A stretch of 64,000 nucleotides of DNA from Rugalucina vietnamica. Its lineage: Eukaryota > Mollusca > Bivalvia > Lucinida > Lucinidae. The stretch lies in NCBI GenBank assembly GCA_964017185.1, contig OZ024869.1:66434315-66498314 (forward strand), read 5' to 3'. Positions 1-64,000 of this stretch are shown one piece after another. The stretch's first letter is position 1. Every line of letters begins with the position of its first letter. Under the pieces are notes generated by a model that saw nothing but the letters and a program-made list of their open reading frames with translations, did not search any database and was not told where the DNA came from. A program made the position numbers and the translations under genes.

Positions 1-96
1 CATTTCATAAGACTATGTTCATAAGACTATGTGGACAGTAGTGGGCAGTCAGTTCATATACCAGTGCACTGTAGACCTAATTCTGCCACCTACATA

Positions 97-529
97 TGCA
101 CCAGTCAATTGTATCCCCGGTCCCCCTGGGGCCGAAGATAGCGGGGACACAGCGGGGCTTTAACCTCTGGTGAGTTCCGGTAGTGCCGGGGATGTGCCGG
201 GCTTTTAATATCCGACCAAAATACACGGTCACATTAATTCAAATTACATGTAGATATTAGTTGTATATTTAACATTTGATTATTTTATGGTCCTTATTAT
301 ATATCTGTACATTTAAACCCTCTCATATTTTTTTCATTAGAACAAATCGCAGCTGTTGTTCCACATTGTTGTCAGTCGTCTCCGGGGAGCCGGGTCTTTT
401 AGCAGAGTCTTTACTACAAATTTGACCCCGAGTGCCGGGCTTTTAGTGGGGCTTTAAAAATGAAAAATTAAACGCCCCGCTATTCCGCGGCCCCGGGGGG
501 GGGGGGCGTGGACACAAATGACTGGTGCA
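97..529. mobile_element. PIF/Harbinger-like MITE, copy 1
   Basis: A 433-bp element with inverted ends: TGCACCAGTCAATTGTA at the left and the reverse complement of TGCACCAGTCATTTGT at the right. It has GC-rich subterminal blocks (CCCCGGTCCCC and a run of G at about 494-506) and an AT-rich middle. The flanking trinucleotides are ATA and TTA, close to the 3-bp TWA duplication of PIF/Harbinger elements. A second copy with an exact TTA duplication lies at 41654-42101. No transposase is present, so it is non-autonomous. The superfamily assignment rests on duplication length only. Confidence 0.7.
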
Positions 530-541
530 TTACATGTTTTA

Positions 542-769
542 TTAACTCATTTAAGCCTGTCATCCTTTTTATGGGACATAGGCAAACAGAATAGCCCCAG
601 ATGTGACGCCGCAGAACGCGGCGTCCCATCTGGGGTTATTCTGTTTGCTAAGAGGATTTTCATCAAAAATTTATTTAAAAAATTGAAAATCACTCATGAT
701 GCCCCTAGAAATGAAAGTGGACACCCAAATGATAATAATGGGAAAATCCATTCGTCAAATATGGGTTAA
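542..769. mobile_element. TTAA-flanked hairpin MITE, copy 1
   Basis: A 228-bp interval begins and ends in TTAA (542-545 and 766-769). It contains an imperfect palindrome at about 580-650 (GCAAACAGAATAGCCCCAG on one arm, its complement on the other, around GACGCCGC/GCGGCGTC). The copy at 10404-10631 is in the opposite orientation and is also bounded by TTAA. TTAA duplications are known for piggyBac and Kolobok elements. The 83-codon open frame over it is not a gene. Confidence 0.65.
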
Positions 770-873
770 ATAAGTGTAAGTTAGCAGGTTCATATTTGGC
801 TTTCTGAGTGATAGAGATGCTGGCGTCTGAATTTTCAGATCCCAAAAGAATGATACTTTTGAGAGAATGTTCA

Positions 874-1150
874 CATTACGAAAACACGCCCATGCAATAT
901 ACAGAAATTATTTTGGTTGTAAAAATGAAAATTTTCAGTTAAAATTTTTGTTATTTTTCTTATTTTTGATCAAAACATAGATTGTGGGTACACGTTAGAA
1001 CCGCCTCGGCGAGGCGGTTCTAACGAGTACCCACACTCTAGGTTTTGGAGCAAAAATAAGATAAATAGCTATACCCCTGCATACCCTAGTCATGCTATAC
1101 AAAAGTGGGGTATAAGGGGGTATTTATTTCACGGACATGTTTTCCTGATG
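874..1150 (-). mobile_element. Family B hairpin MITE (full, reverse orientation)
   Basis: Ends read CATTACGAAAACACGCCC at the left and the complement of CATCAGGAAAACATGTCC at the right, forming imperfect terminal inverted repeats. The centre is a long palindrome with GTACACGTTAGAACCGCCTC opposite its complement at about 985-1040, extended by A/T-rich arms. The flank carries the family signature of a ...TATACCCC... block. Related copies occur at 6157, 20471, 27463, 48937 and 55871. No protein is encoded. Confidence 0.75.
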
Positions 1151-2195
1151 AGGAAAAAAATCATTCTGCTACAGCTCCCGTATAAAATGCAAATTACATT
1201 CTTTTTCTTAAAAGTAAAACATGATGACTAAACGAAAAATTATAATAACATATTATCAAGTTTCTTATGTAGTAAAATACCACTTTAATATTCTTAATAG
1301 ACTTCTGACAGACATATCGATGCCGGAGTGCATAAGCCAAATTATGCAAAACTCGACTTTTGGGACTATGGGGAACTTGCCAAAAATACCCAAACCACAT
1401 CAATGTCAAGTTTATAGAAACCAAAAAAAAAAATATTAATAATGTGAAAAAAATAAGCACATGAAGCGAAATTTATGTTTTGGTCGTTAAAAAAGTGAGA
1501 CTGCAATTCTAACAGCCGCCCATGAATTAGTGTCACTAAGTTCTGCACTATGTAGCTTATAGTTCATTCACGTAAATGCACGTAACAATGGCACAACAAC
1601 AGAAAATACGCGCTTGTTTTTCGCAGCCATTTACGGCCCAGTATGCGGCAGCCTAGCTAAAACAACAACCAGTGTGCCCGACTGTGTATTTGAAATTTAG
1701 TCAGAGGTTGGAGGCCCTTTTCCTAGCCAGACAAATATTGTAGTGCTGGTTAGAAACGTTCAGTCGATAATAGATGGAACGACGGATAATACGGAAATCC
1801 CATCATAGTTACATAATGAACATATTTTCAAATTGTCAAGAGGATGAATCATGAATGATCAAGCCATCATGCAGATCGCGACGTTTGATAATTTGCAAAG
1901 GTGTTGAAATAATGAACCGACTAATTGTTTAAACAGTATGTGAAACATCTTTTTCGGTGAAGAAAATAGACAGACTTTATGAATAGCATAACTACATAAT
2001 TTGATAAAGATCTGCGCATAGCCTTTGTTTTACAAATTGGAACTAACGATCTAAAAAGATAAAAATATTTTAACATTACTGATAAGATCATTTCAACTAA
2101 TTAGCAATTGTTATCTAATAAATGTTTTAGCCTTCACGCTCAAGTAACACTGAAATGTTCAGACAAGAAAAAGAAATTTTCTTGGAATCAGGGAT
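1151..2195. other. Non-coding, no feature recognised
   Basis: AT-rich sequence with no convincing exon, repeat or RNA gene. Open frames here are short and lack recognisable motifs. Confidence 0.5.
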
Positions 2196-2430
2196 GAGCC
2201 CCGACGCAAGAAAACCGGTCTTCATGGTTTACGACCAGGTCCAACACGAACCGGCTTACACAGTCACAGAAAAAAGCTAGAAGCTTGAAATTTCGATTTA
2301 AAGAAGGAAATGGATAGTGCTATCCGTGTAGCAAAAACAAAGGCGCTGATCGGCTATGCAGTTACTGCACAGCTGATCCGCGCCTTTGCTTTCGCATAGG
2401 CGCAAACCCGGATATCGCATAACGGGACTC
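2196..2430. mobile_element. Family A double-palindrome MITE (GAGCC...GGCTC)
   Basis: A diverged copy of the 235-bp element described in full at 28706-28940. It shows GAGCC at the left end, an AAAACCGGTCTTC block, and the central palindrome AGGCGCTGATC... / ...GATCCGCGCCT around 2341-2385. It ends in GGGACTC. Terminal and central palindromes are both still readable but mutated. Confidence 0.75.
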
Positions 2431-2511
2431 AAATTATATTCAGATTTTTTTTCAAAAACAATTTCAGTGTGATTCAGTCCAATGCTTGCCCAGCAAACGC
2501 TAATTTAAGCA

Positions 2512-2658
2512 AAACTCCGTGAAACGTATACCCCCTTAAACCCCAATTTTATATATAGCAAAACTGGGGTATGCAAAGTAATAAAATTTTTCCAGTGAAA
2601 ATTTTAATTTTTACAACCAAATAATTTCTGTATATTGCATGGGCATGTTTGCGTAATG
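2512..2658 (+). mobile_element. Family B MITE, internally deleted
   Basis: The left part (CCGTGAAACGTATACCCCC, then TTATATATAGCAAAACTGGG) and right part (TATATTGCATGGGCATG, GCGTAATG) match family B. The central hairpin around CGCCTCGNCGAGGCG is missing. This suggests an internal deletion that removed the palindrome. Confidence 0.7.
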
Positions 2659-3374
2659 AGTCAAAAAATGGTGCATTCGAAGTGATAAATTGTCAAATAC
2701 TACATTTCTTCTGCGTCTGATTCCATCATGTTTGGTGTTTATTAAATACGGACTAAGCTTTCAGATCGAGTGCCAATCAAAACGTTATATTTTGAAGTTT
2801 TACAATTATTTTTGGTGTTTTGTAGTGCATTTGCATGACATTTACATTTGCATTTATGAGATAACAGTACATTTCATGATCTGATTAAGTGCTGATGCCA
2901 CTCATGCTGCCAGTTTCGTAGTAGGCAGGCACGTCTCATGCAAATCCATATCAGTTTAATTAAAATTATGAGTTGCTGGGTGGTAAACGGAAACAGATCA
3001 TATTCACCAACCACTGCTGTAACCTGTTTACACTTAGTTTACACTTGCCAAAGGTCTGTGTCAATTATTTATGGAAAATTGCGTTGTATGTTGTGGTCTA
3101 TGTCTGGGTAAAACCACAGATTCTATCTCTAAGTCATAATACATGTACGATGCACGAGTTTAAACAGATAATTAACCACTTATCGCATTATTTCAAATGT
3201 CCGGAAGTTGCGTTTCCGCGGGAAGTGTGCCCGATAAATCGAAGCCCCCCATATCAATAACATCAATTTCGTGTCACGTGACCTTTCCAGACACATTCTC
3301 GACCTGTCATATTACTCCTGCCTATTGGTTCTGCCCACTGTTTGACAATGTCGTTGTTGTTCAATAGTGGTGGT
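2659..3374. other. Non-coding, no feature recognised
   Basis: No exon, repeat or RNA gene could be supported. A 95-codon open frame at 2973-3260 has no recognisable motif and no splice or family support. Confidence 0.45.
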
Positions 3375-3585
3375 GGACCCGACGATGTATTAGGTACAGA
3401 GTCAATTCGTGCTCAATGCGACTCGTGTCCAAGCCGATTCGTACCCAATTGTATCATTGATTTTCTTCAATTTTGAAATAGGACCCGACGATGTATTAGG
3501 TACAGAGTCAATTCGTGCTCAATGCGACTCGTGTCCAAGCCGATGCGTACCCAATTGTATCATTGATTTCTTCAATTTTGAAATT
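3375..3585. repeat. Tandem duplication, 106-bp unit, two copies
   Basis: The block starting GGACCCGACGATGTATTAGG at 3375 repeats from 3481 with very few differences (for example CGATTCG versus CGATGCG). Two overlapping open frames cross the repeat but read its two copies in different frames, so coding is unlikely. Confidence 0.9.
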
Positions 3586-3620
3586 CGATTTGTTTATCAG
3601 ATTATGTACATGTATCAAAT

Positions 3621-3855
3621 GGTCCGCGTCGTGGGAAAACGGGATTATTACCTATGCCAAAACAAAGACGCAGATCAGCTGTTTAGTTACTGCACAGCTG
3701 ATCAGCATTTTTGTTTCCGCTACTCGGATAGTGCAATCCCTCTTCTTGTTAAATCCGGAAACTCAAGCTTCTACCCCACTTCCATGACTGCACAGACCGG
3801 TTTGTGTCAGACCTGGTCGGAAACCCCGAAGATCGGGTTTCTTGCGTCGCGGCTC
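3621..3855. mobile_element. Family A MITE
   Basis: Matches the second half of the family closely: GTGGGAAAACGGG, then CAAAGACGCAGATCAGCTG, the centre GTTACTGCACAGCTGATCAG, CTCGGATAGT, and ACCGGTTTGTGTC, ending CGCGGCTC. The left terminal GAGCC is lost. Confidence 0.75.
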
Positions 3856-4053
3856 AAATGGTCAAGTATTTGACATTTTACCCACCTACAAATAGCTTGA
3901 GCAATTTTCTTCAAAGCATTAAAATTAACTTCGATATGTTTGACAACTGCCTTTTACCCGACAAAGGCCAATAAACTGAGATGATTGCTAAACGTTTGCA
4001 GGCACTAAAACGACAATAAAACGGCTATAAATGCAATGTGAAAGTGTATAGCT

Positions 4054-5121
4054 AAGGTCAAGGCACGTCTGGGCCTCTGATCACCTTGTACGGGTCGTAA
4101 TTAGGGTCGGAGTTTTCAAAGGGTAAAATGATGTGTCCATTTGGTGAATGTCATAACACGAATTTGAAAACCTAAACAAAGAGTTAGTTATATAAATTGT
4201 AAGTATAAATAAGATGAACCAACCATCACTCCATCACTAAGTATGGACAAAAACTGAAAGTTGTTTATAAATTCACCCAGGAAATCCCGGGTCCACATCA
4301 GTGGACACCCAGACCACCCCAGGATCCTCCCCGGTCCCAAATGGACCCCCTCCAAAGGGACCCCCGTGGTGCCCCCGGTCCCCAGGACCACCGGATCCCC
4401 AGGGACCCCCCCCCCCCGGTAAGGTCAAGGCACGTCTGGGCTGCTGATCACCTTGTACGGATTGTAATTGGGGTCAGAGATTTCAAAGTGTAAAATGATG
4501 TGTCCATTTGGTGAATGTCATAACACCAAATTTGAAAAACCATTCAGGTTTAGATAAACAAATATTTAGTCATATAAATTGTAAGTATAAGTAAGATGAA
4601 CCAACCATCACTGTGTATGGACAAAAGCTGAAAGTTGTTGATAAATTCGCCAAGCAAACCCCGGATCCACATGGACGCCCGGACCACACCAAGACCCTCC
4701 CCCAGTCCCAAGGGATTCCCTTCCCCTCGCGTCTGGGACCCCCTTACCGGGTCAGGACCCCTTCCCGGGACCAACCTTCCGGATCCAATGACGACCTTCC
4801 GGGTCCCATGGAGCCTCCCGGGTTCTGTGAGCCTCCCGGGTTCTAGGAGCCTCTCCCGGTACCAGGAGCCCCTCCCGGGTCCAAGTGAGCCTAGGAGCCT
4901 CTCCCGGTCCCATGACCCCCTCCCGGGCCCCTCCCGGGTCCCAGGACCCCTCCCGGCTCCCGGGAGCCACTCCAGGGTCCCAGGAGCCTCAACCGGTCCC
5001 AGGACCTCCTCCCGATCCCAACACCTCCTCCCGGTCCCACAACCCCTCCCGGTCCCAGGACCCCCATTTCCGGTCCCAGAACCCCCTCCCGGTCCCAAAA
5101 CCCCCTCCCGGTCCCTCGGCT
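4054..5121. repeat. Tandem duplication with CCCGGTCCC minisatellite
   Basis: A segment beginning AAGGTCAAGGCACGTCTGGG at 4054 recurs at 4421, a 367-bp period. Both copies run into GC-rich tails. The second tail (about 4655-5121) is a degenerate array of units like TCCCGGTCCCAGGA(CC/GCC), 12-30 bp apart. Open frames on both strands here (Pro/Ser/Gly or Gly/Arg repeats) are by-products of the minisatellite. C-rich strands of this kind could form G-quadruplex or i-motif structures. Confidence 0.85.
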
Positions 5122-6156
5122 TTATGCATGACATTGTGTCGTGCACAAGCCTTTCGTCACAACTACCCATCAATTGGTAGCGAATGCTAAGCTTCAGTTT
5201 TCACCTTTCTTGTTTGAAGCATTGCGAACTAAAATTCAATGGTTTATATACATGGTAAAGGTGGTGACACAATGGAACTAAGCCGCTGCTTTATCGAAGA
5301 TTGTATGATTTTGGCTCCAACTTATCTTCTAATTATAAGGGCTTCACTATTCTATTCATAAAACTAATAATTTGACACAGTTGTTCATTTAAAAATAAAA
5401 AAAAGCCCAAAAATGAGTATTCTCCCTTGCAAGAGCTTTAATAAAAAATATACTGTATATTATTCGGGACCCAATAGTCGAGTGGTTTCGTCACCAAACT
5501 CCATTTTTTTATTGCTTATATATTACTCAACTCAAGGAGGTGAGCTTTTAGCTACTGGAATGTGACATTTATTCTGAATCATAAGTATGACACGAGCTAC
5601 ATTTTTCCCCTTTATGATCTGAAATCCGAATTCAGACTTTAAACGGCGGAAATGAACACCTTTGGTAGATTTGGACCCCCTTCCAGAAATCCTGGATCCG
5701 CCTCAGCCTTCATTCTGGACAACACGTAACACACTTCTTCTTATAACCTGAGATGTTTACCCATATTCAATCTATTAACTGACGAATAAGTTGAAACAAA
5801 ACTATTCTGAATGACAATACAAAAAAAGTATCATAAATCAAACAAAGAAACAGTATATGGCGTTAGACAAATGGATCACACGTAAAATTGATTAAAAAGA
5901 AAAGGGGAAATTCATCAAAGGCTATGAGTTTAAGTAGTGTAAATTACAGGTGTTATTAAAGCAACGTAAAACACTATCACTTGACAATTTTAAGACAATT
6001 AAACACGCTAATTAATAAGAGGTCGAAAGAATGATATGCCCCGAAGAACAATACCGCTGATAGACATTAAGGTGTATAAATACGTTCGAATTTGTAAGGT
6101 CTTCACTTTGAGATGCATGCTGAAGTACGTCACGCTTCTAAAGTAGATGCATAAAT
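5122..6156. other. Non-coding, no feature recognised
   Basis: AT-rich, with poly-A-type stretches near 5395 and 5820. No exon or repeat family was recognised. Confidence 0.45.
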
Positions 6157-6398
6157 CATTACGAAAACTTGCCCATGCAATATACAGAGAATTTTTTCAG
6201 CATTAAAATTGAAAATTTCAGTGAAAAAAATGAAATGAAAATTTTAATATCTTTGCTCAAAACATTGATTGTGGGTACACGTTAGAACCGCCTCTCAGCG
6301 ACTACCCACAATCTATGTTTTGGATCAAAACTAAGAAAAATGGGTTTACATCTGTAAAACCCAGTGGGTATGTTTTTCATGGACATGTTTTCCTGATG
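6157..6398 (-). mobile_element. Family B hairpin MITE (reverse orientation)
   Basis: Begins CATTACGAAAACTTGCCC and ends GGACATGTTTTCCTGATG. The central palindrome is partly collapsed: TAGAACCGCCTCTCAGCGA is followed directly by CTACCCACAATCTATG, so one inner arm is shortened. Confidence 0.75.
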
Positions 6399-7299
6399 TT
6401 TCGATACATGTAAAACCATTTTCCATTTATTTCTTGCATAAGAAAGCTTTGTATCAGCTTCTACTAACTTGCCCAATATCTTATTTCCTTATTAAAATGT
6501 CGAGTCTATTATTCAATATGAAAAAATCCTAACGGTTGAAACAAAGAACTTTTGCAATGTAAAATTTTCATTCAGTCCGGCTATGTTCAAAAACCCTTTG
6601 ATCCAGAAAATTAGAAGCGTGTGAATTTTGATAAATTTTATACAAAGAAACCGAAAAACAAGGACCTGGTATGCGTTTTCTAAATTGTTCAACACACCGT
6701 TCTAACTGTTAATTTGCTTACAAGTTTCATTAACAAAAACAATTACAACATACCTCTCGCCTCAAAGCATTTGATTCTTAAATGTAACGAAAACAACAAT
6801 GGTTTCAGTCATTCAGATTTTACAAGTTGATAGCTTTCAAAAACGACTGCGTTATGTACCGTTTAATTTTGTGATAGAAAATTTTAACAATCGTCGCCTT
6901 TGCAGATGTTAAACCAACAAAAGCCGCAAAAATACATAATATCGTTGGTTAATTGTCCATAGTTTCAGCCGACATGTGAAAAATCTCAGTTATTTTAGAA
7001 AGACAATTGTTGAAAACATTATCGTAAAGAGTTAAAAATGTTTCTTTTGATATCGGATAAATGTAAGGTGTGACTGTTTTTGCTTTCTTTGAACCTTGGG
7101 TAAAGATCTGATAATGATAAACCCGGGCCCATATTATACCGCAGCAAAATGCCATTTTCTATCTAAAATACTTGAAATTGCATAGTGAGCAAAAGTGAAA
7201 TCAGTAGGAGGTTTTGGTTAAAAACAACATGAAACTCGAAATGTAGAAATTGTACACCATACATTGCGCTAGACAGATCTTGATGTTTGGTGGTTATAT
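6399..7299. other. Non-coding, no feature recognised
   Basis: No gene or repeat could be supported. Short open frames on the minus strand at 6282-7155 lack motifs. Confidence 0.45.
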
Positions 7300-7434
7300 T
7301 TGAATCACTTTTTGGATGTCATGACGTCCTAATTTTGGGTAAAAGTCCCATAAAATGGAGGCAACGTCCCGACATGACCAAAACTGTTGACTGGGATGCC
7401 AAACCACAACTCAAACAAACAAACAAACAAACAA
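7300..7434 (+). mobile_element. SINE 3' fragment with (CAAA)n tail
   Basis: Contains CCCGACATGACC and GTTGACTGGGATG, matching the body and 3' part of the tRNA-derived SINEs at 45209 and 63128. It ends in (CAAA)n, a typical SINE tail. The tRNA-like head is missing or too diverged to see. Confidence 0.55.
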
Positions 7435-8720
7435 AGATCTTGTAGGGCAAGGCATGCATTTATATCAAACGTATAGGCAAAGAATAGGAATCACGAACTA
7501 AAGGCAGATTTTGTACGATTTGTGTATCATCTGGGACCTTTTTAGACTAATTTCAAAATTAGACGAAATTCTGAAAATAACAGCCATTCCTGGGCGCCTA
7601 TGAAATCAAATTATATAATTTTAGTCTACCAATTATCATTTCATCCTAACCAATTTCGGTTCCTTTCATAAATAACAGAAATCTTTTCATGTTGCGTTAA
7701 TAGTCTTATAATGATAGATCATAGAAATGTGAAAATGATATTTCTGGTTTTTCTATTTATGCTATCATGGATATCACTTGATAATGATGTGCTAAAGACA
7801 CGTCGCCCGGTCAGGTCACACTGTTCTGACACCGTGAGTCAAGGTGATTATATCAATGGCGACATTATATTCGATCTCTGTTGTTCACAAATTATCACTA
7901 TACATACTGTAAAATGACTATGTGTTAGAACGATACAAGACTCATTGAAGAAGGATGCATATGCAGCAGTGTAGGTGTTCTGGAAGTTAGCTCTGAACCA
8001 TCGATTTTCTTCCACATCCTGTACGAATAACAATGACAATGAAATAAGTTTGGCCGATGATATTAGATGAAGAGAAGTAGTAAAAGTGGTGAAGAGAAGT
8101 AGTAGAAGAGATTAAGAGAATAGTAGAATGGAGGGGAAAAGCAGGCGGTGAACATGAACAACAATTAAAAACAGAGAAAATCAAAGAATAAGAAGACCAT
8201 CTGCGTGTAGACAAAAACTGAAAGCAACTCCCCCTGAAATTGGAGAGATTCTAAAAATTATTGAAAGAGAAAATTTAAATTTATAAACACTTAAGCCATC
8301 GCCTCAGACTTATATGAACAATTAGCTTGATGTGTACACGAGGAGAAATAGAATAATAAGCAAAGTATAAAATTTCTTCCCGGCATTACATGTATGCAAT
8401 AAAGTCATCTGCACTGTCGGAGTGCAAACATGCTTCGCAGATGATACAAACAATCATCGGCAACTGGACACCACAAAACATACGTAAAGTATCATATTTC
8501 TTTGGCACCGGGTTTGGCAGGTGTTACGTTCTAAAGTCGTGTACAACTGTGCCACCTTATACCATATTTACATTTTTGCATTATCTGCTAGTTTCCAACA
8601 TGCTCATGATCGATCGATGTTGAAAATTAGGTCACCAGAATCCTCGATCCTGCAGGTCGCCCTTTTTCACTGACAAGATAGTGATTATGGGGATTGCTTT
8701 ATAATATTGTCTTCTTAATT
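7435..8720. other. Non-coding, no feature recognised
   Basis: No exon, RNA gene or repeat was recognised. A purine-rich stretch lies at about 8070-8130. Confidence 0.4.
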
Positions 8721-8954
8721 GAGCCTGTGTGCGAGAAAACCAACAATTTGTGCTCCGACCATGTCTGACACAAAGCGGCCTGTACAGTCACAGAAGATGG
8801 TTAGAGACTTGAAATTTTGTATTTAAGTAGAAGAGGGCTACTATCCAGCTATACTATCCGTGTAGCGAAACCAAAGGCACCTATCAGCTTCCAAAGCTGA
8901 TCTGCGCCTTTGTTTTCGCCTATGCAGATTGTTGGTTTTCCCATGCGGCGGCTC
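8721..8954. mobile_element. Family A MITE
   Basis: GAGCC and GGCTC ends, AAAACCAACAATTTG and CAGATTGTTGGTTTTCCC inner-terminal arms, and a degraded centre (CAGCTTCCAAAGCTGATC). The flanks AATT and ATTA fit a mutated 4-bp target duplication. Confidence 0.8.
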
Positions 8955-10086
8955 ATTATAGTACGTTTACAACAACTTAAAGTATACTATATCTACTTGT
9001 GTGAAAAAATGGATCCTCGAATTTCACTGGGTCCAATTTCAAGAAATTGACACCAACTGTTGTCTGGTTTCTCTACTATCTCTATATCATTATTTCATCG
9101 CTTTAACTACAGTCTGAATCTATCCCGCGGAAGTTCTCTGCAAGCAAACGCTCTAATCCTTTGTCGTATCTATTGCTCTCCTCAAACTCTAAGTGTATTA
9201 TTGGATGCTCTTAATTTTGACGGAGATACTCCTGGTGTTGAAAAAAAGTACAAGTAGGCAATGGTCAGGAAAAGGCGCAATCAGAAAGAAATTCCCACTC
9301 CAAAAACCGAAGCGGGAAAAAACTAAATATTGACAACTAGACATTTGCACTAAGAAAACATGTCGTAAGCCGAGTGAGTAGCTATTTCCCAATAGGCGGC
9401 CACTCAGTTACCTAAACCTAACTAAAATATGAAAACGCACATAAGGTACAAACAGCACAAAAATTCAACACCAAGGCATAAAACAATAAGAACCATAACA
9501 TTTGAACATAAGATTTTTTTCTGAATATATACCACAACATTTGAACATAAACATTTTTTCTGAATATTTGCTGTCGTGCGTCACTTTCTGTTCTTGTTTA
9601 AACCAAACTCTTCTACTGCGACGCTCTTTCTGGGAATTTCTGAATTTTAGCGGGGCTTTCTGCCTAGACTAATGTTGTGGTATCAAGACCAGCTTCATCA
9701 ATGACTGTTACTTTGACACCTTCTAGTCATAATCCAGTGTTGTCAGTCACATTATGAGAGTCACTCGCCAGAGTTTGGACTGCATACGTCAGACTATGTG
9801 CAACATTGAAGGTTTCTAACTCATCCAAGACACTATCATCGGGGTTCTTCAGTATTAAATTTTTATTAGAGTTACCATTAGACGTGTTCTCTTTGGTTAC
9901 GTCTTTGGCTGTCTCTGAACACTACCCTGGTCTGTACAGTAACCGTATTAGGCCTATTGAGTAAGAGTTGTTGAAGTTTTACTCCTTCCTGGAAATGTCT
10001 CGGACTTTGGTCGTTCTTTCCGAGAGATGCTTCCACAAAAAGACTGGCGCATTTACGTCTAAGACCAGGGCTTATTTGTGATAAAT
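8955..10086. other. Non-coding; short direct repeat near 9500
   Basis: A phrase ACATTTGAACATAA followed by TTTTTTCTGAATAT occurs twice at about 9498-9570. The phrase CACTCAGTTACCTAAAC near 9403 recurs near 58512 and may be a small repeat. No exon was recognised. Confidence 0.4.
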
Positions 10087-10320
10087 GAGCCGTCTCATGG
10101 GAAAACCAACAATCTGCAAAAGCGAAAACAAAGGCGCAGATCAGCTTCGCGGTAACCGCGAAGCTGATCAGCGCCTTTGTTTTCGCTACTCGGATAGTAC
10201 AATTCCTCCTCTACTTAAATCCAAAATTTCAAGCTTCTAGCCTGCTTCTGTGACTGTACAGCCCGGTTTGTGTCAGTCCTGTTCGGAAACCACATTGTTG
10301 GTTTTTCCACGAGGCGGCTC
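10087..10320. mobile_element. Family A MITE, intact palindrome
   Basis: GAGCCGTCTCATGGGAAAAC at the left and CCACGAGGCGGCTC at the right. The centre GCTTCGCGGTAACCGCGAAGC is an exact palindrome within matching arms (GCAGATCA / TGATCAGC). Flanks are AAAT and AAGT. Confidence 0.85.
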
Positions 10321-10403
10321 AAGTGTACATATTTAATCAACATAGTATAAAACTAATTTTTCCTGGAATTTACTGGCGAAAATTCCATCAACATTTTCAT
10401 CTA

Positions 10404-10631
10404 TTAACCCTTATTTGACGAATGGATTCTCCCATCATTATCAATTGGGTGAGTCCACTTTAATGTTTAGGTGTGTTAGGAGTGAATTTTATTTTTTATC
10501 TCATTTTTGATGAAATTTCTCTGTGCAAATATAATAGCCCCAGATGGGACGCCGCGTTTTGCGGAGTCATATCTGGGGCTATGCTGTTTGCCTATGTCCC
10601 ACAAAAAGGACGCCAGGCTTAAATGAGTTAA
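10404..10631. mobile_element. TTAA-flanked hairpin MITE, copy 2
   Basis: Opposite orientation to the copy at 542-769. It is bounded by TTAA on both sides (10404-10407 and 10628-10631). It carries the same central palindrome (AATAGCCCCAGATGGGACGC ... TATCTGGGGCTATGC) and GTCCTTTTTGTGGGACATAG in the complementary sense. Confidence 0.7.
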
Positions 10632-12395
10632 AAATAGATTCGGCTCCAAATGTTTCGTTTCATTTAGCGAAATAGAAACATAACATGCGTTTTGCCACCG
10701 TACTTTAAATCAAGGCCTCGATTAGGACGCCACTGCCAAATGATAATTAAGAAACTGATAGCACTTTTTATGTCAAATTAATTCAATCTTATTTCTGGCA
10801 TCCATTTAGCGTTTATAGCCATTCATAAACGCGTGTTTTGATGTTTCTGATTTTTCTGATTGAGCCTCGTCTCGAGAGATATGAAGAGATAAGCAAAGAT
10901 GATAATACAAGTTTCAAAATCATGCCTTCAAACTTAAATAGGGTAAGCAAAATTTCTGCTTTATAAATATAACGCATCACATTATTTTCATCTCGGAAAT
11001 GTCCCCACATACATAAGTACAAACTTTTATTTCAGCGTGCGAAAAGGACTGGACAGGAATAGAATTGCAAGAGCAAATGCAACTTGCATACACAAAAACG
11101 GTGCACTTTTAATATCATGAATAAGAACAGTGCTTTAGCAGCTTTCATTATCAAACGCAAGCCAAAGAAACATTTAGCTACTTCATGGCAGATACTATAG
11201 TACCATCTACTGTGGATAGTTCGCGGTTATTTTCATGAAACAACTCCAAAGTCTAGTGACTCTATTTTATTCAAATAAATAATTGGGGGTAGTTAGGATT
11301 GGATAGCATTGATACAAATGGGTTTAGACCAATAGCACCGAAAATCAACAATATTATACTTCAACTGGTAGGGCTAATAGGGTAGTGGTTTCACACCTAT
11401 GCTGGGACAGAAATATAGGCGCCGTCTAAAGACAACAAAACAACAAACTTGGACAATATTGCCAAGTACATGTATAAGGACAACAAATAATCAACCCATT
11501 GAAAATATTGGTTTGTCAAAGAGGCGCAGATAGTTTCACCATGCGGTGATATCATATATATCATGATATATTTTTCACGTCCTCTCTAGAATCCTGAAAG
11601 TCTTCTACTAATCAGTAACAGGTGGACCTAATTCTGAGGCCATGACTTTAATGCGATACAGGTAAAATAAAAACTCATTTACTGCTAATTTACTGGCGAA
11701 AATTCCATCAACATTTTCACCTAGAAATATTGCTTTGGCTCCGAACGTACCACTACATATCAACACTTGGACGTTCTGTAATATTGCTCTATGATTCAAG
11801 GACGGAACTTGTAGTTTTCATCCTTAGAAAGATATTCGAAATTAAGAGTATTTTACAGCTGAGTTTTGATCTTTTATTCGCGCATCTGACAAGCGTGTTT
11901 TGCGCGTTAAATCGAGACCGCGTTGTATCGGGAATAATTACAGCCTCCAAGTGTCAAATACTTCTTTTCTACAGAACCTTATGCTGAATGTGCTCTTGAT
12001 TATTTATTCCCACTTTGTGGTCAATGACGCCCACGCTATGCTTATTGTGAATAGTTACGTAAAACTCGTGACAGAAATTTTATGCCTTTCTAATTTGAAA
12101 AATTAAAAAAAATCTCAGAGTTTAAATATGAATCTAAATTTGTTGTTCTATGGATTTTGCCGATTAGCACACTAAAGGGTATATTTAGAAAGCTTAGATA
12201 AACTGCGTAATATATAATATATTATGGTAAAAGAAAACAACCTTATAAAAAGCACTGAATATTAATTTAATCAAAATATTGTTTTAACGGTGACCAAATT
12301 TCATATCAAAATACGACCACAATAGTTGCGGTCGAAACAGTACATCCCCGTAACATGCTCTATAGTTTATAACCAATTCGTGTACTTTTTTTTTT

Positions 12396-12501
12396 AATTC
12401 AGTTTTACGTCCCTTTCAAGATTATTTCAGCTCATATGAGACGGGCCAATCAGTAGGTGGGCGAAAACGGGAGAACCCCGAAAAACCACCTGGCACACTC
12501 G
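12396..12501 (-). mobile_element. SINE fragment (tRNA-derived family, headless)
   Basis: Nearly identical to the first 100 bp of the element at 53321-53550: TTCAGTTTTACGTCCC, CAGCTCATATGAGAC, CCAATCAGTAGGTGGG. The tRNA-like head seen in the other copy is absent here. Confidence 0.65.
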
Positions 12502-13022
12502 CAATTCGTGTACTGTTTTAATACAATCTGTGATATCCTCAAATTCCAGAAATAGTATGGGATCGCAAGAGTATGTTAATTCATCGTTATGTGTCCGTCT
12601 CGTAAGCTACTTTCTTCCAAATGCCAATGATCCTGAAAGTCTGTCCGCTAATTTAAAACATCTGGAACCTAATTTCGAGGCCATGACCTCGATATGATAC
12701 AGATACATAATCAAATTCTACCTGAAAAACTTATTTATTGCTGGAGCTCTGGCGAAGTTTCTGGCGAAGAAACCATCAATATTGTGGACTTTTTATCACT
12801 ACCTTTGGCTCTATACGTACCGTTGGACAAACGCAACAGACCATCATGTACCACAACGTTTTATAGATTCAAGGTCGAATAGGACTAAATGCTCTGACAG
12901 AACATTGACTGCCAATATGGAAGGAAAGCACGTCTGCCGTGCTGCAGTGTGCCTGAAAGAAATCGTTAGCAGCTTGGTCATCTAGCTCGTTCATGTTACA
13001 GTGGTAAAAATATAGCATAGTC

Positions 13023-13070
13023 ATGTATTAGCAGTAGCTGTTCCCAATGTATTAGCAGTAGCTGTTCCCA
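13023..13070. repeat. 24-bp unit repeated twice
   Basis: ATGTATTAGCAGTAGC followed by TGTTCCCA occurs as two exact head-to-tail copies. Confidence 0.9.
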
Positions 13071-13446
13071 ACACTGGTGCCAGGCGCAATCATTAATATT
13101 CCAATTACATATATTTTCTTAAGACAACTATATAAATAAATCTAATTTCTCCAAAGGTGGTTCCAAAGGATGGAACTCCGATAGCACCGAAATCAAAATA
13201 TTGTATTTTAACAGGTAGAGCAGATATTATTGCGGTTTCACACCTATGCTACGACAGAAATAGTGGCGCCGTCTAAAGACAACAATCCATTGAATTTTCT
13301 TTGTCAAAAAAGTTAATATAAAGCCAGAATGGTGCGACGCTATTTTAATGTTAGCAGTCCCTGGTCATGTTTTCAAGAGTCTGTCATTTATTCAGAACAT
13401 GTCTAATTTCCCATCTTTGTTTCCAGGACTGCTTGTCCTATTTTTT

Positions 13447-13621
13447 GAGTCTACGCATGAGAAAACAAACCGTGACAAGGTCCTACACAAACTGACCGGT
13501 ACAGTCACAGTCGCAGATTGCTGAGAAACTTGAAATTTCGGATTTAAGACTTGAAGAAGAGGTGTTGGTCTATCAGTTACTGCACAGCTGATCTGCGTCT
13601 TGTTGTCTCAAGCTGCGGCTC
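13447..13621. mobile_element. Family A MITE, shortened
   Basis: GAGTC and GGCTC ends with TTTT on both sides (13443-13446 and 13622-13625), a 4-bp duplication. The centre is reduced (AGTTACTGCACAGCTGATC) and one arm has lost most of its palindrome. Confidence 0.7.
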
Positions 13622-14316
13622 TTTTATTTTTCACTTATATGCATTCGGGTAAACAGGTCTTCATTGCAGTCATGTCATGATCATTCATAGAGATGATTAT
13701 CGATACATTCAAACGCAGTTGAATGTAAAAAGAACTATTTTGATTGGGTTAACCGCTAAGCCCACAGACTGCCGCATCACAAGTAAGTTATGGCCACAGT
13801 CAGTCAACTACGTCACTCTGCGATGACAGTTTTCTTTACTTTTAATAAGTGAGTGCGTCATTCAATATTAAGTACAAAATTAGAAAATCATAAAGAAAAT
13901 ATTTATTCGATTCAAGATTCAGTTTAGGTCAATCTAATACAAACATAAATCAAGCTAAATTAACTAAATGTTATATTGACCGTCATCTAATCGCAAGTCG
14001 AAGTAATATGACAATAGTTGTGGTTTTGGAACTTTTCGAACACACACTAGTTGTCCCAGACTCGGCTATTGTACAAAATTGGGTTATGTATTGAAATGAT
14101 TTGACAGTTTCTTATAATACTAAATATTCCACTGGAAGACTGAAACTGGACTCTAATGACACCGATTCCAATAGAGAACATGGCTTTAGAACCGTGTTCG
14201 TCGCCAATTACACCGTTATAACAATATTTTAATATAACGGATATACCACAGTCAATTGCGGTTTCACACCTTTGGTAAAGCAGAACAAGTGGCGCCGGCA
14301 AATCACAACAAAGCAT

Positions 14317-15347
14317 TCGAAAAGTGTGGTTTGGTCACAAAGGTGCAGTTTGTTTTCGCAGTGCGGTATGAGGGTGTTGTATTCACACCAGCACATTCAT
14401 GTTAAATGTGGGTGGGGTGTGACAACGTTCAATATTTCAGTGGAACGCAAAAAAACTAGTGTTAATCGTAGATCACAGAAAATTCATTATGGGCACATGA
14501 AATATCTAACGTCCGACGCGGTAGCCAGACAATACAGGTTTATACCAAAATATGTTAGCAGGGTAAGACTTTCTGTCTGTAGACAGCCTCCGTCCCTATT
14601 CGCATGCCGTTTGTCTTTCTTCGCGTATTCTTTGAAGATTGAACAGAAGCGTCTGTATTTATAATATCTGTAATAAAATTATTGGAACCATCTCAAATAA
14701 TCTACACATTATCAACTTGTAGTACAACCGACCTGAGCTCATTACATCAACACACCTGTACAATTCTTATAAAATAAAAGTAAGAAAAAATAAAACCAGG
14801 AACCGGTGCAAGCCAAACTATTCTCGACCCAAAACCAGGGTATTCCTTTGTCTTTGTCTTTTGTCGAAATAAAAGTTGTCGAAATAAAAGCCCTACTGGG
14901 CTGATGTTGTACTGTTTAACATATTCGACGTTAAATAAAGTTTCTATGTCTATGAAAACTTTAAAAATATTTCTGGAAAAAAAAAAGATAGTTTGAACAC
15001 AACGATCGAGGTTTCAAAGCAAATGTATGACAAGCTATCCACACCACCAAAATCATTTGGGCATGGTGACATTGTGTTTCTAACCATTTCAGCCGATGAT
15101 GACATGCACGCCCGCAAACATTAAGATCTGTTCCGATTTATATCGGACAATTTTGATCCAATGGGTTGAGAACAGCGAAACATCGACATCAATTAGCATT
15201 CAGAATCTAAAATAAACCTAATAAGACGAAAGCAAACGAAGGTCTGTGTTGCAACATTGAATTTCAGCAAATCAACAGTGCCGTCTAAAGATCATCCACA
15301 CATGGTCTGCAGGAACGTTAAATTTTTACAAGAAGCGAGTCCAAAAT
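14317..15347. other. Non-coding, no feature recognised
   Basis: A 130-codon open frame at 14272-14664 overlaps a decayed block and has no recognisable motif. Poly-A-rich stretches occur near 14790 and 14980. The phrase GTGCCGTCTAAAGATCA near 15280 may be a further remnant of the type X block described at 11325-14316. Confidence 0.4.
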
Positions 15348-15454
15348 GGTCGTTCGTCTCTCACTAATGAGAAAGACCATCATTATTTCTTGAATAGGTA
15401 CGTGTGTGTTGGTGAGTTCTTTGATGGCTGACTAGGCCAATTCTAGCTCTAAAG

Positions 15455-16312
15455 TAGGGATGTCAACGAATGCCGAATTCGGTATTCGAATATTCGCATA
15501 GGATATTCGAATATATTCGAATATTCGAATGAGATACACATCTATGCCCAATAGATCCATTACAATGACTTACTTGGTGGTATATGTATTGAAAATATGT
15601 GGTACATGTATATGCATGGTATCCTATCTGGGCTATACCAATGGCACCATGTAAGAAAATCATCAAAATTTTGCACTGAAAACTAAACAATCTGGAGGTG
15701 TTTAATAATAACAAATCTCTGTGGTTCTGTCTGAGAAAGCAACGACACACCATTATTGTCAAGCCAAGATTAAGTTCTGCATGCATGTCGTTGATATCCG
15801 CCACCAAGAATGCTTAGGGTCTATTGTAATCGTGTGGCCTACATGTACTTTGTGAAACATCTGTTGTGACTGTGTTGTTCCTAAAGGATTGAGTTGTCAA
15901 TCTAGCATGCCATCTTAAGTTTTCACATGACACAGCTCAAGTTGTAGGACTTTCACACCTTAAAAACATTTATTGAAAACAAGCAATGCTTTCTTCTCAA
16001 CTTGAATCAACAAAGTGTCACTTGAATCAACAAAGTGTCACTTGAATCAACAAAGTGTCAAACTTTTAATTGAGCAATCTCAATTTGCAAGTGTGTCAAA
16101 ATGTTGACCATCTTGAATTACTGAACAGACAAGCAGGATTACTGGTCATATTATTTTTCGACCTTTGGTCTCAATTTGAGTCCTCCTTTAAACTGATTCA
16201 TGACAATATTGCAGATTAGAAAATTATGTGAATATTCGAATCCAGAATTCGCATTCGAATATTCGTACGAAATGCGAATATTCGAACATTCGAATATTTG
16301 TTGACATCCCTA
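15455..16312. mobile_element. hAT-type MITE nested in the LINE, 8-bp duplication
   Basis: Terminal inverted repeats begin TAGGGATGTCAACGAAT and end with TTTGTTGACATCCCTA. The 8-bp CTCTAAAG lies on both sides (15447-15454 and 16313-16320). Subterminal zones are dense in GAATATTCG palindromes. There is no transposase. TAGGG termini and an 8-bp duplication are hAT hallmarks. Confidence 0.9.
16001..16060. repeat. 20-bp unit repeated three times
   Basis: CTTGAATCAACAAAGTGTCA occurs three times head to tail without change, inside the nested hAT MITE. Confidence 0.95.
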
Positions 16313-16681
16313 CTCTAAAGTGTCGGTTGTAAGAAGAGCAAGTCAGTGTCATGGAATAAGCTGGTGGCCCATTGGTATTGGCTTTGCGTTCTCTGCGCTT
16401 TCTTTCAGCTTCACATATATATTTTTATAGAGAGCTGCTCCTTTGTTGATTAGACATCGCCCCTTTGATCGCTCCTGTGCAGTCTATTCCCAAGATCCCA
16501 TTAGTATGTCGAAATCCTTCAGAGAGGCTTTGAGGGTGTCTTTGTAGCGTTTCTTCTGGCCACCTTGAGAGCGCTTTCCCTTCTGTAGTTCTCCATAGAA
16601 GACTTTCTTTGGAAGTCGGTCATTAGGCATTCTTACACCTTAGCTGCGCTAGCTTTAAGACGTGAACAGCTAGCTTTAAGA

Positions 16682-17385
16682 CAGTATGCATGCTTTGCAT
16701 CCCTGCTTTCTTCAGGACCTCCGTGTCTAGAATCTTGTCTTGCCACTTGGTTTTTAACCGCTTTCTCAAACAGCTTAAGTAGAAATGGTTAAGCCTTCTC
16801 TTTGCATGACGTTGGTATACTGTCCAGGTCTGACATGTATACAAGAGGGTTGGTAGTACCACAGCCTTGTAAACTTTCAGCGTGGTGTCAAGCTTGATTC
16901 CATTTCGCTCCCAGACATTTGCACGGAGTCTTCCGAATACCGCACTTGCTTTTGCACTGGCAGTGACCTCATCATCAATGTGCACTCCTCTGGAGAAAGT
17001 GCTTCCTAGGTAGCTGAATTTATCAACAACTTTCAGTATGCACGCTTTGCATCCCTGCTTTCTTCAGGACCTCCGTGTCTAGAATCTTGTCTTGCCACTT
17101 GGTTTTTAACCGCTTTCTCAAACAGCTTAAGTAGAAATGGTTAAGCCTTCTCTTTGCATGACGTTGGTATACTGTCCAGGTCTCACATGTATACAAGAAG
17201 GTTGGTAGTACCACAGCCTTGTAAACTTTCAGCGTGGTGTCAAGCTTGATTCCATTTCGCTCCCAGACATTTGCACGGAGTCTTCCGAATACCGCACTTG
17301 CTTTTGCACTGGCAGTGACCTCATCATCATTGTGCACTCCTCTGGAGAAAGTGCTTCCTAGGTAGCTGAATTTATCAACAACTTT
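16682..17385. repeat. 352-bp tandem duplication inside the LINE
   Basis: The segment 16682-17033 is repeated at 17034-17385 with only a few substitutions (for example CATGC versus CACGC, GAGGGTTGG versus GAAGGTTGG). It duplicates the post-RT coding block on the minus strand, so two open frames read almost the same protein. The duplication is younger than the decay of the rest of the LINE. Confidence 0.92.
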
Positions 17386-18418
17386 CAGTTGGTTTTTTTT
17401 GTCCATTCACAGTGATGGTTGATTCGTTGTACAGTTTTCCAGGTGCTGGTTGGTGTACAACCTCTGTCTTTTTGTGCTGATTGTGAGATCATAGTTATCA
17501 CATGACTTTGAGATTTGATCCATGGCTTTTTACATTTTTGCCTCTGACCTGGCATTCTTATCTTATCGAGGAGCTCATCTAGCACATCAGTCTGCACCTT
17601 AGTTTTGTCTTGCAACCTTCTCAGGTTGAATATATTGCCATATATTACCTGATTTCACTGTCCTGCAAAGCATCCATGAGCATGTGTTGGTGCCATAACA
17701 CAGCCCTGTGTGACCCCATTCGTTAACTCTCCATCATTTTGCACACGTGCCTGCATGCAATCATGAAATTGCCGCACCATGGCTTCCTGTGATAAGTCCC
17801 TTACTGATCAAGATGAACATTCAGGCGATTCAACAGAACTTTTGCCAGTATCTTCCCAGCAATATGGATAGGAGGGTGATGCCTATGTGGTTGTCACAGA
17901 CTTGAGGATTTCCTTTCCGGTTGTAGAGGTGGATTATGGATGCATCCTTAAATTCTTGTGGGATAGCCTCCTTCCTCCACATACAGTGAAACAACTCGGT
18001 CAGTTTCTCTGCCATGGGTAGCCCCCTACAAACATCTGCAGGAATTGCATCTGCACCTGGAGCTTTGCCACATGACAGTTGTTTGAACTGTTTTTCTTGT
18101 TTCCATGGCGGTTTGAAATTCATCTAACAGAACATTGCACTCTATCTGTGGAAGTGTGTCGATTGCATCCTCATTGATGCTTGATGGTCGATTCAGCACA
18201 CTATTGAAATGTTCTGCCCACATTCTATTTATCAGAAGAGTGCTTCCATCTGCACTGAGCAACGTGGTGGCTCCAGAACTCTTTGGGCCATGAATGGTTT
18301 TCAGTGCATCATGAAATTTCTTCATGTCCTTTCTGTCCAAAAAAAGACTGAATTTCTTCTTTTTTCTTCCTCAGCCAGGGATCTTGCATGTCCCTGGCAC
18401 AAGAAGCGAGTCCAAAAT

Positions 18419-20470
18419 AAGCACTGAATGTTCTATAACATATTTCATAGAAAGTTATGTTTTCCTGAAGATTTCAGTTTTCAGTTGCCATGTTCCAAAT
18501 TTCGATTTCCTGATTTTCTCATATACCACCTGCGCGTGGTCTGAGATTTTGATTCATAATAAAGTTTTGTTCTTGTTCTTGTTCAAAACAGTTCAAGTTC
18601 TAGGACACCCTGCACAATTTTGAGCATGAATTTGAGATCAAACCTCTGGAATGCAAAATCAAAATAAAGCTTGCATATGTTTTAGGTTTGCAGCAAATAG
18701 GCCGTTACTTTGACCTCGAATTCCAGATTATTGTTGAGTACTTATTCATACGATTTCACTTCTGGTACAGCATTATTTCATACTGAATAAAGAAGACTAT
18801 TTGGTATATTTTTCAATACTGTTGAACCGAATTTTCATTCCAAAGTATACAAAGCAAAACCGCAAAATTTAAATTTCGGTCCACATTAGAAAGATCATAA
18901 GGTTCTTCTAAAACAGCTTGTTTACATTCATAGAATTAAGTTTTTCATTTTTAATGAAATAAGTAATCCCCAGCATGCTTAACATTATGAATAATTTGAA
19001 CTCAAGTACCAATACAATACAAAAATCACAAAGAAACAAGGTCTTTATAACGAATTTCCATCTAAATCGTATAGGGCACATAAGAAGGATGCGATAGATA
19101 CCTAAATCTAATAGCTTGGATTTTCTAGTTTCGAAGACATTGTTATTAAAGTACCAGTATTAAGTGGAAGAATATGAAGGATATACAAAAATTCAAACAG
19201 CTAGGCACCAGTGGTGAAATTATAGAGCACAAAAATAACCAAACCCACATAACTTGGCTCATTTGCCCCACAAAGTTGACAAAATTCCAGCTTATCAATG
19301 ATATTCTCGATCTACAAGGTTAGAAAACCACATTTTCTTTGATGAAACTGATTTGTTGAATGAATTTGTGCGTGTTAAAAAGCAAGCAAGAAAGAAATAC
19401 ACGCAAACCGTATTTTCCGGTTTAGTAAGTCGTCACTGAAGTTGAATGTACCGGACGAATACTGGTTCTTTTAAGGCATCGCGGGATCGTCTCAAAACTA
19501 TCATATCACAGCCTCTATATGGGTTATGTCAATATAATAATATTAAAATAATAAAATAATGATAAATAAATAATAAAAAAAACAACGTAGAATTAACATT
19601 AAAAATAAATAAATAAAATAAAATAACATTAAGAGCCCGAGCCGCTGTTGAAATCTTTCTGGAAATGTTCCTTTAAGTTATTTTCTTACTTTTTTATATT
19701 TTTTCTTGCAGTTTTACGTTCAGCGGTCATTTATTTTGAATGATTTTATGCAAATGTTTTTCATATTGTGGACATTCCGGGCCTTGGATAGTTGGGCCAC
19801 TACACGTCTGAATACGATGGCGAAGGGTAAAATATATAGATAACTGCAATAAGTGTATGCAAGATTGTACGTTGGTGATTTACAGTTTCTAATAAAACAT
19901 TTTAGCGTACAATTTATTTTCATTAAGCCTCAAATTTACAAATTGATTTGTATCTTGACAAATTTACAAATTTCTCAGTCAGCTTCCACTGTCTGAAGAT
20001 CGCATCTACAGATGATTGACTGGATGTCTGAAATTCCAGAAATCCTGAAAATTGATCCAAAAATTGTTCGATCACCGAAACCTGATGTCTTACATGTAAG
20101 AAATCGAAACAAAAAGTGAAACAATCTGATATTTTTCACTTGCGGAATATTTTTTCTATATCATTGATAGATAGCTGATGAATTACTTCAAAGATGGAAC
20201 GGCTGTGACTGACTATTATACTCAATCCTGTGTGATAAAAAAGCAGAATGGTTTAAGGTTCGTACAAATGAAAAAAAGCTAAATGGAAAGAAAAAATCTG
20301 CGGTCGATCCTCGTTATATGCGTATTCCATGTAACATAGAAGCAAAAATCGAATGATTACAGTCTGTGATAAAATAATTACGACATTTTTACCCATCTCA
20401 TTTCTGCTTTATTCATCAAACTTACATAATATGTAACTCAGACACTTGTACTAGTAGTTTCTAGACAACA
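18419..20470. other. Non-coding, AT-rich low complexity at 19530-19625
   Basis: No exon was recognised. A stretch of (AATAA)-type low complexity lies at 19530-19625. Confidence 0.45.
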
Positions 20471-20719
20471 TAACGTAAACATGTCTATGCAATAAACAAG
20501 TGTAAAAAAATGAAAAATACCATTCCACTTTTTTTTCATATATCTTTAAAATTTTGGATCAAATCATAGATTGTGGGTTCACGTTAGAACCTCCTTGTCG
20601 AGGCGGTTCTAACGAGTACCACACTCTATGTTTAAAGCAAAAATAAGTGAGCATTCCACAGTTTTACCAAAAAAATATATTAAAGTATGGTATGCATATC
20701 ATAGGCAAGTTATCCTGAT
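20471..20719 (-). mobile_element. Family B MITE, diverged
   Basis: Starts TAACGTAAACATGTCTATG. The central arms TCACGTTAGAACCTCC and GAGGCGGTTCTAACGAG are clear, and it ends near GCAAGTTATCCTGAT. The hairpin is interrupted by substitutions. Confidence 0.65.
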
Positions 20720-22842
20720 ATTCCAGACAAAATCAGGAGCACTCAATGATTCCAACATCGATCATTGTCTAGGAGTTTTGATGAGGTCGTGCCACCGGTC
20801 TACAGAGGCTACGAACTGAACGCTGATGCGACAGATTGGGCTACTGAATGTCTGTCTAGCCGAAAAGTGAGGTTTGTTGCGGAAAAATGTATCTTACATA
20901 GACTAACAATAAAGTTGTAGATCAGATTCAGCGGCTTGCAAGAAAAATAATTGTGCGATAAAGGTTAGAACAGTGAGTAGATATGCAGACCTGCTCATGG
21001 GTGCCTGTCTCTGGCCAGTAACCATGATGAACCAGTAACCATTGTGTACTCGAATGATGAAACATGGGCCTACAATGATTTCAGTCCCGAAAATGGTGTA
21101 AAAAATATAGGGGGCATGATATGTGTTCCTTGTGAAACAAAGTGTACCCTGGTTTTCAAGAAGAAAAGAAAAATACATGTCGCCGATTCACAATGCAAAT
21201 GTGACGGGATAGCATTCTTTTCCACTGATGGGGTTTGCTGTGGCTTGGCTCGGCTGCACGTTACACAAAGTCAGCAATATTCTTCCAGCCCCTCCTTGCG
21301 TTTCGAATCCGCATTCTATTTAGGATTAAGAGATTATTGGACAGACATACGTCTGTCACGAATATCATTGCAATGATCCAACAACAATGGACCAATAAGG
21401 CCAGGCGACTACCTACTTTTCAAACCTAATTAATTCCAATCACTTTAAGAAATTTTAATCCTCATAACCATAATGTTCAATCATATTAATACCATAAACA
21501 GCATATTAAGACTAAACATAAGTTACTTAAAGCCCTGCCGTGCTCATTCCGTTGTTTGGTATATTAAGTACTACTCACGTTGAGATCAAAGGCCATTCCG
21601 ACATGGTGCCGAATCGTCCAGGATCCAGCTCTACTGGGTCATGTAACCTGGGTCATGCTGCCTTCACGTTTTAAGTCGTCAAAGCATTAACAGATTAGAA
21701 CTACTTTCATATTGGCTTCCTCGGGCTGAAAAACGGGAACTTCGGGTCCAAAGTTGCCCATTTAGCTTCTTGGAAAGAGTCAGGTTAGTGCGTGCCTACT
21801 CCCAATTGCAAAATACGTGCTTCCCATACCCATTTCTGCTATAACGGTTGTTGGTACATTGTTTCAGTCAGATGACGAAAGGAAGTCCTATCTGAATGCA
21901 GTTTTCAAAATTACTCATTGAGATAGACCCCAAACATTGCCAGAAACGCAAAAGTCTAGATTTTGAGTATTATTGAAGAGATTGATGAAAACCCAGCAAG
22001 ATAGGCATCACATGTTATCACCAATTTTAGAATCAGTTACTCAAATAAGCTCCAGTATATAATAGATGTTCCTAGGTGGGCAATGTGAAGTTCTGGCAGC
22101 GTTCTGATAGTATCGCTTGTAGGGGTCGGCCTTTGATCTGGTAAATATGCAGGTTCCGTCATTTTTTGCAAGATGGATTCGGGTAAGGTAATTTTAAGGT
22201 TAATGACCCAGGCTCTGATAACGCAGCTTCACGATGAATTCTCGTCCACGTCACCAGCCATCATATTATATCAAAGGATTCAAATGGTAATATCCATGTG
22301 AACACTGAGAAAAAATAAGAACCGGACTAGTTAGAATAACATATGGTAGCCTAGCCTACGATAAACTTTTTAAATATAATTATCAGGAATTCCTGCTGAA
22401 CGTTTTATTAATTTAATAGGCATAAAACGTGAAAAATTCGGTGCGTTTATGAAACATATTTTCATCTAGTTGCAAAGTATATATTTAAAATGGCATCATA
22501 CGGGGCGTTAGCGTAGATTTCTCTGATCATAAACTGTCGCCGGTCTTTAATTCAATTGCAAAATAGCCACTTATCGACATGACACCTTTGACAATCGAAT
22601 TGTATTGCAATTTTCGCTTTTACAACAGTTTACAGATCCCTTCTAAAGGACCCGGATTATCACGAGGCAAGTTTTCACAGCTGCTTGTCCTTAGTGAAAG
22701 GATTATCCTTGTTTTGTGGGGATAATCTGTGATAATGGATTTCAAAGGAATGGCCTCTGTGTTTGTGTTTGGTTTTCGTTGAAATGATATCAACAATTTC
22801 GATGCATGTTTGGCATATAAGTCACCACTATGGCCACATGTA
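20720..22842. other. Non-coding, no feature recognised
   Basis: Contains an unassigned 110-codon open frame at 21044-21376 (plus strand) with no recognisable motif. No repeats were identified. Confidence 0.4.
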
Positions 22843-23037
22843 GATCTGCAATTGAAAGTTGTCATTTCGCACAGTAAGAATAGTAAGTACCAGGCGGAGA
22901 AGAAAGCACAGCACAAAAACGCATGTAAAAGAGCTACATAGGTCTGCAATTGAAAGTTGTCATTTCTGCACAGTAAGAATAGTAGGTACCAGGCGGAGAA
23001 GAAAGCACAGCACAAAAACGCATATAAAAGAGCTACA
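22843..23037. repeat. 98-bp tandem duplication
   Basis: The phrase TCTGCAATTGAAAGTTGTCA through AAAAGAGCTACATA occurs at 22843-22940 and again at 22941-23037, nearly unchanged. Confidence 0.9.
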
Positions 23038-23325
23038 TATGGTCATACTTAAAGAGTACTTTAAATATTTAGCTCTTTCCCAACAAGGTTGCTATCCGGC
23101 TAGCATCAACCAAATACAAATGCATATGTTTTCATACTTTTGCCCCAATCATACTGTTCAGTGATTTAGAACTAAATCTGCGTGATTTCCCGTTAACTTT
23201 ATGAACCAGGGGTTTCAGGAGCGGGTGTTGACCTTTTTGCATGGTGTTCCACTGTGTCCGCAACGTGGCATTTTGATCATGTCGAAAACATATCATAATA
23301 GAACATTTATCGGGTGGTGGTGGCC

Positions 23326-24456
23326 TTTTTAGCTCACCTGAGTCGAAGGCTCACAAGGTGAGCTTATAGGATGGCCATGCTCCGTCGTCCGTCCGTCCAC
23401 AATTTCAAAGATCTTCTCCTCTGAAACCGCTTGGCCAGTCAAAGTCAAACTTCATGTGGAGGGGGAACGAAAGTTTATATAAATGGTCCAGGACACATGA
23501 CCAAGCAGGCCGCCATGGCTATAAATAGCAAAAACCTTTAAAAAATCTTCTTCTCCAGAACCAGAAGGCCTATATATATAATTTTGAAACTTGGCATGAA
23601 GCATCAGGGAGAGGCGCTCTAAAAGGTTTACATAAATCATGACCCTGGGATGACATTGACTTATTTTATGGCAAGGTCAACTTAGGTCGCCGATGCATTT
23701 GAATTGGAACAATTGTCAAACGACATGAAGGAAAAAAAAAAAACTTGAAGGAAATGGACAAATGGACTGAAGATTTATGATTCTGAAAAAATTGGACACA
23801 AAAACCTTTAAAAATCTTCTTCTCCTGAACCAGAAGGCGTATGATTTTGAAACTTGCCAATGAAGCATCAGGGAGAAGAGCTCTACAAAGAATATATAAA
23901 TCATGACCTTGTGATGACCTTGACCTTTTTTACGGCAAGGTAACCATATGTCGTTTATGCGTTTGAATGGGAAATAGTGGAAAGATGTCATTTAATGGCA
24001 GAAAACTTGCCGGGAATGAGCAAATGGACAGAATATTTTTGTTTATGAAAAAAGTTTGGCCTCACCTGCCCCGGGGGCTAAATACATGTATATAATTGTA
24101 CATGTACACCATTATTCAAACATCTCTGAAACTGCTTGGCCAATTAAAGCCAAATTTAATATGGATGAACCTTAGGAGGAGGGAACAAAATATCAGAATT
24201 GGTCAGTTGATTTCATGTTTTATGTCCCATTCAACAGCTAAGGACATATGGAGACAGAACCTTCTTTTAATTTAGTCTTATCTGAACGACTGGAGAAGCA
24301 TGAGATCGAACCCGGGATCCTGAGGAGTAGCTTAACAAACTCGGAGGCTTTGATTGCACCAGAATGTCCTACCAGAACAGTTGATAGTTAATTAGGGTCT
24401 GCATATATGAAAGATCTCAGGTGAGCGTTTACAGGACCAATGGTCCTCTGGTTTTA
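23326..24456 (+). mobile_element. AGCTCACCTGAG-type interspersed repeat, long copy
   Basis: Begins TTTTTAGCTCACCTGAGTCG ... CACAAGGTGAGCTTATA and ends AGATCTCAGGTGAGCG ... GGACCAATGGTCCTCTGG. AGCTCACCTGAG and its partner AGGTGAGCTT form a short hairpin. Internal sections of about 300 bp (phrases such as CTTCTCCTGAACCAGAAGG and GACCTTGACC) are repeated imperfectly. A shorter copy lies at 52262-52800. Such repeats are frequent in mollusc genomes. No coding capacity is seen. Confidence 0.75.
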
Positions 24457-25011
24457 ATTGCAGTGCCAATATCAATATGTCAAAAAGATCACAGTTTATA
24501 AATTAATCAGTGTCTTATAAATATATACGATGGTTTATAACGTAACTGATCTTTTTGATTGACCTGCTTTAATAAATTGTCTGGACCCAACCTCAAAGAT
24601 AAAGTTCGAAACCTTTATTTTTACATTACTTACGCCAGTTTACATGCTGACAATGTGACTTTATTCTAAAGTTTACTACATGTATGTCATTAATCCGGTA
24701 TCATCGTTAAAACAAAAACTAGAAAACCTGCTAACGCCAACATATGATCGCCATATTTGTGATGTTCGAGTTTATCTGGTCAGACAAAAGTTTCAGAACA
24801 TGAGGTCATACTTGAGATTTGGTTAGATACAAAGTCACGTCCGAGAAACACTGTCGGGAAATGTCTACCTTGCAAGACAAACTACAAGGTGCAAAGTAGA
24901 ACCTGTTGGATAATGAATGCACCAGGCCTACACATATAGGCCGTTCCTCTTCGAATGCGACCTACAAAATATGTATTCTCGTGATATTTTTCTCTGTTCA
25001 CTTATTGATAT
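24457..25011. other. Non-coding, no feature recognised
   Basis: No exon or repeat family was recognised. Confidence 0.4.
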
Positions 25012-25245
25012 GAGCCGCCTCATGGGAAAACCAACAATCTGCATAGGCGAAAACAAAGACGCAGATCAGCTTCGCGGTAACCGCGAAGCTGATCAGCGCC
25101 TTTGTTTTCGCTACTCGGATAGTACAATTCCTCCTCTACTTAACTCCAAAATTTCAAGCTTCTAGCCTGCTTCTGTGACCGTACAGCCTGATTTGTGTCG
25201 GACCTGTTCGGAAACCACATTGTTGGTTTTCCCACGAGGCGGCTC
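25012..25245. mobile_element. Family A MITE, intact palindrome
   Basis: GAGCCGCCTCATGGGAAAAC at the left and CCACGAGGCGGCTC at the right. The centre GCTTCGCGGTAACCGCGAAGC is exact. It belongs to the CCAACAAT subgroup and is close to the copy at 10087. Confidence 0.88.
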
Positions 25246-27462
25246 AATGTAGTGTTGCCTGATTGAAGCCATTTATTTTGAATATATATATTAATACCAT
25301 AGACATTTCTTTTGTATCGAATTCGAATTTTGATACTACAATATCATATTTGAGACGCTTTGGTTATAGGTATCCAATTAATAATTCTTGCTTGCTGAAT
25401 TTCATTTAACCTGATCTTAATTTAATTTATTCTGGCTATAAGCAAGTTTATAATGGTCGATATATGTCTAAAATCCAGACAAAAAGAATGCAAAATCACG
25501 TTTAACTTTAAGCAGTTTTGCAATACATAAATGGCGCCCAAGAGCGGCTGCTTTCAAAAATGAAGCTTTGTCGAATACTAAGTTGCTATCGTGATCTTTG
25601 TTCAGAAAATAAGTGTTTTCGACAAAAAATGAAAATGCTTAGCTGACCACCAGCTGACCACAAGCCCTTTGATGTTATGAGTAGAAGTAGTTGATCCCCT
25701 GCAAACATTGGAATGAGCACTGCATATCTTATTTAAGTTAATACTTTAGTTTCGTCTTGATGTGCAATTTAAAGGTTTGATATTCTTAAAATTATTGTTA
25801 TGCGGATTAAGCGACTTTATATGATTGGGGTTAATGAGGGTAGTCGCCTGGCTATATTGGCTCATTGTTGTTGCATCTTTGTAATGCGTTTGCTTGTCAG
25901 ACATATGTCTCCTATATTAACCTTTAAATCTGACTAAAACTTGGCTGACGTTTACACGCACATGCATGTGCTGACATAGCAGATTTTCACACTTACACCG
26001 AAATATGAACAAGTAAAACAACTTTCCCCTCCGTTGGACGATCTTCCACAGAGGCGTTGTTCATATTTTTGATGTCACAAAATTCGTCTACGCACCTCTT
26101 TTTTTTTCGCGTGCGCGAATAAAGATGGCCTTTCAAATAATGTGTTAAACTTTGCTGTTATTACATATCACTGATGAAAGGCCAGTGCCTTATGACCTAG
26201 CTGCGTAGCATTTGTTTTATTATGTCTATTTTTATTTTGTCTGTATATCACTTGAACTATATCGGTGACTTTTAGCTGTCTGCTGGGTAGGTGAAATGAC
26301 ATAAGGCCAGAAATATTGTGCTGTCACCGTCGGGACAATGAAAGTAATACAAGTTTGAAGAAGTCGTCCCTTCTAGTCCGTTGGGAGCTTCAAGTGCCTT
26401 GCTCAATGAACCATCCACCTCTCATCCCGAAGTCCGGTGCTCTGGCACATACGTGCAACGAATATGAGTAAACTCTACGGTCATGCCGAGAGGTTGCCTC
26501 CATATGAGACTTGTACCCAAATAACCACACAACTAAGCCAATAATGCTTGCATGTATAGATGGTTTGACTTGAAACCACAATGTCTGGTAAGGCTCATAC
26601 CTGAGCGGTTAACCGGTAATCAGATGGTCAGTCAGTAGTGCATAAGCTTTGCCTGGAGGCACAAGCAGACCATCTATTTCTTTAGGCCCCAATGGGCGGG
26701 GACACATATTCCCACCCTACCACCCTTAAAAGAATATGAGTGAGACTCTCGGCTGAAACATTACATATTTATCATTTTTAACACTGTCCATTGTAAAATA
26801 TAAACTTTGAAATGGACACGACGAGGCGGTCATAATGAGCTCAGCTTCCTAGCTACGTGCGATGGTTTGCGTCTTACATGGCCTAATGCATTTTTCCCTG
26901 GGCCTTTGCTTTCATTCAAAGTAAAGCGTCAGCTTTTTTGTACAGCCGGGCTTGTGTTTTACCGAAGGACAAACCCATGCAATCACTTGACAGGGCGACG
27001 TAAGACCTATTCGAACAATATACCACATATGTAGGTAGGTGGTAGGTGTAACCTAATGGTTCCCACGATTATTTACTTTAGTTTGTTTGTGTTTGTTATC
27101 AATATTACCAAACACAAGCTCGATCTTACATTCACAATCATGACCAGCGAAAACCGAGCAAACTTTTCTCATGTTTGTATTGTTTTCCACAAACCAGTCT
27201 TAGTTTGATTTTTGCATAACGCCGCAGTCAACACTCAACAGCTATGGTCATGCCGGGGCATTGCCTCCATTTTACGGGACTTCTACCCAACATTCAAATG
27301 TCATGGCGTGCGAAATGTGTTTCAAAATATAGTCATCCAAGTAAACAACTACGAATGATATCTGAGCCACTGCATAAGAAAACATCAGTTTAAAGCAGCT
27401 ACATTATCTGCAATATACCGCTTTTGCAATATGGCGTATGGAACCATTGATATATTTATTCA
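25246..27462. other. Non-coding; SINE-like fragments near 26480 and 27245
   Basis: Phrases GTCATGCCGAGAGGTTGCC (about 26481) and GTCATGCCGGGGCATTGCC (about 27247) resemble each other and the reverse of the SINE piece near 7350. They are probably SINE debris. No exon was recognised. Confidence 0.4.
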
Positions 27463-27733
27463 CATCAGGAACACATGTCCGTGCAATATATATCCCCTTA
27501 AACCCCACGGCTTTTATATAGAAAAACTGGGATATGCAGGGGTATACCTATTTTTCTTATTTTTGCTCCAAAACATAGATTGTGGGTACTCGTTAGAACG
27601 AGGCAGTTCTTACGTGTACCCACAATTTGTGTTTTGAGCAAAAATAAGAAAAACGTCAAACTTTCTGATGAAATTTTAGATTTTTTTCAACCCAAAAAAT
27701 TTCTGTATATTGCATGGGCATGTTTTCGTAATG
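27463..27733 (+). mobile_element. Family B hairpin MITE
   Basis: Begins CATCAGGAACACATGTCCGT and ends GGGCATGTTTTCGTAATG. The hairpin arms TTTGCTCCAAAACATAGATT and its complement are well preserved. The palindrome centre is shortened (TCGTTAGAACGAGGCAGTTC). Confidence 0.8.
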
Positions 27734-28705
27734 AAAACCTTTTGGTTGTTGCACGGGAAACACATATAAGGAAGCTGCTTCTTGTCTGTCGATTCCGATG
27801 ATGGTCATTTTTGTATACAGACCTATAATGTATCCTTCTCATTGCTTTTATTTTTAATGCTCGTCATTGCTTATGTTATCTTTCAGACCGCCATTGTCGA
27901 TTCGGGCCTGCTCAAGACGATCGACTGATGCTTCAGGAAACAGGCTTTGAGGACTACGCATGCTAGGCGGACCACGCACATCGATGCACTCGGTGTTCTG
28001 TTTTCAGCAGATATGGATATATAGAGAAAACATACGAATTTGTTTTGGTCAAAGATTTTTTTTCTGTTTTATCTTCAGTTTGACATATTTTCAATGAAAT
28101 ATTCTTCAATAAGAACCAGCCATCTTGCAAACCCCAGACTGTTTTTGATCAGAAAACCCGAGCAATCCCAAATATGTGGTTTCATGTTCCAAGACGAACT
28201 GCTTTCTAATAATTTAACTGGGTATTCGAAAAATAATGCATAATTATTAACACTTTGAAAAGGCAGTGTCCATATAAAACACACTTTAAAGCAAAATTTG
28301 TTTGGTCTATGCCTTCTGATCAAAGACGTCCTGGGGTCGTATGCAAGATGAATGGCTCAATTAAAGCAATGCAAATGAATGTAAACAAATACATATATTA
28401 TTGCAACTGAATGTGTCGAACCGAGTCGAAAGCTACTAAAACCAAGTCCCGACACTTTTCACCCCTTGAAACCGACGGAGAGTGAAATATTTCGCAAGGA
28501 TGTGAATTTAGTAGATCTCGATTCGTCTCGACACCAAGTAATGTCGAGTAGATGACTATACAATAACAAAACTTAGAACTGCTCAGTACTTTTACCCCCC
28601 CCCCCCTCCCATTTGTAACGTCAATTTAACCTCGCCACTCCAAAATCTGTTGTTTGCTGATGCAGATCAGTCTTTATATTACTCTAGCAGCGTATAATGC
28701 CATTT
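27734..28705. other. Non-coding; C-tract at 28595
   Basis: A run of 12 C lies at 28595-28606. No exon or family was recognised. Confidence 0.4.
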
Positions 28706-28940
28706 GAGCCGCATCGTGAGAAAACCGGATTTTTGCCTAGGCGAAAACAAAGGCGCAGATCAGCTTCGCGGTAACCGCGAAGCTGATCAGCGCCTTTGTT
28801 TTCGCTACTCGGATAGTACAATTCCTCTTCTACTTAAATCCGAAATTTCAAGCTTCTAGCTCTTTTCTGAGCTTGTACAGGCCGGTTTGTGTCGGACCTG
28901 GTCGGAAACCCCGAAGACCGGTTTTCTCACGTCGAGGCTC
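28706..28940. mobile_element. Family A MITE, best-preserved example
   Basis: Outer ends GAGCCGCATCGTGAGAAAAC and GTTTTCTCACGTCGAGGCTC pair with each other. The core GCTTCGCGGTAACCGCGAAGC is an exact palindrome inside arms AAAACAAAGGCGCAGATCA / TGATCAGCGCCTTTGTTTT. One shoulder reads CTCGGATAGTACAATTCCTC and TCAAGCTTCTAGC. ATTT lies on both sides (28702-28705 and 28941-28944). No protein is encoded. The unit is therefore a palindrome within a palindrome, about 235 bp, with 4-bp A/T target duplications. Confidence 0.9.
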
Positions 28941-29299
28941 ATTTAATTAAGCCTATATGGTGGGAGACTCCAAAGACATGTTTTCCAATGGCGAGGTTAA
29001 AATTGCGGTTTACGATAGAGAAACAACTAGAAAGACAAAAGTGAAAAGGATAGATTGAGAAAAGATCGACAGAGGATGGACAGAAAGAATAACAGATAGA
29101 AAAAGTTTGCTTTGGAAATTAAAATATGGTTGTTTTCTGTATAAGCTACGACAAGAGACAATCTGCCTTCAGTATTATGTGAACAAGTGCGTCAGGGAAT
29201 GGTGCAGCCCCGCAGTCTGTTCAAAACGTATGCTTCCAACATTTATGAATCTCTGGTTTCTCTGTGAACTCAAGTTTCTGGCATCCCATGTCCGTGGAA

Positions 29300-29368
29300 T
29301 CGGGCCGGTTTGTGTTTTATCTGGTCGAAAATCTGTAAGGCAGATTTTCTCTTGACGAGGCCTCACTT
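29300..29368. mobile_element. Family A MITE fragment
   Basis: Only the right end is left: GGGCCGGTTTGTGTTTTATC, GATTTTCTCTTGACGAGGCC. Confidence 0.55.
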
Positions 29369-29390
29369 AATGTGGTGTCGGAAGTCATAT

Positions 29391-29613
29391 GAGCCGCGAC
29401 GCGAGAAAACCAGTCTTCGGGGCTCCTGCCCAGGTCCGACATAAACCGACCTGTAGTCACAGAAGCAGGCTAGAAGCTTGAAATTTCGAATTTAAGAAGA
29501 GGAGATATTGTACTTTATGTGAAAGGCGCTGATCAGCTTCACAGTTACTGTGAAGCTGCTCTGCGCCTTTATTTTCGCATAGGCGAAAATCCGGTTCTCT
29601 CATGACGAGGCTC
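29391..29613. mobile_element. Family A MITE
   Basis: GAGCCGCGACGCGAGAAAAC at the left and CTCATGACGAGGCTC at the right. The central palindrome is diverged (GCTTCACAGTTACTGTGAAGC, still symmetrical). Flanks are ATAT and ATAA. It belongs to the CCGGTCTTC subgroup. Confidence 0.85.
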
Positions 29614-31290
29614 ATAATGGATTTTTTTGTCAATTGTTTTTCTCAGCTTAAATAATAAATAACAAAGAGTTAGAAAAAAAAGTCCAAAGAGATTTTGATT
29701 TGATATAACTATATTCTATACAATATAGAGCACTATACTGCTTTCACAATATTAGATCATCTGATTTGTACAGTATTTTATACAATATTTTACAAATGGA
29801 AAATGTCATGTTGTTCATCCCATGTTGTAATACAACATAAACCAAAATTTTTGTGTGAATATTGGATACAGAGATACTGCAAATATGACGGCAAATTACG
29901 CACAGACAATTTTTATCCAAAATTGTAACTTGTTTCGGCGTTATATACCAGTGCAAAAACAAAACAGAGCAACGAAACAAACAATTCAGAATGGACGTTG
30001 ATGCAACGTTGGTTTGACGTTATTTCAACGTCGTAAGCCTACTGGCACAGAACATAAAATTATTGCACTAAATATCATTCCATGCAAAGAATGCTTTGTG
30101 GATTTTGTCAAATTTCATCCAACATAAATTCCCAGAAACAAACGTTAGCTGAACAGCGTCACTGAAATGACGTTGTTTAGTAGCCGTTTGTTTATAGGAT
30201 AATCTTTCATACGAACTCTTTCATCAGTTAAATACACAACTTTGCAGTAAATGTTCCATCACACTTTGAGTGTTATAAATTATGACAATATTTACAATGA
30301 GGTATCATTAGCGAGTGGATCAGGCCACTTGAAGAAAATTACCAGTGGACACCTGCAGTGGCGACAGCTTGATCTGAGAAATAGCATGACTTAAAATTAC
30401 CGGTACCTCGGCTAAGTACCGTAAAATAGTCAGGTACTGACCTCCTCTACTGTCGGCCAAGTAGAGGAGCACAATACCTGCCCATTTTGTCATCGCTAGA
30501 CATTTACCTATCACGAGCTAACAGACTGGTTCTCTTGTCGAAACGAAATACAAGAGACGTGCGTGCATCGTGAAAGAGTAAAATGCGTCACGAAACGCTT
30601 TTCATGAACGTGACAAATAAAACTTACATAGAAAGGGAGCGAAGCCTGTAAAATGTCTCAAAAGATAGAAAGCTCAAGATCTGAGGGGGAAAAGATCAAA
30701 CTGTTTTTTTTTTTTTTTTTTGTTCTAGCGCTGTTACCACTGCAGCTATTGCTCTTAAACATGAGAAAATCTATTTTGTTCTTCTGACAGTATGCAAACC
30801 AGAATTTGAAGCTTTAAGTTCATCTTTTAGATAGAGAAAGTGTATGCTACCCATTATCAAAGGTTGAATGAAGATGCTGGCTAGGTCCCTAAAAGTAAAT
30901 GGTTCATCCGTGCCTTGCTTTTGGAAAATAAGATTTTCTCATGTTGATGTTCATACTGGATTGCACTTTAACGTTATCCCAAGGTGAGTATATGCAGTTA
31001 GATAATGTTTCACTCTTAAAATTTCATACTGAATTACAATGGATCCTTGCTAGAACAGACATTGTATGAAATTCAAGAGCTATAATGAGAAACCTAAGAA
31101 AATGAGACAGTTCAAATAATCATAACATGGTCAACAAGTTACTTAATATACAAAAATAAATAACTTTCAAACAAATCTAACATTAAGGAATGCAATTATG
31201 CGTAGTTTTTGGCAATACTCGTTCAGTCCCATTTTCACAAAATGGCATTTTATCCCGTAGAACACAATCATACTGGATTTTAAGAACGTC
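29614..31290. other. Non-coding; ACGTTG-rich patch and a poly-T run
   Basis: Repeated ACGTT/AACGT words occur at 29990-30030 (GATGCAACGTTGGTTTGACG). A poly-T run lies at about 30703-30721. No exon was recognised. Confidence 0.4.
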
Positions 31291-31295
31291 AACAT

Positions 31296-31582
31296 ACTTC
31301 CGGTTTGGCATGCGCGCTCAATAGAATATATTTTCAAATCACAGCACCACATATTGTCGCCGAGAACTGGCTTCGTTCTAGTCCAAATCTAGAGCTGATG
31401 AGACAAATACATGTCGTATACAGTTGACACACGTTTGTCAACTTATATTAGTCTCCGTATGTAGAAATCCACTATCTATCCGAAGACGGGATGGAACTGC
31501 GTTCCGTATGAGTACCGGAAGCTTTTGTCAGTTGAAGACACAGTAAATGCACTTCCGGTTTATGAATACTGATAATGGCGGC
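31296..31582. promoter_or_regulatory. Promoter-like cluster: three ETS sites, GCATGCGCGC and ATGGCGGC
   Basis: ACTTCCGGTT occurs at 31296-31305 and 31551-31560, and ACCGGAAG at 31514-31521. GCATGCGCGC lies at 31309-31318 and AATGGCGGCG at about 31574-31583. ETS, NRF-1-like and YY1-like sites of this kind mark housekeeping promoters in animals. The cluster lies just downstream of the FGF stop codon. The ATG inside AATGGCGGCG opens only a 14-codon frame, so no associated gene is proven. Confidence 0.35.
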
Positions 31583-31663
31583 GACCATCTTTCGGATGGT
31601 CACGAGTTTCTCACTTTAAAAGTGGAACGAGATGAATGTCACGTGAAAAACGATAACGTTCTA

Positions 31664-32131
31664 TCATCTGTCTTTGCATGGTCGTCGTTTAGCGCACGCG
31701 CACTTACGGTGTCTCTTTTTCCTTTCACCACCATCCTTTATACATTTATTGTAATATCGTTTTAATTCTTTAAGGCTTAATTTAAAGAACTGTCTTCTCT
31801 TTTTCTTACACCAATTTTTAGTTTGTGCACATTTACACTTTTCTAAACACCGCTTCCTCGAAGTTCTTGAACACTTATTCTTTGGACAACATGGTCTTTT
31901 AGGCGGTGTGTAATTAGGATCGACATCTGTATGTGTTGCTTGTGTAGTCATTTTAATGAACCTAGATTCCTTGTTTGGATTTGTAGTCACATTTCCACAT
32001 CTCATTTGACCATTTTTGTTAATTCCTAGATACCACTTAGTCCCATTCACTTCTCGGTAGTATAATTCCCGAAGTTTTCTGTTTGTCGAGTGGTTGAAAA
32101 TGCAATGTCGTGCAAATTCGGCATCATTTGT
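31664..32131 (-). CDS. Fibroblast growth factor, coding exon 3 (C-terminal half of FGF core and basic Cys-rich tail)
   Basis: Last of three exons of the minus-strand FGF gene (join of 37145-37349, 32408-32604, 31664-32131; 289 residues). It encodes residues 135-289. Residues 135-195 complete the beta-trefoil: AEFARHCIF, then LYYREVNGTKWYLGINKNG, corresponding to the family pattern of Y/W-Y-hydrophobic-G/A-x-N/K-x-x-G, then GQMRCGN and SRFIKM. FGFs are secreted ligands for FGF receptor tyrosine kinases and bind heparan sulfate through basic residues here. From about residue 200 the protein departs from the core into a tail with 11 cysteines and many Lys/Arg (PKRPCCPKNKC, KKRRQFF, KKRHRKCACAKRRPC). 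The acceptor is TTATTTTTCAG before 32131; the exon is read in phase 0 and ends in a stop codon at 31664. The paralogue group is not resolved. Confidence 0.85.
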   Translation of the reverse strand, partial: TNDAEFARHCIFNHSTNRKLRELYYREVNGTKWYLGINKNGQMRCGNVTTNPNKESRFIKMTTQATHTDVDPNYTPPKRPCCPKNKCSRTSRKRCLEKCKCAQTKNWCKKKRRQFFKLSLKELKRYYNKCIKDGGERKKRHRKCACAKRRPCKDR

Positions 32132-32287
32132 CTGAAAAATAAGAAATAAGTGAATTATATGCACTGAAATGCAAATATGCACAAACAGAAAAGTGTGACA
32201 AATAGCAAATTATTTATGTCTGAGCTGATAACAGATGTCCAGTTATGTGCACTGTCTTTACCATGCTTACTAAACATGATGATGATA

Positions 32288-32336
<49 letters not shown>

Positions 32337-32407
32337 CAATGACGATGACGACGACGACGACGACGAAGAAGAAGAAGAACTTTGAAATATGTACTTTTAA
32401 TACTTAC
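32132..32407 (-). repeat. FGF intron 2 with compound trinucleotide microsatellite
   Basis: This 276-bp intron starts GTAAGT and ends CAG on the minus strand. About 32276-32380 is a compound array on the plus strand: (GAT/ATG)n, then (GAC)n, then (GAA)n, around 100 bp in total. A plus-strand open frame with 17 Met in a row and a minus-strand His run are produced by it and are not protein. Length polymorphism is likely. Confidence 0.9.
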
Positions 32408-32604
32408 ATAATCTCTATGATATGGTGCGCTCTCGTCGTTCATGCACAAGTATTTCCCACTTTTAGTACCCTGTATGACGTGGTACAGTGGCTTCGTCGA
32501 ATGTCCGCCGCTCCAGTGGTTACCTCCTTTACCGGGCGCCCAGTTATGCTCTCTGAATAGACTGCTGTTTCCTAGTATTGTCGCAACCCAGATTGTCAGC
32601 ATGC
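32408..32604 (-). CDS. Fibroblast growth factor, coding exon 2 (middle of FGF core with enlarged loop)
   Basis: Encodes the end of codon 69 and residues 70-134. It begins after TTGTATTTTGCAG and ends at a GTAAGT donor. MLTIWVATILGNS (70-82) fits a core beta strand. A Gly/His/Asn-rich segment, about residues 83-110 (REHNWAPGKGGNHWSGGH), has no counterpart in typical FGFs. VIQGTKSGKYLCMND (111-125) is the conserved GxYLxMN-type block. The exon is 197 bp. The middle exon of many FGF genes is 104 bp, so this one is larger by 93 bp, exactly 31 codons. Entry in phase 1 and exit in phase 0 match the family's usual phases. The ATG at 32602 followed by a hydrophobic stretch could mimic a signal peptide, but its place in the fold argues for an internal exon. 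Confidence 0.82.
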
Positions 32605-35600
32605 CTGCAAAATACAAGGACAATTATATATTATGAAACTGTATATATCTACTGAAAAAATGCCAGTAGAATACGGCAAAACGCTACAGAACATGTATAT
32701 GCAATAAAGAACGAAGATCGAGTCCCGTCAGAATGACGATTGTTTCTTGCATTGACAATGGTGTTATGGATTTGCATGGGCAACATTGGAGGTGTTGGCG
32801 TGGAGCGCTGATATTTAACGGTATCGTCCGGGTGTCTTGCGTTTTACTGCTGAGTTTCGTTATGTCCACTATATCGAATAGTGACTCAGCTATGAAACTT
32901 TTAACGAGATCAACTTTTGGCTTTATTTAACAACCAGTTTACGATGGCTAAGTCAACAGTATAATCAGTATTACATTGTTGAAAAGTAATAATAAGTGTT
33001 ATTCAGAGGTGGCCAAACCCTTTTGAAAATGTATATGATTTGATTTTTTGAAAATATACACTTCGCTCTTTTGGTCCAAAGAAGGCTTACATCAATGGCT
33101 TCATGTTAAAAGTCTGTTAACATTTGATTTTGTTTGTCCTATTTACTCAGAACGATATCGTTCAATGGACTATGTTTAATTTGAGAGCCCCCTTATAAAA
33201 GCTGTTTGTTTTCTAACGTGTGGGAAACTATATCTCTCTCATCTAACCCACTATCTACCTTAAATCAATTAAAATTGTTAAAGTCTACAATAACAAAACT
33301 TTGAAACATGTTTAAATTCGTAGGTTTTGCACTCTGAAGGTATAAGAAAAGCGATGGGTGCTAATTTAGCCTTGTCATGACCAAACCCGTATTCAGAACG
33401 CTCAAAGGATGGTCCGTGCATGGTAGAAACTAGCTAGAGTCTTTAACTTTTATCAAGATGCTGCATTCTCTTTCGTTCTAGATGACAAGGGATTAAATAT
33501 TCATATATGGGAGCACCGATGAGCAGGATGATCAGTTTCTATGTCATCTCATATGTAGAACCACCAGGGCTTCTGACGACGGTGCCCAATTACGAGGGTA
33601 AACAGAGTGTATGATTATTGAGCTGAGACCAAGATCAAGTATCCTACAGTCAAACAATATTCTATGTGTTCCGCAACGTTTTCATGTTTTTGTTATTTTT
33701 ATAACGTTTTTGTACAGCTTCACTAAAAAGTCTTAAAATTTGTCTGAATTCACTCGCCGGAGACGACGAAACAATCGAACTGCGGACTGCCGTCCTCTGT
33801 TTTTGTGACAAATCTCTTATTTTCGCATTCTGGTGTATTAATATTCAGTTTTTTTCTTTATTTCCTCAATTTTCATATTATAAATTGCCATTGTTATTTT
33901 ATGCATAAAATACGTATATAAATAATATCAAAATGGTTTCGGATTGAATTTTACACCGTGAAAATCGAGACCATCATTTGGAAATAAAGCTTATAATGAA
34001 AACTCGTCAGAACCCCACCGAAAGATGATATACAAAACCAGCATATTAACAAAGCATATTGGTAATAAACTAAAATGCGTTCCTACATGCCCAATTAGCG
34101 ATACAATCAGCCGACAAACATAAAATTCGACAATAAAAAAGGAAAAAAATACATCAAAATCGTACAGGCGTGAACCGTCCGTTATAGCTATTAAATGAAT
34201 ACCTTGGGTTTTTAAATGCCTGTCTGCAGATATGAAAGAGTGTTTTTTTTTTTTTTTTTTTTTTTTTTTTGTTTTTTTTTTTTTTTATTTCAAGTAACAA
34301 GTACAAGTGTGAAGAAGGAAAGCTAAAAGAATAAACCTCGACATTCTACTATTTGAGGGGACGAGAGAAGCAGAATTTTACAAATGACTTCTATATAGAA
34401 ACATCAGTATGAAAAAGTACTTTCTTTGCATCTAGATCGACCACGTGTAGCTTGGTTTCATTTTCCTTGAACAGTAAACCAGGTAACATCAAAGAAGAAG
34501 AAAGTCAGCGAAAACAGTAGGAATTCTCATAAACACTAACACGTAACAGAGGAAACACAAGAAACAATACAATCTTGCAAAATATTAGCACAAAATCTAA
34601 GATCCGCTTAAGATGGGGGTAATGAGTAGCCAACAAACACGCTATTGTTTATATTTCTCATAACATTGGTAGTCGACTTGTCTATGTTATTCTAGAGCAA
34701 TTAGGCTAAGTTAGAGGCTGCCAGATTAAAAGATGAAAGTATCTGCTTTGTGATTACAAGCTAATGCTGGGTTTACAAGAAACACGTGCTGCAGGAATAC
34801 TAGTTCTGCGATTTTCGGACTGTTCGAGTTCCAACCTAAAAGTGTCAGTGTCCAGTGTCACAATGCAATAGCAGAGAGCGTTCAAAAGAGATGAGGAGGA
34901 AAATTCCATCACTTATCAAGCGGCTGAGTGACCGAGACACAACCGTCGCGCCACAAATTAAAATTTTGCATTTTGTGAAATTAAACCGTTTATCTAGGTC
35001 GGTCCAAGAGAACCGCACCATATACATGTATGGGTGCATAAAAAGCAATAAAAGCATGCATTTTCTTTTCCCGCTATCTCTCTTCGACAATGAATCTTAG
35101 TGTTTGTGAGATTTATTGATGTAAGTTCGTGTTTACAAGGCACATTATGACAGGAATGTCTGAAGATCAGTCGGCAAGGTTGGAATGGGTCCATTGGGGC
35201 TAAGATATGACAGATATGCTGACGCTTGAAGAAAATGGTCTGACAGATAATATTATTGGCATTGTTAGCAGGCAGTTGGGGTGAATCGGGGTAGTATGTA
35301 CTGAAGACACCCAAGCAGATGTGCGAGTCCAGCTGCTACCAGTCAGACTGTAACACATGTAGCATTATCAGGCTTTGCATAAAGGATTAACATAAATTAT
35401 GGATACATACCGGACCGATGTGCTGATTAATTATTTATCAACATATTGCTTTGTTCATATTGATAGTGAAGAGTATCAGATAATAAAGGGCAATGTGACT
35501 GTATGAGTAGTATGTGTTTAAGCAACTGAAATATGTAATGCTTCCTTCTTTAAGTACAATGTGTTTGCAGCTCTGCATAGAAGCATTGCATAACCGGTGC

Positions 35601-37144
35601 ATACGAGCTAATGTTTTAGGGGATGAGCAAAGGTATAGCAAGAGAACACCTTCCTAAATCCAGATATCTTATCAGACGAGCGTGTGAGAAGAGAAAGCGA
35701 CAGATAATGTAACACTTTATCTTCGTTAAGTCGCCAAAAATACTGTACAAATTATTTCTACTGTTCAATATGACAGTGTGGCTGTGATATTTAATTAAAA
35801 ACATTTTTGGTGTTATAATACGATTGAAACCTAAATTGGGTCTTGTTGGTGTCTGTATGACATGATTCTTGTATATATTGCAAACCTATGGACGAGTCCT
35901 CTCGACAAGAGTCAGCGTCCTTTAAAACTGCCAACAGCCGAATCAGGACCCCACTTCAGGTATTAATCGCATAAACTAACATACACGATCCATTAAGCTA
36001 ATAAGAGATACGCGTCTGAAAAACATACCAGCATGCATTGTTTGAAACAAAAGAGTATGGAATTCGTAAAACAAAATTATGTTGTTTTACCCATTTACTT
36101 AGGTATTTCACACCATTTACTAACTATATGCAATTCTCATAACTTTTATGAAAGTCATTTATCACGCTTTGTCCCCGGGCCTTTGTAAACAAATAGGTTT
36201 ATTTGAAAATTGTATTCAATCGAAGGCAAAACATAGATGTTTAAGCTGATAAAACCCTCACTTATTGTTTATTTTCTTTTAATCATAATGGCCTTAACAT
36301 AAAGAAAAGTCGAACAAAAATTTGCTGAATTGTGAAATACAGAACAGAATACAGTGGCAGAAACAATGCCAAATCGTTTTACACTGGTTTTAGCTCATTC
36401 CAAATTATTATGTCATATTAATGAGCCCAAGCGCTCGCGTAGTCTGATCATTCCAGTTGTCTAAATTTCGACAGTAATCTAAATTTCTGTTATTTTGCAT
36501 TTTCCCCTGCGTGCCTTTAAGATGGAGACCAAATCATTTAATACGATATGCATTTTATATTCAATGAGATATAAATCATTGTAAAACCCCCAAACAGAGA
36601 CTCTATTACTGCCCTTAAATAAAAACTGAACAATCTTTTACGTAAATCATCAAACGAGCTTAATAATATGGAATTCTTTTCCCTTGAGCAAAAAAGCTTA
36701 TGTTAGAAGGTGTAAATGCAATAACAGACAATGATGAAGTGATACCACCGTCGGTAGAAAACATAATAGTTTTTATAAGTGTGCCAAATCTGTTTGCTGT
36801 TTCCCGAAGGACCGTTAACGAGTTCAACTTTAGAAAAGAGAAGAGTGAAGAAAAATGCAATGAGAGAAACATGTTGTACAGACGGTGTAGTGTAAGGCAT
36901 ATGAAACGCGCGAGGTTAAGCGAGTGCTCAAAAGGTATGACTCTTTAATACAGGATCATTTATTTAAACCAGTACCAAATCTGCAATGCAAATTTAATTC
37001 ATACCAAGTATTGAAGAACACTTTATTTGAATGGAAAACCTATCGAGTTGATGTTTCGCGTAAAAGCATCAATGCCCTAATCAAGGTGCATGTAACTGTC
37101 AACAATTGATTTCAGCATCATTGATAACGAAATGAAATACTTAC
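32605..37144 (-). other. FGF intron 1
   Basis: A 4.5-kb intron with GTAAGT donor at 37144-37139 and TTGCAG acceptor at 32605. It holds a T-run at 34243-34286 broken by one G, and otherwise AT-rich sequence in which I recognise no exon, transposon or RNA. Several motif-free open frames (for example 34994-35314) are judged chance. Confidence 0.7.
34243..34286. repeat. Poly-T tract
   Basis: 28 T, one G, then 15 T. It may be a degraded retroposon tail in minus orientation or a simple slippage tract. Confidence 0.9.
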
Positions 37145-37349
37145 AATAGTCTGTGTGTTTGGTGACACCCCTTGGACCATTGGGGTGCATCTCTAATATT
37201 GTATTTCTCTCTGTATGAAGGTAGGTTGTTCTGCTATGATCAAGCTTGCTAAATCCCGATGGAAGAGGGTTACTCCAATGCGGTATCACAGGTAAACTAG
37301 GAATCACTTGAGCTGCTGGGCTGGTGCTTAGGGCAGGCACGGGGCTCAT
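37145..37349 (-). CDS. Fibroblast growth factor, coding exon 1 (start of FGF core)
   Basis: Encodes residues 1-68 plus the first base of codon 69, which becomes Cys on joining to exon 2. Residues 40-60 (RTTYLHTERNTILEMHPNG) are the first two strands of the FGF trefoil, comparable with the family pattern L-Y/F-C-R-x-x-F-L-x-I-x-P-N/D-G. GVTKHTDYC (61-69) matches the following turn; Cys after this turn is shared with FGF7/10-type proteins. The ATG at 37349 is the first in frame after an upstream TAA two codons earlier. No classic signal peptide is visible in MSPVPALSTSPAAQV, so secretion would be unconventional or an upstream signal exon is missing. The donor is T|GTAAGTA. The gene diverges from the MICU-like gene, whose start is 2.1 kb away. 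Confidence 0.8.
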
Positions 37350-38353
37350 TTCTTATAAAAGCCACATCGGCGAATCGTCTCGCCTACGGAAGGCGCACCT
37401 CAGTGTTCTTATAAACATATATTAGAATTCCAGTAATCAGTAATAGAAGTCGTAGTAAAGTATCCACAGTATAAACAAAATCCAACACTAGCACTTAAAA
37501 AATCCATATATCAGCTGATTTACATGTCTACAACATTTTTTCGTCACTTTGACATTTTAGTATTTGATCAGCTTTTCTGAATATGATACGTACGATAAAA
37601 ACTCCTCGTATTAACTGTGAACAAATGCTAACTTTGAATATTTATGTATGTAGTATCACAAACTTATAAATTCGATAAGTCAATGCAGCGCCTTGCTGTC
37701 TCCAAACTACGGTGTTAATCCAATCACGTTTACGTAATCCTCAAACTTGTTTCAACGTCTCCGACAGGTATTCGTGTGCTCTATTGGAATATTCGCTAAT
37801 TCATTAAATCCGTCTTTACTCCCACTACATGTAGAGCCAGTCGTCGTTTCCTGAAAATATATCGATGGAATATGTTTGACATATGTTTCTAAACGAATAA
37901 ACCCATCATTTTATACGCCCCAGTGCCAAGTGAATTTCAAATAGAGTGATTAGTGAATCATTACTCCTTTAACTGACTTTAATTTCTTCTAATTGACATA
38001 TGTCTTTATGGTCACGGGTGATTGATTCGATGACCAAGAGAAGACTATACTGCCAATTAAAATTTGAGTAACTCAATCACTCAGTCTCAGGTCATTAACT
38101 GCCAATCACAAGTTTGATTTGTTTGTTGAGCACCTTTAATTACTTATTGTCATTGCATGTTTATGTTAGTACCATCTGTCATTCAATTTGCCAGTCTGCA
38201 ATTTTTGAAGATCCAAGCTAAAGTTTTAGTTCATTTAATTCTTTAGCACGGCCAAAGAAAGTATGTAGGCATAAAACGATAGATCTATGTTCATTTAATG
38301 CATTAAAATAAAAATATAAAAATAAACGAAATAGTGTACCGCGAATGAATTTC

Positions 38354-38401
<48 letters not shown>

Positions 38402-39445
38402 GTTCTTAAATATTATTTTCAAAATTTGATACAATCCCAGAAATTAAAGAGGTTTTAAAGTGTTAAATTTCGTAGCCCCTCTGCTACTATAATAAGCATT
38501 TCACTTACAAGTGATCAAGTATCCAAATTGTACATGTACATGTAGTACATATTCATCACTATCTTACTGTGCACATAACATTGTACATTTGATATCTGAG
38601 ATACACTATCATATAAACAAGAGTTAAATGTATTTACACTGACCTGAAACTAAAGACCCAGCTTAATTCATATAAACTATCACAGTTTTGATTTCTGTCT
38701 CACATTTGAACGGAATTTAAAGGCGGCTTTGTTAAGAAAGGTGAAAATAAAATGCACTATTGTAAAAGAACTATCTAACAGAAGTGTCAAATTTAACAAG
38801 TTCTCGTAAACCGAGACTTTGCAACTTGCACCTTTAATTGTTTGTATGAAAACAGCTTTTGTTCATAACAAGGGATCATACAAAATTGTGGGATTAAGCC
38901 GGCTCTTTCACACTCTGCGAATTTTCCCACATAAAAATGATAGAAGCTAAATTAACAGACAGGCTACATGCAAAATATACAATGTTATACATGTATCTGT
39001 TTAAACTTAATTTATATAAAATTAGAATAAATAGATTTAAATTAATTAAATGATATGTGAGTTCGTGTGCTATTTTCTACTTCTTTTTTTATTTTCGAAT
39101 TATGCTGAAAAGGCAAAATTAAATGATGTTAAGTTAATACTGGACGCCTGGAAGCTAGGTCTATCAGAACAAATGTTAAAAATTAAACCCACTAAATAGG
39201 CTATTTTTTACCATGATAAGATAATAATAATATGATTTTTGGTCTACCAATTACCTGATGATAATGGTAAGTTTAATTCCAATGTATTTTAATCCAGTTT
39301 TTCTTTTTCTATTACATTAAAGATGCTACTGAAATTAATCCAAGTTTTTAACAGCTTATCGATACCGACTGCCTTCAACACTGACAGTCAGACGATTTAC
39401 CTACAGCTAAATATAACTTCGTGACTTGTTTTAGCAAGTTCCCTG
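37350..39445. other. Divergent intergenic region between FGF and MICU-like genes
   Basis: About 2.1 kb, AT-rich. It holds a 43-A tract at 38356-38398. An ATCCAATCAC CCAAT-type site lies near 37719 on the plus strand. No TATA box was confidently placed for either gene and no coding sequence is seen. Regulatory elements for both genes may share this space. Confidence 0.5.
38356..38398. repeat. Poly-A tract of 43
   Basis: An unbroken run of A following ATTTCGC. No retroposon body could be recognised upstream, so its origin is unclear. Confidence 0.95.
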
Positions 39446-39457
39446 TGCGCAGGCGCA
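39446..39457 (+). promoter_or_regulatory. NRF-1-type site upstream of the MICU-like gene
   Basis: TGCGCAGGCGCA fits the NRF-1 pattern of two GCGC half sites. It lies 20 bp before the start codon at 39478. NRF-1 controls many nuclear genes for mitochondrial proteins, which fits the predicted product. Function is inferred from sequence only. Confidence 0.6.
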
Positions 39458-39477
39458 ATGGGTAATTTACGGACAAA

Positions 39478-39699
39478 ATGGCTGCCTCCTTGTGTAGACG
39501 AAGTTTTTTATTTTGCAAGCAAATTAAGCCAAATATCCGCTGTTTTCATCATGCTAAAAGCAAAAATTTAAGTTTAAATATTTCAGTTTTTATAGGAGTA
39601 CCATGTGTGACTCTAGGTTTGTTAGAAGCACGGCGCAGATCGAAGAAAAACGGACATTTTATCCCAGTTGTTCATGCAGCAAAAGCTGCGGATTCTGAG
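39478..39699 (+). CDS. MICU3: MICU3-like mitochondrial calcium-uptake regulator, exon 1
   Basis: Encodes 74 residues. The N-terminus is basic and poor in acidic residues (CRRSFLFCKQIKPNIRC), as expected of a mitochondrial targeting sequence. Residues 31-49 (LSLNISVFIGVPCVTLGLL) form a probable membrane segment followed by RRRSKKNG. HFIPVVHAAK (60-69) resembles the PIPVAAAK phrase in vertebrate MICU3. MICU proteins are EF-hand regulators that gate the mitochondrial calcium uniporter in the intermembrane space. The donor is GAG|GTATAAG, phase 0, matching the phase-0 acceptor at 59605. The EF hands would lie in exons beyond the window. MICU2 is a less likely alternative, because FASV in exon 2 fits MICU3 better. 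Confidence 0.72.
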
Positions 39700-41471
39700 G
39701 TATAAGATTTCAGTTGTTGTCTGTTCTTGTTAAAAGGTTGTCGGGGCTTGTAAGACCCGACTAACAAAGGCTTTTAATAGCATCATTCAGACTAATCATT
39801 GAATTGGATGGAGACTGTATACTTCGCAATTAATTCAATTTTTTGAAGGCAGGTTAATGTAAACATCTGAACATGGTAAACTAAACAAACAGCACTAAAT
39901 GACTAATAAATACAGAACTCCTCAACTACAAGTAAACCTAGCTTACTTCATCTGTAATCGCCTGGTTACAGGGGATCCCAGTGACTCAGTGCTAGTGTGC
40001 CAGTTGAACGGGTCCTTTGTTCTGATCCAGGATTTCTGAGAGGGGATTTTAAGATCTGGCAATGAGATGTTGCATTGGTTTCACAATTTCACTCATTTCG
40101 TAAATTAATGCTTAATCTGATTCTAAACTGGGGTTCAAGCGAACATACTGAACCATATCTAAATCTTCCACCATGTTCAAGTGCCAGGCCTCCCAGTAAT
40201 AATCAGCAATTGATTGTGGGGATTGATTGTTGGGAGTAAGAAGTAGAAGAAGTACTGTGTTGTTGTTTGAGTTTCTTTAGGCCACTTTATTTTGTTAAGT
40301 ATGTTCCTCTAGTATGTAGGAGAGAAAGGATAAAGGGGAATCTTGATGGGTTCCTGAAAATCAGACAGTGCACCAATGCGTATGAAATGGGAAATTAAAA
40401 ACCTTTTTCATAAATTCTCTATTTAATTATATTGCCAGCAAAAATGGATGATCCTACCCTTGAGGATTTGAGACATATTATTATTAAAGAATAGAAATTT
40501 GGTTTGGTTTGGTTTATAATTCAATGTCTAATTTGTCAGACTATTTTTTCAGATACAGTATTTATATTTTTGAGTCCATCTGTGCACATGTTTTAAAGCT
40601 CAATAAAATAAGCTTGGGTCATATGGTAGTGTAAGGGAAATAACTCCTGCACACTTGTGACATCAAAGGAATTTACCTACTTCACACCTGTATGAGGCAT
40701 TGAGCCGAGACATTACAGGTAAAAAGTAGGAGCTGTCAAGTGATTAAGATCATCAATAACACAACTAGATAATTGTTTGCAAGCTATTGTTAACTAATGT
40801 GATAATTTACAAACAAACAACAAACTTTTTTGTCAAATAGGTGTCAACTGGAAGACCATTAGTGGTCTTCTTTAAACTTGTTAAGTTTTTGCTCTAAATG
40901 TGACAGTGTTCTAGGACCACAGAAAGCATGTTGACAAAAATATGATTGATTACATCATGAAAGATGGTAATTTAATTTTATTAAATCAAAATTAATAAAA
41001 AGCGAAGCTGATCAATTTATATATGAGCATTGTCACAAAGAAATCTGGTTTTTCACGTTTTAATGAGGTTCAAAGACACAGACATGTTTCCATTGTAGTG
41101 AAACAAAGTATAATGAGACAGCTCACCTTTTAGTCCTTTGGTGTCATACAATGAAAACAAAATCTGATTTAAATGGACTAATTAACAAGAAGTTGAGGGA
41201 CTAATTTAAAGACAGGGCTGGACTATATAAAGGGGATTAGCATTCAGTTGTCATTTCGTCCTTGTGGTGGGAATATGGATTAAGTCCGTTTGGCCCAGGA
41301 TGAGGTTAAAAGCCTAATCTTTACTACTACTACAGTTGTCATTTTCTCACTAGACTTCAGACCATTCACGTCAAATTTCAGCCAATAGATGATCTATAGT
41401 CCTAAATACAGTAATGTGATTGGCTTATTCCTGTCACCAAAAAATCAATAATTGATTTACCTGTATTTTGA
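39700..41471 (+). other. MICU-like intron 1, first part
   Basis: Start of a 19.9-kb intron. No exon was recognised between 39700 and 41471. Later parts of the intron are covered by separate entries. Confidence 0.55.

Positions 41472-41500
<29 letters not shown>
41472..41500. repeat. Poly-C tract of 29
   Basis: An unbroken run of C within AT-rich sequence. It could fold as an i-motif or G-quadruplex. Exact length is prone to sequencing error. Confidence 0.9.
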
Positions 41501-41502
<2 letters not shown>

Positions 41503-41539
41503 CACAGAAACCCTGTCTTTAAGAAAATGCTGTTATATA

Positions 41540-42170
41540 AGCCGCAACGTGAGAAAACCGGTCTTCAGGATTTCTGACCCGGCCAAATATACAAGCACAG
41601 AAGATGGCATTTCGGATTTAGGAAGAAGAGTTGTACTATCTGAGTAGCAGTTATGCACTAGTCATTTGTATCTCCGGCTCCCCTAGGGCCGGGGAACAGC
41701 GGGGCTTTTTAATTTTTAAAGCCCCGCCAAAAGCCCGGCAATGTGGGGTCAGATTTGTGGTAAAATCCCTGCTAAAGGCCACGGCTCCTCAGAGGCTGAT
41801 AATAATATGGAACAACAGCTGGGAGTTGTTCTGGTTAAACTGAAATGTAGGATAGTGGCTTGAATTTCTGCATGGAAATGTACAGGTACATTTGCAAATT
41901 AAACAAGTACCATAAAAGTAATTAACTTGTTAAAATACATGTACAACTAATACCTAATTTGAGTGAATTTGACTGTGTATTGGCGGGAAATTTAAACCCC
42001 GGTTCATCCCTTGCACTGCCGGCACTCAGAGGTTAAATCCTGGCAATTTAGCCCCGCTATCACTGGCCCTAGGGGGGCCGGGGATACAAATGACTGGTAC
42101 ATTACTGTGAATCTGATCTGCGCCTTTGTTTTTGCATAGGCAAAAATCCAGTTTTCCTGTGATGCGGCTG
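41540..42170. mobile_element. Family A MITE split by a Harbinger-like MITE
   Basis: The left half (GCCGCAACGTGAGAAAACCG ... CTATCTGAGTAGCAGTTA) ends at 41653. The right half (TTACTGTGAATCTGATCTGC ... GATGCGGCTG) resumes at 42102. Joined, they form an ordinary family A unit with one TTA duplicated. The insertion therefore happened in the central palindrome, and family A was here first. Confidence 0.85.
41654..42101. mobile_element. PIF/Harbinger-like MITE, copy 2 (nested)
   Basis: A 448-bp element with ends TGCACTAGTCATTTGTA and the complement of TGTACCAGTCATTTGTA. Exact TTA duplications lie at 41651-41653 and 42102-42104. The body has GCCCCGCCAAAAGCCCGGC and similar C/G blocks as in the copy at 97-529. 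Confidence 0.85.
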
Positions 42171-43058
42171 ACATTAGTCTTTGAGAATCACAGGAATATT
42201 CTTGGCTCAAAAAGGAAAGGAACCATTTTGTTTCTCAAAACATACCCTATCTCTTAATTTTCTTTGCATTATAAAAATGGCCCATGCTTTCCTAATGAAG
42301 GGACTATCTTGAAAATTAAAGGACATTTTAGCCCATGGCCCCTTCCAGAATTATCCCTGAATTGAATAGAGGCTGGATCAACTTTGACTGCAGTTTAATC
42401 CTGCAAATTATTATTTTGCTTTTGAAAAAAAACAACTTAAGTTGCTTTAAATCAAATTAATGTGCTTAATCACCCATTTTTTTTTTTTACTTTTGAGAAC
42501 AGGATTATATATAAAAAAAGGACATTTTGATATCAAACCTAATGCCATGCATAATAAAGCAAAACATTATATTTTTTTCCTTTTTTAATAAAATATTTAG
42601 ATTAAAATTAGATATACCATAGCTTTTAATAGGATTGATTTAATGCCCTTTTCAGTTACAATGATTTTATCAGTTAGTTAAATATCTGAATGTAGAAAAT
42701 GAAAAAAGAGGATAGATAGCAGGATTGAATGGTATTAGACATACCTTTATAGAGTGCATGCATTTTAGCGTGGCATTTATGTTAAAATGTCTTTTCATAT
42801 TTATGTGTAGGATGGATGGAACAAATTGTCAGCACTAAACACGTCAGCAGAAATAAGCACATCTTGCAAAAAATAATTTACATGTCCTAAATGTAGACAA
42901 AATGAGAAGCAGTGCAGACTCATTCAATGACAAAATAACCATTCTGCGCAATATGTACACTCTCTGCTTTGCTAACCAACTTATACTATTGTATATCTAC
43001 AGCTCAACGAGGATATTCTGTTGCAAACAATTCTTTGTTTATTTTAAATTTTACATTT
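42171..43058. other. Non-coding intron sequence, no feature recognised
   Basis: AT-rich, no repeat family identified. Confidence 0.4.
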
Positions 43059-43292
43059 GAGCCGCCTCGTGGGAAAACCAACAATGTGGTTTCCGAACAG
43101 GTCCGACACAAACTGGCCTGTAATAGCACAGAAAATAGCTAGAAGTTTGAAATTTCGGATTTAAGTAGAAGAGGAATTGTACTATCCGTGTAGCGAAAAC
43201 AAAGGCGCTGATCAGCTTCGCGGTTACCGCGAAGCTGATCTGCGTCTTTGTTTTCGCCTATGCAGATTGTTGGTTTCCCCATGAGGCGGCTC
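43059..43292. mobile_element. Family A MITE, intact palindrome
   Basis: GAGCCGCCTCGTGGGAAAAC and CCCATGAGGCGGCTC ends. The exact core is GCTTCGCGGTTACCGCGAAGC apart from its central base. ATTT lies on both sides (43055-43058 and 43293-43296). It is in the opposite orientation to the copy at 25012. Confidence 0.9.
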
Positions 43293-43388
43293 ATTTTTAC
43301 CTTTACCAGCAGGGAATAGGATTGTTTTTTGCCACGAATGCTTGCACTACCTGCACCATATTGTAAATGTTTTTCAAACTACATGTAT

Positions 43389-43741
43389 CAGGGATTTTTT
43401 TCGGGTATCTCAGGGGCCGAAATAAGGCCCCATTCCCAATGAGATTTAGGTGACTTTTTTCCCAATTTGGAGAAAAAAATTCCCAATCACAGCTGAAAAT
43501 TATTTACTATAGGTCAATTCATTGTGAAACTCAAGTTCTGCTGTTTGAAATGCTGTTTAAATTTGATGTTATGCTATTATTAATGATTCTAAATGCATAA
43601 GCTTGATTAACTATGTCAACTTGGAAAATATTATCAACTTTGAATATTCTGAAAATTTCCCAAATTCGGGGATTATGTCGCTAATTTTCCCAATCAGTAT
43701 GGCCCTAGGGCCCCTTCCCAAAATTGCCAAAAAAATCCCTG
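43389..43741. mobile_element. MITE with 5-bp duplication (CAGGGATTTTTT ends), copy 1
   Basis: A 353-bp element starting CAGGGATTTTTTTC and ending AAAAAAATCCCTG. TGTAT lies on both sides (43384-43388 and 43742-43746). Internal phrases include GGGGCCGAAATAAGGCCCC and GGCCCTAGGGCCCC. The second copy, at 46573-46944, is in the opposite orientation. Some hAT subgroups make 5-bp duplications, but superfamily is uncertain. Confidence 0.8.
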
Positions 43742-45208
43742 TGTATATGTTTGGAGTGCTCTGACAAGGGCCTATGATGAGCAACATAGATACATGTACA
43801 TTTTTTCTGGGCGGAATAATTCATAAAATATTAATTAATTGATAAGAAATTGTCATATCAGTGAATTGATAAACAATGTTTAGGAAAATATTAATAAATA
43901 GTCCATTTGGTTTCAGGAAAAAAGGCTCAATAGGGGGTTCATGAAATTGCCTAAATTTAGCGCCTCTGGAAATGGTTTGGAATTTGCTTTATTAGCATAT
44001 TGTTTTGCCAGATGGTTCCATGTATGTGATTGAGAATTTTTCTTCTTCTCGTTTATGTTATGTTTATCGGTGTTTTGATTATTTATTTGGATTTTATTAG
44101 CTTTGCATTGTTCTGTCTGTTTTCATATTCAATTTGTTTTCCCTATATGGGGCCTCTATTTGCCTCCACAGCTATTTAAAGGACCTGTCCACCATTAATT
44201 TTACTTACTTGAATCAATTGGAAATACATTGTTTTTGTTTTATTAGTTAGTGGATATCAGTTTTGTCATATCAGAGGTTGGAGAGAAGGATTTATTTGCT
44301 TAATTTTTCTAACAATAGTTGTTATTAATGATTTTTATTTTGCAACAGGTGTCTATTGACTGTGACTGTACAAGCTGACCTACTTTCAGTTGAATAACTT
44401 GACCAAGGAAATTCCACTGGTAAAGTCCAGTTTTGAATAGCATAGGACTTACATGTTTGCCAGGTGTTGAATATCTTGCTATATTTAATATTTAGTTTTT
44501 CTTTGTTAAATCTACCGGTATTCGAAGTTGGTACCGTAGAATATCAAAATCCACTGTGATGGAGATCAATGTTTACGAAGAAAGAAATGACTCAAGGTTT
44601 GTATCACTCTTTCTATTTGATTGTCAATCTAGAGACTGTTGAATACTTGGAAATAGAATTGTGGGGCATTTCATGAATTTTTGGTCACTACAGTAGGTAG
44701 TATTTACCAAATGTTACTGTAATGCTTTTGGAATGCAATGTTATACAAGTATAAGCTTTTCAAAAAGGCAGTGTCTAGCCTCTTCAGACCAGGAATCTAG
44801 CCATCTGGGTCTGGACGCTTGCTGTCTGGTAGTGTTGGAGATTCTAACCAACAGGGCCCCATCGACACGCATACCGTATATTACATAACCATTTGTTTTA
44901 TAAAAAAAATCTGTTATTCATCTTTCACACTCTTGGGCACTGTTCTGTTGGTGGCACTAGGCTTGGTGACTTCCAGAGAAGGTGGGTCAGTGGTGAATTT
45001 AGAGGGGGTTCAAGGGGTTTGCTTGAACTCCCCTCAGGACCAAAATTATTTCATTTTCATAGGGAATTTAAAGAAATTTGTCTGAAATTAGGCAAACGAA
45101 CCCCCCATTTCTGCATTTGAACCCCCTCTTCAGAATTCCTGGATCTGCCCCCGTGGGTGCAGTTGAAGAAGCTACCTATCTTCTGAGTCGATCAATTTCT
45201 GATCTTTA
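43742..45208. other. Non-coding intron sequence, no feature recognised
   Basis: No repeat family or exon was identified with confidence. Overlapping open frames at 44819-45120 have no recognisable motif. Confidence 0.4.
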
Positions 45209-45425
45209 GGGAGTGCGGTGGCGTAGTGGTAGAGTGTCAGACTCCAAATCGAGAGGTCCTGAGTTATAAATCGATCCCCACAGGCGTCACCGTGTTGTGT
45301 CCTTGAGCAAGACACATTAACTCCCTACAGTACTGGTTAAACCCAGGAAGAGTTGGCTCTGTCCCGACTTGACTGAAAAATTGTTGACTGGGACGTTAAG
45401 CCTCAATACAAAAAAAAAACAACAA
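45209..45425 (+). mobile_element. tRNA-derived SINE
   Basis: The head carries an A-box-like TGGCGTAGTGGTAGAGTG and a B-box-like region near TATAAATCGATCC, as expected of a tRNA-derived Pol III promoter. The body has ACCGTGTTGTGTCCTTGAGC and GTACTGGTTAAACCCA. The 3' part GTTGACTGGGACGTTAAGCC is followed by a poly-A tail. It is not a functional tRNA gene: the stems do not fold into a full cloverleaf. Confidence 0.8.
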
Positions 45426-46572
45426 AATTTCTGATCATCACCTCAGGTGTGGGGTGGTTGGCTAAATTTAGAATTTAGTCAAGGGGAAAATAGTTTTGAG
45501 GTGGACCATTAAAAGTATTTACACTAAAACAACTGCCTCGATATGGGCCTATTTTTAAATAGAAACCTTAAATTCCTGAAATGGTCTTGGATGAGACCAC
45601 TCGAAAAGGGATACTTTTCCAAACCTGAATAGTTCTGGGGAAAAATGAATTTTTCAGTGCATCACTATCAGGTCTGATGCAAGTCAGGATTGAGGTTTGT
45701 GACCTCCATTGAGTTTTGAAATATGCATAGACATGTGCAAAATTTCGAAAAATGGAGCATTAGGCGTAAACAAAAAATAGCTGTGTTTCCGCTAACCAGT
45801 CTGACTCTGAGTTTTTGTGCCGACCCTGCAGTTTTTATTGCCAATAAAAATAAAATAGAAATATTTTCATGCAGACCGACCCTCAACATTTGAAGTGGAA
45901 AACAGACAATGATTTAAAAACTGCTATAATTTCAACAATACTAGGTCAACTCGTTCAGCTTCCTACTGGTTTTAAACTTCATCGCATGTTTGTTTCGAGT
46001 ACTTACATGTATGATTAATTTGAAAATTAATCTGAGAATATTTTTTTACAAAACATGTTTTTTACCTAATGTTACCATTGTTTTCTGCTTACTTCTACTG
46101 TCCGGCATTGATGTCTTTCTGATTGACACAAACCTGGTTTCTGCCACTGACATCAGGTGTAAGTGGTAATCTTTTTCTTTAAGTTTAAACTTGTTTTCAT
46201 TTTTTGTTTAATAGTATTTCAGCAATGTTAAACATCAAAATGATGATATTCTTAGAAAAAAGTATAAAATATACAGAAAGCAGCAGAAATACTATTCAAA
46301 TACATGCCATACATTGAAGACTATTATTTTAAATCTCAAAATTCAAAAATTACCCCGTCCACTTATGAAATTGGAGGAATTTGCAAAGAATTCTCAAACA
46401 GATTTTGCTGAAAAATGTTTCAATTGAAAGCTGCACATTTTGCAAGCAACATTGGCCGGGCCCGGAATGATGTTGCAATTTTTGCATAGCTACATGTATT
46501 TGTTTTTCTCAATATAGATCTAGTAATTTCACGTACATTTTCAAACCTCAATGAGGTTAAAAACCTTACCTC

Positions 46573-46944
46573 CAGGGATTTTTTTGACAATTTTGGGAAG
46601 GGGCCCTAGGGCCTTTCTGATTGGGACAATTAGCGAAGTAAATTCGGAATTGGGAAATTTCAAGTTCTAGACATTCAAAATTGATATTTTGCAAAGTGAC
46701 ATGTAGCTTAATAAGGGATTTCATTTAGAATAATTATATAATAATTCATAATCAAAAGTGTCAAAAGTTAAATAACATTTCTAACAGCAAAGTTTGAATT
46801 TCACAATGTATGGAACTGTTGAAAATTATTTTCAGCTGTAATTGGGATTTTTTTCTCCAGATTGGGGAAAAAGACACCTAATAGTAATTTGCAATGGGAA
46901 TGAGGCCTAATTTCGGCCCCTGAGACACACAAAAAAAATCCCTG
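46573..46944. mobile_element. MITE with 5-bp duplication, copy 2 (inverted)
   Basis: Ends CAGGGATTTTTTTG and AAAAAAAATCCCTG, with ACCTC on both sides (46568-46572 and 46945-46949). The interior is the reverse complement of the element at 43389-43741 with moderate divergence. Confidence 0.85.
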
Positions 46945-46989
46945 ACCTCAATCCTGATGTGTACCAGACCTGACTATAGGTAAATTGTC

Positions 46990-47757
46990 TTGTGCATTTC
47001 TTTAAGGTTGGGTGCTGTGGTCAGGTATTTGTTTTTATCAAGATATACTGTACCAGAGTGTGTCTTAGTAGGACCGCTCCCTGCGGGACTCCAGCCAATG
47101 GCCACTCAAGTTTGTCTAGCATATCACCAACGCTACTGGTGTTCCTCCATCTCCTACAGGTCCACCTGGCTGCAGTCCTTTGCACCATCTCTATCTTAGC
47201 AGTCTGAGTTAGTGATGGGAATCGGCTGAATTTTCATAATCGATCATCGGTTCATAGCAAGTGACTAATTATCGAATCGAAATCGGTTATGAAAGTACAA
47301 ATGTATATATATTAACAGTGCAGCTTTACAGCCTTTATTCATTATCTTACATCCTTGACCAAGCTATATATGATGCTATAAACAGTAACACTTTGTTCAG
47401 ACACAAAAAAAATCACAATTTATTCTTTACTCTGTTACTCCAATCCCATAAATTGACCTTCATAATTTTCTAATTACATCATGGTTTATTGGAATTGAAA
47501 AGTGAAAATAGTTTGGCTAATTTTAGCACTTTCTGTATTTTGATTAATCGAAATTTCTGAGATTCAGATCGATTAATCAAAATCTTGGTAAAATCGATCG
47601 ATTTTCGATTTCTTTCGATCATCGTCCCATCACTAGTCTGAGTATCGTTATAGGGATACCAAATAAGAGCTGCATACTCGAGTTGAGGTCGAACCAATGT
47701 TTTGTATGCAATTTCCTTAGTATAATGCCTAGGTGCCATGAGTGCCAAATTATATGT
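46990..47757 (-). mobile_element. LINE reverse-transcriptase fragment split by a hAT MITE
   Basis: On the minus strand the sequence reads KTLVRPQLEYAALIWYPYND to 47644. It then resumes after the nested MITE with TAKIEMVQRTAARWTCRRW and NTSSVGDMLDKLEWPLAGV (47047-47209). This is the C-terminal part of a CR1/Jockey-like LINE polymerase. The two parts join in frame across the 8-bp duplication, so the frame was probably open when the MITE inserted. It differs from the LINE at 15348-18398. Confidence 0.8.
47210..47635. mobile_element. hAT-type MITE with 8-bp duplication
   Basis: A 426-bp element starting TAGTGATGGGAATCGGC and ending TCGTCCCATCACTA. GTCTGAGT lies on both sides (47202-47209 and 47636-47643). 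The ends are rich in CGATCGATT-type words. No transposase. Confidence 0.9.
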
Positions 47758-48292
47758 ATTTTGCTACACGACCCATACCTGGATCTTTCCCTGGGTCTGG
47801 AACTTTTTCATATAATTTTTTACACAATCGAACAGTTAAATGCATCCGCTGTGATATTTTTATTACTGGTTATCTAAATTTGCATCTTTAACACATTATC
47901 TTTTAACAAAACACTCTTTAAACTGTATCATCTCACAGACTTATTTTTCATAAAATGGTGTCTTTTAAAATGTTTATTTATACTAGTACATTTTTTGATA
48001 CATTTATGCGCATACTATTCGGGTATATAGGGTGGTATGGCAGGATAGATACATGTACATTGACAGTACTACTTCAAACTTGGATAAAATACCAACAGAC
48101 ATGAAAATGATGAAAGAGTTCAAATGATATTTGTCTGTTTCAGATTGTTGTTTTGGTTGAAAGATTGACACACTGACAATGTTGTATGTTGGATGTCAAG
48201 CAGCGTAAAGATGTTTCAGTGTTATTTCAATGATACAGTTTTTGGTAAGATCATCTTTTGTGATATTAGTCATCACATTACATACCGTAGTA
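47758..48292. other. Non-coding intron sequence, no feature recognised
   Basis: No repeat family or exon was identified. Confidence 0.4.
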
Positions 48293-48471
48293 GGGAGCGG
48301 GGTGGCGTAATGGTAGAGTGTTGGACTCTAAATAAAGAGGTCCTGGGTTTGATCCCCACAGGCTTCACCGTGTTGTGTCCTTGAGCAAGACACTACAGTA
48401 CTGGTTAAACCCATCCTGACAAGACTGAAAAATTGTTGACTGAGATGTAAGGCCTCAATACAAAAATAAAC
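48293..48471 (+). mobile_element. tRNA-derived SINE
   Basis: Head TGGCGTAATGGTAGAGTG with a B-box-like GGTTTGATCCCC. The body and tail match the SINE at 45209, with an internal deletion of about 30 bp between GCAAGACAC and the GTACTGGTTAAA phrase. Confidence 0.8.
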
Positions 48472-48936
48472 ATAGTACACATGGCTTTCATGGGGTTACA
48501 GGATGTTTAACGCACAAACCAGTTCCTCCCGGGACTGTTTTGCGTAAAAAAATATCTCGGGACATTTACTCCCGAAGAGTGCCACATGTTTTAAAAAAAT
48601 TGATTTTAATGTTTTTTTTTCATTGAAATTATTTATTTTTTTATGTCATTTCAACGAACTAAGACATCCAAATAGGATAAACAAGTCGCTTAAGGACTTC
48701 TAAAACTATAATTGGTGAACCTACCCATAAAATTGATTTTGAGCGAATCGTCTCACCTTTTTTAAGAAACAGCCCCATTCGATTTTTTGCGCAAATAGTC
48801 CTGGAGGAAACGTCACAAGGAGCAACTGTTTTTAGGAGCCCTTTCATAGTACTCAGAAAGTGACTGCATGTATGTCCAATTTTGATATGTGACAATGTCA
48901 TTGTTTTGTTATTTTGTGTTTCTAGTGAACATAATA

Positions 48937-49215
48937 CATCAGGAAAACAAGTCCGTGTTATGTTTACCCCCTTGAACCCCACTTTTATATAGCAAAACTG
49001 GGGTTTGCAGGGGTATACCTATTTTTCTTATTTTTACTCCAAAACATAGATTGTGGGTACTCGTTAGAACCGCCTCGCCGAGGCGGTTCTTACGTGTACC
49101 CACAATCTATGTTTTGAGCAAAAATAATAAAAATATCAAAGATTTTCTACTGAAATTTTTCAATTTTTACAACTTAAAAAATCTCTGTATATTGCATAGG
49201 CGTGTTTTCGTAATG
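48937..49215 (+). mobile_element. Family B hairpin MITE, best-preserved example
   Basis: Begins CATCAGGAAAACAAGTCCGT and ends GGCGTGTTTTCGTAATG. The inner palindrome has arms near 60 bp: CTTATTTTTACTCCAAAACA and GATTGTGGGTACTCGTTAG pair with the complement after CCGCCTCGCCGAGGCGG. Outer inverted repeats are imperfect. Confidence 0.85.
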
Positions 49216-49929
49216 CATGTATTACTGATGCGTGTATTCATTTATTTTCAGAGGGGAGAGAGCTTATATCATCAACAGCAAATCGAGCAGGTAGTGAACC
49301 ACAACACAAAACTTATATTTTAAGTCAATTAGAGTGGATGACTGCATGTACAATAAACTGTTCACCCTAACTTAAATGATAAATAATGGACTTTAATACA
49401 ATCTCTGTTTTGAAGTGGACATGAGTTATAGTAATACTGTGAAGAAATCAAGATTTAGTTGATATTACAAAGCAAAAATCATTAAAGTTTAGTTTTAAAG
49501 CCCTGCTATAAAAAGGCTGGGCTATACTGGATTCAGTGTGACAGTGCCATTGACAAGATCTATTCTGGGGTTTGAACTGTGCATCATTTTTTAGCAACCT
49601 GTGTCCTTTCCCATAGGCGTTTTATTGAAGAGAGGATTTAGTCTGATTCTCTGACAATTGTTGTTAAATACTCGTATGTGTATGTATGTTTCTTCTGCAT
49701 GAAGGATCTTGCTGTCTGTGACATTAGACCATGGTTAGAAGCTGTTAACAAAGATGTGCATGTGCACGAAACATGTTTCAGTGATATATAGTAAGAATAC
49801 CAAACCGATTATCCAGAACTGAGAACAGCCAACGCGGATAAAATCAGTAAAAGACTCAAAGACTGTAGTATGCAATTACGTGCCTTAGAACAACTTTACA
49901 AAAAAAAATTGTGGTCTGTGGAAAGTTGT
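49216..49929. other. Non-coding intron sequence, no feature recognised
   Basis: No repeat family or exon was identified. Confidence 0.4.
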
Positions 49930-49936
49930 CTCCACA

Positions 49937-51133
49937 ATGGCAAGCCGTTTTACTATTTATTCAAACAAACAGATATCTTATATTGTATATATATATTTAA
50001 TAAATAAGATATCTACTTTATTTTATTAGATATCTATTATAAAGAAAATATCTTATACAGCAAATAAGATATCTGTTTTGTTATATTAGATATCTAAATT
50101 GTCATTTAAGATATCTTATATAGTATATAAGATATCTTTTTAACTAAACAAGATATCTTATTTGTTAATGTAGATATCTAAATTAACAAATAAGATATCT
50201 TGATTGATATATTAGATATCTTGTTTAACAAATTAGATATCTAATATGATAAATTAGATATCTATAATGTTTTTTTCTAAATAAGATATCTTAATTAACA
50301 TATAAGATATCTAAAAAGTATATTAGATATCTATTTTATCATATAAGATATCTTATTTTAAGATATCTTATTTGTCAAATAAGATATCTTCTTCAACATA
50401 TAAGATATCTTAATTGCATTCACAAATAAGATATCTACTATGCTAAAGTACACAAAAAAGATATCTTATATCCTATATTAGATATCTTATTTAGGTTTAA
50501 CAAATCAGATATCTTATTTAGTATATAAGATATCTTATTTGTTTTACCCAATCACAATTGGTTTCTGATACTTATATAAGATATCTACTATACCAATACA
50601 GATATCTTATTTATAGCCTTAATCAAGATATCTTATTTGATAATTTAGATATCTAATATACTAAATAAGATATCATATATATTAAATAAGATATCTATTA
50701 TACCTAAACAAGATATCTTATTTACCACTTTAGATATCTTATTTGCTATATAAAATATCTAGTTTAGCAATGAAGATATATTTCTTATTTACGAAAGTAG
50801 ATATCTTAATTAATCTTGTAAAGAAGATATCTTTTTTAGGTACAGTAGATATCTTATTTAGTATATTAGATATCTAAATTATCAAATAAGATATCTTATA
50901 TGCTATATAGGATATCTTAATTGTGGGATCAAATAAGATATCTTATTTAGCATATTAGGTATCTTCTTTACTATATAAGATATCTAATTTAGGATATAAG
51001 ATATCTTTTTGATAAAGAAGGTATCTTTATTGCTTAATAAGATATCTTATATCCTAATTAAGATATCTTATTTACTATTCAAGATAATGAAGATATCTAA
51101 TAAGCATAATAAATAGTAAAACGGCTTGCCATA
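49937..51133. mobile_element. Inverted-repeat element filled with GATATC palindromes
   Basis: Exact terminal inverted repeats of about 22 bp, TGGCAAGCCGTTTTACTATT and its complement, bound a 1.2-kb AT-rich interior. The interior holds about 45 GATATC hexamers, usually as AAGATATCTTA or TAGATATCTA, about 24 bp apart on average, with variable AT spacers such as TTTGTTAATG. CTCCACA occurs at 49930-49936 and 51134-51140, a probable 7-bp target duplication. No open frame is present. Confidence 0.8.
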
Positions 51134-51140
51134 CTCCACA

Positions 51141-51623
51141 CAGGTATTTATCATGGCATCGACATTGTTTGTTTTTCATTCACAATTCTCTCTGAATATA
51201 AACCAGTGTGATATAGATTATAATACTTGCAATATGGATATGTTTATCAAGGTTGACTTTCTTTCATGACCCATTAATGGACAAACATGACAATGCAGGT
51301 CACATGAAGTTTTCATGCTTAAATTCGAAAAACAAAAAACAACAACAAAAAAAACAAACATTGCATGTGTTTTGTACAAACATGTACATGTATTATATAT
51401 GTAAATAGTGCATTTATGTTCTTTCCTAGTGTGCATTAACAGAAATAAATACATGAAATTTCATGACATATTTGTTGGTTTTAAAATTATGACTTCGAGA
51501 TCAGTAGGTGAGTCGGGGTGCAAGAAAACCTGTCGCCAGGGATTCAAAGTATGTTCCTGAAATTGAGCTATACAGGCATGATTGCTGCAGCCGAGGTTTA
51601 GCACATTACAGTCATGTATTTAG
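51141..51623. other. Non-coding intron sequence; family A-like remnant near 51508
   Basis: GAGTCGGGGTGCAAGAAAACC near 51510 resembles the left end of family A but no full unit follows. No exon was recognised. Confidence 0.4.
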
Positions 51624-51893
51624 TGAGGGCAGTGGCGTAGTGTTGAATCACAAAGTTCTGGGTTCAAACCCCACTGGGACTTGGTTGCGTCCTTGAGCAA
51701 GACACATCTGAATCTGAATGGTTTACTGGTGACACGCCAAATTGACAATACTTCACCGGGGGTGCGCCAGGAGGGAAATTAGTCCATGGCTCTCATGATT
51801 TTCACCCTGGTTGATACCCAGAAAACCGTCGCACCATCCGGACATAGCTGAAAAATTGATGACCAAGAAGGAATGTTAGACCTTAAATCAAAC
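51624..51893 (+). mobile_element. tRNA-derived SINE, diverged
   Basis: GGCAGTGGCGTAGTGTTG and GGGTTCAAACCCCACTGG serve as A- and B-box-like words, followed by TGCGTCCTTGAGCAAGACAC shared with the 45209 SINE. The 3' part has GACATAGCTGAAAAATTGAT. Confidence 0.7.
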
Positions 51894-52009
51894 ACCAGAA
51901 TTTTTAGAGCTAAAATGGCGTAGTCAGCAGCTGTCAGATTTTTAAGAAAGACTAAGAAACAACACTTTACAAAATGTACAACCCACATTTGAACTGTGCA
52001 ACCTTTTGG

Positions 52010-52222
52010 TTTGATTTAGGTATGGATGTGACGTCCCAGTCAACAATATTTCTGTCATGTCCCCAGCTTGGGACACTCCTTTGTGTGTATTAACCAGTAC
52101 TTTCCAGAGTCAATGTCCCGTGCTCATCGTGCAGTGATATAAGCCAGCCACCAGTGGGGATCCACTCCCTACATCCCTAACCAGAGTCTGATGCACTAAC
52201 CACCAGGCCAACATGCTCCTTT
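52010..52222 (-). mobile_element. tRNA-derived SINE, reverse orientation
   Basis: The plus strand reads ACGTCCCAGTCAACAATATT, the complement of the SINE 3' end, and ends with a head-like stretch GATGCACTAACCACCAGGCC. This implies a minus-strand SINE. Confidence 0.65.
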
Positions 52223-52261
52223 GAATGCATATTTGTATGCTAGTATACGCGCCAGGTCCCA

Positions 52262-52800
52262 TTTTTAGCTCACCTGAGCCGTTATGTCCACAAGGTGAGC
52301 TTATAGTATACCCATGCTCCATCGACCGTCGTCGTTGTAGTCATTGTTGTCCACAATGTTCAGTGAAACATCTTCTCCTCTAAAACCACTGGGCCAATCA
52401 AAGCCAAACTTTATATGGAGCATCCTCAGGAAGGGGGAACAAAAGTTATTTCCGCCATGGCTATAAGTAGCAAAACGTTTAAAAACCTTCTTTTCCAGAA
52501 CCATAATGACCTATGATTTTGAAACTTGGCATGAAGCATCAGGCAATGGAGCTCTACAAAGTTTGTATAAATCAATCCATGGCCCTCTGATGACCTTGAC
52601 CTAATTAACTGCAAGGTCAACATAGGTCGCCCATGCATTTGAATGGGGAAAATTGTTGAAATGTGATTTGAAGGGCAAAACTTGCAGGACATGGGCAAAT
52701 GGATGGAATATTTATGTTTACAAAAACATTTTGGCCCCAGGGGGTTGTCTGCCCCTGCACCGGGGCTATATACATGTATATGACTAAAAATTCAAACATC
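52262..52800 (+). mobile_element. AGCTCACCTGAG-type interspersed repeat, shorter copy
   Basis: Begins TTTTTAGCTCACCTGAGCCG followed by CACAAGGTGAGCTTATAGT. It shares CTTCTCCTCTAAAACCACTG, GACCTTGACCTAATTAACTG and GTCGCCCATGCATTTGAATG with the copy at 23326-24456. The 3' section of the long copy is missing. Confidence 0.75.
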
Positions 52801-53320
52801 ATGTCCGGATTGAACTGACATTTCGTAGGTTCTTAACTCTTTTTTGCTCACCATTAAAAGAAATCAAGAGGGGAGGGGTTCATCACCCGACCCTCACATA
52901 TTTCTTAACCATTCTTAAGTTTTGCATTCAGTCTTATTCTTCAATCATGATCTTGTTCAGAAATACTGCATTAATTATTAAATTAAAGGATGACTGCTCT
53001 TTTGAATTTTTTAATTTTCTTTTTATGTGACTACATCGCTCTCAGAGTTAGTATACTGATTATACATTTTATTTGCCTAAACTGAGTGTGTAGTCATAGT
53101 CGGAACCGGATCATTAATGTCTGTATCTATTTGGTAATTGACCAAAACGCCCGAATCAGTACTGGAAAGCAGTCCGGTGAATGAAGGAATTTTAACACGG
53201 AGCCGTTTCCGTAATAAAACCTTAGCAAATCAAGCCATATTTCTTTTTAGTATTTCTACCACTTTTATCACACCGCCCAATTATTACATGTGGCTACATG
53301 TTATAGCTTTTCTTGTTATA
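52801..53320. other. Non-coding intron sequence, no feature recognised
   Basis: No repeat family or exon was identified. Confidence 0.4.
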
Positions 53321-53550
53321 ATTCAGTTTTACGTCCCTTTCAAGATTATTTCAGCTCATATGAGACAGGCCAATCAGTAGGTGGGCGAAAACGGGAGAAC
53401 CCTGAGAAAAACCACCTGGCACACCTGCAAGCAGAACTGGGCTTGTCTCACGTGGCCATTGCGGGGCTCAAACCCAAACCAGACACAGCGGTGAGATGTT
53501 CCAGTGATTAAGAAACAGCGCTCTTAACCGCTCGGCCACGGGGCCGCTCC
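53321..53550 (-). mobile_element. tRNA-derived SINE with well-preserved head
   Basis: The minus strand starts GGAGCGGCCCCGTGGCCGAG followed by CGGTTAAGAGCGCTG, a Leu/Ser-tRNA-like A box, and has GGTTTGAGCCCCGC as B-box-like sequence. The body continues to the ACGTAAAACTGAAT end shared with the fragment at 12396. It lacks a complete cloverleaf, so it is a SINE rather than a tRNA gene. Confidence 0.75.
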
Positions 53551-54016
53551 ATTGATACATGTACATGCAGGAGGCCTTGGTGGCACATGGTTTAAGCCAC
53601 TCACCTTGTTCGATCCCAGACTTCACCAGACTTTCAGATGTGACTTTAGATAGAGGTCTTTGTATGACTTTAGCTGTTGATGTAAACCATGAAATCAAAC
53701 AACCAAACATATCTGGGTGTAAAGGAATCTGATAATGTTCATTATGATTATCTCGTTTCCATTTCTGTCAGATGAGTGATTCAAATAACATTGAAAGACC
53801 AATACCCTTTTGTAAACCACAAGCATATTCATTATTCTTCCTGTTCAAAAGTCAACAAAATATATGACAGATAATATATAAGATATCTTTTGATATGTAC
53901 ATGATATGTCTTAGTTGGAAGAATCACCACCCAAAAAATTAAAATTGTAAGGATAGCATTTAAGTTGAAATGCTTGGAATGTAAAGTTGAATAAGAGAGG
54001 TAAAGTAAGGACATAT
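53551..54016. other. Non-coding intron sequence, no feature recognised
   Basis: No repeat family or exon was identified. Confidence 0.4.
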
Positions 54017-54254
54017 GAGCCGTGACACGAGAAAACCGGTCTTCAGGGGTTGTCGACCAGGTCTGACACAATCTGGCCTGTACAGTCACAGAAGCAGGTT
54101 AGAAGCTTGAAATTTTAGATTTAAGAAGAAGAGAAATTGTACTATCCGTGTAGTGTAAACAAAGGCGCTGATCAGCTCACAGTTACTGCGAAGCTGATCT
54201 GTGCCCTTTTTTTTTTCGCATAGGCAAAAATCCAGTTTTCTCATGACATGGCTT
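54017..54254. mobile_element. Family A MITE
   Basis: GAGCCGTGACACGAGAAAAC start and CATGACATGGCTT end, with ATAT on both sides (54013-54016 and 54255-54258). Centre GCTCACAGTTACTGCGAAGC is degraded. CCGGTCTTC subgroup. Confidence 0.85.
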
Positions 54255-54689
54255 ATATGGCTTATTGAAGTATATTGAAAAGAATTTGGAAATGTATCAA
54301 GTCCATAAAAAATGAGATAATTTCATTTTCCTTTATCCACTGTCATCAGATAAATTGAATTACTTAGCATATTTCATGTAAAATTTGCTAGCTATTCAAG
54401 TTACATGCAACTTGTAGCTGATGATCAAACATGTTTGTTAGCAAATTATGACATGTTGACAGTCTTAAATCTCACTTGATGCGTCTATTCAGTTTGTTAA
54501 AAAGTATAAAAAGGCCTGCAACACAAAATCTCTGAGTGATGTCCAGAATCCACCCACACACTACATAAACAACAGTGTTGAATAAGTTCAAGTAAGGCTA
54601 CCCCCACACACACTTATGACTGGGCACAGTAGCTGACAGCCAGTAGTGGAACAGATTCATATTGAAGTGGACTCGAGAAAAAAAAAAAT

Positions 54690-54914
54690 GAGCCACCTCG
54701 TGGGAAAACCAACAATGTGGTTTCCGACCAGGTTCGACACAAACCGACCTGTACATAGTCACAGAAAAGAGCTAGAAGCTTGAAAATTTTGGATTTAAGT
54801 ACAAGAGGAACTGTACTATCCGAGTAGCGAAAACAAAGGCGCTGATCAGCTTCGCAGTTACTTGCGCCTTTGTTTTCGCATAGGCAAAAATCCGGTTTTC
54901 TCATGAGGTGGCTC
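54690..54914. mobile_element. Family A MITE
   Basis: GAGCCACCTCGTGGGAAAAC start and ATGAGGTGGCTC end. The central palindrome has lost about 14 bp (GCTTCGCAGTTACTTGCGCC). Preceded by a poly-A tract of 11. Confidence 0.85.
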
Positions 54915-55870
54915 ATATTGAAGTGGACTTGAAAAAAAAAAAAAAAAAAAATTGTCCAACAGTTTTCTTTCCTTAAGATTTTGGTCTATGAAAATATTTC
55001 TACACCAGTATTCATCGAGTTCCCAGTGATTGAAGAAAAGTAGTAATTGGAAAATATATTGAAAGAAATGTGTGTTAAATGCGGGTAATCTATCTCTGGG
55101 GATTTGGTTGTAAGAACAGTGTGGTTAGGGCATTTTACTGTCCTGACTTCACCCGTCGGTCGACCTGGGGATACAAAGCATCAGCTCAAACTCAAAACAA
55201 ACTTTGGTGCAACCTTTGTAAATGATATGAACCTGTCTGTTCTCTGTGTGTCTGCCAGTGCCGTGTAAATTGTTTAGTCTGCCGATAAAAAGTTGAATTG
55301 TTAAGGTGCAGACAAATTATATTTGTCCATGTGATGTGCTTACAACGCACTTCATATATGGAAAATGTGAAATGCAAACACTAACACTCTGAAGTATTTA
55401 TTTAACTTACACAGGCTTATTTAAATCAAAATTATGAAGTTTGCACATTGCGTAATAAAATTGCTATGATTAGCCTAGAGTGACAATGGCAAACTTTCTA
55501 AATTAAATTTGAAAATGTTTATATTAGACAAAGTCTGTAAGGTGCATGCATGCTGATTACCGACAAATATATTTCACTGTGTAGGACAGGATATAATAGG
55601 TCTTTTCTGTCCGTTCATTCGTCCCTATGTCTTATCTGTAAAAGGCAGGAAGGTGAAACCTTCCATGGTAATTGTCCTTGACGTACCCTTCAAGCATGCT
55701 CCTCAGGCCAGCTATATTTTATTTGTCGAAAAGTCTGAAATAGAGGGGGCACAGTGACAAATTTTCATGAATGCCGCTAATCTGTAACAGCTTTCATGTA
55801 GAATCTGTAACACACATTTTAGGATGGTAAAGAATCTGTGTCTGTCCAAAAGCGAGCACCTAAGATATAG
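54915..55870. other. Non-coding intron sequence, no feature recognised
   Basis: A poly-A tract lies at about 54932-54950. No repeat family or exon was identified. Confidence 0.4.
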
Positions 55871-56116
55871 CATCAGGAAAACATGTCCGTGAAATGTATA
55901 CCCCCTCATACCCCATTTTTATATAGTAAAACTGGGGTATGCAGGGGTATACCTTTTTTTCTTATTTTTGCTCCAAAACATAGAATGTGGGTACTCGTTA
56001 GAACCGCCTCGGTTTTGAGCAAAAATAAGAAAAATATCAAAAAATTTCTGCTGAAAATTTTCAATTTTTACAACTTAAAAAATCTCTGTATATTACATGG
56101 GCATGTTTTCGTAATG
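55871..56116 (+). mobile_element. Family B MITE, hairpin arm deleted
   Basis: CATCAGGAAAACATGTCCGT start and GGGCATGTTTTCGTAATG end. The left palindrome arm ends at AGAACCGCCTCGG and the right arm is lost except for TTTTGAGCAAAAATAAG. Confidence 0.8.
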
Positions 56117-56492
56117 GTATGCCCTCATGCATTGTCATTTAAAATTGCTCTGTAACAGATGACTCGTATTGCTCCGTAACAGATGACTCCTCTTAGACAG
56201 CACTCAAGGTGTGGTAATGCCATCATATCAAGAAGTTAACATCATTGGAGGGTGTGCTGAATAAATAAGCAGTGGATCTTTAAAAAGATCAGAATAGAAT
56301 GGCGCATGTCTGTCACTCTTCTTTAGTTTAAATATCCTATATTTGTCCTTAATGAGTTGACACCTGTTACAATGAGATGAGTTAAAATGCTGTCATGCTT
56401 ATTGATATTTAGGAGTGGCAATAATTATATGAATATGAGTAAAAAAAACACAAAAACAACAAAATATGCATGAAGAAGATATCTCGCAAATG

Positions 56493-56713
56493 TGCCGTGC
56501 CATGAGAAAACCAACAATGTGGTTTCCGAACAGGTCCAACACAAACGGAGCTGTACAAGCACAGAAAATGGCTAGAAGCTGGAAATTTTAAATTTAGAAA
56601 GTATCTAGGAATTGTACTATCAGTGTAGGCGCTGATCAGCTTCGCAGTTACTGTGAAGCTGATCTGTGCCTTTGTTTTTGCATATGCAGATTTTTTGTTT
56701 TCTCAAATGGCTC
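56493..56713. mobile_element. Family A MITE, diverged
   Basis: Start TGCCGTGCCATGAGAAAACC, centre GCTTCGCAGTTACTGTGAAGC, end CTCAAATGGCTC. Several deletions occur in the shoulders. Confidence 0.75.
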
Positions 56714-56799
56714 AAATGTTCAATTTGGACACTAAAGCAGGAGTGTTCAGGCAATGTATGAAATAGCCAGTAATCTTCTGCCTACAGACATAGTTTTGG

Positions 56800-57300
56800 C
56801 AGGCCTGGCACCTTGACCCGATGCCCTTGAACTATTTTTGTTGATCCATTGACAATATTCACTTTGAAATTGTGTTTCTCTGATTCTTGATAGCTTTCAG
56901 ATTGAAACCTTGCTTAGTAAATATCCTTAACATACCATTCAAGCACACCCATTTATCTGGTGCCCTTGACCAACATTTCATGGTCCAACAATTTTGTCTT
57001 TTTTTTCAACTAAAGTGTATTTCTCTAAAGCAGTGATAGTGTTGAGGTTGAAACCTTGCAACTTAATTACCCTTTAACATACCATTTAAGTATGCAACTA
57101 TTTCTGATACCCTTGACCTATATTTCATGGTCCATCGATTTTGTCTTTTTTCATGTCAAGTTAATAACTAAGTGTATTTCCTTACAGCAGTGATGGCTGC
57201 AAGCATAAAACCTGGCATAGGAATAGTCCTTGACCTACACTTCAAACATGCCCCTTCATTGGTTGACCTTGACATATATTCATTACATTAGTTATTTTTC
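56800..57300. repeat. Degenerate tandem repeat, unit about 155 bp
   Basis: Three to four imperfect units share AGATTGAAACCTTGC / GGTTGAAACCTTGC, TAACATACCATTCAAGCA and CCTTGACCTATATTTCATGG. A related single unit is visible near 55650. Non-coding. Confidence 0.65.
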
Positions 57301-58621
57301 CCACTGCAAATTGTGTCAAATGCAATTATTGATCACCATGACATCCTTGTTTGTCAGTCCTTTAATTTTTTTGGTGGCAATCCACGATCTTACTGACTAA
57401 CCTTGATGGAAACAATTATCAACAATGGAAGATTGTTTTGTGGTTTTTGTTTCTGATGAAGATGTATTGAGACTGAGACATCAACAAAAGTTTCATGACT
57501 CTTTTGGTTAATTTCGTCACTGTTTATGCCTTGTCTTGTTAAGAAATAACATTTATGTTTCAGTTCAAAGAGGAACAAGTGCAATCAATGTTATTTCCAT
57601 AACTTTTTCTTAGGGGTTGCAATATGATCAAGTTGAGTGGTCCAGTGGTCACAAGCTAGAGCCCCTGCTTCTCCAGTCGAAGGATGAGACTTTGAACAGA
57701 GGTCATGCACTATTGTGATGTTTTGGGTGAATTATCATGGTCCACAAGGTTGGCCGCTGACAGATCTTGAAACTAGGCAGAGAAATATATAAGATATAAA
57801 TGAGGACCCAGGGGTTGACTTCAAGATGGGTTTTGCACTGCATCTATATTTATAATGGAGAAAAAATTGCAGAGACTGTCCCAAACATGGTAACACCAAT
57901 GAATATGAAAAATTTCATGAAGCGGAAAAAAGGTAAAGAAAAAGATACCACCTATAAAAGCAGTTACATTGTGCCCCATGAAAACTTTATTAGTTTGGAA
58001 ACAAAATGTTGTTTTTGTCTATTAGCACTTGTTAATTAATGTTTGACTCATCTAGGACCTCAGGGGAAAGTTCTGAGAAATTATGTCTTATTCGAAGAAA
58101 TGTGCAAAACTACTTGCTATATATTGGATTCATGCTGTAGTCTTGAAATTTTGGCTTTAGAAATAGTCTACCCGTAAAAAACAAACATGTTGATCATGAT
58201 CCGTCGCCCTTATTTGATTTTTTGGGGGGGCAAATGCAAGATATAAGTTTTCTATACTTTCCTAACATTGAAGAACTGACTCATATATCCTTGACCTGTA
58301 TGTATACATGTAATTAATTAGTCATTTATTGGTTTTGATAATTGATGACTTTTTTTCTAAAAATTGGTTTAACTATTTTAATATGCAAATATTGTTATTT
58401 ACGGGCAAAAAGTTCAACATGAATTACTAATAATGCATACAGAAAGATAGAAAGAAATTTCTGTATAGAACTTAACTACAATTTATCGTAACCAAAACCC
58501 AAAAAGGTGGTCATTCAGTTACCTAAACTAAACTAAATATGTTGAGACAGATGAACAGGGTGGAAACATACCAAAAAACATAAGAGAGCAACAAAAGAAA
58601 ATTTCTATACTTTGTTTTCAG
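57301..58621. other. Non-coding intron sequence, no feature recognised
   Basis: No exon was supported. The phrase TGGTCCAGTGGTCACAAGC near 57640 looks like a tRNA-derived SINE head without a recognisable body. Confidence 0.4.
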
Positions 58622-59604
58622 ACGACCCGGGCCCCCGCCATCTCATGTTATGACGTATTGTGTCAGAGCTGAAGCTCCAACAATTTGCCTTTGTGCAATA
58701 TGATGTCATTATCTACATGACCTTGAGACTTGTAAACGTCTCATCGGATGATGAGATTCACCCAGATTTTTTTTTTTTGATTTTCAGACGACCCCCACCA
58801 TCTCATGTTATGACATATCGAGAGCTGAAGCTCCAACAATTTGCCTCTGTGCAATATGATGGAATTATCTACATGACCTTGAGACTTGTAAATGTCTCAT
58901 CGGATGATCAGATTCAGCCAGAATTGAGCCGCATCGTGAGAAAACCGGATTTTTGCCTAGGCGAAAACAAAGGCGCAGATCAGCTTTGCGGTTACACCGC
59001 GAAGCTGATCAGCGCCTTTGTTTTCGCTACACGGATAGTACAATTCCTCTTCTACTTAAATCCGAAATTTCAAGCTTCTAGCTCTTTTCTGAGCTTGTAC
59101 AGGCCGGTTTGTGTCGGACCTGTTCGGAAACCCCAAAGACCGGTTTTCTCGCGTCGCGGCTCAATTATTTCTTGTTTTCAGACGACTCCACCATCACATG
59201 TTATGACATATCGAGAGCTTAAGTTTCAACAATTCGCCTCTATACTGTTACAGTATCTAGACGCCACAAGATTTCCTTGTAAACGTCTCATCAGATTCAG
59301 CCAGAATTATTTCTTTATTTTCAGACGACCCCACCATCTCATGTTATGACATATTAAGAGTTAAAGTTCCAACAATTTGCCTCTATACAGTATCTACATG
59401 ACGCCACAAGATTTCCTTGTAAACGTCTCATCAGATTCAGCCAGAATTATTTCTTTATTTTCAGATGACCCCACCATCTCATGTTACGACATATCGAGAG
59501 TTAAAGTTCCAACAGTTTGCCTCTATACAGTATCTACATGACGCCACAAGATTTCCTTGTAAACGTCTCATCAGATTCAGCCAGAATTATTTCTTTATTT
59601 TCAG
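58622..59604 (+). pseudogene. Five decayed copies of MICU-like exon 2, with acceptors
   Basis: Copies begin right after a TTTTCAG acceptor at 58622, 58788, 59182, 59325 and 59465. The functional exon at 59605 is the sixth. Each starts with A(C/T)GACCCC-type sequence and reads toward SHVMTYRELK and QQFASVQYD. The first two keep GGTATTATC-like length but run into ACCTTGAGACTTGTAAACGTC. The third differs within the same region. The fourth and fifth lack 11 bp (TGATGGCATTA), a frameshift. All five replace the true exon end with CTTGTAAACGTCTCATC and a new ATTATTTCTTTATTTTCAG acceptor. The last spacings are 143, 140 and 140 bp. A family A MITE sits in the second copy. Use as alternative exons is possible but unproven. 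Confidence 0.8.
58926..59162. mobile_element. Family A MITE inside an exon-2 copy
   Basis: GAGCCGCATCGTGAGAAAAC start and CTCGCGTCGCGGCTC end, with AATT on both sides (58922-58925 and 59163-59166). It interrupts the CCAGAATTATTTC phrase that is intact in the later copies. It keeps a nearly perfect centre and reads without stop in one frame, so a 229-codon open frame crosses it. Confidence 0.9.
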
Positions 59605-59737
59605 ACGACCCCACCATCTCATGTTACGACATATCGAGAGTTAAAGTTCCAACAATTCGCCTCTGTACAGTATGATGGCATTATCTACATGACGCCACAA
59701 GATTTCCTTGAGTCTGTCACAGAGGACTCGCCTAGAC
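59605..59737 (+). CDS. MICU3: MICU3-like mitochondrial calcium-uptake regulator, exon 2
   Basis: Encodes 44 residues plus one base: TTPPSHVTTYRELKFQQ, FASVQYDGIIYMTPQDF and LESVTEDSPR. The F-A-S-V/I-x-x-x-G-x-x-F/Y-M-T-P-x-D-F pattern is the conserved N-terminal block of MICU proteins, which precedes the first EF hand. Acceptor TTTATTTTCAG, phase 0, follows on from exon 1. The donor AGAC|GTAAGT is phase 1. Nothing resembling the next MICU exon was found up to 64000, so the gene continues past the window. This is the only one of six related copies that keeps both the full reading frame and a canonical donor. Confidence 0.8.
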
Positions 59738-61300
59738 GTAAGTATTTCCATTGCATTATGGGAATTTTTAGGTGCAAGCGGCAATCTTTTGACAAACATT
59801 GACAAAGTCTTAAGATGTCAAGAAACCATGTAAGTGTTCAGGACGGACCATTTCAGACTTTGCTAAAACTCTAATGTGAAACTCCATATCATTTCAGAGT
59901 ACATATTGTATAAAGACAGAAAATGAAAAATTCATAAAATGATTCAAAACTATTTTCATTGTGTATCTTTGAATTTAGGATAAGCTTCTGTTATTTTAGG
60001 CTGAAAACATCCATCATTCAAATATACCCGTTCTCTTTGATCTTTAAGAAATTTGATTATTAAAATAGAAGGTGGTGTATCTACTTGTCTTGTCGATTTA
60101 TTTAACACTTTCTCTACCAATTTTGTCTGCTGATAAGCTTTATAAACCCATTGACAAAATTTTTCAATAACTATATTTTTACAGTCACAAGTTCCAGTAA
60201 ATCTAAGGCTGGTGTCAAGAATAAATACTTGAATTATGCCAAATCAATGTGTCTGATATTACACCCTGAAATGGATTTTAACCCATAAATAAGAGAAAAA
60301 CAGTCAAAGAATTGTTTTAAGTAGAACACCAGCATAGCCTCTACATACATAAATGGCTGATCTGTTCATATGATCATGATGATATATCCAAAGAGCAATC
60401 CTTCTAAATACAAGTATAAGCTTTTACAAAAAGCTTGGTCTACGCTTCGCATATATAAACTTGAATGTCAAAGAATCTGACCATACTCCCATTTCATCGT
60501 GGTTCATGTGACTGAACAGAAATAAAACGCTGCGCGGTCAAAGCATTCATACCTGACAATCGACCGTCACAGTACTGTCGGTTCATTTCATTCCGTTGTG
60601 GCTTGGATAGAATGTAATTGGCTACACGGCAGGTGGGGTGCGGTCAAAGATTTCAGGCCTGACCATATAGCGTCACAATACCGTCGGTTCATTTCATTCC
60701 GTTGTTGCTTAGATAGAATGCAGTCATGCACCAGTTCCACGAATTTAACAATTTGCCCCATTTTTGATACCTACTGCACCATTGGTACAAATGTTACCAA
60801 CCAAAGGGAGGTTTGCCTGGGTGTTTTGGGTGTTTACACGGTCCTTGGCGAAACGACCCGGAATCCTACTAACACAATGGTCAAGCCACTAGACTCAAAC
60901 GTGCAGTTGCAGTTGTAGAGAGGTGTACGAGTTGTCTTGTAATTTAATTAAAAGTAGGTCAATCTCAAACTTTAGAGTAGTCTACGCGCCAGCGCGTAGA
61001 CAATAAAATAAGGGCCAAAACATGTTACTAAATTGTTGAACTACCTTATCAAGTATAGAGTGCTGTATCTCCTAGACCAATGCCTCGGAAAGATGCTGAC
61101 AGATGCTGACTCATTATAGTCTTTCATGGGTCTGCAGGGTATGCTTTTGTAGATTTTGGCGGGAATATAAACTCCTTACTCACTTGCCAAGCCAAAACCT
61201 TGTTGATGCCATTCATCGAGAAGTTAGTAATTTCTGCCTACACATATTTGGTCCCCAAAAAGCACTTCAGTAGCAGCAATTGTAATACAAATTTAGGAGG
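59738..61300 (+). other. MICU-like intron 2, first part
   Basis: No next exon or repeat family was confidently recognised. A 106-codon open frame at 60598-60918 has no motif. A near-duplicate phrase around GTCGGTTCATTTCATTCCGT occurs at 60578 and 60682. Confidence 0.45.
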
Positions 61301-61470
61301 GAACCAACAATTTGGGTTCTGACCAGGTCCGACATGGATTTAGAAAGTAGAGGAATTGTACTATCCGTGTGGCGGAAACAAAGGCGCTGATCAGCTTCGC
61401 AGTTACTGTGAAGCTGATCTGCGCCTTTATTTTCGCCTATGCAGATTATTGGTTTTCCATGCGGCGGCTC
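61301..61470. mobile_element. Family A MITE, left-truncated, with 22-bp flanking duplication
   Basis: AACCAACAATTTGGGTTC start, centre GCTTCGCAGTTACTGTGAAGC, end GCGGCGGCTC. AATTGTAATACAAATTTAGG at 61278 recurs with one change right after the element at 61471, so 22 bp flank both sides. This is longer than the usual 4-bp duplication and may reflect a repair event. Confidence 0.8.
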
Positions 61471-62011
61471 AATTGTGATACAAATTTAGGAGCGAACGAG
61501 GAAGGATCAGACTCATTCCGTATGCATTATTGGCATTTAAGATCAGTATTGTCATTCATAGTCGATTGTTAAAGCAATTAATAGCATTGAGTTTATGCGA
61601 TGAAGAACTTTCATATCTATTGTGGCGCCTACATAAAATGATTCCAGAATGTCTGAGGGTTTGCTACGATGTCCAACATATTGGTCATCTTGGGTTGAAA
61701 TTGTTTCAAATATTGGTACAGTGCTACATATTGTACTGTCTAAGAAATGAGAGAAGGGTTTGGTATTGATATATAACCTGTGCAAGCAGCAAGAGGCATT
61801 CTTTGGGTGCCTATTGAAGAGAGAGTCCAAACTATCTAATTAGGAATATTTTGGACAAATATTCATAAATTTCCATTTGAATATAATACTGCCCACCAAC
61901 GGTCAGATTGAGAGTCAAGGTCTTGAGAATGAGTCATAATTAACGATAACTAAGAAAGTACGATAACTAAGAAAGTATGATCACAGATATGTATAAAACA
62001 AACTATGCCCT
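61471..62011. other. Non-coding intron sequence, no feature recognised
   Basis: No exon or repeat family was identified. Confidence 0.4.
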
Positions 62012-62220
62012 GGCCTCGAGGTTGTAAAACATTTTTCATGCTCAGCTCAGCTGAGACTAAAATTTATCCTGCTGATAAATGTTAAAACTCCAACAATTGT
62101 TGGCATTTTAACATTTATAAGCAGGATGAATTACAGGCTTTGGGCTATTTCAGTATTTATTAGCAGTTGAAAATTTATGCTCAGCTGAGTTGAGCATGAA
62201 AAAAGCTTTATAGCCTCGGA
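62012..62220. mobile_element. Small nested foldback element
   Basis: The outer arms CATTTTTCATGCTCAGCT and its partner TGAGTTGAGCATGAAAAA pair, and GGCCTCGAGG / TAGCCTCGGA lie at the ends. An inner palindrome AAATGTTAAAACTCCAACAA / TTGTTGGCATTTTAACATTT lies at 62076-62120. No target duplication could be placed. Confidence 0.65.
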
Positions 62221-63127
62221 CACTGGAGGAAGTCTTTTCAGCTTCTGCTCTGTTAAGTGTTTGCAAGTTTGTTTGCAATATGTAGTCGCATTACCCCTGA
62301 ATAGAGACTAGGAATCTTGGGATGCTTATGGCAATGTTATTGGGTGTCCAAATATTTATGACTTTTACGTTTCTGCTGCCCACTAGCTCTGACCAGGCGG
62401 CAGTCCTGAGAATTAGTCATAACTTCATAACATCATTCAATCCATTATCTAGTCTGAGTGGCCGACACCGGATAGCTCCGAAATGACAGTTTATGACAAA
62501 TATAGATAAAGTATGCTGTTGATTGGAGTGTCCTCCTTTAATGCCAGACCAATTATTCATCAGTCTCTTGTAGGACATTTCGGAGGCATTTGTCTCTGGA
62601 CACTTGCACTCCCAAACAAAATAAAAAAAAAATGCATATTAGTTATGAAAACTGCATGACAAATTTGGGATTGTTTTGGGCTAGCAAGCCTTTTAATAAT
62701 GTGTGTCAGTCAGCTAACTTGTTTTTAGTTTGAATGAACATTGAATCTGCATTATCATTTCAGACAGCCTTTGCATTTTTGGGGCAAAATACAGGCAAAA
62801 AATTGAAATTCAGAGAAAACACTTTTTGAAGGACACAATTTAGGGTTAGACAAGGAATAAAAGTGCATTTACATGTACTTATTTTACTTCAAATTAGCCA
62901 CGAGTGGACATTTGCATGGTCATAACATCTTGTAATCCCTAAGTATCAGCAAGTAGATATGTTGTCAACAATAACTAGTGATACCAGTTGTCCAAGACCG
63001 ATGACCGCCTGGTCATCCTGATAGCTCGTAGAATAATCTGATAATGCAGTTTGTATATGGAATTTACTATGAGCCATGCTTTTCAGACATATATGGGTCA
63101 GGGCAAAATAGAGAGCGTGGCAAAATG
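62221..63127. other. Non-coding intron sequence, no feature recognised
   Basis: No exon or repeat family was identified. Confidence 0.4.
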
Positions 63128-63306
63128 GGAAGGGTGGTGGCTTAATGGTAGGGCATCAGCCTTAGGTTGAGGGGTTGGGGTTTCGAACTCCAGTGATGCT
63201 AAGATCTGTCCCTCAGCTCATGTCTTATACAGCTTGATTATAACCCAAGCAGTGGTGGCTCCATCCCGACATGGCTGAAATTGTTGACTGGGACATTGAA
63301 TCAAAG
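63128..63306 (+). mobile_element. tRNA-derived SINE
   Basis: Head GGTGGTGGCTTAATGGTAGG and B-box-like GGGTTTCGAACTCC. Body CCATCCCGACATGGCTGAAA and 3' GTTGACTGGGACATTGAATC, matching the other SINEs of the window. Confidence 0.75.
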
Positions 63307-64000
63307 ATTAATCAGGGCAGACAAAGCTGTCTGATCAGGGTTTGCTTTTGTGGGTTGGACTGTAGCTTTTTGTCTATGGTTTCTGACTGCAAGGTTATGT
63401 TGGTATAATCTTGAAGAATAATCAGATAATGTATATATTCTATATGGAAATGTGTCCAAAATGTCAAGGATAAATTGTCTATTGCAAAAGCCTCAGCTTA
63501 TACATAAATTTGCCTATGTTTGGAACCAAATAATGTCGGACAAAAATCAAATGCACTTTTCTTTTAAAAGTACATGTATCTTAAATTGCAGGCTTTGATA
63601 TAAATGTAGATACAGGTCTACACGTTCTCGCGTCTCAAATAAGAGATTCTGGTACAAAGGGTTCTGTTAGTCACTGTGATTCATAATAAATTGATGATTC
63701 AAGCCCGTAGCCTTGGTGCTTGTGAAAATTGACGTTAATTTGGAGCTGTTTAAGAAAATGTAGAAAAATTTTAAACAAGTCAAATCAAACAGTTAGTCAG
63801 TGATTACCAAATATTTTTCATTCTAAGGTCTTTAAGTTCCAAAGTGAAAACATATTAACAGTCATTTCGAACCGCTGTGGAATTTTTATAATTCCAAAAT
63901 AAAGAGCGGTCACTTTGACTGACTGACTGCGGTAGACTTTTTAGAAAAAATATTGGTGCGAATCCCAATTTGTGTGTCTTTGTTAAATAACCTTGATTCA
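63307..64000. other. Non-coding intron sequence, no feature recognised
   Basis: No exon was found. The window ends inside what is probably MICU-like intron 2. Confidence 0.4.

Follow-up and report, generated by a model that had tools for sequence, protein, structure and literature searches.

The element at positions 49936..51133 of the 64-kb stretch of DNA analysed here (the window) belongs to a gene-less DNA transposon that is present in several hundred copies in this animal genome. Its interior is a long array of the palindromic word GATATC. Sequence comparison of two subfamilies shows that the word, its 21-bp pitch and a mirror-symmetric layout of steps have been kept while the spacers diverged. 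This suggests that movement of the element involves a protein loaded along many regularly spaced sites.

The window element and its copies

Exact GATATC occurs 45 times in 49937-51133 and 15 times in the remainder of the window, which agrees with the preliminary description of about 45 words in 1.2 kb. First-order Markov simulation predicts, on average, 0.96 in the element from its own composition (500 runs, none above 5) and 0.25 per 1.2 kb from window composition (300 runs, none above 2). The most frequent spacing between words in the window element is 21 bp. The decamers around the 45 words are AAGATATCTT (19), TAGATATCTA (8), AAGATATCTA (7), TAGATATCTT (5), and others (6). In a profile of 51 cores, 45 exact and 6 with one change, the word is nearly invariant, and an A six bases 5' and a T six bases 3' of it are unusually conserved. 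The features of the element are as follows, with the arm limits as defined on the family majority sequence.

49936..51133, + strand: transposon, outer bases counted in (A..A at the window copy, T..A elsewhere)
49930..49935, strand-less: left target duplication, 6 bp, CTCCAC
51134..51139, strand-less: right target duplication, 6 bp, CTCCAC
49937..49961, + strand: left terminal inverted repeat, 25 bp, exact match to the right end
51108..51132, - strand: right terminal inverted repeat, 25 bp, exact match to the left end
49972..50534, strand-less: left GATATC arm, first exact site 49972, last 50529
50535..50579, strand-less: central 45-bp spacer (51-bp step), where L060 has an interior of c. 0.9 kb
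50580..51097, strand-less: right GATATC arm, first exact site 50580, last 51092

The inverted ends had been put at 22 bp; they are exact, as stated, but the perfect repeat measures 25 bp. Similarly, there is a target duplication, but in place of the 7 bp first proposed (CTCCACA) it is 6 bp, CTCCAC, because other insertions show the outer base at either end to be part of the element. In the window copy, an A replaces the usual left outer T. The 25-bp end has no further match in the window at up to 3 mismatches, where 100 shuffles also gave 0.

In the assembly searched (1.09 Gb, 47 contigs) there are 1,617 matching ends at up to 3 mismatches, 814 forward and 803 reverse, with 0 and 0 for the reversed control. 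The element is therefore not a single copy without shared ends, and the many end matches, together with 6-bp duplications at different sites, bear out its description as transposon-like and mobile.

The best whole-element matches are a different matter from separate insertions. Of the 40 best-scored matches among 859 candidates, 39 reach within two bases of both ends of the query, flanks included, and the remaining one begins at base 72. When 30 of these were compared, all 29 non-window copies were found to resemble the window locus beyond the element, with L029 sharing the window flank sequence almost solely on the right. Five copies extended to 20 kb have in common a repeat of about 9.4 kb, with about 99% identity apart from indels, and the window copy of this carrier, 9.5 kb long, is 94-97% identical to them:

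43807..53317, + strand: larger dispersed repeat (carrier) holding the window element

The shared flanks and carrier mean that these best matches descend from one insertion amplified with the carrier; their interpretation as separate insertions was rejected, and they are mostly carrier passengers. The longest stop-to-stop ORF of the carrier is 132 aa (one copy). Its termini (L034-L043, window 43807-53317) read CTGGGCGG... and ...CTTTTCTTGTT, and inspection of five copies by eye revealed neither an obvious inverted repeat nor an obvious target duplication.

The end matches are listed for the first 100 places, and copies for comparison were selected by end sequence, never by GATATC words. The places listed include 20 further pairs of terminal inverted repeats, 11 with carrier flanks, 8 with other flanks, and one (L050) with the carrier on one side only. 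Each of the 20 contains 32 to 110 GATATC inside its outermost ends, and its flanks contain at most one. Where an end has no listed partner, GATATC follows in 22 out of 23 cases. The exception, L066 (43 to end), which counts against the reading proposed below, has no GATATC in 1.5 kb: its perfect end leads into 1.4 kb that lacks the word and contains a different repeated block. It may be another interior behind the same end or a nested insertion.

Several copies are atypical. L050 has the carrier right flank and a different left flank, as in a truncated carrier or a recombinant between copies. L061 is the element head to head with itself, with the flanks mirrored, which is either a palindromic duplication or an assembly artefact; L070 and L076 have the same flank and start as L061. 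L068, L071, and L077 have another start sequence and one common flank. The 1.3 kb insert of L045 is off-centre and is taken as a nested element. L047 is a tandem multimer within carrier flanks, in which a single reverse end accompanies three forward ends spaced at 1,065 bp; as the only such multimer in 20 pairs, it reduces the suggested role of the array as a satellite seed to an occasional one at most.

Elsewhere in the window, exons of an FGF-like gene are present at 31664-32623 on the - strand. The FGF-like exon scores 23 bits, slightly below the Pfam cut-off of 24, and the FGF domain is found in three out of four relatives of the protein, the window's own left out; on these grounds the DNA most likely comes from an animal. 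There is also a dispersed repeat of c. 240 bp with many window copies, for example:

10085-10327, 25010-25251, 28704-28948, 43057-43296, 58924-59170, both orientations: c. 240-bp repeat

Target duplications were scored in 11 insertions, window included, with the outer T..A assigned to the element. An exact 6-bp duplication is present in six (window, L044, L045, L052, L057, L060), in which other lengths from 3 to 10 match poorly. The match is 5/6 letters in L050 and the C subfamily, 4/6 in L049 and L061, and 2/6 in L063, which has none; these 5 of the 11 without an exact duplication count against the reading proposed below. Nine of the 11 have the outer T..A next to ATGGC / GCCAT, the exceptions being the window (A on the left) and L050 (T on the right). 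Judged from the TA..TA termini and 6-bp duplications alone, the element ends are of IS3EU/GingerRoot type. Target duplications of hAT elements are 8 bp, and hAT membership, with a 7- or 8-bp duplication, was ruled out since the other insertions fix the register at 6 bp. Helitrons and Helentrons have neither terminal inverted repeats nor target duplications, and were ruled out by the 25-bp inverted ends and the 6-bp duplications.

Conservation of words, spacing, and arms

The comparison of words with spacers depends upon L060, which was aligned to the majority of five young independent copies (L044, L045, L049, L052, L057). L063 (truncated), L061 (palindromic), L047 (multimer), and L050 (half-carrier) were excluded, and the long inserts of L045 and L060 were removed before counting. 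Homology between L060 and the family holds for each unit in turn: spacer similarity is 0.757 in register and 0.598-0.639 at shifts 1 to 8, and 52 of its 57 spacers are equal in length to those of the family. Against the family majority, L060 has changed in 1 of 348 word letters (0.3%) and in 235 of 928 spacer letters (25%). The five young copies differ from their own majority at 32/1760 word and 105/4765 spacer letters, and 40 carrier copies from the carrier majority at 71/13086 and 242/35454. Fisher's tests of L060 against the young copies (2e-14) and against the carrier copies (4e-18) take letters as independent, and the alignable contrast rests on this one diverged element. Seven more copies, read from one end only, have 8/540 word and 34/1401 spacer changes (p 1e-6 against L060); these are 7 of 20, the other 13 being carrier copies, interrupted, L061-like palindromic, or of other subfamilies.

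Among G/C letters, L060 has 0/116 changes in words versus 65/118 in spacers, while in the carrier copies the rates are equal (45/4351 and 48/4663), so that mutability does not underlie the main contrast. With A/T letters alone the L060 contrast remains (p 2e-4 and 4e-8); here the word is also less changed in the carrier copies (26/8735 versus 124/22176), with 9/1175 versus 67/2978 in the young copies, and part of the A/T contrast may be due to mutability or to earlier selection. Copies decaying after insertion lose word letters about as fast as spacer letters. Taken with the contrast in L060, these similar rates of decay show that the words are held by selection on the moving lineage.

The conserved sequence extends beyond the word. 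In L060, the bases beside it have changed at 0/58 sites on one side and 1/57 on the other, those six bases out at 6/58 and 6/57, and those eight bases out at 29/58 on each side. The footprint so delineated is dyad-symmetric, A-N4-AGATATCT-N4-T, 18 bp, as for a dimer. Indels are rarer in L060, 8 per 236 substitutions compared to 25 per 137 in the five young copies (p 2e-5), where they include a few large events, one of them the remnant of the insert cut from L045.

The family majority has 59 sites, with 21-bp steps in 46 of the 58 intervals. In each arm, steps of 26-28 bp occupy positions 2, 7, 13, and 19 when numbered from the central 51-bp step towards the end, an agreement for which the chance, with four steps among 26 positions, is 1 in 14,950 as a rough figure. 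The long steps of L060 are at the same positions, with its c. 0.9-kb interior at the array centre. No mirror similarity was found between the spacers of the two arms (0.648 in mirror register versus a background of about 0.67). Foldback elements have long inverted repeats, with both arms matching in sequence; this class was rejected, as past the 25-bp ends the arm spacers are no more similar in mirror register than at other shifts, although the step pattern of the arms, unlike the spacer sequence, does mirror. At 10.5 bp per turn, 21 bp is two turns and 26 bp close to two and a half, which would place successive clusters of sites on alternate faces of the helix.

Two more distant groups were recognized. 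L081 with L087 retains both ends, with 37 GATATC, and the D-subfamily (L086 with L088) has one end, 21 exact GATATC and 3 one-letter variants; that it keeps fewer words than L060 is a point against the reading proposed below. Their spacers have no register-specific similarity to those of the family, and they retain the ends, the word, the 21-bp pitch, and occasional 26-bp steps. In both, the second step from the centre is 26 bp and, by eye, the later long steps are unlike those of the family. Beyond the array in the D-subfamily (L088, L089) there is no long ORF, the longest being 126 codons stop to stop. The question whether other copies would share the spacers or the word alone is thus answered differently for near copies, which share spacers, and for distant ones, which share ends, word, and pitch only. 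The selective conservation of the word, the dyad footprint, and the spacing all support the putative multi-site binding platform suggested in the preliminary description.

A possible role for the array

On balance it is probable that this is a non-autonomous DNA transposon with IS3EU/GingerRoot-type ends, in which two arms of 18-bp palindromic sites load a dimer, probably the transposase. A dimeric DNA-binding protein would occupy each dyad, this protein being most likely the transposase or a partner of it, encoded by a putative autonomous parent. Neighbouring dimers may cooperate along one helix face in each arm, and both loaded arms may help bring the element ends together. Copies poor in sites would then move less, and those rich in sites would seed new ones. 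The autonomous parent probably has the same two arrays around its gene, and L060, with its central interior of c. 0.9 kb, may be an intermediate.

A more elaborate version, put forward tentatively, is that the whole transposon is a phase-locked scaffold, with a dedicated protein polymerising over the mirror arms and pairing the ends. Its clusters would be of 2, 5, 6, 6, and more sites, 21 bp apart inside a cluster and with about half a helical turn between clusters, and the array geometry plus the end sequence would define the transpososome.

It is rather unlikely, but worth serious consideration, that the protein bound by the array belongs to the host and is not the transposase, perhaps a factor of chromatin or replication, and that the element has been selected for recruiting it, with an open state, the avoidance of silencing, or copying as the result. 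This predicts the same conservation, dyad footprint, and phasing, and would suit sites that occupy the whole element body and not the ends only; viral episome-maintenance proteins are described, in the text available from PMC3798644, as using 21-bp-phased dimer sites on origins. Against it, AGATATCT was matched to no known factor, and a word that is near-exact at c. 57 sites would seem to go beyond the need of a host factor.

There is little to recommend an ordinary minisatellite within a MITE, in which growth by slippage and young or homogenised units would mimic conservation of the word. MITEs with tandem repeats are known from bivalves and other animals (PMC8268682, in part), and local gains of units do occur, such as the 44-bp insertion in L049. 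However, the unit-by-unit homology of L060 and its equal step lengths make the array older than the split, adjacent units are no more similar than distant ones, and homogenisation should keep the spacers alike, yet these differ at 25% of their letters and the words at 0.3%. Least probable of all is that selection keeps a cruciform or hairpin, of DNA or RNA: the units are near-palindromic, the single strand folds extensively (with no shuffle control above 1000 bases), and the L061 copy is palindromic with flanks included, but complementary pairs across the dyad are not significantly more frequent than expected (smallest p over 17 positions 0.05), the arm spacers are not mirror images (0.648 versus about 0.67, as above), and it is letters and spacing that are conserved, not pairing. 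The cruciform or recombination-prone structure offered at first is not upheld, with no significant covariation across the GATATC dyad and no mirror similarity of the arm spacers.

Gene-less transposons are often pictured as two ends plus filler. Here the natural copies are a mutational record in which dozens of internal sites and their spacing have been retained in the replicating lineage. The requirement for sites becomes testable, by comparing copy success with site number and with a bait of six AGATATCT dyads at 21 bp. The comparison of word versus spacer, in the source lineage versus decaying copies, could also be used on other repeats annotated as filler or satellite.

Comparison with known systems

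MITEs with tandem repeats, subterminal binding arrays, and SIRC cassettes have all been described before, and Repbase may already name the window family. An array occupying the whole body, mirror-symmetric, conserved in spacing, and with demonstrable selection on its word, did not turn up in the open PMC papers that were searched. In the part of PMC10045372 drawn upon here, TA..TA termini are constant in complete IS3EU families, in which 6-bp TSDs are usual, and GingerRoot yields 6-bp TSDs. Both features are common to the window family. Autonomous IS3EU and GingerRoot relatives have an IS3/IS481-like DDE transposase; no transposase was seen in the copies of the window family compared here. In the available text of this IS481EU paper (PMC10045372), internal site arrays are not described and the word 'subterminal' does not occur.

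The bivalve tandem-repeat MITEs and satellite-carrying elements are, like the window family, non-autonomous with an internal repeat array, but their monomers are satellite units, and selection on a word inside the unit is unmentioned in the portion of PMC8268682 available. The SIRC cassettes of Arabidopsis thaliana have short direct repeats with diverse spacers and are thought to originate in MITEs, and according to the text available from PMC10342631 the repeats are mostly without a palindrome (1666 SIRCs, about 57%). By SIRC criteria (CRISPRCasFinder direct repeats, A. thaliana) the layout is alike, yet the spacers are common to family members; the window family differs in its fixed palindrome, its fixed phasing, and spacers common within a subfamily.

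Two of the 3 bacterial stretches matching a three-site pattern were inspected and set aside as short arrays in other contexts. These, L001 (6950-7270) in Geomonas and L002 (1480-1610) in Bacteroidetes, are short AGATATCT-like arrays of ~21-bp pitch, as selected by the pattern search itself. In a viral sequence collection there were 0 matches to the end and 0 to the array.

The text available from PMC3260210 describes cooperative binding of Ac transposase to AAACGG repeats, which lie within the terminal 200 bp and of which three are enough. In that account Ac/Ds, of the hAT superfamily, has many short sites bound cooperatively by its transposase, and non-autonomous derivatives keep the ends and sites with variable filler. 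The Ac/Ds hexamers are confined to the terminal 200 bp, whereas the window family has sites throughout its body at a 21-bp pitch, and a 6-bp duplication. Herves transposase likewise binds its motif cooperatively (PMC3143072, in part). The EBNA1 sites of the Epstein-Barr DS element are semi-palindromic, 16-18 bp, bound by a dimer, and 21 bp centre to centre (PMC3798644, from the same available text); DS is a viral episome origin with few sites, and the likeness is functional only, with no relation of sequence or descent. By analogy, the closest working models for the array would be the binding of the Ac and Herves transposases and, for the 21-bp phasing, the EBNA1 sites of DS.
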